DNA from: Luteitalea sp. TBR-22
Lineage (GTDB): Bacteria > Acidobacteriota > Vicinamibacteria > Vicinamibacterales > Vicinamibacteraceae
Length of the DNA stretch: 64,000 bases
Reading direction: 5' to 3'
Assembly (NCBI RefSeq): GCF_016865485.1
Contig: NZ_AP024452.1
Span: 4,300,501-4,364,500, forward strand
A program made the translations under genes and the position numbers. Below are positions 1 to 64,000 of this stretch, one piece after another. Numbering within the stretch: the stretch's first letter is position 1; each line of letters starts with the position of its first letter. A model generated the notes under the pieces. That model saw nothing but the letters and a program-made list of their open reading frames with translations, had not been told where the DNA came from and searched no databases.

Positions 1-3000
1 GGCCGCTACATCGGTCGTCAGGAACTTCCGATCATCGCCAGTCGCTCGACCTGCGCTGTTGACTGCAACCACGCGGAAATGATGCTCAGTACCGGCAGGC
101 AGTCCCGTGAGGCGCGTCGATACGGCCACAGCACTGTGCCCCGACCCGATGAGCACCGGGGGGGTCGCCTTCCCGTACGCGTTCGTCGCGCCCCACTCGA
201 AGTGTACGTTGGTGGGCAGGCCGTTCGGCGTGACCATGGCAGCCAGGGCGGCATCGGACTTCGTGACGGAGTTCGGGCTTGCCGTAATGGCGACCGGCAC
301 ATTGCTGACGTCCCCCTGGACGTTCAGGGTGAAGGACGAGGTGCGCACGGTGGCTCCAGCACGACCAACGACGGTGATCGTGAATGAGCCCTTGGGTGTC
401 GCCTCGTTCGTCGACACCTGCAACACCCTCGCCCCTGTTCGAGCGCCGGCCGCGAATCGCGAGGTGGGCTTGAAGCGAGTCCCCGGTAAGCTCTGCCCAC
501 CGGGTATTCCCTCGACACTCAGTGCCACTTCCGAACTCATGCCGGCCGCGGACTCGAGCAGGACCGACAGTTCCGCCGTCGCGCCTGGCCTCACTGTCAC
601 TGACGACGGCGACGCAGTGAGGCTGAAGTCGCCCGTGACGCTCGCATTCGCCGAAGCGGTGCGGCCGACTTCGATGGCTCTCCACCCGTGCTTGGCCCAC
701 CATGACCTGGCGTCTGTCTTGTGGTGCCATGCTCTCAAGAATGTCTCGAGCTCGAATGCTCGGCTCTTCGCATGCTGGATGTTGGCAACAGTCCTGCCGC
801 CATCGTGCACGATGATGGTGCCCTTGGGATGTGTAGGCGTGGGCGCCGTGATGCCAATCACCAGCATGTAGTGCCCAAGATCCGTCTCTCCTGATTCTGG
901 AAAGTCTATTTCATTCAATCTCGTCGAGTCGGCAGGCCAAGTCACTTGTGGGTAGAGCAGAACGATCAACGGGTGCCCTTGCTCGAGCGCGCGCACTATT
1001 TCCTCGGCGTTGACGGAACGATCCCAGCTCGGCACTCCACGCACTTGCATTTGACTGACCAGTTGGTCAGGATCCACTGCCCCGCCACATTCCCACGCCT
1101 TGCCGGTTCCGAGCACGATCGATTTGACGAGGTCGTTCGACACGCTGCCCAGCTTCTTGTAGTGGGCAATCGCCATGGCAGCAGTGTTGTGTCCGCATGT
1201 CCCGTTGATGTTCCTCAGTGCCCCAGTGCTGCCGCAGGTATCGTTCTGCATCCCGAACTGCGACCGCCATGGAACGTCCGTGAGGATGACGTCCTTCGAA
1301 GCCACGCCAAACGACGCAAGGGCTTCGGGAAAACTGGCCGTCGCAGCCTGGACGACGCTTGCGCCACCGTCCTCATCGTCGCCATCGAGCGATATCGACC
1401 CGTCCACTTGCGGCGAGTCACCAAGAACACCGGCCATCACCTCATCTCTGAGGACGGTGCCTAGCGCGTTGGTCCCTGCCGCCCACTTCTGGCCGGCAGC
1501 GTCCCAATACATGGCACGTTCGACGACGATGTTCGCTGGCGACGGCCCTGTTGATTCGATGAGCGCACCGAACCGCCGGCCGTCAGCGTCGGGGAACACG
1601 ACGCCCACGGGCACATTGAAGCGGCTGCGAGCGGCGACGCCGGTGAACTCCTGGACCGATACGCGCCCGTCATCGAACAGCAGTGAGACCCTGAGCGTCG
1701 CAGGCGTGTCGGAGACGTTGGCGATGAGGTAGTACGTCTCCACCGTTCGTGCCTTGTCGACCTCACCCTCGGCGACGGCCCAGCGGGTCCCCGCCGCCGT
1801 TGCACCTGCAGAGTTATGAGCCTCGTACCACCCGCCCTCGGGCCACCACATGGTTCTCTCGGCTACGAGCGGAACCCCGTTTGTGGAACGTATGGTCGTC
1901 GACACCGATGTGGAGGCGAGCTTCGAGTCCTCGAGATCGACCCAGATGTTGAAGCGGCTGTTTGGCGCGATGGTGTACTGCTTGGGAATCACCTCGCCGG
2001 ACGGCAGAAGGAAATTGGCTTCGACCAGAGCAGACCTGTCGGAAGGATTGGCCAATAGGATGAAAAGATCGAAGAACGTGCCTGTGGCGCCCTCGGCGAA
2101 GAACCACTCCGTGGCCGGCTCCGTGATGCCGGCGCTCTCGTGGCCAGCGCCGAACGGCTGACCTGGGGCATCCGCATACATCGCCCGCTCGACGATGATG
2201 GGCATGTTGTTGAGTACTTGGAACACCGCCGACACGGCCGTGTCGGAGAGCGCCTGACCGAGCCCAGGGAACTCTTCGAGATCCACCCAGATGTTGCCGC
2301 GTGAATTGGGCGGCAGCGTGTATATCTTCTCGATCGGGGAGCCCGATGGCCGGAGGTATCTCACCAGCACCTGTGCATCTGATGCGTTGGGGTTTTGAAT
2401 CAGGTAGAAGAGGTTGAAGGGGCCCTGGGTAGCGCCCTCCGCCAGGTACCACTTGAGAGCCGGTGCCCGGACTCCGGTCTCGGCATGAGCGCCATACGCC
2501 TGGTTCTTCTCCCACCACATCATCCTGTCGACGACGAGGAATTGGTCGGACTCGATTCGAGTGGAGTACTCGGCGTTCTCCAGCCCGCCCACAACTCGAG
2601 GCTCGACCGTGACCCTCGTGCGCGCGGGCACGTAGACGACGAGCGAGATGGCGGCCTTACCCTGCTGAAGGAAAGACACGGTCGCGTTGGTGCCGACGGT
2701 ACCCGGGTTCAGGAGGGCGATTCTCGTGTCGAAGAACGCCGAGGTGGCGCCCTCGGCCAGGTACACCGTGTGAACCGCCCAGGCGCTTGCGACCTGCTCC
2801 GCACCCGGCGGGGTCAGGGCCCCGCCCGGGTCATCCTGTGCGTCACTGACGCCGACGCAGGTTGCCAGTGCAAGGGCGGTCAGGACGAGGCGACCGACGT
2901 GCTTGCGTAACCTGCCGAAGCGGCGATCGACGCAAGGCTGCTGCGAGGCGGCATGCTCATCACGAGCGTCACGCACCGCCGCGATCGCGATGATGTGCCT

Positions 3001-3027
3001 CGTGGCCGTCCTGTATGTACCACTCAT
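1..3027 (-). CDS. Secreted protein with four-unit surface module, C39-like cysteine peptidase domain and Ig/FN3-like C-terminus (3' end beyond window)
   Basis: An uninterrupted minus-strand frame of 1009 codons runs off the left edge, so the C-terminus is missing. The ATG at 3027 follows GGAGG; a hydrophobic stretch near residues 47-62 ends in a signal-like SDAQ, leaving an unusually long n-region. Residues about 75-520 hold four units of roughly 100 aa with the recurring motifs AEGAT, NIWVD and VERAMY, the same module that closes the giant proteins at 30936-35084 and 35454-39659. From about 585 a papain-like C39-type domain follows: Gln near 594, Cys611 in TCGHN, His719 in GHYML and Asp742 in VHDGG form a plausible triad. 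Residues about 790-1009 look like Ig-like and fibronectin-III-like beta domains. A protease acting outside the cytoplasm is inferred; the substrate is unknown. Confidence 0.85.
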   Translation of the reverse strand, partial: MSGTYRTATRHIIAIAAVRDARDEHAASQQPCVDRRFGRLRKHVGRLVLTALALATCVGVSDAQDDPGGALTPPGAEQVASAWAVHTVYLAEGATSAFFDTRIALLNPGTVGTNATVSFLQQGKAAISLVVYVPARTRVTVEPRVVGGLENAEYSTRIESDQFLVVDRMMWWEKNQAYGAHAETGVRAPALKWYLAEGATQGPFNLFYLIQNPNASDAQVLVRYLRPSGSPIEKIYTLPPNSRGNIWVDLEEFPGLGQALSDTAVSAVFQVLNNMPIIVERAMYADAPGQPFGAGHESAGITEPATEWFFAEGATGTFFDLFILLANPSDRSALVEANFLLPSGEVIPKQYTIAPNSRFNIWVDLEDSKLASTSVSTTIRSTNGVPLVAERTMWWPEGGWYEAHNSAGATAAGTRWAVAEGEVDKARTVETYYLIANVSDTPATLRVSLLFDDGRVSVQEFTGVAARSRFNVPVGVVFPDADGRRFGALIESTGPSPANIVVERAMYWDAAGQKWAAGTNALGTVLRDEVMAGVLGDSPQVDGSISLDGDDEDGGASVVQAATASFPEALASFGVASKDVILTDVPWRSQFGMQNDTCGSTGALRNINGTCGHNTAAMAIAHYKKLGSVSNDLVKSIVLGTGKAWECGGAVDPDQLVSQMQVRGVPSWDRSVNAEEIVRALEQGHPLIVLLYPQVTWPADSTRLNEIDFPESGETDLGHYMLVIGITAPTPTHPKGTIIVHDGGRTVANIQHAKSRAFELETFLRAWHHKTDARSWWAKHGWRAIEVGRTASANASVTGDFSLTASPSSVTVRPGATAELSVLLESAAGMSSEVALSVEGIPGGQSLPGTRFKPTSRFAAGARTGARVLQVSTNEATPKGSFTITVVGRAGATVRTSSFTLNVQGDVSNVPVAITASPNSVTKSDAALAAMVTPNGLPTNVHFEWGATNAYGKATPPVLIGSGHSAVAVSTRLTGLPAGTEHHFRVVAVNSAGRATGDDRKFLTTDVAA

Positions 3028-3271
3028 GGCTGTCCCTCCACGACTGTGCGGCCCCCCCCGCGCGGGAACGCGGCGTCCCCATGAGGACATCGGCCCCTGC
3101 TGGGAACACCGGATGCGACAAGCTGCGCATGGGGCGCGACAAGATGCGACGCTCGTCGCCAGGTCTCAGCGGTGATGCAGGTGGGTGGCGACGCAGGACG
3201 GGCCTGTTGCTCTCGAGCGGGCGACGCATCGGCAGGCATCAGGCCGCGGTTGCCCACGCCAGGCACAGAGG

Positions 3272-3292
3272 GAGCCATCTGGCCGATGGCTC
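3272..3292 (-). terminator. Hairpin downstream of the interrupted lipoprotein gene
   Basis: GAGCCATC and GATGGCTC form a perfect 8-bp stem with a 5-nt loop. It lies 47 bp beyond the lipoprotein stop codon in its direction of transcription. There is no clear U-run, so an intrinsic terminator is only probable. The rest of 3028-3338 shows no gene I can support. Confidence 0.4.
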
Positions 3293-3338
3293 CGCGAGAT
3301 AGGCCACTGAGAACTGCCGGCCCACGAGCCTGTGCCGG

Positions 3339-3398
3339 TCAACGCCGTGTCATCCGAAAGGTGCAGTTCGGCCCGCCTCGACAGGTTCCCTCGACGAT
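3339..3398 (-). pseudogene. 3' fragment of the PKD lipoprotein gene split by the IS21 element
   Basis: This is the severed end of the gene whose 5' part is at 5903-6588. Read from 3393 after removing the element and one copy of the 5-bp duplication, it continues the frame for 18 codons, through VEGTC and CTFRM, to a TGA at 3341-3339. The restored gene is 741 nt, exactly 247 codons. The fragment has no start of its own and is not expected to be expressed as protein. Confidence 0.85.
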
Positions 3399-3452
3399 CC
3401 TCGGTGGACGGGTCAAAACCGGCCATTTCGTGGACGTCCAAAACCGGCCATT
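3399..3452. repeat. Left end of the IS21 element (istB side)
   Basis: The tip CCTCGGTGGAC is followed by two direct copies of CAAAACCGGCCATT at 3414-3427 and 3439-3452. These match the subterminal repeats at the other end in inverted orientation and are the expected IstA binding sites. Confidence 0.8.
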
Positions 3453-3480
3453 CCCGCCGGGCGTCGAGACGGTCTGAGTT

Positions 3481-4242
3481 CTACTGCGCGGCTGCCTCCG
3501 GACGCAAGTCGGTGTGCACCTTGGTTCGCCAGCTGCGGGGGCCGCACTTGAGCACGTGGGCGTGGTGCAGCAGGCGATCGAGCAGCGCCGTGACGGCGGC
3601 GGTGTCGCCGAGCAGCTTGCCCCAGTCATCGACCGGCCGATTGGACGTCAGCAGCGTCGAGGCGCGTTCGTAGCGCCGCATGATCACCTCGAGCAGGTCC
3701 TCGGCGGCCGTGTGCGGTAGCTTGCGCATGCCGAGGTCGTCGATGATCAGCAGCGGCACGGTGGTCAGCTCCAGCATCAGCGCTTTGCGCGTCCCTTCCA
3801 CGCTGGCCTCGGTGATCTCCTCGAGCAGGATGTGCGCTTCGCGATACAGCACGCGATAGCCCTGCAGGATGGCCGCACGCCCGATGGCCTGCGCGAGATG
3901 GCTCTTGCCGGTGCCGGGCGGGCCGAGGAGCAGCACGTCTTCTCGCTGCGCCACGAAGCGCGCGGTGGCGAGCTCGTGGATCAGCGCCTGCGGCATCTTC
4001 CGGTTGAAGCCAAAGTCAAAGGTGTCGAGGGTCCGCTCGGCATCACGAAAGCCGGCCTGCTGCAGCCGGCGTGCGAGGAGCCGGTCCTGGCGGCGCAGCA
4101 GCTCGTCGCCGACCAGCGCCGAGAGCAGATCGATCGGGGCCTGGCGTTCCTGCTGCGCCTGGCGCAGGCGGGCCTCGAGGACATCGGCCATCCCGGAGAG
4201 GCGCAGCTTGCGCAGGGCGGCATCGAGTTCGGGCAGCGTCAT
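3481..4242 (-). CDS. istB: IS21 transposition helper ATPase IstB
   Basis: The protein is 253 aa, normal for IstB. It is an AAA+ ATPase of the DnaA/DnaC type that assists the IstA transposase in target selection and strand transfer. Walker A GPPGTGKS is at about residues 107-114 and Walker B LLIIDDLG at about 164-171, followed by the expected ERASTLLTSN sensor region. The start codon overlaps the istA stop in ATGA, typical of the translationally coupled pair. A longer frame running upstream to 5208 is only a shadow of istA. All key ATPase motifs are present, so the gene appears functional. Confidence 0.95.
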   Translation of the reverse strand: MTLPELDAALRKLRLSGMADVLEARLRQAQQERQAPIDLLSALVGDELLRRQDRLLARRLQQAGFRDAERTLDTFDFGFNRKMPQALIHELATARFVAQREDVLLLGPPGTGKSHLAQAIGRAAILQGYRVLYREAHILLEEITEASVEGTRKALMLELTTVPLLIIDDLGMRKLPHTAAEDLLEVIMRRYERASTLLTSNRPVDDWGKLLGDTAAVTALLDRLLHHAHVLKCGPRSWRTKVHTDLRPEAAAQ

Positions 4243-5789
4243 GTGGGATCTCCTGTGGTGCGATCGATCAGATCGCGATAGACGGTCAGTTGACGGATCA
4301 GCGGGTCGACCTGCCGCAGCGTGAGCGGCGGCCGTCGCTCCAGGTAGCGGCGGAGGAAGCGGTAATTGAGGACGCGCAGCTCGAGCGCCGCCTTGGCCGC
4401 GTCCTCGAGGGCGATCGGGCCGTAGCGCTTCGCGAGGGCGAGCGCGCCGAGGATGCGGCGTGTGCCGGCCGCGCCGTCGTGCGTGTGGATGTGCGTGCAC
4501 AGCGTGTGCAGCGCGGGACCGATCCGGCGGGCGCGCGCCAGGAGCGCGAGCGTCGTCGCCGGCGTCTTGGCGGGCCGGTCCGCCTCCGCGATGCGGTGAT
4601 GCCCCCGCGGCCCACGCACATGCTCGCGCAGCAGTTGGCCGTCGAGCGTGAGCAGGCGCACGACCCCATCGGTCCACTGCACCTGGACACGCTGGCCGAT
4701 CCAGCCGGGCGGCGCCGAGTAGTAGGCGGCCTCGACCTCGACGCAGCCATCGAGATGCACGGTGCGCGTGCCGTACCGGTAATAGCGAAACGGCGTGACG
4801 GGAAGCGCCTGCAGCACGGGCTGCTCCTCGGCAAACATCGCGGCCACCTGCCGCTTCGTCGTGCCGTGGATGCGGGTGTCCGCCCAGTGGGCCGTCCAGC
4901 GATCGAGGTAGGCCTGCGCGTCCTCGAGGGACTCGAAGCGCTGCCCCTTGAGCGGCGTCTGCTTCGCGTGGCCGACGCTGCGTTCGACCTTGCCCTTGCG
5001 ATCGGGATCGCGCACGCGACACGGCAGCGCCGTGACGCCGTAGTGCGCGAGCACATCGCGATAGAGCGGATTGATCGTCGGGTCGTAGACGTCCGGCGTC
5101 AGCACGCCTTCGCGCAGGTTGTCGAGGACCAGCACGCGCGGGGCGCCGCCCAGCTGACGAAGCGCCTGCTCGTGCAGCGTGGCCCAGATCGCCGCGCTCG
5201 ACTGCCACGTGAGGAGGTAGACGGCCTTACGCGAGTAGCCGAGCGTCAGCACAAACAGGCGTGTGCGCCGGTGTTTGCCCCCGCCCGGCGGCCGCACCAT
5301 CGGCCCCTCGCCGTAATCGACCTGGGCCTCCTCGCCCGGCGCGGTGACGATCACCACGCGCGCCTCCGGCGTCGCGGCACCACGCAGCCGGCCGACGAAG
5401 CGCCGGACGCTCGCGTAGCCGGCCGTGAAGCCGTGGTCGTCGACCAGGTCCTGCCAGATCGCGCGGGCGTTCCGCCCGCGACCGACCGCCTCGGTGATCA
5501 GGTCGCGGTACGGCGTGCAGGCGCTCGCACTCGAGGCGCGGGACGGTGTGGGGTCGGTGGACACCCCCGTCGGCGAAATGGCCGGATTTGCCGCCGCTTC
5601 GCTCGGCGGCGCGGGCGCGTCGGCCCGCGGCCGCCCGCGGCCCCGCACGGCGACACCGGCGGCCCGGAGATAGCCGCTGATGGTCTCGCGGCGCACGCCG
5701 GTCGCCTGCTCGATGCGGCGCAGCGACCAGCCCAGGCGCCCCAGCGCCACCACCTGCTGCTGTTTTTGTGGGTCCAAGACGTTCCCCAT
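4239..5789 (-). CDS. istA: IS21 DDE transposase IstA
   Basis: From the ATG at 5789 this is a 516-aa transposase catalysing cut and joining of the IS21 ends. An N-terminal HTH (RIEQATGVRRETISGYL) lies at about residues 26-42. The rve-type integrase core carries Asp158 in QVDYGEG, Asp223 in VLDNLREG and Glu269 in KGKVERS, a complete DDE triad, followed by the beta-barrel-like C-terminal part. A GTG at 5828 would add 13 residues; the ATG is preferred because MGNVL followed by a KQ-rich helix is, as I recall, the usual start of close homologues. The ribosome site is weak for either. An 18-bp stretch near 5576-5590 resembles the element's own ends. Confidence 0.92.
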   Translation of the reverse strand: MGNVLDPQKQQQVVALGRLGWSLRRIEQATGVRRETISGYLRAAGVAVRGRGRPRADAPAPPSEAAANPAISPTGVSTDPTPSRASSASACTPYRDLITEAVGRGRNARAIWQDLVDDHGFTAGYASVRRFVGRLRGAATPEARVVIVTAPGEEAQVDYGEGPMVRPPGGGKHRRTRLFVLTLGYSRKAVYLLTWQSSAAIWATLHEQALRQLGGAPRVLVLDNLREGVLTPDVYDPTINPLYRDVLAHYGVTALPCRVRDPDRKGKVERSVGHAKQTPLKGQRFESLEDAQAYLDRWTAHWADTRIHGTTKRQVAAMFAEEQPVLQALPVTPFRYYRYGTRTVHLDGCVEVEAAYYSAPPGWIGQRVQVQWTDGVVRLLTLDGQLLREHVRGPRGHHRIAEADRPAKTPATTLALLARARRIGPALHTLCTHIHTHDGAAGTRRILGALALAKRYGPIALEDAAKAALELRVLNYRFLRRYLERRPPLTLRQVDPLIRQLTVYRDLIDRTTGDPT

Positions 5790-5848
5790 GGCGCTCACGG
5801 ACGCACAGGGCGTCCGGGCGCGGTTCACGTCTCGGCGCCGGCCTCAGG

Positions 5849-5902
5849 AAATGGCCGGTTTTGAGGTGTCGCTAAATGGCCGGATTTGGGTGTTCACCGA
5901 GG
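5849..5902. repeat. Right end of the IS21 element (istA side)
   Basis: Two copies of AAATGGCCGG followed by TTTTGAG or ATTTGGG lie at 5849-5865 and 5874-5890, then the tip ending at 5902. Read inwards the tip is CCTCGGTGAAC, inverted relative to the left end. The disrupted lipoprotein frame reads into this end and stops at 5872. Confidence 0.8.
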
Positions 5903-6588
5903 ACGATGGACAATGTTTCGTTGGCGGTGCCGCTGAAGCTCAGATCGGCGTAGCCGCCCTCGCCGTTGCATTCGAACTGCTCCAACGAGAAGGCCACGTT
6001 CCTGTTAGCGGCCACGCCACCCGGAGGCGTGAAGATGGCCAGCAACGAGTGGCGGCACCCGGCGTTATCACTCCACGAGCCTCTCATCGTGTACCTGTTG
6101 TTGCTGGTGCTCTGGATGCTGTCGATCCTCAGGTCGAATGAACTTATGGGCCGTGGGCGGATCGTGGGGAGCGTCGTATGCCCAGACATCGTGCCGACCC
6201 ATTGGCCAACCAGGGAGCCGACGCTGACCTGCGAGGAGCCGACCGCTGAGTTTGCCCCCGCGGTGGCCTGCACGCTCACCGTGTAGTTGCCCGGCGAACC
6301 GTAGGGATGGCTCGCCTGGGGTTGCGTGGACACCGAGGAAGTTCCGTCGCCGAAGTTCCAGGTGAACTGCGTCCCTGAAGGGAATGTGCCCTGAGCTGTG
6401 AACTGGAAGGCCGTGAAGAACTGGACGCCTGTGCCGGACGGCTGCACCTGAACACCGTGAACTGCAACAGAGGCGACCGAGGTCGGCGATGTGGGCGTAC
6501 CTGATTCACTACTCCCGCCGCAGGCGGCGGTAAGCATGCACAGGAGTCCAAGGGCCAGGGCTATGGCGGCGTTCGAAGACTTGCTCAT
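5903..6588 (-). pseudogene. PKD-domain lipoprotein, 5' part, interrupted by the IS21 element
   Basis: The frame starts at the ATG at 6588 with a good GAGGAGAG ribosome site and encodes a lipoprotein signal with lipobox LTAAC (Cys at about residue 22). A PKD-like domain with the NFGDGTSS motif spans about residues 45-125, followed by a lipocalin-like beta domain of unknown function. The IS insertion lies after codon 228; the current frame runs 10 residues into the element end and stops at 5872, replacing the native last 18 residues. The product may still be exported and partly folded. An upstream extension to 6666 lacks a ribosome site and a signal peptide, so I reject it. Confidence 0.88.
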
Positions 6589-6862
6589 CTCTCCTCCTCG
6601 CCGGCCTTCGAGCGAAGAGTCGTCGGGCCGGTCAGGAAGGGCAATCGACGACGCACGTGATGCCACGATGGGACAAGTGACGTCATGGACACGTCACGAC
6701 GCGCCGGTGGTGGTTCGACGCAGCTTGTCGCAGTGCGACGCAGCTTGTCGCACTGCCGGCGCGGCCAGGCACGCCGATTCGTCCAGCAGTTCCCGTTCCG
6801 TCCGCCCACACCCCAGCAACTGGCGGGCCACTCCAGAGACTCTGGCGAGGGAGAGCACGCTG

Positions 6863-7732
6863 ATGAAGACCTACACGGTGGTCCTGAGTACCTTGCTGCT
6901 GGTACCGGTTACGGCCGACGATGTCGCCGCCCAAGCACGCGCGTCGCGCGCAGCCTCGTCGCGCAACGCGGCGGCGGTTGCCGCTCCAGCGCCGCCAGCC
7001 CCGAAATTGATGAACAACGACGATGTGCTGGGGATGATCACGGCTGGCCTCGACGAAGAAGTGATCGTCGCCGCCATCAGGAAGGCGCCAGGCAACGCCT
7101 TCGACATCTCGGCCACTGGCCTCGTGGCACTCAAGAAGGCAGGGGTATCTACCGGGATCGTGCGCGTGATGATCGACCCGACCGCGCCGCCACCAACGCC
7201 ACCCGCGGCTGCGGCAGTCGTCGCCGCCGCTCCGCCCCCACCGGCCGTCTCGCCCTACCCGACAGAAACCGGCATGTACCTGAGATCCGGGGACAGCTGG
7301 AAGGACGTCGAACCGGAACTCGTCAACTGGAAGACGGGTGGGATGCTCAAGTTCATTGCCTCCGGTGGCTTCGCGTCAGCGCACACGAACGGTACCGTGT
7401 CCGGGCCACACAGCGCCTACACCGTCGGCATGCCCGGTGAATTCCTGATGGTCACACCGGAAGGGACCGGCATCACTGAGTACCAGTTGCTGGATATGTG
7501 GGAGAAGGACAGCCGCCGCGAGTTCCGAGCCTGGAAGTTCGGAGGACTCGGCGCGTCGAGCGGCACGGGCGAGAGCCTCCGCGAGTTCAAGTATGAGAAG
7601 GTCGCGTCCCGCACGTACCTGGTAAAGGTCGAGGGCTTGAAACTCGGCGAGTTCGGGTTCCTTGCGCCTGGCGGCGGCGCACCCTTGTCCGGCTCGGGTG
7701 CCGGAAAGATCTACACGTTCAACATCAAGTAG
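6863..7732 (+). CDS. Exported protein of unknown function
   Basis: A 289-aa protein begins at an ATG preceded by GGGAGAG. The first 24 residues form a signal peptide ending near DDVAAQA, followed by an Ala/Pro-rich stretch. Residues about 50-110 contain a short helical segment (NDDVLGMITAGLDEEVIVAAIRK is the kind of helix-turn seen in SHOCT-like or UBA-like modules), then a second Pro-rich linker, then about 170 residues rich in beta strands with no motif I recognise. It is probably periplasmic or surface exposed. It faces the 7807-9201 gene convergently across a shared hairpin. No function is proposed. Confidence 0.8.
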   Translation: MKTYTVVLSTLLLVPVTADDVAAQARASRAASSRNAAAVAAPAPPAPKLMNNDDVLGMITAGLDEEVIVAAIRKAPGNAFDISATGLVALKKAGVSTGIVRVMIDPTAPPPTPPAAAAVVAAAPPPPAVSPYPTETGMYLRSGDSWKDVEPELVNWKTGGMLKFIASGGFASAHTNGTVSGPHSAYTVGMPGEFLMVTPEGTGITEYQLLDMWEKDSRREFRAWKFGGLGASSGTGESLREFKYEKVASRTYLVKVEGLKLGEFGFLAPGGGAPLSGSGAGKIYTFNIK

Positions 7733-7749
7733 CCGTGTGATTCTGGCGG

Positions 7750-7770
7750 CCGGGCCGCGCGTTGGCCCGG
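7750..7770. terminator. Bidirectional hairpin between convergent genes
   Basis: CCGGGCC and GGCCCGG form a perfect 7-bp stem around a 7-nt loop. It sits 17 bp after the stop at 7732 and 36 bp after the stop of the convergent gene ending at 7807, so it could end both transcripts. No U-run is visible. Confidence 0.45.
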
Positions 7771-7806
7771 TCGCCCTCCCTCACGGCGGTGGAACACCAC
7801 GCGCAC

Positions 7807-9201
7807 TCAGTGCACGCCGACGGCAACACCGGTACGCGTCGCACTGGATCCCGTCAACTGCCGCAGCCGACCTCTCCACGCCGTCGCGCGCTCGGGCGCC
7901 TCGTCTCGGTCGAACGCGGCGAGAATCCCGTACGACTTGCGCAGCCTATCGCCTGCCTCGTCCCGATCCGATCGTGACGGACGATCGAGGATCTGCTCGA
8001 TCTGTGGCGCCGCCGCGAGTAGCGCCGACCTCAGGCCGAGGCGGTCGCCCTCGTCGTTGATGGCGAGCGTGCACAGCGAGTCGCACACGCTGCGGCTGCG
8101 CTCCTCCCACTCAGGATGGCCAGGCTGGCTCCCAAGGAGGCCCTCGACCAGCGGCAATGCCTCGAACAACCAACCGGCGGTGCGTTGCGGGGCCGACTCC
8201 TGGTTCGCGCGCGATGCGGCGTACAGGGCTAGCACGATCGCGGCCTTGACGGCTGGCTCGGATTCGGCGCCCGGGAGTTCCTGCAGCGCGCGCGCCTGAT
8301 CCAGCGCCTTCTGCCACCAGCCGGTGGCATCCGTGCCGTGCTCCAGCCGCTCGTGCAGCGACAGCCATGCACAGGTCTGCAGCAACGAGACGCGATAGCG
8401 AGCCGACTCGGGCGCCTCGGCGACGATGGACTCCTGCAGGCGCACGCTCTCGACGTGGAGTGCCAGGGCGCGTGCCGGGTCGGTGCGGACGTCCAGGCGC
8501 CCGAGATCCTCGAGGGTGACGGCAAGGGAATGCCGGCGACGCAGATCGCCTGGCGCCGACGCCGCCAGCGCCGACGCGAGTTCGTGGGCGCGCGTGTACA
8601 GGACTCGCGCACGCGCCGCGTCGTGCGGCTTCACGGCATGCGCGAGCCTCGACGACACGTTGACCAGCCACTCGCGGTAGCGCTCGACCTCCGGCGCCCG
8701 CGCCGCTTCGCGCTCGGCGATGGCGAGCGCTCGCTCGTAATGCGCGACCTCTCGTCCCGGATGATGATCGGCCGTGTACTCGCCGAGCAGCACATGCACG
8801 TGAATGACCGCGCCGCGCTCGTCAACGCTGGCCGCGTGGTCCGTCTCGACGAGGTCGGCAATCGGGGCGAGCGCCGCGAGCAGTTCGCTCGCGCGACGAC
8901 TCAGCGTCCCCGACGTCATGGTCGCCGGCACGACGACGTTCGCACCCAGGCGGAAGAGCATCCGCCGCGCGTCCGCCGGCCATTCAGTCGCCACCGCTGC
9001 CCACAACCGACGCCATCGCTGCACGAGGACCGGACCGAGGTCCGCGTCAGACGACGCGGCAAGCCAGGCACGCCATTCGGCGCGCAGCGGCTTGATGGCT
9101 TCCTGATCGGTCATCGCCGACAACCGCGCCAGGAGCGCGGGCGCGTCCGTGAGCGCGTCCAACGCCGCGTTGTGCTGCCCCGCCTGAAGGCCCGCGTCCA
9201 T
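7807..9201 (-). CDS. TPR-like helical protein, partner of the membrane HTH regulator
   Basis: The protein is 464 aa from the ATG at 9201 (a GTG three codons upstream is also possible). It is almost wholly alpha-helical, rich in Ala, Leu and Arg, and has repeated pairs of amphipathic helices such as ARARVLYTRAHEL and ARALALHVESVRL that resemble degenerate tetratricopeptide repeats. No signal peptide or membrane segment is seen, so it should be cytoplasmic. It starts 17 bp after the stop of the HTH protein gene, implying one transcript and a shared role. I do not recognise an enzymatic domain; protein-protein interaction is the likely job. Confidence 0.75.
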   Translation of the reverse strand: MDAGLQAGQHNAALDALTDAPALLARLSAMTDQEAIKPLRAEWRAWLAASSDADLGPVLVQRWRRLWAAVATEWPADARRMLFRLGANVVVPATMTSGTLSRRASELLAALAPIADLVETDHAASVDERGAVIHVHVLLGEYTADHHPGREVAHYERALAIAEREAARAPEVERYREWLVNVSSRLAHAVKPHDAARARVLYTRAHELASALAASAPGDLRRRHSLAVTLEDLGRLDVRTDPARALALHVESVRLQESIVAEAPESARYRVSLLQTCAWLSLHERLEHGTDATGWWQKALDQARALQELPGAESEPAVKAAIVLALYAASRANQESAPQRTAGWLFEALPLVEGLLGSQPGHPEWEERSRSVCDSLCTLAINDEGDRLGLRSALLAAAPQIEQILDRPSRSDRDEAGDRLRKSYGILAAFDRDEAPERATAWRGRLRQLTGSSATRTGVAVGVH

Positions 9202-9218
9202 CGCCGTCACACTGAGCG

Positions 9219-10799
9219 CTATTTCTGGTTCGACGCCATCTCGGCGACCGCTTGTCGGCCGGCGCCGGACGAGACCGCGTAACTGCCCCACCCACCCGCC
9301 GCCGTCCACTCGCGGATCTCGTACGGCCCCTTGCGCTCCGGGCAATCGCGCGGCATGTGCTTCACCGCGAACCGGCTCGCGCCCTCGTGCTCGTGCCAGT
9401 ACATGTCGGTGAGCAGGAACTCGGAGATGCGTCCGTCGACGCCGAGGTAGCCGACGGCGTGGCCGTAGTTGTCCTCCCACAGCAGATCGGCGCCATTGGT
9501 TCGAAGGCGGCTGATCAGTCGGTAGGGCAGGCCCATCGCCCCCGTCATCTCCAGCGACGGCAGCAAGTGCACCCGATCGGGCACCTGCCCGTCCATCCGG
9601 CACTGGAACTCCGGCGCCGACGCCTTCACCACGGTCGGTGGTCCCTGCAGGTCGACGACCGTGAGCGACGCCCGCGCGTGCTCGTTGAGCACCCCACCCG
9701 CCACGAGCCGAGGGCCCGCCGGCGTGTCGAGTTCCCCCAGCGAGAGCACCCATCCCGACTGGAACAAGCGCGTGCGGCTCTGCCCCGCGGGGTCGATCTC
9801 GATGACGAAGCTGGGCCACCAGAGGCTGTCGACATACGACGCCCACACGCGCTTCGGTCCGGGGCCGCGCGACACCGCGACCGCGCGCAGCTCCCAGGGC
9901 CCACGGAACGTCCGGTCGCCGCACTGCACCGAGAACTCCGGCGCCACCGACCACCGCAGCCGCCCATCCTCGCCAAAGGCCATCAGGCGATCGGTCGATG
10001 CGGGGATACGCCCGTCGCCGGAGCGCACAGGCACCAGGAACTCGGAGGTGCCATCGCCATCGATGTCCTCGAGCGCGACGCTGTCGGTGTTCGCGCCGTC
10101 TTCGCCCGTGGGCGGCCTGTCCTGCGTGGAGCGCACGGAGTGCCCCACGTCGTGACGCCACACGAGGCGGCCGGCACGGTCGTGGCCTTCGATGACTCGC
10201 CCCTCGATGTGCACGGTCGTGGCGGTCGCCCCCGACGCGGAGCCAGCGCCGCGACCAATCAGCACGCCAACGAGCAGCGCCGCGGCCGTCGCCCCCAGCC
10301 AGACGTACTCGCGCCACTTCGGGCGAGCGGCCGCGGCCGCAACCGGGGCCACGGCCTCGCTGACGACGGTCGGCCCCGCGGGCATGACCGCGGGCAGTCC
10401 CGCGTGCGGCCCCTCCTCCACCACGGCACGCGCTGCGATCGACGGCGCTTCGGGTACCGACACGGGTTCAGTGACGTCGCTCGCGACGCCAGACACGATG
10501 GCAGGCGGCGCGTCAGGACCGGGTGTCGGGGTACCGGTGTCGGGGCCGTCTGTCGGCGCCGCCGATGTCCCGAGTTCTCGCTGGACTTCCGAGCGCTCGA
10601 GCCACTCTCCGAGTTCGGCGCGGTAGGCGTAGACCACCTGCCCGTTGCGCGTCTTGAGGCGGTGGACGGGGAGGCACAACTCGTTCTCCCACCGCTGCAC
10701 GGAGCGCACGCTGCGCCCCAGGTAGTCGGCGATTTCCTTCCAGCCGTTGAGGCGGCCCGCTGCTTCCATCGACTCGCGTGTCATCGGGGCGTCACCCAT
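9219..10799 (-). CDS. Membrane-anchored HTH regulator with extracytoplasmic sensor-like domain
   Basis: The 526-aa protein has a distinctive order. Residues about 19-60 form an HTH (WKEIADYLGRSVRSVQRWE, then a PVHRL wing-like strand), close to the MerR/excisionase-like HTH often fused to TPRs in Acidobacteriota. A Pro/Ala/Thr-rich linker covers about 78-158, a single transmembrane helix about 166-184, and the C-terminal 340 residues look like an FG-GAP or beta-propeller domain (EDIDGDGTSEFLVPV near 240). This predicts a ToxR-like one-component regulator that binds DNA inside and senses something outside. ATG at 10799 is used; a second ATG five codons on is possible. It is divergent from the regulator at 10951. 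Confidence 0.82.
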   Translation of the reverse strand: MGDAPMTRESMEAAGRLNGWKEIADYLGRSVRSVQRWENELCLPVHRLKTRNGQVVYAYRAELGEWLERSEVQRELGTSAAPTDGPDTGTPTPGPDAPPAIVSGVASDVTEPVSVPEAPSIAARAVVEEGPHAGLPAVMPAGPTVVSEAVAPVAAAAARPKWREYVWLGATAAALLVGVLIGRGAGSASGATATTVHIEGRVIEGHDRAGRLVWRHDVGHSVRSTQDRPPTGEDGANTDSVALEDIDGDGTSEFLVPVRSGDGRIPASTDRLMAFGEDGRLRWSVAPEFSVQCGDRTFRGPWELRAVAVSRGPGPKRVWASYVDSLWWPSFVIEIDPAGQSRTRLFQSGWVLSLGELDTPAGPRLVAGGVLNEHARASLTVVDLQGPPTVVKASAPEFQCRMDGQVPDRVHLLPSLEMTGAMGLPYRLISRLRTNGADLLWEDNYGHAVGYLGVDGRISEFLLTDMYWHEHEGASRFAVKHMPRDCPERKGPYEIREWTAAGGWGSYAVSSGAGRQAVAEMASNQK

Positions 10800-10950
10800 G
10801 GGTATGGATGAGGCACGTTACACCAGTGAGGGGCCGTGTCGAGTCCCAGAAATTGACACAATTGACAATGTGGCAGCATTGCTCACAAAGGCATTTTTTG
10901 CCCAATGGATTCGCGGGCGCGTGCGCCGTCCTCGTGACTAGAATCGGCGC
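10800..10950. promoter_or_regulatory. Divergent promoter region with paired AATTGACA repeats
   Basis: This 151-bp region separates two divergent regulators. It is markedly AT-richer than its surroundings and holds two direct copies of AATTGACA at 10851-10858 and 10860-10867, 9 bp apart. Each copy contains a TTGACA that could serve as a -35 box for the rightward gene, or the pair could be an operator for either regulator. A T-run (GCATTTTTTG) lies at 10891-10900. Exact start points cannot be fixed by eye. Confidence 0.45.
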
Positions 10951-12321
10951 GTGATCCTCCAGTTGCGCGGCCGCCGGCCCGCCACATCGACGGGCGTCTC
11001 TGCGCGGCTCGACGTCGGAGCCTCGACACTGACCTGCGGCCGCGAGACTGCACACCTGCCGTTGCGCGCCACGGCGTTGCTCGCCTTGCTCGCCGTCCGC
11101 CGACTCGACGCCGATCGCACCTCCCCCGAGAGTGGCTGGGTGACGCTCTCCGACATCTCGGGGCTGCACGAGTGGCATGGCGGCCAGTCCACCGCCAGCC
11201 TCGCGTCGCAGGTGCGTCGGGAGGTGAAGCGGATCCACCTCGCCTGCCCCGGCATCGTCGAGGCGCCCTGTCGCAGCCAGCTGCGGGGGCCGTTCCGTCT
11301 CGCGGCGCGGCCCACGATCGATACCGAGACGGCAAGGGCGCTGGCGAGACGCTTCGAGGTCGCCAATGCAACGCGCACTGCGTCGAGCGCAGAAGATGTC
11401 TACGGATGGATGGAGTCCGCCGAGCCCGTGTGGCGGACGATGCACTACCACGACAAGCCTGGTGAGGCGCTGTCCAACGTACCGCCGGTGGACGCCGTGC
11501 CGGCCTCCGATCCATTGCTGACGGCGATGGCCCTGCTGCTCACGGCGAAGCGGTTGCGCGACACGGGCGCCCTCGACCTCGCCGAGCGGACCGCGCACGA
11601 GGCCGAGGAAGCCGCCGCGAACATCCCGCCGCCGATCGTCCATTCGCTGCGCGGGCAGGCGACGCTGCAGCGCGCGTGGGTGGCTTATCGCCGCGGCCAC
11701 CTCGACGACGCGGAGCGCCTCGTGAGCACGGTGATGGCGACGGCCAGCGACTTCGGGTTCCTTCGGCTCCAGGGGCAGGCGCTCAACCTGCGCTCGCTGA
11801 TCTGGCGCACGCGCGGCATGTATCCGGACTCCCTGCGCGACCTCCTGCATGCGGCCCGCCTGTTCGTGGTGGAGGGCGACCTGCAGCACCTGTTCGCCGT
11901 GTACCACAACCTCGCGTGCGTGGTGTCGGTGGAAGCGATGGCCGAGACGGACGACAGTCGTCGGCGCGCCCGCCTGCGCGTGGCCCTGGCCTACTCGCAG
12001 CGGCACGAGTCGTACTGTCATCGGTACGCCATCGGCAGGAACAGCGTGCTGAACAAGCTGCTCCAGATCGGCCTGCTCAGGCAGCTCGGCGAGCGCGACG
12101 CGGCGCTGCGCCTGGCCGACGACGCCGAAGCCGTGGCGCTGGAGTCGCAGAACTTCCCCGATGCGCAGACGGCGCATCGTCACCGGCTGGCCATCTTGCT
12201 GGAGTCCTCGCGTCGCGACGAGGCCGCGGCGGTTCACGCGGAGACCCTCGGCGCGATCGAAAGCCCTGCGGTGCGACGACAGTTCGCGCGGATCTACCGC
12301 GAGGAGCGCGCGCGGGTGTGA
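10951..12321 (+). CDS. Winged-helix regulator with TPR-like C-terminal domain
   Basis: The 456-aa protein starts at a GTG; no strong ribosome site is visible. Residues about 30-120 resemble an OmpR/SARP-type winged helix: a helix LPLRATALLALLAV, a recognition-like helix SLASQVRREVKRIH and a closing hairpin ending GPFRLAA. The rest is helical, with repeated units such as ALDLAERTAHEAEEA and HLDDAERLVSTVM that look like tetratricopeptide repeats. There is no signal peptide or membrane segment. It resembles SARP/MalT-like one-component activators in architecture, but lacks an obvious NTPase. Its divergence from the membrane HTH gene suggests they regulate each other or a common target. Confidence 0.72.
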   Translation: MILQLRGRRPATSTGVSARLDVGASTLTCGRETAHLPLRATALLALLAVRRLDADRTSPESGWVTLSDISGLHEWHGGQSTASLASQVRREVKRIHLACPGIVEAPCRSQLRGPFRLAARPTIDTETARALARRFEVANATRTASSAEDVYGWMESAEPVWRTMHYHDKPGEALSNVPPVDAVPASDPLLTAMALLLTAKRLRDTGALDLAERTAHEAEEAAANIPPPIVHSLRGQATLQRAWVAYRRGHLDDAERLVSTVMATASDFGFLRLQGQALNLRSLIWRTRGMYPDSLRDLLHAARLFVVEGDLQHLFAVYHNLACVVSVEAMAETDDSRRRARLRVALAYSQRHESYCHRYAIGRNSVLNKLLQIGLLRQLGERDAALRLADDAEAVALESQNFPDAQTAHRHRLAILLESSRRDEAAAVHAETLGAIESPAVRRQFARIYREERARV

Positions 12322-12814
12322 ACGGACGGACCAACGCAACGATTCGACATGTGGGACTGCGGCGAGCAGCGCCGGTCGCCCGCAGCGCTGCGGCGACGCC
12401 CGCGGGCCGGTCCACCGCGCCGTGTCCCCTCAACTCCGCCGAAGACGCGGAGGCACGCGTACCGCGGAAACAGCAGCACCCGCAAGTATCCAGTTTTCAA
12501 GGAGTTGACGCAATCGTTGCGAGCGACGGCTGCTGCCAGGTGCAGCAGCCAGGCCGCGGTGGGGCAGATCGAGGATCCCGCGCGCGTTTCCTCAGTCAAG
12601 CCTGACGCGAGCGCCCCCGGGCATTCTGACTCCACCGGACCGCACGCGCGCACGCTGACATGCGGGAGACCGCGTGATGCCGCGGCGTCAGACGCGCTCG
12701 CTGGCCTCGTCACCCCCGCAACGCCGTCAGCTACGCTATCGCGTACACCGCATGGCGATCCGCCACGGCGGGCGCCTGGTAGCGCGCCTGGCCTCGACGC
12801 TCGGGGAGGAATCG
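12322..12814. other. 493-bp stretch with no supported gene
   Basis: No frame here has convincing composition, start or motif; those present are shadows in GC-rich sequence. The part around 12490-12530 (a TTTTCAAGGAG stretch followed by TTGACG) is AT-richer than the rest and may hold the promoter of the small membrane protein gene at 12815. I see no RNA gene. Confidence 0.4.
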
Positions 12815-13213
12815 ATGTCCACCAACCGCCACACCTACATCGCCGCCGCCGCGATTCTCTGGAACCTGATCGGCCTGATCATCTTCGTGCTGCGCGTGAC
12901 CATCGGTCCCGAGCAGGTCGCCGCCCTCGCCCCGGCCGACCGTGCCGTGTTCGACGCCACGCCCGCGTGGCTGCTCGTCGTCTTCGGCGTGGCCACGGTC
13001 ACCGGCGTCATCGGCGCAGTGGGTCTCTGGCGTCGCGCCCCGTGGGCAGGGCCGGTGCTCGGACTGTCGCTGGCCGCCGTGCTCGTGCAGATGGTCGGCA
13101 TGTATGCGGCGACGCCGGCCTGGCAGGCGTCGGGACCCGCGGGGCTCGTGCTGCCCGCCGTGATCATCGCCTTGGGGGCGGCGCAGTGGCGATACGCCTC
13201 CACACGCGCCTGA
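12815..13213 (+). CDS. Small four-helix integral membrane protein
   Basis: The 132-aa protein starts at an ATG with a strong GGGGAGGA ribosome site 6 bp upstream, which rules out a longer version from 12674. Four hydrophobic segments lie at about residues 8-28, 50-70, 77-97 and 107-125, with a loop of charged and polar residues after the first. Length and layout resemble small uncharacterised sugar-transporter-like or DoxX-like membrane proteins, but I see no diagnostic motif. It stands alone on its strand, 125 bp before the DUF1080 gene. Confidence 0.75.
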   Translation: MSTNRHTYIAAAAILWNLIGLIIFVLRVTIGPEQVAALAPADRAVFDATPAWLLVVFGVATVTGVIGAVGLWRRAPWAGPVLGLSLAAVLVQMVGMYAATPAWQASGPAGLVLPAVIIALGAAQWRYASTRA

Positions 13214-13337
13214 GGGGCGTCGGCTCGGCGGCAGTGCCCGACGTGCGCGACGCACGTCACACGCCGCGACACCCTTCGTTTGCCCCACGATGTGACACCA
13301 AACGGATGCCTGGCGTGTGGGAGAATGCGCGCCATCC

Positions 13338-14168
13338 ATGCTGACTCGTGTCCTCCCCTCCGCCGCGCTCGCGCTGCTGATGGCCGTGCCCGCGGCCGCG
13401 CAAGCGCCTGACGTCATCCACCTGTTCGACGGCAAGCAGTTCACCGAGCACTTCTACTCGTGGCTGGTCGACGACCATCTCGCCGATCCCGATCGCGTCT
13501 TCACGGTGGTCGACAACGTGGACGGCGCGCCCGCCATCCGCATCAGCGGCCAGAAGTGGGGCGGCATCACCACCCGGAAGGAGTACGAGACCTACCACCT
13601 GGTCGTCGAGTTCCGCTGGGGCAACCTCACCTGGGGCAACCGCAAGGACCGCGCCCGTGACAGCGGCGTCCTCGTGCACGCGCAAGGACGCGACGGCAAC
13701 ACCGGCAAGGACTTCAACGGCCCGTGGATGCACTCGATCGAGGCACAAATCATCGAGGGCGGGGTCGGCGACTTCATCCTGGTGGCCGGCACGGCGGAGG
13801 ATGGCTCGAAGCTCGTGCCGCGGATGACCGCCACGACGCTGCGCGACCGCACCGGCGAGCTGTACTACGACCCGAACGGCGTGGCGATGGAACACTCGTC
13901 GGGGCAGCGCATCAACTGGTGGGGCCGCGACGCCGACTGGGCCGACAAGCTCGGGTTCGTCGGCGTGGCCGATGTCGAGGGCCACGGCAGCGAGTGGACG
14001 CGCCTCGAGGTGATCGTCGAGAAGGACCGCATCACCAACATCGTCAACGGCCGCGTCGTCAACGTCGGCACCAGGCCGAGCCTCTCGAAGGGCAAGATCA
14101 TGATCCAGTCGGAGGGCGCGGAACTGTACGTGCGCCGCGTCGACCTGTACCCCGTCGCGAAGAGATAG
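13338..14168 (+). CDS. Exported DUF1080 (3-keto-disaccharide hydrolase-like) protein
   Basis: A 276-aa protein with a signal peptide (residues 1-21, cleavage near AAAQA). The mature part begins with the LFDGKQFTEHF motif typical of DUF1080 and has the concanavalin-like beta-sandwich pattern expected of this family, including VVEFRWGN, DSGVLVHAQG, MHSIEAQIIEGG and the closing strand ELYVRRVDLYPV. Family members act on glycans outside the cytoplasm, some as 3-keto-glycoside hydrolases; the substrate here is unknown. It is convergent with the MFS gene, with only 35 bp between their stops. Confidence 0.88.
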   Translation: MLTRVLPSAALALLMAVPAAAQAPDVIHLFDGKQFTEHFYSWLVDDHLADPDRVFTVVDNVDGAPAIRISGQKWGGITTRKEYETYHLVVEFRWGNLTWGNRKDRARDSGVLVHAQGRDGNTGKDFNGPWMHSIEAQIIEGGVGDFILVAGTAEDGSKLVPRMTATTLRDRTGELYYDPNGVAMEHSSGQRINWWGRDADWADKLGFVGVADVEGHGSEWTRLEVIVEKDRITNIVNGRVVNVGTRPSLSKGKIMIQSEGAELYVRRVDLYPVAKR

Positions 14169-14203
14169 CCCGCGGCGGGCCTGCCTTCCGGGGCGCGCCA
14201 CGA

Positions 14204-15373
14204 TCAGTGCACGGACTCGCCGAGGTGGAGCCGGCGGCGCGCCACCAGGAAGTACGGGAGGGCGATGGCGGCCAGGACGGCCGCCAGGCCATACGCCGCC
14301 CGGAACCCGTGGGCGCGCACCATCCAGCCGGTGGTGGCCGAGCCGACGCCGATCCCGGTGTCGAAGGCCGCGAGGATGGCGCCGAACGCCGCGCCCCGCC
14401 GCGCCATCGGAATCGACCCCATCACCAGCGCCGCGAACGACGGCCAGACCAGGCCGAATCCCGCACCGAACAGCAGGCCCGCCGTCGCGAAGGCGGTGCG
14501 GCCAGCCGCCGTCGCCAGCACGGCCAGCCCGCACACCGGGAACAGCAGGCTCACCATGAGCACCGGCGCGGCGCCCCATCGGTCCAGGCGCCGCCCCACC
14601 GCCAGGCGACCGGTGATCACCGACACGGCCATCGCCGACAGGAAGATGCCGCGCGGCGTGATCCCCAGCGCATCGGCGAAGAGCGCCGAGAACGAGGTCA
14701 GTCCGCCGTAGCCGAACGAGATCATCGACAGCGTGACGGCGAGCGCGATGACGCGCCACTCGATGCCGAAGCGCCGCGGCGGCTCGTCGATGGGCGCGCC
14801 GGCCGCCAGCGCGGCCTCACGCTCGTCGGGCAGGAACCACCCGACGGTCGTCATCATCAGGTTCAGCGCCGCCAGTTCGAGACATAGCACGAACCACCCG
14901 AGGTGGTACACCCAGAATCCGATGGTCGGGGCGATGCCGATCGCCAGGATCGACGCCATGCCCCAGTACCCGAGCCCCTCGGCGCGGCGCGCCGGCGGGA
15001 TGGTTGCCGTGGCGTAGGCGCTCGATGCCGCCATCAATGCCGACCAGACCACGCCGTGCAACACCACCAGGCCGAGCAGCAGCCGGTTGTCGCGCACCAG
15101 CGCGTACGTGGCCGTGATGACCGACAGCGATGCGCCGGCCAGGATCAGCGTCCGGCGGTGCCCGATGCGATCGGAGAGGGGCCCCGTGAACGGCGCGGAA
15201 ACCGCACAGGAGATGGTGAGCAGCCCGAGGAACCAGCCGGCCGACGCCTCGGTGCCGCCGAGCGCCAGCATCCGGTAGGGCGCCACTGGCAGCAATTGGA
15301 ACACCGAGATGAAGACCAGGAAGCTGAAGGCGAACATGGTCAGGAATCGCGGTGTCACGAGAGGCGGCGTCAT
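14204..15373 (-). CDS. MFS transporter
   Basis: The 389-aa protein has twelve hydrophobic segments and the major-facilitator signature GPLSDRIGHRRTLI after helix 2, plus the related GRLAVGRRLDRWG after helix 8. The start is set at the ATG at 15373, where the hydrophobic MTPPLVTPRFLTMFAFSFL begins; an in-frame extension to 16390 is a shadow of the receptor gene. Substrate cannot be told from sequence; this shape is common among drug or metabolite efflux carriers. A 7-bp microsatellite separates it from the TonB receptor gene upstream on the same strand, so they may be co-transcribed. Confidence 0.88.
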   Translation of the reverse strand: MTPPLVTPRFLTMFAFSFLVFISVFQLLPVAPYRMLALGGTEASAGWFLGLLTISCAVSAPFTGPLSDRIGHRRTLILAGASLSVITATYALVRDNRLLLGLVVLHGVVWSALMAASSAYATATIPPARRAEGLGYWGMASILAIGIAPTIGFWVYHLGWFVLCLELAALNLMMTTVGWFLPDEREAALAAGAPIDEPPRRFGIEWRVIALAVTLSMISFGYGGLTSFSALFADALGITPRGIFLSAMAVSVITGRLAVGRRLDRWGAAPVLMVSLLFPVCGLAVLATAAGRTAFATAGLLFGAGFGLVWPSFAALVMGSIPMARRGAAFGAILAAFDTGIGVGSATTGWMVRAHGFRAAYGLAAVLAAIALPYFLVARRRLHLGESVH

Positions 15374-15392
15374 CGGGATCAGTATCGGGGAT

Positions 15393-15427
15393 CGGGCACC
15401 GGGCACCGGGCACCGGGCACCGGGCGG
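15393..15427. repeat. Heptamer tandem repeat (CGGGCAC)n
   Basis: Four exact units of CGGGCAC (15393-15420) and one degenerate unit fill the space between the TonB receptor stop and the MFS start. It is one of several 7-bp repeats of different sequence in this window's spacers. Confidence 0.85.
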
Positions 15428-15432
15428 CACTT

Positions 15433-17643
15433 TCAGCGACGGCCTGCTCGCAAGGCCACACCTACCTGCACCGACGCGCCGGGCATCGGGTAGCCGGGGC
15501 GGTAGGCGTACGTCGTGTCGAACAGGTTCTCGACGGCCACGAACAGGTCGGCCCGGCCACCGCTGCGTGGCAGCGTGACCGACGGGCGTGCGTTGACCAC
15601 CGTGAACCCGTCCACCTGCTGGGGGTTGACCGCCGTCGCCGTGCGCGCACGGGCGAGCACCGTCATCGCCGACTGGTGCTGCACGTCCACGGCGAGCTGG
15701 AGGGGACCGAACCGCCCGGTGAGCGCCGCGACGATCGAGCGCTCGGGCAGGTACGGCAACGACGGAATCGACGCATCGAGCAGCGTGCCTCCCACGAACG
15801 CCCGCCAGCCGGCGCCGAGGTCCTGCTGGACCGAGACGTCGAGGCCGCGCACCGTGTGGGCGCCGAGATTGAGGAACGTCGGCCGCGCCACGCGCGGCGG
15901 AAAGGCGAAGACGTACCGCCTGGCGTACTCGTCGTGGAAGACGGCGGCATCCACGCTCGTGCCGCGGCGCGGGGTGAGCGCCACGCCCACCTCGACGTGA
16001 TCGACCTGCTCGGCCTCGAGTTGGCGCCACGACTGGCCGAGCGGCGGAATCAGCCCGGAGAGCGCCACGACCTCCTGCCCCGGATACGACAGCCCGCGCG
16101 CGTAGCTGACGCGTGCCGCCAGCACGCCACCGGCGCGCACGACGAGGCCGGCGTGCGGACTGGCGGCCGACGGAAACACCGAGTGGTCGTAGACTCGCAC
16201 GCCTGCCGACGGCTGGATCGACCACGTCCCTCCGATCGGCACGACGCGGTCGGCCGCGACGTGTGGCCCGACGATGGTCAGCGTGTCGCCCTCGAAGCGC
16301 GAGGGCGGCACCGGCGGCACCGTGTCGTAGCGCACGTCGCCGTCGATGCGGTCGACGTCGAGGCCGGCCGACACGTGCACGCCGGCCCACGCCAGCACCT
16401 CCTCGCGCCAGCGCACGCCCGAGAGCGCGAACCGGGTGAACGTGTCGCCGTCGGGCGGCGGCTGGCCGCGCCAGTTCCCCTCACCGCGGTTGGCGTAGGC
16501 CTGCAGGCTTCCGTTGACGCTGGCCCCGACGTGCGCGAGCGACAGCGTCGCGAGCGTCCCGCTGGTGCCGAAGCGCCCTGCCCTCGTGTCGGGCTGACCA
16601 ACCACTCCCGGATCCGAGGCGTCGTTGTCGGCCGCCAGCGCCGTCGCGGCGACGGTCCATCCCGGCGCAATCCGCCAGCCGAGCCGCACGAACAGATTGG
16701 CCAGCCGGCCGTCGGCGGCGGGGCGATGACCGTCGGACCGCGCGAAACCCTGCGCCACGGCGAAGTCCCACGCCCCGGCTCGACCGCTGACCTCGGCCTG
16801 CTGCACCACGGTGGAGAAGCTGCCGGCGCTGGCGCGCAGCGATGCGCCCACGCCCTCGCCGCGCGCCCGCCGCGTCGAGAGGTCGATCGCGGCAAACGCA
16901 TTGCCGAACGCCTCGGGCTGCGGCCCCTTGTGCACCTGCACGGCATCGAGGCTGCTCACCGGCAGCAGGTCCAGCAGCGGATGCCCCCAGATGCCCATGT
17001 AGAACGGCACCCCGTCGACGTAGGTCTTGAGCTCGCTGCCGGGACGGCTCATGCCCGTGCCCCGCACGAACACCGCACCGCCCGACTCGCCGCCGAAGGC
17101 CCCCACCGGGTTGAACCGCGAGATGGTGACGCCCGGCGTCCTGCGCAACGCCGAGGCCAGGTCGACGGCGTTCAACTGCTCGACCTGCAGGTCGGTGACG
17201 ACGGTGCGGCTGGCGCCGAAGGAATCGACCGTCGTCGCATCGACGACGAGCGGGCTGACCGACACCTGTTCCTCCCACCGTTCGAGGGCGAGCACGACCC
17301 GCATCGGCGCGTCGTCGGCCGGGACGGCGAGGCGGCTCGGCTCGAAGCGCGGTCGCTCGATGCGGACCTCGGCCGGCGACGCGGCGGCGTCCACGCGCAG
17401 CGTGAAACGGCCCTCGCCGTCGGTGGACGTGGAGGCCACCGTCGCGCCCGCCGTCGTCACGACCGTCACCGTGGCGGCAGGCACGCTGCGTCCCGCGGGA
17501 TCGAGCACGGTGCCCGACAGCACGCGGGACTGCGCACGCAGGCCGACGCTCGCTGCCGCGACCAGCGCGAGCACCATCGTCAGGGCCCGCAGGCCGCGAG
17601 GCACACGTGCGGCGCCGATACATCGCAAGTTCGTCAATCTCAT
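15433..17643 (-). CDS. TonB-dependent outer membrane receptor
   Basis: The 736-aa protein has a signal peptide (about residues 1-38, ending GLRAQS), a carboxypeptidase-regulatory-like beta domain at about 41-115 (LSGTVLDPAGRSVPAATVTV), a plug domain at about 130-250 (LASALRRTPGVTISRFN, then VFVRGTGMSRPG and YVDGVPFYMG), and a C-terminal 22-strand-type barrel with VENLFDTTYAYRPGYPMPG near the end. It should import a bulky ligand through the outer membrane using TonB energy. No TonB box is obvious and I saw no cobalamin riboswitch in the 165-bp leader. The final residue is Arg rather than the usual aromatic one. Confidence 0.92.
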   Translation of the reverse strand: MRLTNLRCIGAARVPRGLRALTMVLALVAAASVGLRAQSRVLSGTVLDPAGRSVPAATVTVVTTAGATVASTSTDGEGRFTLRVDAAASPAEVRIERPRFEPSRLAVPADDAPMRVVLALERWEEQVSVSPLVVDATTVDSFGASRTVVTDLQVEQLNAVDLASALRRTPGVTISRFNPVGAFGGESGGAVFVRGTGMSRPGSELKTYVDGVPFYMGIWGHPLLDLLPVSSLDAVQVHKGPQPEAFGNAFAAIDLSTRRARGEGVGASLRASAGSFSTVVQQAEVSGRAGAWDFAVAQGFARSDGHRPAADGRLANLFVRLGWRIAPGWTVAATALAADNDASDPGVVGQPDTRAGRFGTSGTLATLSLAHVGASVNGSLQAYANRGEGNWRGQPPPDGDTFTRFALSGVRWREEVLAWAGVHVSAGLDVDRIDGDVRYDTVPPVPPSRFEGDTLTIVGPHVAADRVVPIGGTWSIQPSAGVRVYDHSVFPSAASPHAGLVVRAGGVLAARVSYARGLSYPGQEVVALSGLIPPLGQSWRQLEAEQVDHVEVGVALTPRRGTSVDAAVFHDEYARRYVFAFPPRVARPTFLNLGAHTVRGLDVSVQQDLGAGWRAFVGGTLLDASIPSLPYLPERSIVAALTGRFGPLQLAVDVQHQSAMTVLARARTATAVNPQQVDGFTVVNARPSVTLPRSGGRADLFVAVENLFDTTYAYRPGYPMPGASVQVGVALRAGRR

Positions 17644-17808
17644 CTGGAAGTGTGCGCCGGCTGGTGCGGACCGCGGGGCGAACCAGACGATTCTATCCGC
17701 TGGTGCGCACCCGGCGCGCCGGCGCGCCTCGATGGCGACGGGTTCGCGCGCCCGGACGGGCGAACCGGCACGGCCCGGATGCGTATCTCATGAGTCTAGG
17801 AGGTTCCG

Positions 17809-18240
17809 GTGCCCATCCGCTGGACACACACGATCGACGACATCGACTGGCACGAACTGGAAGCGCTGTATCGGGCCGCACCGCTCGGCAACAAGAACGC
17901 CGACGACCTGCGCGTGGCGTATGCCAACAGCCGCTATCGCTGCTTTGCATGGGAGGACGGCCGCCTGGTCGGGGCGGGGCGCGCGCTCGCCGACGGCGTG
18001 GACTGCTCCTACGTGTGCGACGTGGCCGTGCTGCCCAGCCACCAGGGCACCGGGGTCGGCAAGGCCATCGTCCAGCAGCTGGTCGACCTGTCGCGCGGCC
18101 ACCGGAAGATCATCCTGTACGCGGTGCCCGGCAAGGAGGCGTTCTACCGGCGCTTCGGCTTCCTCAGGATGCGCACGGCCATGGCCATCTTCCCGGATCA
18201 GGCCAAGGCGATCGCCGACGGGTACGTCAGCGAGGACTGA
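17809..18240 (+). CDS. GNAT-family N-acetyltransferase
   Basis: The 143-aa protein starts at a GTG preceded by AGGAGG 5 bp upstream. It has the GNAT fold signature: strand DVAVLPSHQ followed by the acetyl-CoA pyrophosphate loop QGTGVG (residues 79-84) and helix KAIVQQLVDLS, then the typical late motif AFYRRFGF. It transfers an acetyl group from acetyl-CoA to an amine; the substrate is unknown. It is convergent with the oxidoreductase gene, whose stop lies 5 bp away. Confidence 0.9.
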   Translation: MPIRWTHTIDDIDWHELEALYRAAPLGNKNADDLRVAYANSRYRCFAWEDGRLVGAGRALADGVDCSYVCDVAVLPSHQGTGVGKAIVQQLVDLSRGHRKIILYAVPGKEAFYRRFGFLRMRTAMAIFPDQAKAIADGYVSED

Positions 18241-18244
18241 CGCA

Positions 18245-19405
18245 TCACGGGGCGGACATCATGACCACGACCTTGCCGCGAGCCCGTCCCTGCTCGAGAT
18301 AGCGGATCGCCTCGGCCGCCTGCGCGAACGGCAGCGTCCGGTCGATCTGCGTGCGCAGCGTCCCATCCGAGAGCCATCGTGCGACGAGGTCGAGGTCGGC
18401 CGCGTTGGCCTTCGTGACGAAGAAGGTCATCGTCGACGACCCGACCCGGGATCGCAGCATCATCGCGAGCACCCGCGGCAGCGGGCCGAGCCACACCGCG
18501 TCGTGGGGCGTGCCGCCGCCGATGCCGACGTAGCGTCCGCCCTCCGCCAGGACGCCGCGGATGGCCCCGAGGGCGTGGTTGCCGACGGTGTCGAAGATCA
18601 CGTCGTACCTGTCGGGCAGGCGCGTCACGTCGGCGCGGGTGTAGTCGATGACGCGTTGCGCCCCGAGGCCCTTCACCATCGCGACGTTGCGCGTGCTGCA
18701 CACGCCGGTGACGGTGGCGCCCAGCTGCCGTGCAATCTGCACGGCGAAGGTCCCGACCCCACCCGACGCCCCGTTCACCAGGACCTGCTGCCCGCGCCGT
18801 ACCTGCCCGTGGTCGCGCAAGCCCTGCAGGGCCGTGATGGCGGCCAGGGGCGCCGCCGCGGCGGCCTCGAAGGACACCCCGTCCGGCTTGCGCACGACAC
18901 GCGTCGTCGGCACCACCACGTACTCGGCGAGCGCCCCGTTTCGCATGCCGAACACCGCATCGCCGACGGCAAGGCTGTGCACGCCTGGACCGACGGCCGC
19001 GACGATGCCGGCAAAGTCGACGCCGACACGGATGTCGGAGGGCTTGCGCAGCCCGGTCGACAGCCGCATCACGCGCGGCACGCCGCGCATCTGGTGCCAG
19101 TCGACAGGGTTGACCGACGCCGCGCGCACCCGCACGAGCACCTCGCCCGGGCCGGGCGACGGGCGCGCGATCCGCGCCATTCGGAGCACGTCCGGGCCGC
19201 CGTACTCGCACTGCACGAGGGCGGCCATCGGCGTCGGTCCGGTCGGCAGTGGTCCCTGGTCGCAGACGTTGCCCGACCGCACGTACGCGACCGTGAAGGC
19301 AACGCCGAGCACCACGAGCGCGGCGCTCACTCCCCAGCGAAGCACGCGCCCGACGCGGCTCCGCCAGGCTCCCCGATCGACCCGCCCCTTCGTCATGACT
19401 CTCAT
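18245..19405 (-). CDS. Membrane-anchored MDR-family zinc-free alcohol dehydrogenase/quinone oxidoreductase
   Basis: From the ATG at 19405 the protein is 386 aa. After a charged start, residues about 18-40 form a transmembrane helix (VSAALVVLGVAFTVAY), an unusual addition. The rest is a medium-chain reductase: GroES-like part with PGPGEVLVRVRAASVNPVDW, Rossmann part with NGASGGVGTFAVQIARQLGA (the NADPH-binding AxGGVG), and a substrate-domain end. It lacks the Cys/His zinc ligands of classical alcohol dehydrogenases, matching the quinone reductase/reticulon-4-interacting group. Frames extending to 19675 have no ribosome site and low-quality composition. An ATG three codons further in is an alternative start. 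Confidence 0.87.
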   Translation of the reverse strand: MRVMTKGRVDRGAWRSRVGRVLRWGVSAALVVLGVAFTVAYVRSGNVCDQGPLPTGPTPMAALVQCEYGGPDVLRMARIARPSPGPGEVLVRVRAASVNPVDWHQMRGVPRVMRLSTGLRKPSDIRVGVDFAGIVAAVGPGVHSLAVGDAVFGMRNGALAEYVVVPTTRVVRKPDGVSFEAAAAAPLAAITALQGLRDHGQVRRGQQVLVNGASGGVGTFAVQIARQLGATVTGVCSTRNVAMVKGLGAQRVIDYTRADVTRLPDRYDVIFDTVGNHALGAIRGVLAEGGRYVGIGGGTPHDAVWLGPLPRVLAMMLRSRVGSSTMTFFVTKANAADLDLVARWLSDGTLRTQIDRTLPFAQAAEAIRYLEQGRARGKVVVMMSAP

Positions 19406-19640
19406 GGGACGGCCGCCGAGGGCCAGCGGTTCAGCGCCAGCGGGCGAGCAGGTGTGATGAACCCGGAAGCCGGAGCTGGAAGCCGGGGTCCGGCGAGCCC
19501 GTGACTGGCGCGGCATCGCCGCACTGTTCGGCCCGGCGCCAGCCGGCCGACTTACCGGATTTCCGGCGTGACTATCAGAATCGTCTGACAGACGCCGGAG
19601 AGTCGGCGGTGCTACCGTGGGCGATCGGAGAGGCTCGCCC

Positions 19641-19865
19641 ATGCCCAGTCGCACGGCCGTCGAAGGCGTGCTCACGCGCGTCCGGCCCTACCTCGCTGCC
19701 GACGGTGGCGACATCCAGCTGGTGGAGCTGGCGGGCGACGAGGTGCGCATACGGCTGGTCGGTGCGTGCGCCGACTGTCCCACCTCCCACATGACCCTCC
19801 ACGTCGGCATCGAGCGGGCGCTGCGCCGCCTCGACCCGGGCCTGCGCCTCGTCCAGGTGGCGTGA
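19641..19865 (+). CDS. NifU-like C-terminal-domain iron-sulfur scaffold protein
   Basis: A 74-aa protein with the NifU C-terminal domain only: ADGGDIQLVEL at residues 20-30 and the cluster-binding CADC motif at Cys43 and Cys46. Such stand-alone domains (Nfu-type) carry or transfer [4Fe-4S] clusters. The ATG at 19641 follows GGAGAGG; a GTG at 19617 would add eight residues without a better site. One base separates its stop from the sigma-54 activator start, so the two are almost certainly one transcript, an uncommon pairing. Confidence 0.9.
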   Translation: MPSRTAVEGVLTRVRPYLAADGGDIQLVELAGDEVRIRLVGACADCPTSHMTLHVGIERALRRLDPGLRLVQVA

Positions 19866-19866
19866 C

Positions 19867-20997
<1,131 letters not shown>

Positions 20998-21002
20998 GGA
21001 TG

Positions 21003-21077
21003 GCAGTCGGCAGTCGGCTGTCGGCAGTCGGCAGTCGGCAGTCGGCTGTCGGCTGTCGGCTGTCGGCAGTCGGCAGG
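21003..21077. repeat. Heptamer tandem repeat (GCAGTCG/GCTGTCG)n
   Basis: Ten consecutive 7-bp units, six GCAGTCG and four GCTGTCG, plus a partial unit begin 6 bp after the sigma-54 activator stop. The only variation is A/T at the third position, so the array is young or kept uniform. Confidence 0.9.
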
Positions 21078-21088
21078 AAGATCACTGA

Positions 21089-21110
21089 CCGTCGACATGA
21101 ATGTCGACGG
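21089..21110. repeat. Perfect palindrome in the convergent spacer
   Basis: CCGTCGACAT and ATGTCGACGG form a perfect 10-bp stem around GA. It is related in sequence to the CGGTCGACCT hairpin 50 bp further right and to hairpins near 51136 and 62271. Confidence 0.6.
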
Positions 21111-21158
21111 CCACAGACTGCCCACTGATCGCCGGCGCGAACTCCCGACGGTTCGTAG

Positions 21159-21180
21159 CGGTCGACCTTCAGGTCGACCG
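21159..21180. terminator. Perfect hairpin closing the cbb3 oxidase operon
   Basis: CGGTCGACCT and AGGTCGACCG pair perfectly over 10 bp around TC, headed by GTAG. It lies just 5 bp beyond the TauE/SafE stop at 21185, where the operon transcript would end. It has no U-run and belongs to the dispersed GTAGC hairpin family, so its role as terminator is likely but not certain. Confidence 0.5.
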
Positions 21181-21184
21181 TGAG

Positions 21185-21913
21185 TCAGTGGTGGTGTGCG
21201 TGGACGGCGGTGTCGGTGGCGGCTGCTGGCGCATGCGCGCCGTGGGGCGCCGACACGCCGCGCATGATGAGCAGCACGCCGACGAGCGCGAGGGCCACGG
21301 GCGCGGCGGAGCGCATGACGCGCGGCACTCGGGCGGTGAACGCACCGCCGGCGATGCCGAGCGCGGCGAGCACGGGGGTGGTGCCCACCGCAAAGGCGCC
21401 CATGAACAGCAGCGCCTGACCGAAGTGCCCGAAGCCTGCGGCTGCCGTCAGCGCGGCGTAGAGCAGGCCACAGGGAAGCAGACCGTTCAGGGCTCCGAAC
21501 AGCAGCGGTCCACTCACCTGGTGGGTGCGCATCCACGCGCCGGCGCGCCCGAGCGCGCCGGTGACGCCAGCCGCGAGCCGGTGGGTGCCCAGTCGCGCGG
21601 ACACGACGCGGGTCGCCGCCAGTCCCTGCAGCAGGAGCGCGACGCCAGCCAGGATCGCCAGGGCACGGCCGAGCCCGAGCTGCGCGAGCGCGCTGCCCGC
21701 CAGGCCTGCCGCGGCGCCGAGCACGAGATACGTGCAGAGGCGCCCGAGATGGTAGAGCGTCGCGTGGGTGGCCAGACGCGGCGTCGACACGTGGGCGTGG
21801 GCGCCGAGCCCCTGCCCCTTGGGCGTCGCCAGCAGCACGAGCGGCCCGCACATCGCCGCGCAATGCCCGCTGCCCACCAGGCCGAAGGCGAGGCCGGCCA
21901 GCAGCGCGGTCAT
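21185..21913 (-). CDS. TauE/SafE-family membrane protein of the cbb3 oxidase cluster
   Basis: The 242-aa protein has about six transmembrane helices and opens with the conserved GSGHCAAMCGPL motif (about residues 14-25) that marks the branch of TauE/SafE proteins encoded in cbb3 oxidase clusters; the Cys and His are candidate metal ligands. A second conserved element, NGLLPCGLLYAALTAA, lies near 150-165. The His-rich end (HAHHH) supports metal handling. It probably moves copper or helps cofactor delivery to the oxidase. It overlaps the ccoH stop by 4 bp (ATGA) and is the last gene of the operon. Confidence 0.88.
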   Translation of the reverse strand: MTALLAGLAFGLVGSGHCAAMCGPLVLLATPKGQGLGAHAHVSTPRLATHATLYHLGRLCTYLVLGAAAGLAGSALAQLGLGRALAILAGVALLLQGLAATRVVSARLGTHRLAAGVTGALGRAGAWMRTHQVSGPLLFGALNGLLPCGLLYAALTAAAGFGHFGQALLFMGAFAVGTTPVLAALGIAGGAFTARVPRVMRSAAPVALALVGVLLIMRGVSAPHGAHAPAAATDTAVHAHHH

Positions 21914-22356
21914 GGCAGGCGGATGTCGCGCTCGACGTAGTAGTCGCGCCCGTCGGCCGACCACTGCAGCTTGATCCGCCAGTGCCCGCTCGGCAGGCCC
22001 GCGGTGGCCATGACCTGGGCACCGTCCGCGCCAGGAACGAGCGCCTCGGCGCGATCGGCGCGCGCATCCGACGCGCGGTACAGCGTCGCCGTGCCGCGCA
22101 CGCGCGAGGCCATCTCCCGTGGCAACTGCAGGCGCACCTGCCCGCCCTCCACGCGCGCCGACACGGCCTGGCCGAGCCCGTCGGCATTGGCCGTCGCCTG
22201 CATGCGGCGATCGTGGGCGAGCGCCTGCGCGTAGTAGTCGTCGCTCACGAGCTCGACGTCGCGGGTCATGGCGAAGGCCACGAAGCCGACGGTGCTCAGC
22301 GCGAAGGCCGTGTAGAAGATGGCGATCGCGACGCCCCAATGAATGCGGATCTTCAT
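21910..22356 (-). CDS. ccoH: FixH/CcoH-family oxidase assembly protein
   Basis: The 148-aa protein has one N-terminal transmembrane helix (about residues 8-30) and a periplasmic domain with the family pattern LVSDDYYAQALAHDRR at about 37-52 and a beta-rich end (SGHWRIKLQWSADGRDYYVERDI). FixH proteins are needed to assemble or stabilise cbb3 cytochrome oxidase. It lies between ccoG (3-bp gap) and the TauE/SafE gene (4-bp overlap), the normal setting for ccoH. Confidence 0.9.
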   Translation of the reverse strand: MKIRIHWGVAIAIFYTAFALSTVGFVAFAMTRDVELVSDDYYAQALAHDRRMQATANADGLGQAVSARVEGGQVRLQLPREMASRVRGTATLYRASDARADRAEALVPGADGAQVMATAGLPSGHWRIKLQWSADGRDYYVERDIRLP

Positions 22357-22359
22357 GCC

Positions 22360-23850
22360 TCAGTCCTTGCGCTCGCGGCGCTCGCGCCCGTCGTGGCGCT
22401 CCTCGCGTCCGTCATGGTGCTCCTCGGCGTTGGGAATGGCCAGGAACGACGTGTCGACCATCTCCACGAGTTCGCCGGCCTGCGTCACCTCGATGCGGAC
22501 GGGCGTGCTGGTGCCGGTCACGGCCGATCCGGGCAGGCGCAGGAGCAAGCGGCTCTGGATGATGCCGTACGGCGCCATGTCGCCGATCGGGCCGAGCGGC
22601 GTGATGCTGCCGCCCTTCGGCTCGACGACGCGGTACTGCAGCGTGTACGGCGAGTTGGTGCGGTTGATCACCTGCACGTTGTAGAAGTTGCTCACCTCGC
22701 CGTCGTCGAGGGTGGTCTGCAGCGTGCCGGGCTGGCGGAGGATCAGCACGTCCATCGCCGGACGACGCGCGATGAGCGTCGCCGCCGTCGCCAACATCAG
22801 CAGCCAGACGGTGGCGTACGCCTTCACGCGCCAGCTCAGGCGGTTGGGCTGGCTCGTGCGGACCGCCTCCTCCGACGTGTAGCGGATCAGGCCCTTCGGC
22901 CGCTCGATGCGCGCCATCACGTCGTCGCAGGCGTCGGCGCACGCGGTGCACGCGACGCATTCGAGCTGGATGCCGTTGCGGATGTCGATGCCGGTCGGGC
23001 ACACGGTGACGCACTGCCCGCAGTCGATGCAGTCGCCCCTCGCCGCCTCCTGCGCCCCGCGGGTCATGCGACCGCGCGGCTCGCCGCGGGTGCGGTCGTA
23101 GGTGATGGTGATGGTGTTCTGGTCGACCAGCGCGCCCATCACCCGGCCATAGGGGCACGCCAGGGTGCACGCCTGCTCGCGGAAGCGCGCGAACACGGCA
23201 TAGAACACGAGGCTGAAGACGGTGATCGCGAACAGGCCGGCGACGTGCTCGCGCGGCGGGTCGGTGACGATGGTCCAGAGCGTGTCGGCGCTGATGATGT
23301 AGGCCAGGAACACGTTGGCGATCAGGAACGACAGCCCGAAGAAGATGGCGTGCTTGAGCGCCTTGCGCCACGCGGTGTCGAAGGTGATCGGGGCCTTGTC
23401 GCGCCGCACCTGCTGCTGCGCCGATCCCTCGATCAGCCACTCGATCTTGCGGAACAGCATCTCGAGGAAGATCGTCTGCGGGCACATCCAGCCGCACCAG
23501 ATGCGTCCGACCGCCGAGGTCACCAGGGCGATGGTCAGGAAGCCGGTGAGCACGCACAGCACGAGCAGGTAGAAGTCCTGCGGCCAGAAGACGATGCCGA
23601 AGACGATGAACTTCCGCTCGAGGACGTTGAGCAGCAGGATGGGCTGCCCGTGCAGCGTGACGAACGGCCCGAAGAACAGCAGCGCCAGCAGCACGTAGCT
23701 GACGTACGTCCGGGCGGCGTAGAACCGCCCGGACGGCTTGCGTGCATAGACCCACTTGCGCCGGCCGTCCTTGTGGACGCTGGCCAGTTCGTTCCGGAAG
23801 TCGTCGTGATCCTCGTCGAACCCGTGGGGCGCCGTGGTCTCGGTCGTCAT
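22360..23850 (-). CDS. ccoG: cbb3 oxidase accessory iron-sulfur protein CcoG (FixG)
   Basis: The 496-aa membrane protein has about five transmembrane helices, the conserved IWCGWMCPQTIFLE element near residue 120, and two ferredoxin-type clusters: CIDCGQCVTVCP and CVACTACADAC in the 255-305 region. The C-terminal part is an Ig-like periplasmic domain (IgG-like IG domain of the CcoG family). CcoG reduces Cu(II) to Cu(I) for oxidase assembly. All expected cysteines are present. It starts 7 bp after the ccoP stop. The final 20 residues are a charged His/Arg/Glu tail with no known role. Confidence 0.95.
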   Translation of the reverse strand: MTTETTAPHGFDEDHDDFRNELASVHKDGRRKWVYARKPSGRFYAARTYVSYVLLALLFFGPFVTLHGQPILLLNVLERKFIVFGIVFWPQDFYLLVLCVLTGFLTIALVTSAVGRIWCGWMCPQTIFLEMLFRKIEWLIEGSAQQQVRRDKAPITFDTAWRKALKHAIFFGLSFLIANVFLAYIISADTLWTIVTDPPREHVAGLFAITVFSLVFYAVFARFREQACTLACPYGRVMGALVDQNTITITYDRTRGEPRGRMTRGAQEAARGDCIDCGQCVTVCPTGIDIRNGIQLECVACTACADACDDVMARIERPKGLIRYTSEEAVRTSQPNRLSWRVKAYATVWLLMLATAATLIARRPAMDVLILRQPGTLQTTLDDGEVSNFYNVQVINRTNSPYTLQYRVVEPKGGSITPLGPIGDMAPYGIIQSRLLLRLPGSAVTGTSTPVRIEVTQAGELVEMVDTSFLAIPNAEEHHDGREERHDGRERRERKD

Positions 23851-23857
23851 GGTCTGG

Positions 23858-24448
23858 CTAGCTGCAGGGCTTTTCCCGATCGGGGTTGACCGCGCGCGGG
23901 TTGACGGGGTTGCTCCCCTGCTTCGAGAGCACGTAGCTCACCACCTGCAGGAGCTGCTCGTCCGACAGCTTCTTGCCGCTGCCGTACGGCAGCATGCCGA
24001 GCGGCGGGAAGCCCGTGGTCACGTTCTTGACCAGTTCCGCCGGCGTGCAGCCGTGGATCCACAGGTTGTCGGTGAGGTTCGGGCCCACGAGGCCGCCGAG
24101 GTCCTTGCGGTGGCACGAATGGCACAGGTTGTCGTTGCCCTCGAAGATGGCCTGGCCCCTGGCGAGGCTGTCGGCGTCGGTGAGGGCGGCGAGCGTCGCG
24201 GTCGGCCCGGCCGCCTTCGGCCGGGTGGCGGCGAGGCGATTGGCCGCCTCGACCTCCGCGTTGTACTCGGCCACCATGCCCGGCTGCCCCCAGATCGGCG
24301 TGGGAAGCATGTGGTAATTGATCGCGTACACGATCCCGAAGACGATGGTGAAGTAGAAGCCATAGAGCCACCACCGCGGCAGCGCGTTGTCGAACTCGCG
24401 GATGCCGTCGTACTCGTGGCTGAGCAGTTCGTCCTTCTTGTCGCTCAC
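23858..24448 (-). CDS. ccoP: cbb3 oxidase subunit CcoP, mono-heme short form
   Basis: The 196-aa protein starts at a GTG that overlaps the ccoQ stop by 4 bp. The N-terminus has the CcoP signature HEYDGIREFDNALPRWW and one transmembrane helix at about residues 27-48. The rest is a single cytochrome c domain with CHSCH near 110 and a likely Met ligand in GMLPYG. Classical CcoP is about 300 aa with two CxxCH motifs; here only one exists, so this subunit carries one heme c. It should pass electrons from cytochrome c to CcoO. The reading frame is intact, so it is a real short form rather than a truncation. Confidence 0.93.
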   Translation of the reverse strand: MSDKKDELLSHEYDGIREFDNALPRWWLYGFYFTIVFGIVYAINYHMLPTPIWGQPGMVAEYNAEVEAANRLAATRPKAAGPTATLAALTDADSLARGQAIFEGNDNLCHSCHRKDLGGLVGPNLTDNLWIHGCTPAELVKNVTTGFPPLGMLPYGSGKKLSDEQLLQVVSYVLSKQGSNPVNPRAVNPDREKPCS

Positions 24449-24660
24449 AGCTTGGCTCCTCGCAGGGCGTCGCGGCGCGCCTCGGGCGCGGACGGGTACG
24501 CATCATCGTCGAGCGGCAGGGACGCGTAGGTCGCCAGGTCGCGGCGATCCAGACGCAGCGCCCACACCAGCATCACGACGAACACGGTCAGGAAGATGAG
24601 CAGGGAGAGGACGGGAAACACCTCGATCCCCACGATCGTGCGGAGCACTTCCTTGTACAT
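24445..24660 (-). CDS. ccoQ: cbb3 oxidase small subunit CcoQ
   Basis: The 71-aa protein has one transmembrane helix at about residues 16-37 (PVLSLLIFLTVFVVMLVWAL) followed by a short charged tail with RLDRRDLATYASLPLDDD, the usual CcoQ layout. CcoQ stabilises the oxidase complex. Its ATG shares one base with the ccoNO stop (TGATG), and its stop lies inside the ccoP start, so translation of the three is tightly coupled. Confidence 0.9.
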   Translation of the reverse strand: MYKEVLRTIVGIEVFPVLSLLIFLTVFVVMLVWALRLDRRDLATYASLPLDDDAYPSAPEARRDALRGAKL

Positions 24661-26864
24661 CAGCGGCCTCCCCCGTTCGGCAGCAGCGCCGCCTGCGTGG
24701 CCTCCGGCTTCGCCTTGGCGTCGGTGCCGAGGCGCTGCAGGTAGGCGATGAGCGCGACGATCTCGCGATCGGCGGACGTGTCCATGCCGGCGCCCTTGAG
24801 GCGCTCGGCGATCTGCGCGGCCTGCGCCTGCATGTCGGCGCGGGCCTGCTGCTCGTAGCCATCGGGGTAGGGCACGCCGAGCTTGCGCAGGGTGATGATC
24901 TTGCCCTCGATGTGCGTGTCGTCGAGCTTGTCGGTGTACATCCACGGGTAGGCCGGCATGATCGAGCCCGGCGAGGTGGACCGCGGGTTCTTCATGTGGA
25001 GGAAGTGCCACGAGTCGGGGTACTTGCCGCCGACGCGGTGCAGGTCCGGCCCGGTGCGCTTGGATCCCCACAGGAACGGGTGGTCGTACACGAACTCGCC
25101 GGGCTTGCTGTACTCGCCGTACCGCTCGGTCTCGGCGCGCATCGGGCGAATCATCTGCGAGTGGCAGCCGAGGCAGCCCTCGCGGATGTACAGGTCGCGG
25201 CCCTCGAGCTCGAGCGGCGTGTAGGGGTGCACCGTCGCGATGGTCGGGATGTTGGCGCGGATCAGCGCGGTGGGGATGTATTCCACGGCGCCGCCGATGA
25301 TCACGGCCAGCAGCGTCAGGACGGCAAACTGCGTCGGCCGTCCCTCGAGGGCGCGGTGCCACGCGGTGCCGGCCTTCTCCGGCAGGGCGCGCAGCGGCAC
25401 GGCCTGCGCCTCCTCGCCCGGCTGGAACACGCCGGACTTCGCCGTCTTGTACAGGTTGAAGAGCGCGAGCAGGGAGCCGACCAGGAAGATGGTGCCGCCA
25501 CCGATGCGCAGCCAGTACATCGGCAGGATCCGGACGACGGTCTCCAGGAAGTTGCCGTAGCGCAGCGCGCCGTCCGGCGTGAACTCCTTCCACATCAGCG
25601 ACTGGGTGATGCCGGCGATGTAGAGCGGGATCGCGTAGAACAGCACGCCGAGCGTCGCGAGCCAGAAGTGCGTGTTGGCCAGCTTCACCGAGTACAGCTT
25701 CGTGCCGTAGATGCGCGGCACGATGTAGTACAGCATCGCGAACGTCAGCCCGCCGTTCCAGCCGAGGGCGCCGACGTGCACGTGGGCGATGATGTAGTCC
25801 GTGTAGTGCGTGATGGCGTTGACGTTCTTGAGCGACATCATCGGCCCCTCGAACGTCGACATGCCGTAGGCGGTGACGCCGACGACGAGGAACTTCAGCA
25901 CCGGATCCTCGCGGACCCGATCCCACGCGCCGCGCAGCGTCAGCAGGCCGTTGACCATGCCGCCCCACGAGGGCGCGATGAGCATGAACGAGAACACCGT
26001 GCCGAGCGTCTGCGCCCAGTCGGGCAGCGCCGTGTACAGCAGGTGGTGCGGGCCGGCCCAGATGTAGATGAAGATCAGCGCCCAGAAGTGGATGATCGAC
26101 AGCCGGTACGAGAACACGGGCCGGCCCGAGGCCTTCGGGATGAAGTAGTACATGATCCCGAGGAACGGCGTGGTCAGGAAGAACGCGACCGCGTTGTGGC
26201 CGTACCACCACTGCACCAGCGCGTCCTGCACGCCGGCGTAGAACGAGTAGCTCTTGAGGAACGTGACCGGCAGCTCGAACGAGTTGACGACGTGCAGCAG
26301 CGCCACGGTGATGAACGTCGACAGGTAGAACCACACCGCCACGTACATGTGGCGCTCGCGCCGCTTGAAGACGGTGCCGAGCATGTTCAGGCCGAACACC
26401 ACCCACACCAGCGTGATCGCGATGTCGATCGGCCACTCGAGCTCGGCGTACTCCTTGCTCGTGGTGATGCCGAACGGCAGCGTCAGCGCGGCCGAGACGA
26501 TGATCAGCTGCCAGCCCCAGAAGTGCAGCGTCGACAGCAGGTCGCTGAACATGCGCGCCTTGCACAGGCGCTGCAGCGAGTAGTACACGCCGACGAAGAT
26601 CGCGTTGCCCGCGAAGGCGAAGATCACCGCGTTGGTGTGCAGCGGGCGCAGGCGGCCGTACGACAGCTGCGGGATGAAGTTCAGGAACTCCGGCATCACC
26701 AGCTTCAGGGCGATGATCAGCCCGACGAGGAAGCCGACCACGCCCCAGATCGAGGTCGCGATGATGAAGTTCCTGACGATCGCGTTGTCGTACGCGAAGG
26801 TCTCGACGGCAGCCGACTGCTGCGCGCTGGGCCCGGCACCGGGCGACTGATTCACGTCATGCAT
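24660..26864 (-). CDS. ccoNO: Fused cbb3 oxidase catalytic subunits CcoN-CcoO
   Basis: One 734-aa frame carries both core subunits. Residues about 20-490 are CcoN with twelve transmembrane helices and its heme/CuB histidines: HTNAVIFAF near 75, WYGHNAVAFF near 220, AGPHHLLYT near 275 and IAHVHVGALGW near 365. After a linker, residues about 515-735 are CcoO: one membrane helix (FAVLTLLAVIIGGAVEYIP) and a cytochrome c domain with CLGCHSQMIRP. The protein reduces oxygen to water and pumps protons. CcoN and CcoO are separate in proteobacteria; fusions are known in some other phyla. There is no frameshift or stop between the halves. Confidence 0.95.
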   Translation of the reverse strand: MHDVNQSPGAGPSAQQSAAVETFAYDNAIVRNFIIATSIWGVVGFLVGLIIALKLVMPEFLNFIPQLSYGRLRPLHTNAVIFAFAGNAIFVGVYYSLQRLCKARMFSDLLSTLHFWGWQLIIVSAALTLPFGITTSKEYAELEWPIDIAITLVWVVFGLNMLGTVFKRRERHMYVAVWFYLSTFITVALLHVVNSFELPVTFLKSYSFYAGVQDALVQWWYGHNAVAFFLTTPFLGIMYYFIPKASGRPVFSYRLSIIHFWALIFIYIWAGPHHLLYTALPDWAQTLGTVFSFMLIAPSWGGMVNGLLTLRGAWDRVREDPVLKFLVVGVTAYGMSTFEGPMMSLKNVNAITHYTDYIIAHVHVGALGWNGGLTFAMLYYIVPRIYGTKLYSVKLANTHFWLATLGVLFYAIPLYIAGITQSLMWKEFTPDGALRYGNFLETVVRILPMYWLRIGGGTIFLVGSLLALFNLYKTAKSGVFQPGEEAQAVPLRALPEKAGTAWHRALEGRPTQFAVLTLLAVIIGGAVEYIPTALIRANIPTIATVHPYTPLELEGRDLYIREGCLGCHSQMIRPMRAETERYGEYSKPGEFVYDHPFLWGSKRTGPDLHRVGGKYPDSWHFLHMKNPRSTSPGSIMPAYPWMYTDKLDDTHIEGKIITLRKLGVPYPDGYEQQARADMQAQAAQIAERLKGAGMDTSADREIVALIAYLQRLGTDAKAKPEATQAALLPNGGGR

Positions 26865-26877
26865 GGATTGGGACCCT

Positions 26878-27042
26878 TCACTTAGGTCGAGGGGCGGACC
26901 GGCCTGGCTCGTCGAGGATCACCCTGACAGCCGGCGTGGTGGTGTCGTCGAACTGCCCTGACCGCACGGCCCAGACGAAGGCGGCCAGGAAACCGCCGGC
27001 GACCACGGCGCCGGCAGCGATGAGGAAGAAGATGACGTTCAT
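26878..27042 (-). CDS. ccoS: cbb3 oxidase maturation protein CcoS
   Basis: A 54-aa protein with one N-terminal transmembrane helix (MNVIFFLIAAGAVVAGGFLA) followed by AVRSGQFDDTTTPA, the conserved CcoS motif. CcoS is needed for insertion of heme b and copper into CcoN. Its start overlaps the ccoI stop in ATGA and it lies 13 bp before ccoNO. It is too short to stand out by length alone, but motif and position make it certain. Confidence 0.93.
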   Translation of the reverse strand: MNVIFFLIAAGAVVAGGFLAAFVWAVRSGQFDDTTTPAVRVILDEPGRSAPRPK

Positions 27043-29459
27043 CGCGCTGCCCCTCCAGGGGCCCTGAACCGCATCAGTCCGACGCCCACGCCGACGACGG
27101 TCATGGAACTGACCGGCATCAGGATGGCCGTGGCGAGCGGCGTGAGACGGCCGGTGAGCGCGAGCCACAGGCCGAACGTGTTGTAGAGGACCGATACCCA
27201 GAAGCTGAGGAGGATCGCCACCCGGGCGCGCCGCGCGTACGCCAGCACCTCGGGCAGCAGCGTCAGGCGATCGCCGCGGATCACCGCGTCGCACGCCGGC
27301 ACCAGGCACGCCGTGTCGTCGGAGACCGCGATGCCGACGTCGGCCGCCGCCAGCGCGCCGGCGTCGTTGAGCCCGTCGCCCACCATCAGCACGTGCCGGC
27401 CCGCGGCCTGCCGCTCGCGCACGGCCGCGAGCTTGTCTTCCGGTGCCTGCCGGAACCGCATCCGATCGCCGAAGACGGGGCGCCAGCGGGGCGCCTCGCC
27501 GTCGTGATCGCCCGACAGCAGCCACGCCTCGCGCGTCCGCGCCAGGCGTGCCGCCACCTCGGTCATGCCCGGACGTTCCGGGGTGTGGTGCGTGAGCCAG
27601 CCGACGCGGCCGTCGACGCACGCCCAGGTGCGGCCCGGCACCGCCGCGATCGGCGTCCCCGCGAGCCGCGCGACCAACGGCGCCGCGCCGACCGCCACCG
27701 GCACCCCGTCGACCACGCCCTCGATGCCCTCGCCGACCCGCTCGATGACGTCGTGCACCGTGCCCGCCACGGCGAGCCGGCCGGCGAGCGCCCGGCTGAC
27801 CGGGTGCACCGACTCGGCCGCCAGACGACGCACCCGCGCCCAGTCCGCCTCGTCGAGGCCGTGCAGGTCGATTGCGGCGGCCGCCTCCGCGGTGGTCAGG
27901 GTGCCGGTCTTGTCGAACGCGACGGCATCGACGCGACTGAGGTCGAGCGCGACCGCGCCCTGTTTCAGGTACACGCCCGCCTCGCCGAGCCTGCCGAGCG
28001 CGGTGCCCAGCGTGATCGGCGCCGCCAGCGTCAGCGCACACGGGCAGGCGATGATGAGCACGGCGGTGGCCACCTGCGCGGCCATCCGTGCATCCGGCCA
28101 CCACGCCCAGAAGCCCAGGGCGGCCAGGGCCACGGCGCCGACCGTGAACCAGTGCCCGAACCGGGCCGACACCTCGGTCAGCCAGTGCGACTCGCGCTGC
28201 GCGAAGACCGGGTTGTTCCAGAGTTCGGCCAGCCGGCTGTGCGAGACGCGACGCAGCACGCGCAGGTGCAGCGCCTCGCCGACGACGCGCCCCCCGGCCC
28301 CCACCGTCTCGCCGGCGTGGACCGCCACCGGCTCCTGCTCGCCAGTGACGAACGACAGGTCGATGCGCCCGCGCGCGTCGAGCAGGCAGGCGTCGGCCGG
28401 CACGACCTCCTGGGGTCGCAGCACGATCTCGTCGCCGGGCTCGAGCTCCTCGATCCGGCGCATCGTCATCGTGCCGCCGGCGGCGACCCGCACCGAGAGC
28501 GGCAGGAACGAGCGGACGGTGCGGTCGAAGGCGATGCGGTCGAACGCCATCTGCTGGAACAGGCGGCCGATCAGCAGGAAGAACACCAGCCCGGCGAAGG
28601 AGTCGAGGAAGCCCTCGCCGCTGCGGGTCAGGATGTCGTGGATGCTTCGCAGGAACAGCACCGCCAGGCCCATGGCCACCGGCACGTCGAGGGTGATGGC
28701 CCGCATCCGCAGGCTGTGCCAGGCCGAGCGGAAGAAGTCCGACGCGCTGTACAGCAGGACCGGGATGGCGAACAGCACGTTGAGCGAGTCGAACAACCGC
28801 TGGAAGGCCGGCTCGAGCGGCGCGCCGTTGGCGTAGCGCGGGATGCTGAACAGCATCATGTTGCCGACGGCGAAGCCGGCGATGCCGAGCTTGAGGTACA
28901 GGTCGCGCCGTGCCGCCGGCATCCGGCCCGCGGCACGCTCGCCGTCGATGACCGGCTCGTAGCCGAGGGAGGCGAGGCGCTCGGCGACGGCCCGCAGCGT
29001 CGTCCGGTCGGGACGGAAGGCGATGCGCACGGTGCGGCGCATCAGGTCGGCCTCGCTCGTGCCGACGCCCTCGTCGAACCGCCACAGCTGCTCCAGCAAC
29101 CACAGGCACGAGGCGCAGTGCAGGGAGGGCACCGACAGGGTGGCATGGGCCCACGTGCCGTCATTCGCGTCGATGAAGCGCTGGGCGACGGCCGGATCGT
29201 CGAGTGGCGCGAAGCGCGCGGCGTCTCGCGATGTCGCGGTGCGCTGCGACAGCCCGGCGCCCGTGTCGCAGGCGTAGAACTGCGTGAGGCCGTGCGTCTG
29301 CAGGATCGAGAAGACCGACTCGCAGCCGGTGCAGCAGAACGTCCCGGCAGGCGTGCTCACGCCCTGGTCGGCGCACGTGTCGCCGCAGTGGAGGCAGAGC
29401 ACGGGCGCCTCGGACAAGGCTCCGGCGCAGTCGAGCGTGGAAGAAGACGCAGTCGTCAC
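27039..29459 (-). CDS. ccoI: Copper-translocating P1B-type ATPase CcoI (FixI)
   Basis: From the GTG at 29459 the protein is 806 aa. It begins with a Cys-rich metal-binding segment (LHCGDTCAD and CCTGCESVF, as in the FixI N-terminal zinc-ribbon-like region), then an HMA-type domain with CASCLW, eight transmembrane helices with the copper motif CPCAL in helix 6, the phosphorylation site DKTGT, and the GDGLND hinge. It exports Cu(I) for oxidase assembly. It is the first gene of the operon. A second GTG at 29549 would add 30 residues; neither start has a strong ribosome site, so the N-terminus is uncertain. Confidence 0.93.
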   Translation of the reverse strand: MTTASSSTLDCAGALSEAPVLCLHCGDTCADQGVSTPAGTFCCTGCESVFSILQTHGLTQFYACDTGAGLSQRTATSRDAARFAPLDDPAVAQRFIDANDGTWAHATLSVPSLHCASCLWLLEQLWRFDEGVGTSEADLMRRTVRIAFRPDRTTLRAVAERLASLGYEPVIDGERAAGRMPAARRDLYLKLGIAGFAVGNMMLFSIPRYANGAPLEPAFQRLFDSLNVLFAIPVLLYSASDFFRSAWHSLRMRAITLDVPVAMGLAVLFLRSIHDILTRSGEGFLDSFAGLVFFLLIGRLFQQMAFDRIAFDRTVRSFLPLSVRVAAGGTMTMRRIEELEPGDEIVLRPQEVVPADACLLDARGRIDLSFVTGEQEPVAVHAGETVGAGGRVVGEALHLRVLRRVSHSRLAELWNNPVFAQRESHWLTEVSARFGHWFTVGAVALAALGFWAWWPDARMAAQVATAVLIIACPCALTLAAPITLGTALGRLGEAGVYLKQGAVALDLSRVDAVAFDKTGTLTTAEAAAAIDLHGLDEADWARVRRLAAESVHPVSRALAGRLAVAGTVHDVIERVGEGIEGVVDGVPVAVGAAPLVARLAGTPIAAVPGRTWACVDGRVGWLTHHTPERPGMTEVAARLARTREAWLLSGDHDGEAPRWRPVFGDRMRFRQAPEDKLAAVRERQAAGRHVLMVGDGLNDAGALAAADVGIAVSDDTACLVPACDAVIRGDRLTLLPEVLAYARRARVAILLSFWVSVLYNTFGLWLALTGRLTPLATAILMPVSSMTVVGVGVGLMRFRAPGGAAR

Positions 29460-29601
29460 CGCAGGGGACCGGCGCGGATGGGCGCAGGTATGACCAGCGA
29501 AGGCAACATCCGGGCCAGAGGTGACCGGGGCGAATGCAGGCGGCCTCACGCAGCGGGCTGCCGCTGGAGCGTCGTGCGCCCGGCATTATTCCCCACCGGT
29601 T

Positions 29602-29615
29602 GCCGAAAATTCGGC
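29602..29615. promoter_or_regulatory. Inverted repeat in the divergent ccoI/thioredoxin promoter region
   Basis: GCCGAA and TTCGGC form a 6-2-6 palindrome around AA in the 284-bp gap between divergent ccoI and the thioredoxin gene. It lies in the least GC-rich part of the gap, next to GGAATAATG read towards ccoI, and could be an operator. It does not match the FNR box TTGAT-N4-ATCAA expected for oxygen control. A TACAGT at about 29690 may be the -10 box of the thioredoxin gene. Confidence 0.35.
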
Positions 29616-29743
29616 GGTCCGGTGGCGCGCCCGCGTCGCCACCCTTCGATAGGCCACGACGCCGCGGTGCGCCGCCGCGCGCGCCGCGCTACAGTGCCCG
29701 GAGGGGCCGCGCCGCGACCAGGGCGTGGCCCGAGGAGACAACC

Positions 29744-30214
29744 ATGTCCGGCCTGCATGTGGACGCCCGCGGCCTGATCACGACGTGCCCGTCGTGCGGC
29801 GCCGCCAACCGCCTCCCGTTCGCGCACCTCGGCCAGCCGACGCGCTGCGGCAAGTGCCACACCGACATCGGGGCGCCCACCGAGCCCGTCGAGGTCCCCT
29901 CGACCGCCCTGTTCGACGCGCTCGTCTTGTCGTCGCGCCTGCCCGTGCTGGTGGACTTCTGGGCCGAGTGGTGCGGGCCCTGTCGGATGGTGGCGCCGCA
30001 GGTCGCGCTCGTCGCGCAGCGCAACGGCGGCCGGCTGCTGGTCGCCAAGGTGGACACCGACGCCCTCGGGGACCTGTCGGCCCGGCTCGGTATCCGATCG
30101 ATCCCCACGCTGGCCGTGTTCGACCGGGGCGACCTCGTCGCCCGCACGGCCGGCGCGATGCCGGCCGACCGGATCGAGGCGTTCGTGAGGGACGCGATCG
30201 CCGACGGCGACTGA
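29744..30214 (+). CDS. Thioredoxin 2-type protein with N-terminal zinc ribbon
   Basis: The 156-aa protein starts at an ATG with GAGGAGA upstream. Residues 15-38 form a zinc ribbon (CPSC and CGKC), followed by a thioredoxin domain with the active site WCGPC (Cys77 and Cys80) and the cis-Pro motif SIPTLAVF. This is the TrxC layout: a cytoplasmic disulfide reductase often linked to oxidative stress. It is divergent from the oxidase operon; a joint response to redox state is possible but not shown. Confidence 0.93.
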   Translation: MSGLHVDARGLITTCPSCGAANRLPFAHLGQPTRCGKCHTDIGAPTEPVEVPSTALFDALVLSSRLPVLVDFWAEWCGPCRMVAPQVALVAQRNGGRLLVAKVDTDALGDLSARLGIRSIPTLAVFDRGDLVARTAGAMPADRIEAFVRDAIADGD

Positions 30215-30343
30215 GCCCGGCTTACGGTGTGCGGCTCATGCCTCATGGCTCGGAGAGCCTGCTGAGTCGAGGGGGCATGGTCTCCGAGCCCTGGCCCCTG
30301 AGCCTCGAGCCTTCGTGACGCTTCGGCGGTCGCCGTTCGGCGT

Positions 30344-30844
30344 CTACTTCGGCGGTCCGAGCGGGCTGGGGGCGCAGCCGTCGCGCTCCATCGTGTAGGT
30401 CCCGCCGGTGAGCTTCCACCCGTCGCCGACCTTCACCAGTTCGAAGCTGTCGATGCCGCAGTGCGAGAACGCGCCGTTCAGCCAGAAGTCGTAGGGCGCC
30501 CACAGCGTGGCGATGCCCTTGTGGACACGGACCTGCGGCGCCCACATGCGCTCGAGCATCTTCCGGCCGCACTTGCCGAAGCTGGTCGCGAACTCGTCCA
30601 GCGTGACACTGCTCGGCGGCCTGTCGGCGCCGACGGTCACGCGGTAGAAGCGTCCCTCTGGCACGGTCAACGCACGGATGGCCGCCTCGTCACAGGCCGC
30701 CATCGCATCGAACAACCTCTGCGTGGCCGCGATGACCTCGCGCTCCTCGGCTGAGGGCGCCTGTGCAGCGGCGGGCACGACGAGCGCGAACGAAGCGACG
30801 GCGGCGAGGGCGAACGTCGTGAGGCGGCGGCAGGGTGTGCGCAT
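30344..30844 (-). CDS. Exported NTF2-like (SnoaL/DUF4440-type) protein
   Basis: The 166-aa protein has a signal peptide ending near AAAQA (residues 1-28). The mature part has the NTF2-like pattern: an N-terminal helix EEREVIAATQRLFDAMAACD, AIRALTVPEGRFYRV, and four strands ending in WKLTGGTYTMERDGC. Exported members of this superfamily are common in Acidobacteriota with unknown substrates. No catalytic residues can be assigned. It is convergent with the thioredoxin gene across a 129-bp spacer that carries degenerate GAGCC-rich heptamers. Confidence 0.78.
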   Translation of the reverse strand: MRTPCRRLTTFALAAVASFALVVPAAAQAPSAEEREVIAATQRLFDAMAACDEAAIRALTVPEGRFYRVTVGADRPPSSVTLDEFATSFGKCGRKMLERMWAPQVRVHKGIATLWAPYDFWLNGAFSHCGIDSFELVKVGDGWKLTGGTYTMERDGCAPSPLGPPK

Positions 30845-30873
30845 GGTGCGCGATTGTAGGAGAAACGGACGAC

Positions 30874-30903
30874 GGGCGCGACGACCGTGTGGTCGCCGCG
30901 CCC
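30874..30903 (-). terminator. Hairpin downstream of the first giant secreted protein gene
   Basis: GGGCGCGACGACC and GGTCGCCGCGCCC form a 13-bp stem with one mismatch around GTGT. A second hairpin, GGCGCGGT/ACCGCGCC, lies nearer the stop at 30936. Nearly the same stem follows the paralogue at 35393-35421, so it has been duplicated with the gene. Confidence 0.55.
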
Positions 30904-30935
30904 GGACAGCGGCGCGGTGGGAACCGCGCCCTACC

Positions 30936-33900
30936 TCACTGAATCTTCGTCGCGAGGGCGTTGGTCCCGGCGGCCCAGCGCACCCCGCCGGCGTTGGAGT
31001 ACATCGCGCGCTCGACGACGATCTGCACGGGCGCGCCGCCGATGCTCTCCACGACCATGCCGAACTTCTTGCCGCGGGTCTCCGGGAAGTCCGAGTACGG
31101 CGCGATGTTGAAGCGGGCGTTGCCGGCGATCGGGAACTCACGGGCCAGCGGCGCGCTGCCGTCGTCGAAGAGCACCGTCCCGCGAATCGTGCCGGCCACC
31201 GACGACGTGTTGGCGATGAGCACGTAGGTCTCGGTCTCCAACGGCCCGCCGACCTCGCCCTCGGCAATCGACCAGCGCGTGCCGGTCGTCGTCTCGCCCG
31301 GGCTGTTGTGGGCCTCCTGCCAGGTGGCCGAGGTCGGGCCGGGCCACCACATCGCACGCTCGACGATGATCGGCACCCCGTTGGTCGACGTGATCCGCGT
31401 CGACACTGCCGCGTCGGCCAGCGCCGCGTCGGCCAGGTCCACCCAGATGTTGAAGCGGCTCTTGGCCGCCACCGTGTAGGTCTTGGTGATCACCTGCCCG
31501 CTCGGCAGCAGGAACTCGGCCTGGACCGCCGCATCGGCCGCCTGCGGGTTGGCAATCAGGATGAACAGGTCGAAGTAGTCACCCGTCGCGCCCTCGGCCA
31601 GGAACCACTGCGTCGACGGGGCCGTCACGCCGGCGCTCTCGTGGCCGGCGCCGAGCGGACGCCCGGGCTGGTCGAGATACATCGCCCGCTCCGCGATGAT
31701 CGGCACGCCGTTGGTCGACTCGACGATGGCCGACAGTTCCGCGTTGGCCAGCGCCGCGAGCGCCGGCTTGTTGCGGCCCTCGTCGTTGACCCAGATGTTG
31801 AAGCGGCTCTGCGGCTGCACCACGTACGTCTCCACCAGCGGTGCGCCGGCCGGCAGCAGGTAGGTCACCTTGACCTGGGCCGCCGTGTCGTTCGGGTTCT
31901 GGATCAGGTAGAAGAGGTTGAAGTTGCCCAGCGTCGCGCCCTCGGCGAAGTACCACCGCGTCGCCGTCCGCGTCAGGATGCCGCGTTCGGCGTGGCTGCC
32001 GTACTGCCCGTCACCCCACGTCATGGTGCGATCGGCCACCACCTGCACGTCGGCCTCGACGAGCGTCGAGAACTCGGCGTTCTCGAGCCCGGGCACCGTG
32101 TCGACGTCGATCGTCGTCCGGCTCATCGCCGGCACGATGCGGTAGTCACGGATCGTCGCGCCGTCGGCGCGCTGGAACCGCGTGAGCACCAGGGCCGGCT
32201 GCCCCGTCGGGTTGGCGATCGCGAGCCGCGTGTTGAAGAAGCTGCCCGTGGCGCCCTCGGCCAGGTAGGTGATGACGAAGCCGCGCGGGTGAGTGCCCTG
32301 CTGCAGTTCCTGCAGGTTGGTGCGCCCGTCGCCGTCAGGGTCGTCGTTGGGGCCCGAGCCGGGGCCGCCGAACGGATCGAGCCCGTACTTGGTCTCGAAG
32401 TCGTTGCTGAGGCCGTCGCCGTCGGCATCGCCGGTGGGCTCCAGCGTCGGCAGGCCGACCGTCGCCGTGGACGTGTTGTTGGCCGGGACCGGATCCAGCA
32501 CGCCGGCCGTGACCGTCGCGGTGTTGGTGATCTGCTGACCGGGCGTCGTCGCGAGCATCTTGGCGACGATCTGGACGCTGGCCGTCGCGCCGGGCGCCAG
32601 CGACGCCCACGTGATGGTGCGCGCGTTACCCGTGCCGCCGCAGGCGCCGCCGAGGGTCGCCGTGCACGACACGTACTGCAGGCCCGCCGGCAGCGTGTCG
32701 GTGAGGACGACGCCGGAGGCAGCGTCGCCGCTCGTGTTGCTGACCAGCAGCGTGAACGTGACGTCCTGCCCGGGCAGGACCGTCGCGACGTTGACGGTCT
32801 TGGTCAGGGTGAGATCCACCTCGAAGCCGAGCTTCTGGATGACGGCGTCGCGGTCACCGCCGCCGTAGGTGGTCTGGAAGGGGTTGACGAGGCGGAAGCG
32901 GTCGGGGAACTGCGGCGTGTAGAACGAGCTGGCGTTGGTGGTGCCGCCAAGGTACGTCTCGCCCGCGCTGTTGACGGCCACCGTGTAGAGCGCCTGGCCG
33001 TTGGTGTTCGACCCGATGTAGCTCGAGAACACGAACGCCGTGCCCGCCGCGTTGAGGATCTGCACGTACGGCGGCATCTGCCACATCTGGAAGCCGGCGA
33101 GCGCGCCGATCTGCGGCAGATCGGCCGACCGCGTGCTGCCGACCAGGTGCACGCGTCCCTGCGCGTCGACGGCGAGGTCCTGCAGGTCGTCGAAGTTGTT
33201 GCCGCCCGTGAAGGTCGTGTAGACACGCGAGGCCGCCCCGGTCTTGGTGAGGTCGAGCTTCACGACGAAGCCGTCCCAGGGCTCCTGCCCGAAGCCCACC
33301 GGCGCGTTCACCGCGCGCGCCGCACCGGGCGTCACCGGGAAGTCCTGGTAGGACCGGGTCTCGCCGCCGACGTACACGAAGCCGTTGGCGTCGATGTCGA
33401 GCGCGTACACGTGGTCGGTGGACCCGCCGGAGATGTAGGTGGAGTACAGCAGTCCGGCCGTGCCGGCGATGTCGGTGTCGATCTGGCTGACGAACCCGTC
33501 GGTCGAGTTGCCGATGCGCGGCGCGAAGCCGTTCAGGGTCGGCAGGTCGCCCGTGCTGGTGTCGCTGCCGAAGGTGACCTTGCCGTCGCCGTTGGCGACG
33601 ATGTCGCCCTTGTTGGTCATCTCGCCCTGGCTGCCGCCGAAGTACGTCGAGTACAGCAGGACGCCGGCCGGCGAGTACCGCTGCACGAACACGTCGTCGC
33701 CGCCGGAGCGCGTGGTGCGATAGGCGTTGGGCGTCGTCACGAAGCCGTCGGTGGTGCTGTTGGACGCGGTCTTGCCGAGGACGTACACGTTGCCCGCCGC
33801 ATCGACGTCGACGCCTGTGGCCGCCTCGCGACGGAGGCCGCCGATGTAGGTCGAGTAGGACAGGGTCCCGTCGGCGTTCAGCCGCGTGTACACCGCGTCA

Positions 33901-35084
33901 GCGTTGACGTTCAGCGCATCGACGGAGTAGGTGCCATCGGCCGCATCGGGAGTGACCGGGTAGTCGGGCGACATCGTGTCACCGACGAAGTACACGCGGC
34001 CCTGCGCGTCGACGTCGAGCCCGCCCGGCGTGTACGGCCAGGTGCCCTCGTCGAGGCTGCCCCCGAAGAGCGTCGAGTAGACCAGCGCCGTGCCCGCCGG
34101 GTTGAATTTGCTGACGAAGTAGTCCACCGGGTACTGTCCGCCCGGCGCCGGCGTGCCGGCCCGCTGCGGCTGCACGGCCCCCGGCGTGACCGGGAAGCCG
34201 CCGTGGTCGGCACTGACGCCGAGCACGTAGATGTAGCCGGCCGCGTCCACCTTCATGCTGAGGATCGTCTCCTCGCTCGCGCCGCCGAACCAGGTCGAGT
34301 ACACGAGGACCGGGTCGATGACGAGGCGCTGCGAGCGGTCGTAGGCGCCGACGCGGAACCCGACGCGGCGTGCGGCGGCATCCCAGGTGAAGGCGCTGGG
34401 CACCACGACGCGACGCCCGCCGATCTCCTGGTAGGCGAGGGGGGCACGCTGGCGCAGCTGCTGCGCCCCGACGTGCAGCACGAGGTCGCCCGTGGACGCC
34501 TCGATCTCGACGCGGTCGGCGCCCGACACGAGCATGCCGGCGTCGGCCGGGTCGGCGCCAGGGGCGATCACGAAGTCGTACTCGAGCTCCTGCTGGTTCC
34601 CGTAGTACACGACGTCGATGCCCGGACGCACCTGCGCGGCCCGGACGCGCCCGTAGACGTCGATGCCGGCCTGCCAGTCGGCCCGCGTGCCGACGTAGCG
34701 ATGGAGCACGCCCGGCTGGCGATCCATGCCGTCGAGGCCGTGCGCCCGACCGTCGACGGTGAAGCTGACCTCCGCGCGGCGGTCAGCCGCAGTGAGGGCG
34801 AGGGTGGCGCCGGCAGGCGTGACCGACACGTGGTAGCCCTGACCGCGGGCAACGAAGCGAGGCGTGCCCGACACGGGCCGCGACTCGAAGGTCATGGGCA
34901 ACGCGCCCAGCGTGGCGGCAGCACGTGCCCGAGACGAGGGCACCGCCGACGACGCCGCAGCCGACGTGCCCGCGGCGGCATGCACCGCGGTGGTCGCACG
35001 CCACGGGCTGGTGGCCCCGATGGTGAGGAGTGTCGCGGCGAGGGCCGCAGTGGATCTGATGACGGATGTATGACTGGCGTTCAC
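30936..35084 (-). CDS. Giant secreted SBBP beta-propeller protein with DUF11 domain and four-unit C-terminal module
   Basis: The 1382-aa protein starts at a GTG with GGAGGT 10 bp upstream; an in-frame extension to 35303 lacks a site. A signal peptide covers about residues 1-35. A DUF7948-like domain with RPGIDVVYYGNQQELEYDF spans about 50-290, followed by SBBP-type repeats (YSTWFGG, YVLG, FPVTPGA) to about 780, a DUF11 adhesion-like repeat (TLTKTVNVATVLPGQDVTF) near 805-905, a calcium-binding DADGDGLSNDFE element near 925, and four roughly 100-aa units with AEGAT, NIWVD and VERAM motifs to the end. It is probably a cell-surface or adhesion protein; the function is not established. Confidence 0.9.
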   Translation of the reverse strand: MNASHTSVIRSTAALAATLLTIGATSPWRATTAVHAAAGTSAAASSAVPSSRARAAATLGALPMTFESRPVSGTPRFVARGQGYHVSVTPAGATLALTAADRRAEVSFTVDGRAHGLDGMDRQPGVLHRYVGTRADWQAGIDVYGRVRAAQVRPGIDVVYYGNQQELEYDFVIAPGADPADAGMLVSGADRVEIEASTGDLVLHVGAQQLRQRAPLAYQEIGGRRVVVPSAFTWDAAARRVGFRVGAYDRSQRLVIDPVLVYSTWFGGASEETILSMKVDAAGYIYVLGVSADHGGFPVTPGAVQPQRAGTPAPGGQYPVDYFVSKFNPAGTALVYSTLFGGSLDEGTWPYTPGGLDVDAQGRVYFVGDTMSPDYPVTPDAADGTYSVDALNVNADAVYTRLNADGTLSYSTYIGGLRREAATGVDVDAAGNVYVLGKTASNSTTDGFVTTPNAYRTTRSGGDDVFVQRYSPAGVLLYSTYFGGSQGEMTNKGDIVANGDGKVTFGSDTSTGDLPTLNGFAPRIGNSTDGFVSQIDTDIAGTAGLLYSTYISGGSTDHVYALDIDANGFVYVGGETRSYQDFPVTPGAARAVNAPVGFGQEPWDGFVVKLDLTKTGAASRVYTTFTGGNNFDDLQDLAVDAQGRVHLVGSTRSADLPQIGALAGFQMWQMPPYVQILNAAGTAFVFSSYIGSNTNGQALYTVAVNSAGETYLGGTTNASSFYTPQFPDRFRLVNPFQTTYGGGDRDAVIQKLGFEVDLTLTKTVNVATVLPGQDVTFTLLVSNTSGDAASGVVLTDTLPAGLQYVSCTATLGGACGGTGNARTITWASLAPGATASVQIVAKMLATTPGQQITNTATVTAGVLDPVPANNTSTATVGLPTLEPTGDADGDGLSNDFETKYGLDPFGGPGSGPNDDPDGDGRTNLQELQQGTHPRGFVITYLAEGATGSFFNTRLAIANPTGQPALVLTRFQRADGATIRDYRIVPAMSRTTIDVDTVPGLENAEFSTLVEADVQVVADRTMTWGDGQYGSHAERGILTRTATRWYFAEGATLGNFNLFYLIQNPNDTAAQVKVTYLLPAGAPLVETYVVQPQSRFNIWVNDEGRNKPALAALANAELSAIVESTNGVPIIAERAMYLDQPGRPLGAGHESAGVTAPSTQWFLAEGATGDYFDLFILIANPQAADAAVQAEFLLPSGQVITKTYTVAAKSRFNIWVDLADAALADAAVSTRITSTNGVPIIVERAMWWPGPTSATWQEAHNSPGETTTGTRWSIAEGEVGGPLETETYVLIANTSSVAGTIRGTVLFDDGSAPLAREFPIAGNARFNIAPYSDFPETRGKKFGMVVESIGGAPVQIVVERAMYSNAGGVRWAAGTNALATKIQ

Positions 35085-35285
35085 GTTGGCGACCTCCGTT
35101 GCCGCGGATTGGCGCGGCGTCCGCGCGCTGCGCCGGGACCCGCCGTGCGAGCACGACCCCGGACCGCCACGCTTGCGGACCGGCCTCGTAGACGGGCGCT
35201 GATCGCCGAAAGTTCTTGGAAAAATCGACAGGAACGCGTGTTCGGTCGGCGCGCTTCGCACGTTCGACCGGGCGACACGCAGCGA

Positions 35286-35314
35286 GTGTCCGGAAACGGA
35301 CACCCGATTTTTTT
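35286..35314 (+). terminator. Canonical intrinsic terminator on the plus strand with no plus-strand gene upstream
   Basis: GTGTCCG and CGGACAC form a perfect 7-bp stem closed by a GAAA tetraloop, followed by a run of seven T starting at 35308. The genes on both sides lie on the minus strand, so this would end a rightward transcript starting inside or upstream of the 35085-35285 spacer, such as antisense RNA from the giant gene or a small RNA. On the minus strand the U-run precedes the stem and would not terminate. Confidence 0.75.
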
Positions 35315-35392
35315 GTACGGTTGCGCTTACGTCATCGAATGGCCGAGGTGCAACGGATCACCGCGTCGAAGCGAACGGCCATGACGCAGCAC

Positions 35393-35421
35393 GGGCGCGA
35401 CGACCAGTGATCGTCGCGCCC
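35393..35421 (-). terminator. Hairpin downstream of the second giant secreted protein gene
   Basis: GGGCGCGACGA and TCGTCGCGCCC form a perfect 11-bp stem around a 7-nt loop, 33 bp after the stop at 35454. It matches the stem following the paralogue at 30936. A U-run is missing. Confidence 0.6.
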
Positions 35422-35453
35422 GTCCCTGCTGGCGTCACGCCCGCCGACCTACC

Positions 35454-38400
35454 TCACTGGAGTCTCGTCGCCAGTGCGTTGGTCCCTGCGGCCCAGTGGA
35501 CGCCATTGGCGTCGGAGTACATCGCCCGCTCGACGACGATCTGCGCCGGGGACGACTGTCCGGCCGCGGGGATGCTCTGGATGAGCATGCCGAACTTCTT
35601 GCCGACCGTTGCCGGGAAGTGCACGGAGGGCACGATGCTGTCGCGACTGGTCGGCGCGAACACGAAGTCCTCGCGCGTGATCGGCGCCGTGCCGTCGTCG
35701 AACATCACGGTCGCACGGACCCGTGCAGGGAACGCCGACGTGTTGGCGATGAGGACGTAGGTCTCCGTCTGGCGTTCGCCACCGACCTCACCCGCGGCGA
35801 ACGCCCACCGGGTGCCCGTGCTGGTCTCGCCGAAGCTGTTGTGCGCCTCGTGCCACGTGGCCGACGTCGGTCCGGGCCACCACATCGAGCGCTCGACGAC
35901 GATCGGCACGCCGTTGGTCGATCGCACGCGCGAGGACAACGCCACGTTGGCCAGGCCGGGCTCCTGGTCCACCCAGATGTTCGAGCGGCTGTTGCCTGCC
36001 ACCTCGTAGGCACGCGTGATCACCTGGCCGGTCGTCAGCAGGTAGTCGACTTCGACCACCGCCTTGGTCGGGTTCGGGTTGGCCAGGAGGATGAACAGAT
36101 CGAAGTACTCGCCGGTCGCCCCCTCGGCAAGGAACCAGGTCGTCGCCGGTGCATTGACGCCCGCGCTCTCGTGGCCGGCTCCGAAAGCCTGCCCTGGCTG
36201 GTCGAGGTACATCGCGCGCTCGGCGATGATCGGCACGCCGTTGGTCGACTCGACGATCGCCGAGACGTCGGTCGAGGCCAGCGCCGCCAACGCCGGGTCC
36301 ACCACGCCCTCGTTGTCCACCCAGATGTTGAAGCGGCTCTGTCTGGCTACCGGATAGGTCTTCACCAGCGGTGCCGCCGGCGCCGGCAGCAGGTACGTCA
36401 CCTTCACCACGGCGTCGGTGGTCGTGGGGTTCTGGATCAGATAGAACAGGTTGAACGGGCCGAACGTCGCGCCCTCGGCGAAGTACCACTTGGTCTGGTT
36501 GCGCGTGACGATGCCGCGCTCGGCATGGCTGCCGTAGCCGCCCGGCCCCCACACCATCGTGCGGTCGGCGACCAGGCCGGTGTCGGCCTCGACCAGCGTC
36601 GAGAACTCCGCGGTGCCGAGCCCCTGGATGTTCTTCAGGTTCAAGGTCGCGCGGGTCAACGGCGCGATCTGCTGGTAGGTCTTGACCTCGGTGCCGTCGC
36701 CCTTCTGGTAGCTGCTCAGCACCAGCGCGTTCGTGTCGGTCGGATTGGCCAGCGCCAGTTCCGTGTCGAACGTCGAGTTGTTGGCGCCCTCGGCGAGGTA
36801 GACCACGTCGGTGCCGCGCGGATGGGTCAGGTCCGCCTGCTCCTGCAGGTTGGTCTTGCCGTCGTGATCGGGGTCGCCGCTGGCGCCGTCGTCACCGCTG
36901 TCCTTGACGCTGTTGAGGCCAAACGCGTCCTCGAACTCGTTGACGAGGCCGTCGTTGTCGGCGTCGCCCTCGGGGTCGGTGCTGGTGGTCGGCGTGCCTC
37001 CGCCAGGTTCGTTGCCCGTGTTGTTGCCGGGGTTCGGATCCACGGTGTCGGTCTGGAAGGTCGCGGTGTTGGTCCACACCATGCCCTCCCTGACCTGCGG
37101 CGCGGCGACGGTCGCGATGACGATCGTCACCGTCTGCCCCGTCGGCAGCGACGGGATGAACACGGTGCGGTTGTTGCCGTTGCCGCCGCAGGTGCCGATG
37201 CTCGTGGAGCACGAGACGAACACGACCTCGCTGGGCAGGTTGTCGGTGACCGTGATGTTCCTGGCCGTGTCGCCGGTCGGGTTGCTCAGGGTGATCGTGT
37301 AGGTGACCGACTCGCCGGCGAGCACCTTGAACTGCGGGTACGGCTTGTCGGTGACCTTGGTCATCGACATGTCGGCTGCCGCGCCGAGGCGCTGCAGCGT
37401 GGCGTCGGCGTCGCCGCCGCCGTACGTGGACTGGATCGGGTTGGCGAGCGCGAGCATGGTCGTGCCGCCGGCGCTCGTCGCGCCCACGAACACGTCATCG
37501 GTGGCCGTGATGGCGAGCGCGACGGGACCGCCGCGCCCGGAATTGCCGCCGACCAGTGACGAGAGCAGCAGGGCGTTACCGGCCGCATTCAGTTGCACCA
37601 CGGCCTGGTGTCCGCCGTTGCCGGAGCGCGTCGTCTGCAGCGTGTTGACGAGCGGGAAGTCCTGCGCCGGGTTCGGCGTGGCCGCGAACGACCCGCTGTC
37701 CACGCCCACCCAGGGCTGGTTGGCCGAGTCGAGCGCGATGTCGGTGGCGATGTCGGTGTAGTAGCCGTTGATCCGGGTGGCGAACACGACGCTGGATGCG
37801 CCGGACTGGCTGGTGTCGAACTTGGCCACCAGGACGTCCGTGCCACTGGGAGCGATCGATCCGGTCACCGTCGCCGCCCGGGGGAACGTCGCGGCCGAGG
37901 ACGAGGTCGCGCCGGCGACGTACACCTTGTCGGTCGAGTCGAGGGCGATCGACGAGAAGTACTCGTCGCCCGTGCCGCCGAGGAACGTGCCGTAGGTGAG
38001 CTGGTTGACGCCGGCCTGGCCCAGATCGAGCCTCACGAGCACGGCGTCGGGCGCTCCCGACCCATCGTAGGTCTCGGCGCGGGACGCCGTGGTGGGAAAC
38101 GCGGCGCTGCTGCTGTCGCCCACGACGTACACGACGTTGGAGGCGACGCGAGAGGCGCGGACGTTGGTGGCGCGCAGGGCGTCGCCACTCGTGCCGCCGA
38201 GGTACGTGCCGTAGGTCAGCGCGCCCGACGCGTTGAAGCGCAGGAGGAACATGTCGCCGGAGCCGTTGTAGGTCGCGTCGTACGGGTTGCCGGTGACCGT
38301 GAACCCTCCGGTGGCGCCGAGGGAGGTGTCCGAATCGGTCGAGCCGACCACGTAGACGTTGCCGGCCGCGTCCACGTCGATGCCGTGCGGCAGGTCGATG

Positions 38401-39659
38401 CGGCGGCCACCGAGGTAGGTGCCGTACGCCAGTTGGCCGGTGGACGTGAGCTTGATGTAGAAGCCGTCGAGGTTGCCCGTCGCACCCGGGTCGTCGTCGT
38501 TGTAGTCGCCGTCGGCCGGTGTCCCCGCCAGCGGCAGGTCCGTCGAGCGCGTCGTGCCGGTGACGTAGATGTTGCCGGCGCCGTCGAGGGCGAGCCCACC
38601 GTCGAAGGCGTACGGCGAGATCAGTTCGGCGCCGTTGCCGCCGAGCAGCGTCGAGAAGAGCACGGCCCCGGCGCTGGTGAACTTGACCACGAACGCGTCC
38701 GACTCCAGGTTGCGCGTCGGCTTGATCGCGTTGGTCGTCGGGAACTTGGTCGTGAACTCCTGGTCCACGGTGAAGCCGAGGGCCACGAGGTTCCCGCCGC
38801 CGTCGATGGCCATGTCGAGGATGCCCTCCTCGCCGGAGCCACCGAACCACGTCGAATAGCCGACCACCGGGTCGATCACCAGCGGGCGGGTGACGTCGTA
38901 GGCGTCCACCGCGAAGCGCACCCGGCGTCCGTCGAGCACGAAGCGGCTGCCGACCTCACGCCTGACGCCGTCGATGTCCTGGTAGGTGAAGGGGCGGTCC
39001 TGGGTCACCGTGCGATCGCCGACCGTCATCAGCAGGTCGCCGTTGGGGGCCAGGCGCACCTGGTCGGCGCCGGTCACCTCGACGGCGATCCGGGCCACGT
39101 CCGCGCCGGGAGACACCACGAAGTCGTACTGCAGCCGCTGCTGGTTGCCGTAGTACACGACGTCGATGCCGTCCCACACGCCCGGGTAGCGGATGCGGCG
39201 GAACGTCGGCAGGTCGCGCTGCCACTGCCGCGCGTCGTTGCCCCGGTAGACCGAGGTCACGCCGGGCAACGTCTCGAGCGGCTCGGGCGACGCCCCCGTG
39301 CGGGCCCCGACGAGCGTCATGCCGATCAGGGCACCCGCGCCGTCGCGATCGGCCAGAGCGATCTGCGCCCCGTGCCCGGCGAGGGCGACCCGATAGCCGT
39401 AGCCCGTCGCCAGGTAATCCACCGCCCCCTGCACGCGCCCGGCGTTGGGCTCGAAGTGCAGCGGCGCCTTGTTGATCGCCTCGATCGCCGTGGCGCGCGC
39501 CGCGCCGGTGAGTGGTCGAGCGACATCGGCGGGAGCATCCGGCGGGGAGCCCGGCCGGAGCCCCCGGGTCTGGACGGACACCGCCGCCAGCAGACACAGA
39601 AGGGAAAGCGAGGCAACGCGCCAGGCGCGGGGCCGTGAACGACGGGGAGTTCTGAGCAA
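35454..39659 (-). CDS. Giant secreted SBBP beta-propeller protein, tandem paralogue
   Basis: The 1401-aa protein starts at a TTG placed 5 bp after GGAGG, with a signal peptide (RVASLSLLCLLAAVSV, about residues 14-30). Domain order repeats the neighbour: DUF7948-like N-domain (WDGIDVVYYGNQQRLQYDF) to about 280, SBBP repeats with YSTWFGGSGEE, YVVGS and YVAGAT to about 820, a DUF11 domain (MTKVTDKPYPQFKVLAGES) near 835-940, a calcium-binding DADNDGLVNEFED element near 960, and the same four-unit module ending WAAGTNALATRLQ. The two genes are an old tandem duplication, alike in the module and diverged in the propeller. A surface role is inferred. Confidence 0.9.
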   Translation of the reverse strand: MLRTPRRSRPRAWRVASLSLLCLLAAVSVQTRGLRPGSPPDAPADVARPLTGAARATAIEAINKAPLHFEPNAGRVQGAVDYLATGYGYRVALAGHGAQIALADRDGAGALIGMTLVGARTGASPEPLETLPGVTSVYRGNDARQWQRDLPTFRRIRYPGVWDGIDVVYYGNQQRLQYDFVVSPGADVARIAVEVTGADQVRLAPNGDLLMTVGDRTVTQDRPFTYQDIDGVRREVGSRFVLDGRRVRFAVDAYDVTRPLVIDPVVGYSTWFGGSGEEGILDMAIDGGGNLVALGFTVDQEFTTKFPTTNAIKPTRNLESDAFVVKFTSAGAVLFSTLLGGNGAELISPYAFDGGLALDGAGNIYVTGTTRSTDLPLAGTPADGDYNDDDPGATGNLDGFYIKLTSTGQLAYGTYLGGRRIDLPHGIDVDAAGNVYVVGSTDSDTSLGATGGFTVTGNPYDATYNGSGDMFLLRFNASGALTYGTYLGGTSGDALRATNVRASRVASNVVYVVGDSSSAAFPTTASRAETYDGSGAPDAVLVRLDLGQAGVNQLTYGTFLGGTGDEYFSSIALDSTDKVYVAGATSSSAATFPRAATVTGSIAPSGTDVLVAKFDTSQSGASSVVFATRINGYYTDIATDIALDSANQPWVGVDSGSFAATPNPAQDFPLVNTLQTTRSGNGGHQAVVQLNAAGNALLLSSLVGGNSGRGGPVALAITATDDVFVGATSAGGTTMLALANPIQSTYGGGDADATLQRLGAAADMSMTKVTDKPYPQFKVLAGESVTYTITLSNPTGDTARNITVTDNLPSEVVFVSCSTSIGTCGGNGNNRTVFIPSLPTGQTVTIVIATVAAPQVREGMVWTNTATFQTDTVDPNPGNNTGNEPGGGTPTTSTDPEGDADNDGLVNEFEDAFGLNSVKDSGDDGASGDPDHDGKTNLQEQADLTHPRGTDVVYLAEGANNSTFDTELALANPTDTNALVLSSYQKGDGTEVKTYQQIAPLTRATLNLKNIQGLGTAEFSTLVEADTGLVADRTMVWGPGGYGSHAERGIVTRNQTKWYFAEGATFGPFNLFYLIQNPTTTDAVVKVTYLLPAPAAPLVKTYPVARQSRFNIWVDNEGVVDPALAALASTDVSAIVESTNGVPIIAERAMYLDQPGQAFGAGHESAGVNAPATTWFLAEGATGEYFDLFILLANPNPTKAVVEVDYLLTTGQVITRAYEVAGNSRSNIWVDQEPGLANVALSSRVRSTNGVPIVVERSMWWPGPTSATWHEAHNSFGETSTGTRWAFAAGEVGGERQTETYVLIANTSAFPARVRATVMFDDGTAPITREDFVFAPTSRDSIVPSVHFPATVGKKFGMLIQSIPAAGQSSPAQIVVERAMYSDANGVHWAAGTNALATRLQ

Positions 39660-39745
39660 ACGAGCCTCCGGGAGTGCACACCCACGTGTACGAGGGTGAG
39701 TGGCTCCGGCGAGGCCAAACGTGACCCGCCTTCGCCCTGCGGGCT

Positions 39746-39850
39746 ACGGCGTGGCTTGCCCCGTGATCGCCCAGCGGGCGACGGCGTGGCTTGCCCGGTG
39801 ATCGCCCGACCGGTGACGGCGTGGCGTGCCCGGTGCTCGCGCTGCCGGCG
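39746..39850. repeat. Three 35-bp tandem repeats
   Basis: Units at 39746-39780, 39781-39815 and 39816-39850 each start ACGGCGTGGC and contain TTGCCCGGTGATCGCCC with a few changes; a fourth is partial. The array follows GCCCTGCGGGCTAC, whose complement begins GTAGCC. It fills most of the 344-bp spacer between the giant gene and the permease; I see no gene there. Confidence 0.85.
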
Positions 39851-39958
39851 ACGGCGGGTTTCGCCAGGCGGCAGCCTGCGGGCTGCAGGCGACCTGCGGA
39901 GGTGAGGGGGCGGTGTTTCGGGCCCTCGACATTCCCGGCATCGCGGCATCGCGGCATT

Positions 39959-39985
39959 CCCGTCGGGCGCCCCCCGCCCGACGGG
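39959..39985. terminator. Strong hairpin just upstream of the permease gene
   Basis: CCCGTCGGGC and GCCCGACGGG form a perfect 10-bp stem around GCCCCCC (the loop is C-rich). It ends 18 bp before the permease ATG, followed by TATACTTCG. It may be an attenuator in the permease leader or a barrier to read-through; no U-run is present. Confidence 0.45.
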
Positions 39986-40003
39986 TATACTTCGCCCCAC
40001 TCG

Positions 40004-41392
40004 ATGAGCAGCGCGCCCCCGCCCCCGCATCCCGGCCAGCCCCACGGACTGGTGCGCCAGTTCGGCCTGCTCCAGGCCACGGCGCTGAACATGTCCAACA
40101 TGATCGGGATCGGGCCGTTCATCACGATCCCCCTCCTGATGACCGCCCTCGGCGGCCCGCAGGCGCTGCTCGGCTGGCTGGTCGCGTTGGTGATCGTGAT
40201 CGCCGACGGCCTGATCTGGAGCGAACTCGGGGCGGCCATGCCCGGCTCGGGCGGCACCTACCAGTACCTGCGGGAGGGATTCGGCCGCGAGAAGCTGGGG
40301 CGCCTGATGGCCTTCCTCTTCATCTGGCAGTTCATCCTGTCGGGGCCGCTCGAGATCGCCTCCGGCTACATCGGCTTCGCGCAGTACGCCCGCTACTTCT
40401 GGCCCGCGATGCCGCGCAGCTGGGTGGTCGCCCTGGCGATGACGGTGGGCGTGGTCAACATCGCGTTGCTCTATCGGCGCATCGAGTCGGTGGGACGACT
40501 CACGGTGACCCTCTGGGTGGGCACGTTGCTGACGACGCTGGCCGTCATCGTCAGCGGCGCGCTGTTCTTCCAGTCGTCGGTGGCCTTCGACTTCCCGCCG
40601 GGGGCGTTCGACTTCTCGCTCGGCTTCCTGCTCGGCCTCGGCGGCGCGGCGCGCGTCGGCATCTACGACTACCTGGGCTACTACAACATCTGCTACATCG
40701 GCGACGAGGTCCGCGAGCCGGGCTACGTGATCCCGCGCTCGATCATCTTCAGCGTCTTCGCCGTCGCGCTGATCTACATCGCCATCAACCTGTCGATCAT
40801 CGGCGTCGTCTCCTGGCGCGAATTCGTGCCGGCCTCGAGCTACCCGAAGGCCGACTTCATCGTGTCGGTGTTCATGGAGCGCCTGTACGGCACGTCGGTG
40901 GCCAGCGTGTTCACCCTCCTCGTGCTGTGGACGGCGTTCGGGTCGGTGTTCGCGCTCCTGCTCGGCTACTCGCGCATCCCCTACGCGGCGGCGCTCGACG
41001 GCACCTTCTTCACGGTGTTCGGCCGCCTCCACCCGACGCAGCATTTCCCGCACGTCGCCCTGCTCACCGTCGGCCTGCTGGCGATGATCGGCAGCACGCT
41101 GTCGCTGGGCATCGTCATCGACGCGCTGGTGACGATGCGCATCCTGGTGCAGTTCATCGGGCAGATGGGCGCCCTGGTCCTGCTGCGCCGCCAGCAACCG
41201 GACCTCCCCCGGCCGTTCCGCGTGTGGCTCTACCCGGTCCCGCTGGTGGTGGCACTCTTCGGCTGGATCTTCCTGTTCGCGACGACCGACCCGTTCGTCA
41301 TCCTGTTCGGTCTCGGGCTGCTTGCCGCCGGCGGCGTGGCCTTCCTGATCTGGTCGAAGCAGACGCGCCGCTGGCCGTTCGCCGTCAACTGA
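40004..41392 (+). CDS. APC-family amino acid/polyamine permease
   Basis: From the ATG at 40004 the protein is 462 aa with about twelve transmembrane helices. The first helix has the APC signature LNMSNMIGIGPFITIP, followed by SELGAAMPGSGGTYQYLREGFG, the conserved motif that lines the substrate path. Substrate is probably an amino acid or polyamine; sequence alone does not decide. The longer frame to 39791 runs through the spacer repeats and is rejected. The gene begins 18 bp after a strong hairpin. Confidence 0.92.
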   Translation: MSSAPPPPHPGQPHGLVRQFGLLQATALNMSNMIGIGPFITIPLLMTALGGPQALLGWLVALVIVIADGLIWSELGAAMPGSGGTYQYLREGFGREKLGRLMAFLFIWQFILSGPLEIASGYIGFAQYARYFWPAMPRSWVVALAMTVGVVNIALLYRRIESVGRLTVTLWVGTLLTTLAVIVSGALFFQSSVAFDFPPGAFDFSLGFLLGLGGAARVGIYDYLGYYNICYIGDEVREPGYVIPRSIIFSVFAVALIYIAINLSIIGVVSWREFVPASSYPKADFIVSVFMERLYGTSVASVFTLLVLWTAFGSVFALLLGYSRIPYAAALDGTFFTVFGRLHPTQHFPHVALLTVGLLAMIGSTLSLGIVIDALVTMRILVQFIGQMGALVLLRRQQPDLPRPFRVWLYPVPLVVALFGWIFLFATTDPFVILFGLGLLAAGGVAFLIWSKQTRRWPFAVN

Positions 41393-41502
41393 CGGTCTTC
41401 ATCATTCGGCCGTGGTCGTTCGGCCGTCGGCCGTCGGCGAACTTCCCGGCAGGCCCCGACCCGTGAGCTCGGAGCCGTGAGCCCTGAGCCTCCAGACATC
41501 TA

Positions 41503-41523
41503 GCGTCACGCGTTACGCGTTAC
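41503..41523. repeat. Heptamer repeat GCGTYAC x3
   Basis: GCGTCAC is followed by two GCGTTAC units, 25 bp before the ferritin-like gene. The preceding 100 bp contain further degenerate heptamers (GGCCGTC and GAGCCNT types). Confidence 0.7.
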
Positions 41524-41547
41524 ACTGCGGCCATTCCGGAGACCTGC

Positions 41548-42975
41548 ATGTCCGTGACGCCGCCTCCCGCTCCTGTCCCCGGCCTGCCCGTCCTCGCGGG
41601 CCTCTGCACGATCGCGCAAGCCACGGCGCCCGGCCTGAGCGTCGACGCGACGGTCGCCCGCTTGAAGCGTCTGCACGGGGTCGCCCGCGCGGCGCACGGT
41701 GCGCTCGTCTCGCGACTCACGGCCGAGCCGCAGTACGAGCTCAAGATGCTGTACAGCCACCATGCGTGGCTGCTCGCCGAACTTGTCGCGGCCATTCGCG
41801 CCCGGGTCGGCGAGATGCGCGAGCCGCCGCTCGGTCTCGAGGATCCGCTCGATCCGGCTCTTCAGCTCGCCCTCGATGAGGTGACGCACGCGCCCGACGG
41901 CACGCACCTGTGCGCCGGCCTGTACACCGTCCTGCTGCCGGCGCTTGACGAGGCCTGTGGCGCCCTGCACGCCGACGCCCATCCGCTGGCCGACGCGCCG
42001 ACCCGCCACCTGCTCCGGCATGCCCGGCTCGACCTGGCCGACATCCTCATGCACGGCCGGCAGGCCGCCGACGCGCTCGCGGCGGTCTCCTCGCCCGACG
42101 CCACCTGGCTCGGCGAGGTGCGCCAGGCACTGGCCGCGGCAGGCGGCGTCGATGGCACGGCCGGTGAGGCGGTCGCGGCCCCTTCGCCACGCTTCTCGGC
42201 AACGCCCCGTCGCTTCGACCCCGTGCCGCGGCGCGACGCCCGCTTCCCCGACCCGTACAACATGGCCGTCAACGCCGAGGCCTTCATCTACGACACGTCG
42301 TTCCCGCCGGAACCGAAGCTGCTCATGCTGGCGTACAAGCGCCTGCGCGAGATCGACGTGCCGGAGATGATGGCCAGCATCATCGTCGAAACGCCGGGCA
42401 AGCCGTGGGGCTACGTCCGCGACATGACGCGGCAGCTCTGGGACGAGGCCCGTCACGCGATGATGGGCGAGGTGCTGTTTGCCGCCCTCGGCGTCGACTG
42501 GCCGGCGCTCGTGCGCGTCAATTTCACCTGGTCGCTCGGGCTCAACACGCAGATCGGCGCGCTCGATCGCCACGCGGTGCTGTACTTCATCGAGCAGGGC
42601 CTGATGCCGCGGCATGGCAAGCGCTACGAGTGGGAGATCGCGCAGGCCGCCGGCTCGCCGCTCGCGGCGACTTTCCAGGACTACGACTGGGCCGACGAGG
42701 TGCTGCACGCCCGCATCGGCAAGCAGTGGTACGTGGCGGCGATGCCGAGCCAGCAGGAGGCGCTCCGCGCCGGTGACCGCGCGTGGTCGCGCGTGCTGAT
42801 GGACTGGGGCGCCTGGAAGCGCGACGGCCTGACCAACCACGACAACTGGTGGCCGGCGCTGTACGCCGACGCGTGCCGCCGCCTCGGCTGGCCCCACGAT
42901 CCGCGCGTGGCCGCCTTCGATACTTCCTACGCGGAACAACGCGCCGACCTGAAGTCGGTGAGCCACTCCGGATAG
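41548..42975 (+). CDS. Ferritin-like di-iron protein of unknown function
   Basis: The 475-aa protein has a poorly conserved helical N-half and a C-half with a ferritin-like ligand pattern: a first Glu near 273 or 281, DEARH (299-303), a Glu near 350 in YFIEQG, and DEVLH (383-387). Two ExxH motifs spaced about 84 residues apart with two single Glu residues match di-iron carboxylate proteins, so an oxygenase, hydroxylase or ferroxidase role is possible. I do not recognise the exact family. It lies between an APC permease and the aquaglyceroporin/glycerol kinase genes; the link to glycerol use is only positional. Eight bases separate it from the aquaporin gene. Confidence 0.82.
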   Translation: MSVTPPPAPVPGLPVLAGLCTIAQATAPGLSVDATVARLKRLHGVARAAHGALVSRLTAEPQYELKMLYSHHAWLLAELVAAIRARVGEMREPPLGLEDPLDPALQLALDEVTHAPDGTHLCAGLYTVLLPALDEACGALHADAHPLADAPTRHLLRHARLDLADILMHGRQAADALAAVSSPDATWLGEVRQALAAAGGVDGTAGEAVAAPSPRFSATPRRFDPVPRRDARFPDPYNMAVNAEAFIYDTSFPPEPKLLMLAYKRLREIDVPEMMASIIVETPGKPWGYVRDMTRQLWDEARHAMMGEVLFAALGVDWPALVRVNFTWSLGLNTQIGALDRHAVLYFIEQGLMPRHGKRYEWEIAQAAGSPLAATFQDYDWADEVLHARIGKQWYVAAMPSQQEALRAGDRAWSRVLMDWGAWKRDGLTNHDNWWPALYADACRRLGWPHDPRVAAFDTSYAEQRADLKSVSHSG

Positions 42976-42983
42976 CCACGACG

Positions 42984-43775
42984 ATGCGTGAAGCCCTCGC
43001 GGAATTCCTCGGCACGGCCCTCCTCCTCACCTTCGGCCTCGGCGTCGTCGCGCAGACGGTGACCAGCGGCGGCGCGGCCGGCAGTCCCCTCGGCATCCAC
43101 CTGTGCTGGGGACTGGCCGTGATCCTCGGCGTGTACGCCTCGGCAGGGGTCAGCGGCGCGCACCTCAATCCCGCCGTCACGCTGGCGCTCGCCGTCCGGC
43201 GCGGCTTCCCGTGGAGCAAGGTCGGCCCCTACGTCGTCGCCCAGCTGCTCGGCGCGTTCGTCGGCGCGGCGGTGGTGTACCTCACCTACCGGGAGGCGAT
43301 CACGGCCTTCGACGGCGGGATGCGACAGGTGCTCGGCCCGCATGGCACGGCGGGCATCTTCGCGACCTATCCCGCGCCGTACCTGTCGATCCTCGGCGGC
43401 GTCATCGACCAGATCGTCGGCACGGCGCTGCTCGTGGCGATGGTGTTCGCGATCAGCGACGAGCGGAACGCGCCTCCGGCGGCGTCGCTCGCCCCGGTGT
43501 TCGTCGGCCTCACGGTGATGGCGATCGGCATGGGATTCGGCGCCAACGCCGGCTATGCGATCAACCCGGCGCGCGACTTCGGTCCGCGCCTCTTCACGGC
43601 CCTCGCCGGTTGGGGCGGCGGCGTCTTCACGGCCGGCAACGGCTGGTGGTGGGTGCCGGTCGTGGCGCCCTGCATCGGCGCCGTGCTGGGCGGCACCGTC
43701 TACGACCTGTTGATCCGCGCGCACCACCCCGCGCACACCAACCGCATCGGCGATCCGGCGCGCCGCGTCGAGTAG
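42984..43775 (+). CDS. glpF: Aquaglyceroporin (MIP family, glycerol facilitator-type)
   Basis: The 263-aa protein has six transmembrane helices and two half-helix NPA motifs, HLNPAVT near residue 67 and [10 protein letters not shown] near 195. The Asp right after the second NPA (NPARD) is the usual mark of glycerol-conducting facilitators as opposed to water channels. It lets glycerol cross the inner membrane; glpK 103 bp downstream would phosphorylate it. ATG at 42984; an extension to 42783 is a shadow of the previous gene. Confidence 0.92.
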
Positions 43776-43787
43776 CGCGCGAGCCTT

Positions 43788-43836
43788 CCCGACTCCCGAC
43801 TCCCGACTCCCGACTCCCGACTCCCGACTCCCGACC
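43788..43836. repeat. Heptamer tandem repeat (CCCGACT)n
   Basis: Six exact CCCGACT units and one CCCGACC fill the gap between glpF and glpK. A similar array with another motif follows the sigma-54 activator. Confidence 0.9.
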
Positions 43837-43878
43837 CCGAAGGCCGACGGCTGGATGCCGAAGGCCGTGAGCGTCCTC

Positions 43879-45372
43879 ATGTCCTACATCCTCGCCCTCG
43901 ATCAAGGCACCACGTCCAGCCGCGCCATCGTCTTCGGCCGTGACGGGCGGGTCGTCGCCTCCGCGCAGCAGGAATTCCCGCAGATCTTCCCGGGGCCGGC
44001 GCTCGTCGAGCACGATCCGGAGGCGATCTGGTCGTCGCAGATCGCCGTCGCGAAGGAGGCCATGGCCACGGCCGGGCTGACGGCGGCCGACATCGCCGCC
44101 ATCGGCATCGCCAACCAGCGCGAGACCACCGTGCTCTGGGAGAAGGCCACCGGCAAGCCGGTCGCCAACGCGATCGTGTGGCAGAGCCGCGTCAGTGCGG
44201 GCATCTGCGATCGCCTCAAGCAGCAGGGGCACGAGGCGATGATCCGCGAGAAGACGGGCCTGGTCGTCGACGCCTACTTCTCGGGTACGAAGGTCAAGCA
44301 CCTGCTCGACACGCACGAGGGGCTGCGGGCCCGCGCGATGCGCGGCGAGGTGCTGTTCGGCACGATCGAGACGTTCCTGTTGTGGCGGCTCTCGGGCGGC
44401 GCCGTGCACGTCACCGACGTCAGCAACGCCTCGCGCACGCTGATGTTCAACATCCACACGCTGGACTGGGACGACGAGTTGCTGGCGCTGCTCGACGTAC
44501 CCCGCGCGATGCTGCCGGCCATCCGCAGCAACAGCGAGGTGTACGGCCACACCCGGCCGGAGATCTTCGGTGCGCCCATCCCGCTGGCCGGCGCGGCCGG
44601 CGACCAGCAGGCGGCCCTCTTCGGCCAGGCGTGCTTCGAGCCGGGCAGCGCGAAGAACACGTACGGCACCGGCTGCTTCCTGCTCATGAACACGGGCGCG
44701 ACGCCCAAGCCGTCCAGCCACGGGCTGCTCACCACGGTGGGCTGGCAGCGCAACGGCGAGGTGACCTACGCGCTCGAAGGCGCGGTGTTCATCGCCGGAG
44801 CGGTCGTGCAGTGGCTGCGCGACGGGCTGAAGCTGATCCCGACCTCGGCCGACGTCGAGCGCCTGATGCTCGAGTCGACCGATTCGGACGGCGTGCTGCT
44901 CGTGCCCGCGTTCGTCGGCCTCGGCGCGCCGTACTGGGACCAGTACGCGCGCGGCCTCATCATCGGCCTGACCCGCAACACCACCGCCTCGCACCTGGCC
45001 CGCGCCGCCGTCGAGTCGATGGCGTACCAGACGCGCGACGTGCTCGACGCCATGCAGCAGGACTCGGGCATCACGCTGTCGAGCCTGAAGGTCGACGGCG
45101 GCGCCACCGTCAACACCCACCTGCTCGACTTCCAGGCCGACCTGCTGGGCGTGCCCGTGCGTCGTCCGGCCGTCGGCGAGACCACTGCCCTCGGCGCCGC
45201 GTACCTGGCCGGACTGGCCGTGGGCTACTGGAACGACTACGAAGACGTGCGTCGCAACTGGGCGCTCGACCGCGAGTTCGCGCCGACGATCGACCAGCAC
45301 GAGCGTGACCGCCGCTACCGGCGGTGGACCCGCGCCGTCGCCCGCGCCCGCGACTGGGCGCGGGAAGACTGA
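43879..45372 (+). CDS. glpK: Glycerol kinase
   Basis: From the ATG at 43879 the protein is 497 aa, the usual glycerol kinase length. It phosphorylates glycerol to sn-glycerol 3-phosphate using ATP. The FGGY-family N-domain begins [30 protein letters not shown] and the substrate-binding [11 protein letters not shown] are present, as are the C-terminal [21 protein letters not shown] and [19 protein letters not shown] signatures. An in-frame ATG 24 bp upstream would add eight residues without a better site. It follows glpF, forming a short glycerol uptake unit. Confidence 0.96.
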
Positions 45373-45436
45373 GGGAGGGCGCGGACCCGCCGCCCTCCCC
45401 TGGCCGTTCGGCATCCAATTTGGATGGCTGGGCCGC

Positions 45437-47221
45437 GTGTCTGACTCCCGGTCCTCGACTGACGCGCTCCACGGCTATCCCCGACCGCAACTCCGCCGCG
45501 ACTCCTGGCGCTCGCTCGACGGGCCCTGGGAGTTCGTGGCCGATCCGCAGGCCCGCTGGCGAACGCCGCCCGATGTCACCTGGGCGGGACGCACCATCGT
45601 CGTGCCCTTCGCGCCGGAGACGCGCGCGAGTGGCATCCACGAGACCGGCTTCCTGGCGCGCTGCTGGTACCGCCGCACGCTCGAGCCCTGGGATCCGGGC
45701 GACGGCCGGGTCTTCCTGCACTTCGGGGCCGTCGACTACCGCGCCACCGTCTGGGTCGATGATCGCCCGGTCGCCAGGCACGAGGGGGGCTACACGCCGT
45801 TCGAATGCGACATCACCGAGGCGATGCGCGCGGGACGCCCGGTCACGGTGGTGGTGCGGGCCGACGACGATCCGCTGGATCTGGCCAAGCCGCGCGGCAA
45901 GCAGGACTGGCTGCTCGAGCCCCACTCCATCTGGTATCCGCGCACGACGGGCATCTGGCAGTCGGTCTGGCTCGAGCGTGTACCGCGCGCCTGGGTGCAG
46001 CGACTCCGTTGGACGCCCAGCCTCGTCGCGTGGGATCTCCACCTCGAGTGCTGGTTCGGCGGCGACCTGTCCGAGCCGCTGCAGCTCGAGGTGACCATCA
46101 TGTCGGGCGAGCGCCTCCTCGCGCGCGACTGTTACGAGGTGACCGGCGACGAGCTGTCGCGTCGGATCGCCTTCTCCGACCCCGGCATCGACGACTCGCG
46201 CAACGCTTTGCTGTGGAGCCCCGAGTCGCCGCACCTGCTCGACGTCACGCTCGAACTCCGCACCGTCGCGGGCGAGCGCGTCGACGTCGTCGAGAGCTAC
46301 ACGGCGCTTCGCGAGGTCGCCGTCAGCGCCGACCGGTTCGTGCTCAACGGACGGCCGTACTACCTGCGCCTGGTGCTCGACCAGGGCTACTGGCCCGACA
46401 GTGGCTCGACGGCCCCCGACGACGCGGCCCTGCAGCGCGACGTCGAGTTGGCTCGCGCGATGGGCTTCAACGGTGTCCGCAAGCACCAGAAGATCGAGGC
46501 GCCGCGCTACCTGTACTGGGCCGACCGCCTCGGCTTGCTGGTCTGGGAGGAGATGCCGAGCGCCTATCGCTTCACGTCGGTCTCGGTCGAGCGCCTCACC
46601 CGCGAATGGCTCGACGTGCTCGCCCGCGATCGGAGCCATCCGTGCATCGTCGCGTGGGTGCCGTTCAACGAGTCGTGGGGTGTGCCCAACCTGCCCGACA
46701 ACCCGTCGCATCGTCACTACGTGCAGGCGCTGTATCACCTGACGCGCACGATCGATCCGCACCGGCCGGTGATCGGCAACGACGGATGGGAGAGCAGCGC
46801 CACCGATCTCGTCGGCATCCACGACTACGACGCCGATCCGCAGCGACTGCGCGCGCGCTATCACTCCGACGACATCGTGCCGCGGCTCTTCCGCAAGGAA
46901 CGTCCGGGCGGACGTGTGCTCGTGCTCGAGGGGCACGCCAATCTCGACCACCCGATCGTGCTGTCGGAGTTCGGCGGTATCGCCTGCTCGGCCGAGCAGC
47001 GGACCTGGGGCTACTCGCGTTGCGACACGGGCGAAGCGCTGCAGGCCCGCTACGCCGAACTCGTGCAGGCGGTGCACGACTCGCGGATATTCGCAGGATT
47101 CTGCTACACACAGTTCGCCGACACGTATCAGGAAGCCAACGGGCTCCTGTCCGCCGACCGGACCCCGAAGTTCCCTCTGGACGACATCCAGCGGGCGACA
47201 CGCGGCGTGAGTCGTCGATGA
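45437..47221 (+). CDS. Glycoside hydrolase family 2 enzyme (beta-galactosidase/glucuronidase-like)
   Basis: The 594-aa protein starts at a GTG at 45437, 64 bp after glpK; earlier in-frame starts lie inside glpK. It has the GH2 order: jelly-roll sugar-binding domain (YPRPQLRRDSWRSLDGPWEF, with FGAVDYRATVWVDDRPVARHEGGYTPFECDIT), Ig-like sandwich, then TIM barrel. The acid/base Glu is in PFNESWG near residue 410 and the nucleophile Glu in VLSEFGG near 515. There is no signal peptide, so it is probably cytoplasmic. It lacks the extra C-terminal domains of large beta-galactosidases. Exact sugar specificity is uncertain. Confidence 0.9.
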   Translation: MSDSRSSTDALHGYPRPQLRRDSWRSLDGPWEFVADPQARWRTPPDVTWAGRTIVVPFAPETRASGIHETGFLARCWYRRTLEPWDPGDGRVFLHFGAVDYRATVWVDDRPVARHEGGYTPFECDITEAMRAGRPVTVVVRADDDPLDLAKPRGKQDWLLEPHSIWYPRTTGIWQSVWLERVPRAWVQRLRWTPSLVAWDLHLECWFGGDLSEPLQLEVTIMSGERLLARDCYEVTGDELSRRIAFSDPGIDDSRNALLWSPESPHLLDVTLELRTVAGERVDVVESYTALREVAVSADRFVLNGRPYYLRLVLDQGYWPDSGSTAPDDAALQRDVELARAMGFNGVRKHQKIEAPRYLYWADRLGLLVWEEMPSAYRFTSVSVERLTREWLDVLARDRSHPCIVAWVPFNESWGVPNLPDNPSHRHYVQALYHLTRTIDPHRPVIGNDGWESSATDLVGIHDYDADPQRLRARYHSDDIVPRLFRKERPGGRVLVLEGHANLDHPIVLSEFGGIACSAEQRTWGYSRCDTGEALQARYAELVQAVHDSRIFAGFCYTQFADTYQEANGLLSADRTPKFPLDDIQRATRGVSRR

Positions 47222-47344
47222 GCTGTCGCCGTGGTGTGCGCCCGGTAGCGTCCTGATACGACGAGGACGGGGCCGGTCCGCCGTCCCAGCCACGGCAGTG
47301 CTGGTCGGCGGCCGGCGGCACACATGTTGAAAAGGGGGGACGGC

Positions 47345-48565
47345 ATGAATCCCCCTGCCTCCTCGGATCTGATCTGCTTCTCCCACCTGCGCTGGGACTT
47401 CGTCTGGCAGCGACCGCAGCACCTGCTGAGCCGCGCCTCACGAGACCGCCGGGTGTGGTTCGTCGAGGAACCGCGCGAGACCGATGGTGAGCCACGACTG
47501 GACGTTCGCGCCGTGTCGGACCGTCTCTCGGTCGTCGTGCCGCTCCTGCCGGCCGGGCTCGATCCGGAGGCGAGCTGCCGCCGGCAGCGCGAGCTGCTGG
47601 CCACCTGGTGGCGCGAGCAGCGTTTCGACAGCCCGCTCCTCTGGTACTACACGCCGATGGCGCTGCCGTTCACGCGCACGCTCGCGGCGGGTGTCGTCGT
47701 CTACGACTGCATGGACGAACTCTCGCTGTTCAAGGGCGCGCCGCCGGCGTTGCGCCGGCTCGAGATGGAGCTGCTCGAGCGCGCCGATCTCGTGTTCACC
47801 GGCGGCGTGAGCCTGTACGAAGCCAAGAAGCATCAGCACGAGGCGGTGCACGCCTTCCCGAGCAGCGTCGACAAGTCGCACTTCATGCGCGCGCGGTCGG
47901 GCACGCTGGCGCCACCGCCGGATCAGGCCGCGACGCCCGGGCCGCGCGTCGGCTTCTTCGGCGTCATCGACGAGCGCCTCGACATCGAGTTGATCGGCCG
48001 CCTCGCGGAGTTGCGACCGCAGTACCACTTCGTGCTGCTCGGCCCGGTCGTGAAGATCGATCCGGCCTCGCTGCCCACAGCGTCCAACCTGCATTACCTG
48101 GGCATGAAGCGCTACGAGGAGCTGCCGGCCTACCTCGCGGGCTGGGACGTGGCGATGCTGCCCTTCGCGCGCAACGACGCGACACGGTACATCAGCCCGA
48201 CCAAGACGCCCGAGTACCTCGCGGCCGGGTGTCCGGTGGTCTCCACCTCGATCACCGACGTCGTGCACCCGTACGGCACCGAGCAGCTGGCGCGCATCGC
48301 CGACGATCCGCAGGCGTTCGCCGAGGCGATCGACCAGGCGCTGGCCGAGGCGCTGCGTGATCCGGTCGAGGGGATCGCGCCGTCGCGAAGTGCGGCGCAC
48401 GTGGCCCGCGCCGACGCGTTCCTCGCGGACCTTTCGTGGGACCGCACATGGCAGGGCATGCACGCGCTCGTCCGCGCGGCGGCACGCCGCATGGGTCGCG
48501 CCTCGCAGGGTCGCGCCGTCGCCACTGCCCCCGTCGGCACCGTCGCCGCCGGTCCGGCTGCCTGA
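47345..48565 (+). CDS. Glycosyltransferase, GT4-like, partner of the Glf gene
   Basis: The 406-aa protein starts at an ATG preceded by AAGGGGGG. It opens with the ICFSHLRWDFVWQRPQHLL motif of glycosyltransferases often found beside UDP-galactopyranose mutase, and its C-half has a GT-B donor site: ISPTKTPEYLAAGCPVVST (about residues 290-308). It is cytoplasmic and may transfer galactofuranose or another sugar onto a surface glycan. Seven bases separate it from glf, so the pair is one transcript. Confidence 0.88.
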   Translation: MNPPASSDLICFSHLRWDFVWQRPQHLLSRASRDRRVWFVEEPRETDGEPRLDVRAVSDRLSVVVPLLPAGLDPEASCRRQRELLATWWREQRFDSPLLWYYTPMALPFTRTLAAGVVVYDCMDELSLFKGAPPALRRLEMELLERADLVFTGGVSLYEAKKHQHEAVHAFPSSVDKSHFMRARSGTLAPPPDQAATPGPRVGFFGVIDERLDIELIGRLAELRPQYHFVLLGPVVKIDPASLPTASNLHYLGMKRYEELPAYLAGWDVAMLPFARNDATRYISPTKTPEYLAAGCPVVSTSITDVVHPYGTEQLARIADDPQAFAEAIDQALAEALRDPVEGIAPSRSAAHVARADAFLADLSWDRTWQGMHALVRAAARRMGRASQGRAVATAPVGTVAAGPAA

Positions 48566-48572
48566 GGTCGCC

Positions 48573-49706
48573 ATGGCATTCGACTACCTGATCGTCGGGG
48601 CAGGTTTCTCCGGGAGCGTGCTGGCCGAGCGGATGGCGCGCGTCGCCGGCAAGCGCGTGCTCCTCATCGACAAGCGCCCGCACATCGCCGGCAACGCGTA
48701 CGACCACCACGACGAGGCGGGCGTGCTCGTGCACCGCTACGGGCCGCACATCTTCCACACCAACTCGCGGGAGGTCTTCGACTACCTCGGGCAGTTCACC
48801 GAGTGGCGGCCCTACCAGCACCGGGTGCGCGCGTCGGTGGACGGCCAGTTGCTGCCGATCCCCATCAACCTCGATACGGTGAACACGCTCTACGGGCTGA
48901 AGCTCAGTGCCTACGACGTGGAGGGGTTCTTCAGCGCGGCGGCCGAGCGCTGCGAGCAGGTGAAGACGTCCGAGGACGTGATCGTCAACCGCGTCGGGCG
49001 GGAGCTGTACGAGAAGTTCTTCCGCAACTACACGCGCAAGCAGTGGGGCATGGACCCGTCAGAGCTCGACGCGCAGGTCACCGCGCGCGTCCCGGTGCGG
49101 ACCAACCGCGACGACCGGTACTTCACCGACACGTACCAGGCGATGCCGCGCCACGGCTACACGCGGATGTTCGAGCGGATCCTCGACCATCCCGGCATCA
49201 AGGTGATGCTCAACACGACGTTTGCCGAGATCGCCGAGGAGGTGTCGTTCGACGAGGTGATCTACACCGGACCGATCGACGAGTACTTCGGGTACTGCTT
49301 CGGCCGCCTGCCGTACCGGTCGCTGCGCTTCGCGTTCGAGACCCACGACGTGCCGCAGGTGCAGCCGGTGGCCGTGATCAACCACCCGAACGAGCAGCCG
49401 TACACGCGCGTCACCGAGTTCAAGCACCTCACCGGGCAGGTCCACCCGAAGAGCACGCTGGTGTACGAGTACCCGCAGGCCGAGGGCGATCCGTACTACC
49501 CGGTGCCACGGCAGGAGAACGCCGCGTTGTACCAGCAGTACAAGGCGCTGGCCGACGCGACGCCCGGGGTGCACTTCGTGGGCCGGCTCGGCACCTACAA
49601 GTACTACAACATGGACCAGGTGACAGCGCAGGCACTCACGCTGTTCGCCAAGCTGTCCGGTCGCCCGCGCGCCGAACGGGCGCAGGGGGGAGGCGTGCTA
49701 GCCTGA
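48573..49706 (+). CDS. glf: UDP-galactopyranose mutase
   Basis: The 377-aa flavoprotein interconverts UDP-galactopyranose and UDP-galactofuranose. It begins with an FAD-binding Rossmann motif (VGAGFSGSVLAERMA), followed by LLIDKRPHIAGNAYD and YGPHIFHTN, which are diagnostic of Glf. The NYTRKQWGMDPSELDAQVTARVPVR element and the substrate-binding YPVPRQEN segment near 305 are also present. The ATG at 48573 has GAGG 8 bp upstream. With the upstream glycosyltransferase it indicates galactofuranose-containing surface glycans. Confidence 0.96.
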   Translation: MAFDYLIVGAGFSGSVLAERMARVAGKRVLLIDKRPHIAGNAYDHHDEAGVLVHRYGPHIFHTNSREVFDYLGQFTEWRPYQHRVRASVDGQLLPIPINLDTVNTLYGLKLSAYDVEGFFSAAAERCEQVKTSEDVIVNRVGRELYEKFFRNYTRKQWGMDPSELDAQVTARVPVRTNRDDRYFTDTYQAMPRHGYTRMFERILDHPGIKVMLNTTFAEIAEEVSFDEVIYTGPIDEYFGYCFGRLPYRSLRFAFETHDVPQVQPVAVINHPNEQPYTRVTEFKHLTGQVHPKSTLVYEYPQAEGDPYYPVPRQENAALYQQYKALADATPGVHFVGRLGTYKYYNMDQVTAQALTLFAKLSGRPRAERAQGGGVLA

Positions 49707-49716
49707 ATCGGTCGGC

Positions 49717-51012
49717 ATGCCTGATGTTCCCTCGCCCTCACGGGAAGCAGCCCGGCGACTCGTCGCCGGCTGCGCGCTGACGCTCGCGGCGAGCGTCGGC
49801 CTGGGCGACGACCTGCGCAGCGCCCCGGGTGGGCGGCTCGGCGCGCGCGCGGTCCATCTCGATCTCCCCCATCTCGGCACCACGCAGGTCCTGGTGCCGC
49901 GGGCCACGCCGACCGGCGTGGTCCTCTGGCTCCATCGCCAGGGGTCGGAGGCCGAGCGCGCCGCCTTCGCCGAGGCGGTGCCCTGGCACGTGCTGCTGGT
50001 CGACGTCGACACGACGCGACTCGAGGGCGGGCGCGCCCACACGTGCCGGCGCCTCGCCGACCAACTGGAAGACATCTCGCGCCGCGCCCAGCGCGACGCC
50101 GGCCTCACCGCCTACCTGCGCCCCGTGATCGTGAGTACCGCGGGCGCCCTGCCGGTGGCGCGCGCCGTCGTGGCAGCGGCGCCCCTGCAAGCCGTGCCGG
50201 CTGCGGTGGCCGTCGGGGCGGAGGCCACCACCGTGCCGGTGTCCTGCGAGGCCATCGACAGGCGTGGCGAGCCGCCGGCGGCGTGGCGGTTCGCGCCGAC
50301 ACCACAGGCGCTGCGCTCGCCGCTCGAGGAGGCGCTCGCCGCGGCCACGCAGGAGCCGCCGCACGAGATCACGCCCATCCAGCGCTGGCTGCAGCACTTC
50401 GACCTGCCGCTCACGGCGGCGTGGTCGTCGCAGCCCAGGGCCATGCTGGTGCTGCTGTCGTCGGCGCGTGGCTGGCGACAGCCCGAAGAGGCGCTCGCGC
50501 ATCAGCTCGCCGATCAGGGCGTGCACGTGGTCGGCATCGACGCGCTGCGGTCGTTCTGGCAGCGGCGGTCGCCCCGCGACGTCGCGCTGGAGCTGCAGCG
50601 CCTCACCGATGCGCTCGCTACCACCGGCCTGCCCGTGTACATCGGGGGACGGGAGTTCGGCGCGGAGACCATCGCCGTGGTGGGCGAGATGATGACGCCG
50701 ACGCGCCGCATCACCGGTGTCGTGCTGGTCGACCCGGGGCCGACCGCGTTCTTCGAGGTCGAGCCTCCGGCGTTGCCGCTGCGGGCGATGAGCCCGGCCG
50801 ACTGGTCGACGCACGTCGCCGTGGCCGATCTCGACAGGCCGACGCTCTGCGTCACGCATGCGCAGGGCACGGCCACGGTCCCGGTGTGCCAGGCCCTGGC
50901 TGCCGCCGGGCGCGCCCGGGTCATCGAGACGAACGGACGCGCCGACGTCCTCGCCACCGAGATCGCGACCTTCGTGAAGCAGCGTGACCACAGCCCCCTC
51001 GGCACACACTGA
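49717..51012 (+). CDS. AcvB/VirJ-like alpha/beta-hydrolase-fold protein, probably with an altered nucleophile
   Basis: The 431-aa protein has a signal-like N-terminus (CALTLAASVG) and two related domains. The C-terminal half matches the VirJ/AcvB pattern closely: SSARGWRQPEEALAHQLADQ, then VVGIDALRSFWQRRSP (about 271-286). In AcvB, a lysyl-phosphatidylglycerol hydrolase of Agrobacterium, and in VirJ the nucleophile lies in G-Y-S-F-G; here the aligned site reads GREFG with Glu313 in place of Ser. Either the enzyme is inactive or my alignment is shifted. It starts 10 bp after glf and may be on the same transcript. Confidence 0.75.
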   Translation: MPDVPSPSREAARRLVAGCALTLAASVGLGDDLRSAPGGRLGARAVHLDLPHLGTTQVLVPRATPTGVVLWLHRQGSEAERAAFAEAVPWHVLLVDVDTTRLEGGRAHTCRRLADQLEDISRRAQRDAGLTAYLRPVIVSTAGALPVARAVVAAAPLQAVPAAVAVGAEATTVPVSCEAIDRRGEPPAAWRFAPTPQALRSPLEEALAAATQEPPHEITPIQRWLQHFDLPLTAAWSSQPRAMLVLLSSARGWRQPEEALAHQLADQGVHVVGIDALRSFWQRRSPRDVALELQRLTDALATTGLPVYIGGREFGAETIAVVGEMMTPTRRITGVVLVDPGPTAFFEVEPPALPLRAMSPADWSTHVAVADLDRPTLCVTHAQGTATVPVCQALAAAGRARVIETNGRADVLATEIATFVKQRDHSPLGTH

Positions 51013-51026
51013 GGGGCGCCCATCCG

Positions 51027-51130
51027 ATCTCGCCGTCGCCGGCACGGATGTCCCCGTCGCCTGCAGGGATGTCGCCGCCGCCTGCAGAGATGTCGCCGCC
51101 GCCTGGAGAGATGTCGCCGCCGCCTGGAGA
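51027..51130. repeat. 21-bp tandem repeat array
   Basis: About five units of period 21 bp, of the type ATGTCGCCGCCGCCTGSAGAG, begin 15 bp after the VirJ-like gene. Two middle units are almost identical and the outer ones diverge. The array runs straight into a GTAGC hairpin. Confidence 0.85.
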
Positions 51131-51135
51131 TGTAG

Positions 51136-51155
51136 CCGTCGCCCTTGGGCGACGG
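51136..51155. terminator. GTAGC-headed hairpin between convergent genes
   Basis: CCGTCGCCC and GGGCGACGG pair perfectly over 9 bp around TT; GTAG precedes and GTC follows. The same head and stem plan occurs at 62271-62290. It may terminate the VirJ-like transcript. Confidence 0.5.
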
Positions 51156-51184
51156 TCAGGGACGCCTCACTGCGCGTCGGGCAA

Positions 51185-51280
51185 GCCCGACGCCTACGCC
51201 TGGAGTGAGCCCACACCTACGGCGGGAGTGAGCCCGACGCCTACGGCGGGAGTGAGCCCGCGCGCGTACGCCTGGAGTGA
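51185..51280. repeat. 24-bp tandem repeat array
   Basis: Four units (23-25 bp) of the type GCCCGACGCCTACGGCGGGAGTGA end 10 bp before the stop of the universal stress gene. The units share TACG and GAGTGAG and differ elsewhere. No frame through it is credible. Confidence 0.85.
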
Positions 51281-51289
51281 GTCCGACGG

Positions 51290-52219
51290 TCAATCCAGGA
51301 ACGGCAGGGCGCGCCCGCGCGCCTCGTGCGGCACGGCCAGCACGGCGACCGGTGACGCGCACAGCACGCGATAGGCCACGGCGCCGACGCGCGCGCCGAG
51401 CAAGCCCGGCTCGCCGCGCAATCCCAGCACGATGAGGTCCACGTCGGCGCGCTCGGCCACCTTGGCGATCTGCTCGGCGGCCGGCCCCTCCACCACCTCC
51501 AGCGTCGGTCCGGGCGTGCCACCGAGCGATTCGGAGAGGCGCTCCAGTGCCGCCCGCGCGCTCTCCTCCTGCCGGGCACGGCTGCCGCCGAGGTACTCCT
51601 CGAACTGCGTCGCGATCGACTGCCGCAGCACGGTCCACCGCGTCGCGTCGCCGCCGCCGATCACGTGCAGCAGCCGCAAGCGGGCGTGACTGGCGCGCGC
51701 CACCCGGTGAGCCAGGCGGGCGTCGGCCTCGGCGTGCTCGTGGAAGTCGATCGGCGCCAGCACCTCCTGCATCGCGCCGAGCGTGCGCATCGGGCCGTCG
51801 GCGACCGCCGGCGGCACCACCAGGACCGGGCGATGGCTGGTGCGCAGCACGCGCTCGGCAACCGACCCGAACACGAACTTGGCCACGCCGCTCGCGCCCT
51901 GCGTCGCCAGCACCACGAGGTCGGCGCCGAGGGCCTCGGCGCGGTCGAGGATCTGGCTGGAGGGATCGCCGGCGGTCACCAGGAGATGGTGCGCGGTGGA
52001 CGCGCCGGCTCCCAGGGTCTCGTCGACGAACTCGGCGAGCGCCCCCGTGAGGACCGCGATCGCGTCGGTGCCCGATTGCATCTGTTCGGCCGCCGCCAGC
52101 AGCGGATCGGCCACGGTGAGGATCGTGAGCGGTTGCTTGAACGTGGACGCGATGCGAGACGCGGCCGTGAGCGCGAGTGCCGACGGCGACGAGAAGTCGA
52201 CGGCGCAGAGGATCGCCAT
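51290..52219 (-). CDS. Tandem-domain universal stress protein (UspA family)
   Basis: The 309-aa protein has two Usp domains, about residues 1-145 and 155-309. It starts at the ATG at 52219, with GGAGGA 10 bp upstream. The first domain has the ATP-binding pattern in ATQGASGVAKFVFGSVAERVLR; the second has LRGEPGLLGARVGAVAYRVL, where the usual Gly-Ser is weaker. Such proteins bind ATP and support survival under stress or energy limitation. It is convergent with the VirJ-like gene across the repeat arrays. Confidence 0.92.
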   Translation of the reverse strand: MAILCAVDFSSPSALALTAASRIASTFKQPLTILTVADPLLAAAEQMQSGTDAIAVLTGALAEFVDETLGAGASTAHHLLVTAGDPSSQILDRAEALGADLVVLATQGASGVAKFVFGSVAERVLRTSHRPVLVVPPAVADGPMRTLGAMQEVLAPIDFHEHAEADARLAHRVARASHARLRLLHVIGGGDATRWTVLRQSIATQFEEYLGGSRARQEESARAALERLSESLGGTPGPTLEVVEGPAAEQIAKVAERADVDLIVLGLRGEPGLLGARVGAVAYRVLCASPVAVLAVPHEARGRALPFLD

Positions 52220-52316
52220 GCGACGAGCGTCCTCCATGCGCACCGGCGCGTCAAGGGCGGACGACCGGGCCCCCGACGTCGGGGGCCGGGCGCCGGTGTC
52301 CGGCAGTGGCCCGCGC

Positions 52317-54488
52317 CTACCGCTGGAGCAGGGCGCGGAGCTGGGACCAGCGACGACGCGACTGCCCGCCCCGGACGGCAATCCCGAGCGCCCGCGACTG
52401 CCCCACGAGCACGACGAGGCGCTTGCCGCGGGTGACGCCCGTGTACAGCAGGTGACGTTGCAGCATCGGGTAGTGCTGCGTCGTCACCGGGATCACGACG
52501 GCCGGATACTCCGAGCCCTGCGCCTTGTGCACCGTCGTCGCGTACGCCAGCACGAGCCGGTCGAGGTCGCCGAAGTCGAAGGTCACCGCGCGCCCGTCGA
52601 ACTCCACGGTCATCGTCTCGTCGTCGACGGCGATCGCGCGCACGACGCCGAGGTCGCCGTTGTAGACCTCCTTGTCGTAGTCGTTCTCGATCTGCATCAC
52701 CTTGTCGCCGACCGCGAAGCGTTGGCCGTAGCGCTCGATGGTCGGCGCGCCGTGCGGGTTCAGCAGCCGCTGCAGTTCCTGGTTGAGGGCCTGCGCGCCG
52801 AGGCCGCCGCGGTTCATCGGGCAGAGCACCTGCACGTCGCGCACGGGATCGAGGCCGAAGCGCTGCGGGATGCGCTCGGAGACCACCTGCAGGAGTCGTT
52901 GCCTGGCCTGCTCCGGATCGGCGGCCTCGACGAAGAAGCAGTCGCCCTGCCCCGCCTGGCTGAACGCCGGCATCTGTCCGGCGTTGATGGCGTGCGCGGC
53001 CAGCACGATGCGGCTCTCGGCCGACTGGCGGTGGATCTCGGTCAGTCGCGCAACGGGCACCCGTCCGGAGGCGATCACGTCCGCGAGTACCTGCCCGGGC
53101 CCCACCGACGGCAACTGGTCGACGTCGCCCACCAGCAGCATGCCCATCGACTCGGGCACCGCCTGCAGCAGGTGCGCCATCAGCACGACGTCGACCATCG
53201 ACGACTCGTCGACGACGAGCAGGTCGCCCTCGAGCGGGTTGCCGGGGCGACGACGGAAACGGCCGTCCTGCGGGTTGATCTCCAGCAACCGGTGGATGGT
53301 CTTCGCCTCGAGGCCGGTGGCCTCGGTCATCCGCTTGGCCGCGCGCCCGGTCGGTGCCGCCAACAGCGGCCGCACGCCCTTGGCCATGAGGATCCCGAGG
53401 ATGGCGCGCAACACGGTGGTCTTGCCGACCCCCGGCCCGCCGGTGAGGACCAGCAACCGCGACCGCAGCGCCTCGGTGACCGCCACGCGCTGGCTGGCCG
53501 AGAGGGCCAGGCCGAGGCGCCCTTCGATCCACGGGACCGCCCGCTCGGCGTCGATGTCGGGCCAGGGGCGGGGGCGAGCGGCCAGCGACGTCAATCGGTC
53601 GGCGACGGTGCGCTCGGCGGCATCCAACGAGGCGAGCGCGTGCGCCGGCGTGCCGTCGATGTCGAGGGACACCAGTGCCCCCGAATCGACCTCGAGCACC
53701 AGCGCCTCCTCGATCAGGGGTGCGGCCAGTTCCACGAGGGCGGCGGTGCGGTCGCGCAGTTCCGTCGCCGGCAGGGCGCAATGTCCCTGATCCACGGCCT
53801 CGCCCAGCACGTGCTGCAGCGCCGCCCGGCGGCGGCTCATCGCGTCGGCGGGGACGCCGACCTTGCGCGCGATCTGGTCCGCCGTCAGGAAGCCGATGCC
53901 GCGGATGTCGCGCGCGAGGCGGTACGGATCCTCGGTGAGCACCTGCACGGCCTCCGCGCCGTACGTCCGGTGGATACGGACGGCACGACTGGTGCTCACA
54001 CCATGCGTGTGCAGGAAGACCATGATCTCCCTTACCGCGCGCTGCCCCTGCCAGTTGTCGACGATCCGACGCGCCCGCACCCGGCCGATGCCAGGGATGT
54101 CGAGCAGTCGATCGGGTTCGCGATCGATGACGTCGAACACGCCGGTGCCGAACGCCTCGACGAGTTGCCGCGCCAGGTGCGGGCCGATGCCCTTGATGAG
54201 GCCCGAACCCAGGTAGCGCTCGATGCCCTCAGGGGAGTCGGGCGGCGAGATCCGGATCCAGTCGGCCTTGAACTGCTGTCCGTGCGTCCGGTCATGGACC
54301 CACGCCCCCGTGGCGTGGACGTGCTCGCCGACAGCGACCTGCGCCGCATGCCCGACGACCGTCGCGGGCTCACGCCGCCCCCGCATCGCCACGCGCAGGA
54401 CGCAGAAGCCACCCTCCGGGTCGTGGAACGTGACGCGCTCCACCTGCCCCGAGACGTACTCGGCCTTTTCCTGCCCATCGTCGAGCAT
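52317..54488 (-). CDS. RecD2-type DNA helicase
   Basis: The 723-aa protein is a 5'-3' superfamily 1B helicase of the RecD2 (RecD-like, YrrC) group that works without RecBC. An N-terminal OB-like part is followed by two helix-hairpin-helix motifs (GSGLIKGIGPHLA and DIPGIGRVRARRI), then Walker A GGPGVGKT near residue 347, Walker B VVDESSMVD near 430, LTEIHRQS near 495, and the C-terminal TTVHKAQGSEYPAVV motif. The start at 54488 is chosen because LDDGQEKAEYVSGQVERV is where family similarity begins; ATG at 54527 is possible but overlaps the divergent start. Confidence 0.92.
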   Translation of the reverse strand: MLDDGQEKAEYVSGQVERVTFHDPEGGFCVLRVAMRGRREPATVVGHAAQVAVGEHVHATGAWVHDRTHGQQFKADWIRISPPDSPEGIERYLGSGLIKGIGPHLARQLVEAFGTGVFDVIDREPDRLLDIPGIGRVRARRIVDNWQGQRAVREIMVFLHTHGVSTSRAVRIHRTYGAEAVQVLTEDPYRLARDIRGIGFLTADQIARKVGVPADAMSRRRAALQHVLGEAVDQGHCALPATELRDRTAALVELAAPLIEEALVLEVDSGALVSLDIDGTPAHALASLDAAERTVADRLTSLAARPRPWPDIDAERAVPWIEGRLGLALSASQRVAVTEALRSRLLVLTGGPGVGKTTVLRAILGILMAKGVRPLLAAPTGRAAKRMTEATGLEAKTIHRLLEINPQDGRFRRRPGNPLEGDLLVVDESSMVDVVLMAHLLQAVPESMGMLLVGDVDQLPSVGPGQVLADVIASGRVPVARLTEIHRQSAESRIVLAAHAINAGQMPAFSQAGQGDCFFVEAADPEQARQRLLQVVSERIPQRFGLDPVRDVQVLCPMNRGGLGAQALNQELQRLLNPHGAPTIERYGQRFAVGDKVMQIENDYDKEVYNGDLGVVRAIAVDDETMTVEFDGRAVTFDFGDLDRLVLAYATTVHKAQGSEYPAVVIPVTTQHYPMLQRHLLYTGVTRGKRLVVLVGQSRALGIAVRGGQSRRRWSQLRALLQR

Positions 54489-54525
54489 TGGCGACCGAAC
54501 GGGTCGTGTATGATGACGCCGACTC

Positions 54526-56838
54526 ATGCGTGCAGAATCTGCTCGGGCTGACGAAGCGCCGTGGCGCGTGGTGGCCGCACTGTACTTCCTGTCGGGCATC
54601 AGCGGCCTCATGTACCAGGTGCTGTGGCTGCGCCTGCTCTCGGTCGTGTTCGGCGTCACCGCCTACGCGGCGAGCACGGTGCTGGCCAGCTTCATGGGCG
54701 GACTCGCGCTGGGCAGCGTTGCGGGAGGCCGCATCGCGAACCGCTCCCGGCGCCCATTGCTGTGGTTTGCCGGCATCGAGGCCGGCATCGGCGCAACCGC
54801 GCTCGTCACGCCGTGGCTCCTCGGGGCGGCCCAGCACCTGTACGCCGGTGTGGCACGAGCCGTTCCCGACACGATGCTGGCCCTCACCGTGGCGCGCCTC
54901 GCGTGCTCGGCCGTGATCCTCCTCGTCCCGACGGCGTTGATGGGCGCGACGCTGCCCTTCGTCGTCCGCGCGGCCGTGGGACGTGATCACGTCGGCTCAC
55001 GCGTCGGCCTGCTGTACGCGGTCAACGCCGGGGGGGCGATCACGGGCGCGATCCTGGCCGGATTCTATCTGATAGGCGGCATCGGGCTGCGCGGCACGTT
55101 CCTGGTCGCCGCGGCGCTCAACGCGGTCGTGGCAGCCGGCGCGTGGTGGCTGTCGACGCGACAGCCGGCCGCGTCAGGCACAGCGCCCGAGCCCGCTTCG
55201 TCGCCGACGATCGACGACCACGTGACGTCGCGCCCGGCCGCCACGGGGACCACGGCGCAGCTCGTGCTGCTGTACTTCTTCCTCTCGGGCCTGGCCTCTC
55301 TCGCCCTCGAGGTGATCTGGTTCCGGATGCTGGTGCTGATCCTGCCGGCCACGACGTACGCGTTCACGACGATGCTCGCCACCGTCCTCGGGGGCATCGC
55401 GACGGGGAGCGCGATCGCGTCGCGCCTGCTGGGGCGCGACCGCGACTGGGTGGGCACGCTGTCGCGACTGAACCTGGCAACCGCCCTGGCCGTGCTGGCG
55501 TCCCTGTTCGCCCTGGCCACCAGCTACGCCGCGGGCTGGCGCACGTCCGGTGCCATACAGGCGTCAGTGGTCGCGATCCTGCCGAGCGCCATCCTGATGG
55601 GCCTGGCCTTCCCCGTCGGCCTGCGCGTGTGGACGGGCGAGGGCGGCGGCGCCGCACGGGACGTGGCGCGGCGCACGGGAGTCGCGTACGGGATCAACAT
55701 GGCGGGCGCCATCAGCGGCGCGGTGCTGGGCGGCTTCGTGCTGCTGCCACTCATGGGCAGTCGCAACAGCCTCGCCCTGGCCGCCGGGCTCTACCTGGCG
55801 AGCGGCATCGCCTTGTCCACGCGAGGCCAGCATCGCGGCCGCCTGCTGGCGACGGCGGTGGTGGCGGCGCTGGCCTGCGCGCAGATCGTGCGCGTGCAGC
55901 CGGACCTGTTCGACGTGACCATCGGACGGCGCTACCCGCGCGGGGAGCGGGTGCTGTGGCGCGAGGAAGGGGTGCAGACGACGGTCTCGGTGAACCGGGC
56001 GCCCGGCGGCACGCAGGTGATGTACCTCGACGGCCTGCACCAGGCCAACGACTCCTTCTCGATGGTGCAGGTGCACGCGCAGATCGGCCTGTTCCCGCTC
56101 GCCCTGCACCCGGCGCCTCACGACGTGCTGGTGATCGGCCTGGGCGGCGGCGTGACGGCCGGCGCCGTCAGCCGCTACGCGGGCCTCGACGTCGACGTGG
56201 TGGAGCTCTCCGACAGCGTGGTGAAGGGCGCGGCGCGGTTCGCGCACGTCAACAACGACGTGCTGCGGCAGCCCTCGGTGCACCTGCGCGTCTCCGACGG
56301 CCGCAACTACCTCGCGCTGACCGGCAAGCGGTACGACGTGATCACCGCCGACATCATCCAGCCGCAGCACGCCGGCGCCGGCCTGGTCTACTCGCGCGAG
56401 TACTTCGAACTCGCTCGCGCCGTGCTGCACGACGACGGGATCATGCTGCAGTGGATCGGGCATCGTCCGAAGGAGGAATACGACCTCATCATGCGGACGT
56501 TCCTCGAGGTCTTCCCCGACGCGACGCTGTGGAACGGCGGCACGCTCATGGCCGGCAGCAGGCGGCCGCTCACGGTGAGCCGCGCCGCCTTCGCGCGCAA
56601 GCTCGCCGATCCGCGCACCGCCGCGGCCCTCTCGGCCGTCGGCCTCGGCACCTACGACGCGCTGCTCGGGCAGTTCAGCGGCAACGCCGACGCGATGCGC
56701 GCCTTCGTCGGCAAGGGCCCCATCCTGACCGATGACCGCCCGCGCATCGAGTACCACCGCTCGCTCCGCGACCGCGAGACGATGGTCGACCTCTCACGCT
56801 TCCGTGGCGAGGGCCGCCAGGCCGTGGAAGCGCCCTGA
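54526..56838 (+). CDS. Polytopic membrane protein fused to a spermidine-synthase-like domain
   Basis: The 770-aa protein has about fourteen transmembrane segments in two similar halves (LYFLSGISGLMYQVLWLRLL near residue 20 and LYFFLSGLASLALEVIWFRML near 250), then a cytoplasmic C-terminal domain of the spermidine synthase fold: VLVIGLGGGVTAGAVSRYAG near 545 and VVELSDSV, then RYDVITADIIQP. Fused spermidine synthases of this layout are common in environmental bacteria; whether they make polyamines is unclear. It starts 38 bp from the RecD2 start, divergently. Confidence 0.88.
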   Translation: MRAESARADEAPWRVVAALYFLSGISGLMYQVLWLRLLSVVFGVTAYAASTVLASFMGGLALGSVAGGRIANRSRRPLLWFAGIEAGIGATALVTPWLLGAAQHLYAGVARAVPDTMLALTVARLACSAVILLVPTALMGATLPFVVRAAVGRDHVGSRVGLLYAVNAGGAITGAILAGFYLIGGIGLRGTFLVAAALNAVVAAGAWWLSTRQPAASGTAPEPASSPTIDDHVTSRPAATGTTAQLVLLYFFLSGLASLALEVIWFRMLVLILPATTYAFTTMLATVLGGIATGSAIASRLLGRDRDWVGTLSRLNLATALAVLASLFALATSYAAGWRTSGAIQASVVAILPSAILMGLAFPVGLRVWTGEGGGAARDVARRTGVAYGINMAGAISGAVLGGFVLLPLMGSRNSLALAAGLYLASGIALSTRGQHRGRLLATAVVAALACAQIVRVQPDLFDVTIGRRYPRGERVLWREEGVQTTVSVNRAPGGTQVMYLDGLHQANDSFSMVQVHAQIGLFPLALHPAPHDVLVIGLGGGVTAGAVSRYAGLDVDVVELSDSVVKGAARFAHVNNDVLRQPSVHLRVSDGRNYLALTGKRYDVITADIIQPQHAGAGLVYSREYFELARAVLHDDGIMLQWIGHRPKEEYDLIMRTFLEVFPDATLWNGGTLMAGSRRPLTVSRAAFARKLADPRTAAALSAVGLGTYDALLGQFSGNADAMRAFVGKGPILTDDRPRIEYHRSLRDRETMVDLSRFRGEGRQAVEAP

Positions 56839-56843
56839 CGCTC

Positions 56844-56949
56844 TTGACGTATGACGTGTGACGTTTGACGTTTGATGACGAGGAAAGCGCCACACGTCAC
56901 ACGTCATACGTTAGACGTCAAACGTTAGACGTCACACGTCAGACGTCAA
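56844..56949. repeat. Inverted heptamer array between convergent genes
   Basis: The left arm is four NTGACGT units (56844-56871) and the right arm is eight ACGTYAN units (56894-56949), the complement of the left. The arms can pair into a long hairpin with a loop around 56872-56893. The right arm includes the last codons and stop of the Gfo/Idh/MocA gene. Confidence 0.88.
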
Positions 56950-57925
56950 CCGTGTTGCCGTTGCGGGCGGCCTTGAGGATCGCCACGAGCGTCTCGATGT
57001 TGTCGAGGCTCTCGTCGAGGGTCACCAGCGGCGGCCGGCCCTCGCGGGCCGCGGCCCGCACGTCGTCCACCTCGCCCTGGTAGAGCGCGGGCCCCTCGAC
57101 CGTGACGGTCGTGGTGCCCTTGGCGGTCATCACCTCGATGGTCTCGCTGGTCTCCGGCTTGAACGGCCGGCGGATCAGCAGCCGCCCCTCGCTGCCGATG
57201 ATCTCCATCTCGGTCTTGAACGGCGACTCGAAGCTGCTGTGCACGTGCGCCACCACGTCGTCCGGGAACAGGATCTGGGCAAAGCACGACAGGTCCACCT
57301 TGGCGGGCGACCAGTTGGCCGCCGCCTGCACCGAGACCGGGCGCACGCCGACGATGGTGCGCGCGAAGGAGACGGGATAGCAGCCCACGTCCCAGAGGCT
57401 GCCGCCGCCGTACTCGGGGTCGAGGCGCGTGTCGCCCGGCCTGTCGAGGGCGAACGAGAAGGTGCCCCGCACGCCCTGCAGGCGGCCGATGGTGCCATCG
57501 TGCGTCAGCTCGCGCGCCTTGGCGACGATCGGGTGGTGGCGGTACATGAACGCCTCGGTGATCACCACGTCGTGCGTGCGGGCGGCCGACTGCAGCGTGC
57601 GCACGCCGGCGCCCTCGAGCGCCACCGGCTTCTCCACCAGCACGTGCTTGCCGGCCTCGGCGGCCTTCACCGCCCACTCGACGTGCAGCGAGTGCGGGAG
57701 CGGGATGTAGACGGCGTCGATCTCCGGGTCCGCGAGGAGTTCTTCGTAGCTGCCGTAGGCACGCGGGATGCCCTGCACGTCGGCATAGGTCTTGGCCCGT
57801 GCGAGGCTGCGTGAGGCCACCGCGAGGAGTTGGTGCCCGTTGGAGGCGAGCGGGCCCACGAGGGAACGGTTGATGCGGGCGACCCCGAGGATCCCCCAGC
57901 GGAACGGCGTGGCAGTGTCGGTCAC
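56939..57925 (-). CDS. Gfo/Idh/MocA-family oxidoreductase
   Basis: The 328-aa protein starts at a GTG at 57925; further upstream the frame only crosses the repeat spacer. The Rossmann half has RWGILGVARIN as the NAD(P) loop and the family signature HVLVEKPVALEGAG with the EKP motif near residue 95. The C-terminal half has GSLWDVGCYPVSFARTI, typical of dehydrogenases acting on sugars or inositol. The likely reaction is oxidation or reduction of a carbohydrate; substrate unknown. Its last three codons and stop lie in the heptamer array. Confidence 0.92.
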   Translation of the reverse strand: MTDTATPFRWGILGVARINRSLVGPLASNGHQLLAVASRSLARAKTYADVQGIPRAYGSYEELLADPEIDAVYIPLPHSLHVEWAVKAAEAGKHVLVEKPVALEGAGVRTLQSAARTHDVVITEAFMYRHHPIVAKARELTHDGTIGRLQGVRGTFSFALDRPGDTRLDPEYGGGSLWDVGCYPVSFARTIVGVRPVSVQAAANWSPAKVDLSCFAQILFPDDVVAHVHSSFESPFKTEMEIIGSEGRLLIRRPFKPETSETIEVMTAKGTTTVTVEGPALYQGEVDDVRAAAREGRPPLVTLDESLDNIETLVAILKAARNGNTVDV

Positions 57926-57943
57926 GGGGGGATCGTACCCAGA

Positions 57944-57976
57944 AATGCCGGAATGCCGGAATGCCGAATGCCGGAG
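57944..57976. repeat. Short AATGCCGG repeat in divergent spacer
   Basis: Four units of the type AATGCCGG (one is AATGCCG) lie between the divergent oxidoreductase and lutA genes, followed by a purine-rich GAAGGAAGAAGGGGGGAAGG stretch. A 145-bp gap separates the genes; promoters must lie here or in it. Confidence 0.75.
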
Positions 57977-58070
57977 GGGCAGAAGGAAGAAGGGGGGAAG
58001 GTAGAAGCACGGGGCGAAGGCCGATGGCCCAATGACGAAGGCCGTCTCACTGCCGATCCATAATCGCGGC

Positions 58071-58862
58071 ATGGAACGCGTCGCGGGAACGCCCGGGGGG
58101 CGGCCGACACGGGTGCAGTTGCTGGTCACCTGCCTGGTGGACCACTTCTCCCCCGACACGGCCGCGGCCGTAGTGCGGGTGCTCGAGCGGGAGGGTCTCG
58201 AGGTGATCGTGCCCGGCGACCAGACCTGCTGCGGTCAGCCGGCGGCCAACGCCGGCGCGCGAGCCGACGCTGCGGCGATGGCCAGGCACACCATCGCGCT
58301 GCTGGAGCGGGATCCGGCCCCGGTGGTGGTGCCGTCGGGTTCCTGCACCGACATGCTGGTCCACCAGGCGCCCGCCCTGCTCGCCGACGATCCGGACTGG
58401 AGCGCGCGGGCCGCTGCGGTCGCGTCGCGCACCTACGAGTTCACGCAGTTCCTGGTCGACGTGCTCGGCGTCACCCGACTGGCCCCGAGCGCCGTCGAAG
58501 GAGTGTCCGGCACGGGCACCACGGGGACGTTGGCCTATCACGCGTGCTGTCACGGCCTGCGAGGCATCGGCATCGACGCCCAACCGCGGGCCCTGCTCGC
58601 CGGGGTCGCGGGCGCGGCGGTGGTGCCCCTCCCCGAGCACGACACGTGCTGCGGGTTCGGTGGCCTGTTCGCGGTGAAGCTGCCCGACATCTCCGGCGCC
58701 ATGCTCGATCGCAAGTGCCGCCAGATCGCGGCCTCGGGCGCCGACACCGTCGTGGTCACCGACGTCAGTTGCGCCATGCACATCCAGGGCGGCCTCGACC
58801 GCAAGGGCCAGGCGGTGAAGGTGCAGCACGTGGCCGACGTCATCGCCGGGGGCCTGCGGTGA
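58071..58862 (+). CDS. lutA: L-lactate oxidation complex Fe-S subunit LutA
   Basis: The 263-aa protein carries two CCG-type domains (DUF224): TCCGQPAANAG near residue 60 with C-D-M around 100, and YHACCHGLRG near 155 with TCCGFGGLFAVKLP near 200. These Cys-rich motifs bind iron-sulfur or heterodisulfide-type clusters. Together with LutB and LutC it oxidises L-lactate to pyruvate. The ATG at 58071 is favoured over 58032, although neither has a strong ribosome site. Its stop overlaps the lutB start (GTGA). Confidence 0.92.
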   Translation: MERVAGTPGGRPTRVQLLVTCLVDHFSPDTAAAVVRVLEREGLEVIVPGDQTCCGQPAANAGARADAAAMARHTIALLERDPAPVVVPSGSCTDMLVHQAPALLADDPDWSARAAAVASRTYEFTQFLVDVLGVTRLAPSAVEGVSGTGTTGTLAYHACCHGLRGIGIDAQPRALLAGVAGAAVVPLPEHDTCCGFGGLFAVKLPDISGAMLDRKCRQIAASGADTVVVTDVSCAMHIQGGLDRKGQAVKVQHVADVIAGGLR

Positions 58863-60271
58863 GCCACGTCTCGCCGCTCCCCTTCTACGCGCGGGCCCGC
58901 CAGGCGCTCGACGACCCGCAGTTGCAGACGGCGCTCGATCGCGCGACGCCCCGCATGGTCACGGCGCGCCGTCAGGCGATCGCGGTGATCCCCGACGGCG
59001 AGCAGGCGCGCGACCACGCGCGCCTCATCCGCGCGCACACCATCGCGCATCTCGACCGCTACCTGACGCAGTTTGTCGAGGCCGCGCGCGCCAACGGCAC
59101 GCACGTGCACTTCGCCCCGGATGCCGCCACGGCGACGCGGCTGGTGGTCGACATCGCCCGCCGCCACGACGCGAAGCGCATCGTCAAGGGCAAGTCGATG
59201 GTGTCCGAGGAAATCGCGCTCAACGCCGAGCTCGAGGCGGCCGGCATGCGCGTGGTCGAGACCGACCTCGGCGAGTACGTGATCCAGCTCGATCACGACG
59301 TGCCGTCGCACATCATCGCGCCGATCATCCACAAGACGAAGGAGCAGGTGGCGGCGACCTTCCAGCGTGAGCTGGGCGCCACCGAGGCCGAGGTGGCCGA
59401 CATCCCGCAGATGACCGCCTTCGCGCGGCGCAGGCTCCGCGCCGAGTTCCTCGCCGCCGACCTGGGGATCAGCGGCGTCAACTTCGCCGTCGCCGAGAGC
59501 GGCAGCCTGTGCCTGGTCGAGAACGAGGGCAACGGCCGCCTGTCGACGACCGTGCCGCGGGTGCACGTGGCGCTGCTCGGCATCGAGCGGATTGTCCCCA
59601 CGGCAGCCGACCTGGCCGTGGCGCTGCGCGTCCTCGCGCGCAGCGGGACCGGGCAGGCGCTCACCGTCTACACCAACGTGATCACCGGCCCGCGCCGGGC
59701 CGACGATCCCGACGGCCCCTCCGAACTGCACGTCGTCATCGTCGACAACGGCCGGTCGCAGATGCTCCGCACCGAGCTCGAGGAGATCCTGTACTGCATC
59801 AGGTGCGGCGCCTGCCTCAACGTCTGCCCGGTGTACCAGGAGATCGGCGGCCACGCGTACGGCAGCGTCTACCCTGGCCCGGTCGGCGCCGTCTACACCC
59901 CCGGCGCCTTCGGGCTCGAGCCGTGGGCCGACCTGCCGCAGGCCAGCAGCCTGTGCGGCGCCTGCAAGGACGCCTGCCCGGTGCGCATCGACATCCCGCG
60001 CATGCTGCTCGCCCTGCGCGCGCGTGCCGAGGAGGGCGGGCACACGCCGCGGTGGGTCGGTGACGGCCTGCGCGTGTTCCGCATGGTGGCGACGCGACCG
60101 CGCCTGTTCCGCGCCGCCTCGGCCGTGGTGCGCCGCGTCTCGCGATGGCTCGGCCCCCGCGGGTTCGATCGCCTGCCGGGACCGCTCGCCGGGTGGACGC
60201 GCCATCGCCACTTCCCGCCGATGGCTGCCGAGACCTTCACCGAGCGGCGGCGCCGCGAGGGGCGCGCATGA
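58859..60271 (+). CDS. lutB: L-lactate oxidation complex ferredoxin-like subunit LutB
   Basis: The 470-aa protein starts at a GTG overlapping the lutA stop. Its long N-terminal part is the LUD domain (KSMVSEEIALNAELEAAGM near 105, NFAVAESGSLCLVENEGNGR near 205). The C-terminal part has two [4Fe-4S] motifs, CIRCGACLNVCP near 315 and CGACKDACP near 365. It carries electrons from lactate oxidation. The final 40 residues are basic and poorly conserved. Its stop overlaps lutC in ATGA. Confidence 0.94.
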   Translation: MSHVSPLPFYARARQALDDPQLQTALDRATPRMVTARRQAIAVIPDGEQARDHARLIRAHTIAHLDRYLTQFVEAARANGTHVHFAPDAATATRLVVDIARRHDAKRIVKGKSMVSEEIALNAELEAAGMRVVETDLGEYVIQLDHDVPSHIIAPIIHKTKEQVAATFQRELGATEAEVADIPQMTAFARRRLRAEFLAADLGISGVNFAVAESGSLCLVENEGNGRLSTTVPRVHVALLGIERIVPTAADLAVALRVLARSGTGQALTVYTNVITGPRRADDPDGPSELHVVIVDNGRSQMLRTELEEILYCIRCGACLNVCPVYQEIGGHAYGSVYPGPVGAVYTPGAFGLEPWADLPQASSLCGACKDACPVRIDIPRMLLALRARAEEGGHTPRWVGDGLRVFRMVATRPRLFRAASAVVRRVSRWLGPRGFDRLPGPLAGWTRHRHFPPMAAETFTERRRREGRA

Positions 60272-60960
60272 CGCACGACATCTTCCCCGGCGAGTTCTTC
60301 GAGCGGCTCGCGCCGACGCGGCAGGTCCCTCACCCCGGTGCGTTTGCCACGGCTCCGATGCCCGAGGGGCTCGACGCGACGATTGCGCAGTTCACCGCGG
60401 CGATCGAGGCAGTCGGCGGCCGCGTGTCCCGCGCCGGCTCGACCGGCGAGGCGGCCGACGTCGTGCTCGGCTACCTCGAGGCCCCCGACTGGCGCGCGCA
60501 TGACCAGCAGGGCCCTGGCGCGTTCGTCGCCTGGGATGGGGCGCACCTGGCGCTGCCCGATGTGCCGGCGTACGTCGAGGCGCGCGGCGCCCGCAGGCTC
60601 GACGCCGTCGTCGGCACCACGCAGGTCGACCGCGACGAGGATTACCGGCGCCTCGACGCGGCGGTCGTCGGCATCACCGGGGCGCACGCCGCACTTGCCG
60701 ACACCGGCTCGCTCGCGCTGGTGCATGGCGAGGGGCGCGGGCGGCTGGTGTCGTTGCTGCCGCCCGTGCACGTGGCGATCGTCGAGGTGGCACGGCTGCA
60801 TGCCACGCTGGGCGCCCTCTTCGCGGCCGAGCCGGACCTCCTCCGGCAGGCCGCCAACGTCGTCGTCGTCACCGGTCCGAGCCGCACGGCCGACATCGAG
60901 ATGACCCTCACCCGCGGCGTCCACGGCCCGCGCGTCGTGCACGTGGTGTTCGTCGGATGA
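60268..60960 (+). CDS. lutC: L-lactate oxidation complex subunit LutC
   Basis: The 230-aa protein is a LUD-domain protein: AVVGITGAHAALADTGSLALVHGEGRGRLVS in the middle (cited in part: ITGAHAALADTGSLAL, near residue 135) and TGPSRTADIEMTLTRGVHGP near the end are the LutC signatures. It completes the LutABC complex. It is linked to lutB upstream and to the next membrane protein gene downstream by 4-bp ATGA overlaps. Confidence 0.92.
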   Translation: MTHDIFPGEFFERLAPTRQVPHPGAFATAPMPEGLDATIAQFTAAIEAVGGRVSRAGSTGEAADVVLGYLEAPDWRAHDQQGPGAFVAWDGAHLALPDVPAYVEARGARRLDAVVGTTQVDRDEDYRRLDAAVVGITGAHAALADTGSLALVHGEGRGRLVSLLPPVHVAIVEVARLHATLGALFAAEPDLLRQAANVVVVTGPSRTADIEMTLTRGVHGPRVVHVVFVG

Positions 60961-61475
60961 CGGCCACCGCGGCGATGCGAGAGCCGCTCGTGCGCGGCGC
61001 CGGCCTTGCCACCAGCGTCGGCGCGCTGATCGCGCTCGGGTGGCTGTTCGTGCACCAGCCGGCCAGCCTCGCGCAGTTGACCGGCGGCGTGGCCGCGTCG
61101 GTGGGCGCCTACCAGATCAACCAGGCCGACTTCGACCAGGGGCGCGAGTTCTTCAGGCAGGACGAGTTCGAGGAGGCGCGGGCCGCCTTCCAGCGCGCCG
61201 ACCCCGCCACGCGGCACGCGCTCACGCAGTTCTACATCGCATACAGCTACTACCGGCAGGGCTGGGGCCGCGTCTACAGCGACGACACGCTCTTCGGCGA
61301 GGGCCTGGCGGCCGTGAACCGGGCCATCGCGCTCGCGCCGGGCGGGTCGCTGCGCGTCGACGACCCGTCGCTCGACATGCACACGGCCGACGAACTCAAG
61401 GCCGAACTGCAGCAGGGCCTGCGCCGCGACGCCTCCGACTTCAACCCCCTGCGCGTGCTGCGCAAGCGCCGATGA
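60957..61475 (+). CDS. Membrane-anchored TPR-like protein in the lut operon
   Basis: The 172-aa protein has one N-terminal transmembrane helix (GLATSVGALIALGWLF, about residues 16-32) and a helical domain with DFDQGREFFRQDEFEEARAA (about 57-76) and HALTQFYIAYSYYRQG, which look like one or two tetratricopeptide repeats. It starts inside the lutC stop and ends inside the start of the next gene. I do not know its function; coupling to lut genes suggests it supports lactate oxidation or an envelope process co-regulated with it. Confidence 0.8.
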   Translation: MTATAAMREPLVRGAGLATSVGALIALGWLFVHQPASLAQLTGGVAASVGAYQINQADFDQGREFFRQDEFEEARAAFQRADPATRHALTQFYIAYSYYRQGWGRVYSDDTLFGEGLAAVNRAIALAPGGSLRVDDPSLDMHTADELKAELQQGLRRDASDFNPLRVLRKRR

Positions 61476-62200
61476 CCACTCCCTGGTCGCGCCTGGTGAC
61501 GCGTGAAGCGTTCGTCCTGCCGCTGCTGCTGGTGGCCGTGGCTACCGGCGGTGGGTTCCGCTCCGACGTGGTCACGGGGGCCTGGCGCTTCGTGCCGCCG
61601 TCGCCGATGGCGCTGGTGCTCGCGGTGCTGCAGGTCGGCGTGCTCGTGCGCACGGGCGTACTGGCCCCGTGGATGCTGGTCGGCCCGCACCGCACCGGCC
61701 TGGCCAACGCCAACGGCGCCGTGGTGCTCGTCGCCCTGCTCCTGGGGTCGGCGCAGGTGTTCACGGCCCTGGCGCCCGACACGGGGCTGCTGAGCGTGCT
61801 GGCCTCGGTGTTCTTCCTGCTGATGCTCCTGAACACGCTCGCGGCGGTGCCGACGCGAGCCCGCGCGATGCAGAGTCTCGGCGTGGTGCTGCTGTCGGCC
61901 TTCGTGCTCAAGCACGTGGTGCTCGACGCGCTGTACGCACCGGAGGGCAGCCTGGCGCGCCGGGTCGTGACGACGCTGCTCGAGGGCGTGTCGCTCGGAG
62001 CGCTCGGGTACACGGCCCACGGCCCGGCGACGGCGTACGTGGCGTTCGCGACGGTGCTGGCGTACCTGTTCGCGCTGGTGCTCCTGCCCGGCCAGGAGGT
62101 CGCGAACGACCGAGGGCACGCGTCTCGCCATCTCGCGGATGGTGATGACGACGTCGCGGCCCGCGTCGGCCAAGGCCGACGACTACCGCCGGACGTGTAG
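61472..62200 (+). CDS. Integral membrane protein of unknown function, end of the lut operon
   Basis: The 242-aa protein has about six transmembrane helices, the first at about residues 12-25 and the last near 190-208 (TAYVAFATVLAYLFALVLL). A short hydrophilic tail ends in RRLPPDV, with its stop inside the first 23-bp repeat at 62191. It overlaps the previous gene by 4 bp. No motif for transport or catalysis is recognised. The last few codons come from repeat sequence, so the original C-terminus may have been replaced. Confidence 0.78.
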   Translation: MTTPWSRLVTREAFVLPLLLVAVATGGGFRSDVVTGAWRFVPPSPMALVLAVLQVGVLVRTGVLAPWMLVGPHRTGLANANGAVVLVALLLGSAQVFTALAPDTGLLSVLASVFFLLMLLNTLAAVPTRARAMQSLGVVLLSAFVLKHVVLDALYAPEGSLARRVVTTLLEGVSLGALGYTAHGPATAYVAFATVLAYLFALVLLPGQEVANDRGHASRHLADGDDDVAARVGQGRRLPPDV

Positions 62201-62260
62201 CCCGTCCATCGTCCGGACGTGTAGCCGTCCATCATCCGGACGTGTAGCCGGCGATCATCC
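62191..62260. repeat. 23-bp tandem repeats GGACGTGTAGCC...
   Basis: Three units (24, 23 and 23 bp) start at 62191, 62215 and 62238, each opening GGACGTGTAGCC and ending ATCNTCC; a fourth opens AGACGTGTAGCC and becomes the GTAGC hairpin at 62271. The array contains the stop codon of the gene at 61472. Confidence 0.88.
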
Positions 62261-62270
62261 AGACGTGTAG

Positions 62271-62290
62271 CCGTCGACCTTGGTCGACGG
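62271..62290. terminator. GTAGC-headed hairpin between convergent genes
   Basis: CCGTCGACC and GGTCGACGG pair perfectly over 9 bp around TT. It lies 12 bp from the stop of the phosphodiesterase gene and ends the repeat array following the lut operon. It matches the stem at 51136-51155 except for one compensated base pair. Confidence 0.55.
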
Positions 62291-62302
62291 TCCCGGCCAC
62301 GC

Positions 62303-63115
62303 CTATCCGTTCTTCCAGCGAGCCACGAGCGGCACCGCGAGATCCGGCCGATCGGTGATCAGCCCCATCACGCCCCAGCCGAGCAGCCGCTCCATCGCCG
62401 CCGGGTCGTCCACGGTCCACACCGCGACCGGCAGCCCGGCGCGGCGCGCGGCGCGCACGAACCGCGGCGACACGACGCGCGTCGCCCCGGACGTCTCCGG
62501 CACCTGGAACGCCCGGAACGCCGTCGAGCGTGGCGCCATGCCCAGCCACGAGCGATACAGGAACCAGCGAATCTCCTCCCTGGCCGCGCTCGTCGTCACG
62601 TCCGCGCCCGTCCCGCGTGCCGCACGCACGACGTCGTCGGTGAAGCCGCCGAAGCAGACGCGTCCGAGCGCTCCCGCCTGCCGCACCGTGGCGGCCGCGA
62701 CGCGGCCGACCTCGGGGTCGGTGCCCTTCAGTTCGATGATGCAGGGACACGCCGGGTAGCGTTGGAGTACCTCCGCGAGGCGGGGAATGCGTGCGCCGCG
62801 CCCGCGCCACGACTCGCCGTCGAGCCCCTGGAAGTGGTGGCCGGCGTCGAGGGCCTGGAGCTGGTCGGCGGTCAGGCCGGCCAGCGGTCCGCTGCCGCTC
62901 GTCGTGCGGTCGAGGGTCTCGTCGTGGTGCACCATCGGCACGCCGTCTCGCGACAACCGGACGTCGAACTCGAGTCCGTCGGCACCGAGCGCCAGGCCGT
63001 GGTCGAACGCGACGATCGTGTTCTCGGGGCGCAACTTCGATCCACCCCGGTGCGCGAACACGAGGGGCGCGTCGAGGGAGAGCACGGGGTGGGATGTGGG
63101 GTGCGGAGCAACCAT
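62303..63115 (-). CDS. Glycerophosphodiester phosphodiesterase
   Basis: The 270-aa protein hydrolyses glycerophosphodiesters to glycerol 3-phosphate and an alcohol. The TIM-barrel active site is intact: AHRGG (His22, Arg23), PENT (Glu31), Glu49 and Asp51 in GLEFDVRLS, and His64 in HHDETLDR; IIELKG supplies the later Glu/Lys. There is no signal peptide, so it should be cytoplasmic, like UgpQ. It begins at the ATG at 63115. Its glycerol phosphate product links it loosely to the glpFK unit 18 kb away. Confidence 0.94.
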   Translation of the reverse strand: MVAPHPTSHPVLSLDAPLVFAHRGGSKLRPENTIVAFDHGLALGADGLEFDVRLSRDGVPMVHHDETLDRTTSGSGPLAGLTADQLQALDAGHHFQGLDGESWRGRGARIPRLAEVLQRYPACPCIIELKGTDPEVGRVAAATVRQAGALGRVCFGGFTDDVVRAARGTGADVTTSAAREEIRWFLYRSWLGMAPRSTAFRAFQVPETSGATRVVSPRFVRAARRAGLPVAVWTVDDPAAMERLLGWGVMGLITDRPDLAVPLVARWKNG

Positions 63116-63216
63116 GCAGGCCGGGCCGGAGTCCTAGGAAGGAGGTCGCCGCCGCATCGAGAGTGCGGCCTCGAGCCATGCCGGCTCGACAGGAATCGAC
63201 CTGATACTATCGCCCC

Positions 63217-64000
63217 ATGTCCCGACCGACAACGCTGGGCGCGCTCAAGCAGGCGATCGCGGCCGGACACGTCGCGCGCCGCCCCGTGCGCACCGAACTC
63301 CGCGAGAACCTGCTGGCACGCCTGAAGTCGGGCGGCCCGATCTTCCCCGGGGTCCTCGGCTACGACGACACCGTCGTGCCGCAGGTGGTCAACGCCATCC
63401 TCGCGCGTCATCACTTCATCCTGCTCGGCCTGCGCGGCCAGGCCAAGAGCCGCCTGCTGCGGGCGCTCACCCTGCTGCTCGACGACGAGATCCCGGTGAT
63501 CCCGGGCTCGGAGATCAACGACGACCCGCTCGCGCCGCTGAGTGCCTTCGGTCGCCAGCAGGTGGCCGAGGCGGGCGACGACCTGCCCATCGCGTGGCTG
63601 CCGCGCGAGCGCCGCTACGTCGAGAAGCTCGCCACGCCCGACGTGACGATCGCCGACATGATCGGCGACATCGACCCGATCAAGGCGGCACGCTCCGGCC
63701 TCGCGCTCGGCGACGAACTGACGATGCACTACGGACTGGTGCCGCGCGCCAACCGCGGCATCTTCGCGATCAACGAGTTGCCCGACCTCGCCGGGCGCAT
63801 CCAGGTGGGCCTGTTCAACATCCTCCAGGAGGGGGATGTGCAGATCAAGGGCTTCCCGGTGCGGCTGCCGCTCGACATCCTGCTGGTGTTCAGCGCCAAC
63901 CCCGAGGACTACACGGCGCGCGGCAAGATCATCACGCCGCTCAAGGACCGCATCGGATCCGAGATCCGGACGCACTACCCCTCGACGCTCGCCGAGGGCG
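63217..64000 (+). CDS. ChlI/MoxR-like AAA+ ATPase (3' end beyond window)
   Basis: The first 261 codons are visible. The AAA+ core resembles magnesium-chelatase subunit I and MoxR proteins: an atypical Walker A GLRGQAKS near residue 70, a Walker B-like [11 protein letters not shown] near 187, [18 protein letters not shown], and [19 protein letters not shown]. Such ATPases usually work with a von Willebrand A-domain protein encoded next to them, which would lie beyond the right edge. It starts at the ATG at 63217, after GATACTATCG that may be a -10 box. The phosphodiesterase gene lies divergently. Confidence 0.9.

Follow-up and report, generated by a model that had tools for sequence, protein, structure and literature searches.

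A putative membrane-anchored helix-turn-helix protein with a propeller-like outer domain in Luteitalea sp. TBR-22, probably of an unnamed type of transmembrane one-component regulator

The window analysed here is a stretch of 64,000 nucleotides from Luteitalea sp. TBR-22 (contig NZ_AP024452.1, positions 4,300,501 to 4,364,500 of the forward strand). At the locus under study, open reading frame and gene calling placed two divergent genes, 9219-10799 on the minus strand and 10951-12321 on the plus strand, on either side of a 151-bp gap, with a third gene following the first in the same direction. The features of this locus are listed below with the basis of each in brackets, together with two insertion-sequence gene pairs from its surroundings, and a kinase that carries the same outer domain.

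9219-10799, minus strand: putative membrane-anchored helix-turn-helix (HTH) and propeller-like sensor protein, 526 aa (open reading frame and gene call, well coded; family members elsewhere)
10575-10760, minus strand: N-terminal HTH, about residues 14-75, MerR- or phage Nu1-like (Pfam HTH_23, HTH_17 and Phage_Nu1 across the family; PDB profile matches; invariant residues)
10311-10574, minus strand: proline-rich linker, about residues 76-163 (19% proline from residue 86 to the helix)
10254-10310, minus strand: single predicted transmembrane helix, residues 164-182 (hydropathy peak 1.68; three lysines or arginines before it, one after)
9255-10217, minus strand: putative outer domain of FG-GAP/PQQ type, propeller-like, about residues 195-515 (profile matches to solved propellers, FG-GAP_3, alignment)
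7807-9210, minus strand: downstream gene, 464-467 aa, TPR-like, starting at GTG 9210 or ATG 9201 and ending at 7807 (coding score, hydropathy)
10800-10950: divergent intergenic region, 151 bp, 55.6% GC (composition)
10851-10867, plus strand: direct repeat of AATTGACA, two copies 9 bp apart start to start, the pair reading AATTGACAcAATTGACA (exact match)
10951-12321, plus strand: divergent gene, 456 aa, with an N-terminal part (1-184) without an assigned domain and a predicted TPR superhelix (185-456) (coding score, AlphaFold2 single-sequence model, Foldseek)
3481-5828, minus strand: IS21-type pair, IstB at 3481-4242 and an IstA-like integrase at 4239-5828 (Pfam IstB_IS21 E 2.9e-63, rve E 1.1e-9, Mu-transpos_C_2)
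L116:10360-12587, equivalent to window about -9141 to -6914: second, different IS21-type pair in the same interval
L148:3221-5269: Ser/Thr kinase with the FG-GAP outer domain of the window regulator's family

The original prediction had given the 526-aa protein an HTH, a proline-rich linker, a transmembrane helix and an FG-GAP-like outer domain, and each of these was borne out. Scanned alone against Pfam, the protein matched HTH_23 (E 0.004), FG-GAP_3 (E 0.011) and HTH_17 (E 0.047), all under the curated cut-offs, and singly scanned family members matched HTH_23 in 10/14 cases, HTH_17 in 8/14, with E-values down to 1.2e-5, FG-GAP_3 in 7/14 and Phage_Nu1 in 5/14 (E<=0.1). The HTH, weak in the single protein, is conserved in 14 aligned relatives, with L17, W20, K21, I23, R36, W37, P44, V56 and W66 invariant. 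MerR_1 reached E 0.1 in the window protein, under its cut-off, and was found in 1/14 members; HTH_17 and Phage_Nu1 fit the relatives better. NCBIfam models returned nothing for the three proteins of the locus except RacA at E 0.2. A role as a defence island gene was rejected, as the MAD1-type HTH matches (PADLOC E 0.0012; NCBIfam E 0.00043 in 1/14 family members) reflect a shared small HTH only, and neither neighbour had a PADLOC match at E<=1.

Against the PDB, the HTH part of the family profile came closest to phage terminase small subunits and the chromosome-anchoring RacA (E 0.005 to 0.41). These relatives would suit an HTH that, instead of regulating transcription, holds a chromosome or plasmid at the membrane in the manner of RacA, or binds DNA in that of a terminase; this is highly improbable, as the HTH and helix bear several sensor-like domains (WD40-like, TPR and FG-GAP) in paralogous families, which signalling fits better.

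The outer domain has invariant G279, P301, W302, C400 and P414 in the 14 aligned members, and a motif resembling a calcium site, D245-x-D-x-D249-G, in the alignment. The family profile reached solved beta-propellers (the designed Scone and Cake propellers, YesW lyase and PQQ proteins) with E-values down to 9.9e-10, these matches spanning part of the outer domain only. The single-sequence structure model of the protein was poor (mean pLDDT 37.5) and was set aside; therefore the propeller assignment rests on the family-profile matches over part of the domain. At residue 400, many relatives have a C-x-x-C of which the window protein retains the first cysteine only, and with the second it may have lost a redox or metal site.

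By hydropathy scan, the protein has one hydrophobic segment, at residues 164-182, taken as the helix. The proline-rich linker that joins it to the HTH is about 90 residues in length, exceeding the linkers of aligned relatives. Across the family, lysine and arginine within 15 residues of the helix were more numerous before it than after it in 15/22 members, with 5 ties and 2 reversed. In L148, a Ser/Thr kinase (Pkinase E 1.1e-43) is followed by one helix and then by the family outer domain (E 1e-43); a kinase needs ATP, and hence the cytoplasm, placing the outer domain of this fusion outside. L147 also has the family outer domain after a helix, its N-terminal part being without a Pfam match. 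From the charge bias and the kinase fusion, we infer a cytoplasmic HTH and a periplasmic C-terminal domain. The claim that 9219-10799 specifies a membrane-bound DNA-binding sensor is strengthened by the conserved architecture and the kinase fusion elsewhere, and the gene very probably encodes a membrane protein with a propeller-like sensor outside and a DNA-binding HTH inside.

The divergent gene had been described as encoding a regulator with a winged helix and TPR-like repeats, of which only the repeats were retained. In the AlphaFold2 single-sequence model, residues 185-456 are mostly above pLDDT 70, with a low-confidence dip at 291-310, and Foldseek returned 61 PDB matches at E<=0.001, headed by LGN TPR and including LapB and MalT domain III, such that this part is predicted to form a TPR superhelix. 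The winged helix was rejected as an established feature, though a diverged one may be present: residues 1-184 lie below pLDDT 50, the protein has no Pfam family at E<=10 and only chance-level matches in a PDB sequence search, and its score of 0.7 bits against a profile of 29 OmpR-type domains from the same genome was beaten by dozens of 500 shuffles and decoys. To the eye, residues 35 to about 120 show winged-helix-like spacing that ends in RGPFRL; no test supports a winged helix. The protein had no match in 39 other near genomes or in the plasmid search; 395 other genomes of the phylum yielded a single TPR/CHAT protein as a weak match (E 3.8e-4), and a contig scan found one 64-residue piece at 28% identity in an adenylate cyclase-TPR protein. 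By these sequence comparisons, the gene is an orphan.

The helical partner predicted to follow the membrane gene is present as a TPR-like gene starting 8 or 17 bp past the stop of 9219-10799, but the pairing is local and not conserved. No transmembrane segment was seen in its product by hydropathy, a PDB sequence search gave chance-level matches only, and there was no match in 39 other near genomes; among 391 other genomes of the phylum, weak matches occurred in 5. Of the six matched frames, four were scanned, and all 4 were kinase-TPR proteins. As judged from these searches, it too is an orphan, with its few weak matches mostly to kinase-linked TPR proteins. It is probably co-transcribed with 9219-10799, and its product could be an adaptor.

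Between the divergent genes, the paired AATTGACA repeats in an AT-rich island were confirmed as originally noted. Two exact copies occur in the window against 0.23 expected, a number reached in 2/100 shuffles, and, with up to 2 mismatches allowed, AATTGACAcAATTGACA is the sole match to the pair in the 6.47-Mb genome (reversed control 0). Among 60-mers of the window, the one that holds the pair has the lowest GC, and among 40-mers it ties for the lowest. TTGACA is the sigma-70 -35 consensus. A scan for promoters and terminators found none, with no sigma-70-like promoter in 10800-10950. With the AATTGACA pair as the only motif looked for, no conserved upstream DNA motif was found in relatives: the pair was absent upstream of 19 of them, the best matches having 6-9 mismatches of 16 and being no better than shuffles (each reached by at least 6/50). 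Judged by sequence, the pair may be an operator or promoter element.

The wider surroundings appear to be peculiar to this strain. The 3-keto-disaccharide hydrolase gene at 13338-14168 is separated by about 24.3 kb from an upstream paralogue that ends near window -10928; the distance between the two in congener G001 is 1.2 kb. Genes between them had no match (blastp E<=1e-6) among the called genes of the corresponding stretches of G001 and G004, the two of four congeners compared, and by this comparison the interval of about 24 kb that contains the locus is strain-specific. Two IS21-type gene pairs lie within the interval. Adjoining one of them, 5830-5903 contains 73 bases repeated elsewhere in the same genome and in congeners at 92-100% identity, and is probably an IS21 end. 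In the island, the genes at L116:12781-16827 and 17111-19849 encode large proteins of secreted type that bear FG-GAP_2/BACON and fn3 domains, and Pfam also identified a PKD domain among the island's secreted-type proteins; the products of these two genes are possible targets of the regulator. The short GC-rich sequence at 15385-15425 is a REP-like intergenic repeat, with dozens of copies among the matches listed from the same genome and congeners, some in short arrays. No tRNA was found in scans of the window and of L116, nor any Rfam match in 9000-13000.

The original prediction joined the three genes and the repeat pair into a self-contained envelope-sensing system. In such a cassette, the AATTGACA pair would be contested by the membrane regulator and the product of the divergent TPR gene, with the TPR protein encoded downstream as a partner. 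The divergent layout, the tight downstream spacing, and the unique pair at the most AT-rich spot of the window all speak for such a cassette. However, firstly, no relative of either neighbour was found (E<=0.01) among the called genes of 30 family loci, several of which end at contig ends; this sample comprised 18 of the 37 non-self places matching the helix and outer part, plus 12 from the phylum profile search. Secondly, both neighbours are orphans in the relatives searched. Thirdly, no winged helix was detected in the divergent protein. Fourthly, the pair was found in 0/19 upstream regions. Fifthly, the locus is in a strain-specific interval with IS21 elements. A conserved three-gene cassette was rejected, the preset synteny check having failed in all 30 loci, and a self-contained cassette at this locus is very unlikely.

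The membrane protein itself, in contrast to its neighbours, has many relatives. Matches to the full protein were found in 18/40 near genomes, its own included, several via the HTH only; the helix and outer part matched in 26/193 genomes of the class, again with its own included (E<=1e-8); and the family profile matched in 114/396 Acidobacteriota genomes (E<=1e-10), many through the HTH and linker only, a lower bound in that at most four candidates were scored per genome. Among the matches listed, 44 places, including the window's own, span the profile from position 10 or lower to 402 or higher. A second HTH copy was not found in the same genome at E<=0.01, and congener G001 has four matches to the family. 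Other C-terminal domains follow the HTH and helix in all five of the further proteins scanned with Pfam, being PD40 repeats in 3 (L114, L019 and L017) and TPR repeats in 2 (L016 and L031). Sequence comparison thus indicates that modules are swapped, the outer domain being attached to an HTH in some proteins and to a kinase in another, and the HTH with its helix to WD40-like, TPR or FG-GAP domains. The family is apparently coherent in Acidobacteriota, widespread and unnamed; among the papers listed by a literature search, with subscription journals largely outside its coverage, none dealt with it. We read 9219-10799 as a likely transmembrane one-component regulator whose type is real, probably unnamed, and marked by the swapping of modules. 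In 5/18 loci (L065, L067, L073, L075 and L078), a gene for an outer-membrane barrel or CarboxypepD_reg protein occurs within two genes of a family member; this is a raw count, in which neighbours were Pfam-scanned in 7/18 loci only, and L065 and L067 are of one genus with the same layout.

This arrangement invites comparison with ToxR and CadC, and the protein had been called ToxR-like, which holds for the mode of action but not for the family. It shares with them one helix and, probably, an N-terminal cytoplasmic DNA-binding part and a periplasmic sensor, whereas its HTH is MerR/Nu1-like, not OmpR-type, and its sensor of FG-GAP/PQQ type; nor was a ToxS-like membrane partner seen downstream. 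Membership of the ToxR family was rejected, as Trans_reg_C was absent (Pfam, E<=1), and the protein scored 0.1 bits against a profile of 29 Trans_reg_C domains from the same genome, which themselves score 53-101 bits against Pfam. The broader class of transmembrane transcription regulators (TTRs), as surveyed by Demey et al. 2023 (PMC10269533), combines a DNA-binding domain with at least one transmembrane region in a single-pass, one-component protein, and 9219-10799 specifies both a conserved HTH and a predicted transmembrane region (164-182). The survey describes Acidobacteriae as relatively rich in TTRs, which were detected with Pfam domain models; the window protein, scoring under the Pfam cut-offs, may therefore have been missed. 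The words FG-GAP, propeller and HTH_17 are absent from the main text of the survey (PMC10269533). Membrane receptor Ser/Thr kinases with a beta-propeller outer domain (e.g. PDB 7dxn/7eq5, by title) have the same type of outer domain behind one helix, although the output here is an HTH rather than a kinase; L148 is exactly such a kinase within the family. The HTH-PD40 and HTH-TPR membrane proteins of Acidobacteriota share the HTH and transmembrane module, and differ in their C-terminal domains.

The reading we hold to be likely is that of a single-pass one-component regulator, with the HTH inside, the propeller-like sensor in the periplasm, and a signal passing across the helix to the HTH. The MerR/Nu1-like HTH would bind DNA in the cytoplasm while on its flexible proline-rich tether, one helix would cross the inner membrane, and the periplasmic FG-GAP/PQQ-type domain would sense a ligand. 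Ligand binding, or an oligomeric change outside, would be transmitted across the helix to alter how the HTH binds DNA or dimerises. The regulator would probably be autoregulatory, acting on the divergent promoter region at 10800-10950, and might act on the island genes for secreted proteins as well; DNA binding, signal direction and targets are here all inferred. A membrane-tethered HTH must reach its DNA site from the membrane unless it is released, and signal-triggered proteolysis might free it as a transcription factor, to which the long linker would be suited. This is unlikely, as neither a protease gene nor a cleavage motif was identified, and action while membrane-tethered is established for ToxR/CadC-type proteins (PMC10269533, PMC5430869).

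For the locus itself, the tempting three-gene story is corrected: the neighbours are strain-specific, and form no conserved system with 9219-10799. For the phylum, there is perhaps an even chance that Acidobacteriota have a phylum-wide, undescribed repertoire of regulators tethered to the membrane, with interchangeable modules. In it, one MerR/Nu1-like HTH and helix would be joined to different outer domains (FG-GAP/PQQ propeller, WD40-like PD40 and TPR), and one FG-GAP outer domain would be common to DNA-binding and protein-kinase outputs, the window protein being one member. Membrane-tethered transcription factors are known mostly from the ToxR/CadC type, and the way in which they reach their DNA sites is still being worked out. 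Natural swaps for studying how one sensor drives two outputs would be provided by a large family that joins another DNA-binding domain to a sensor also present on receptor kinases. In such a repertoire, the same kind of outside signal could be read straight into transcription, or into phosphorylation.
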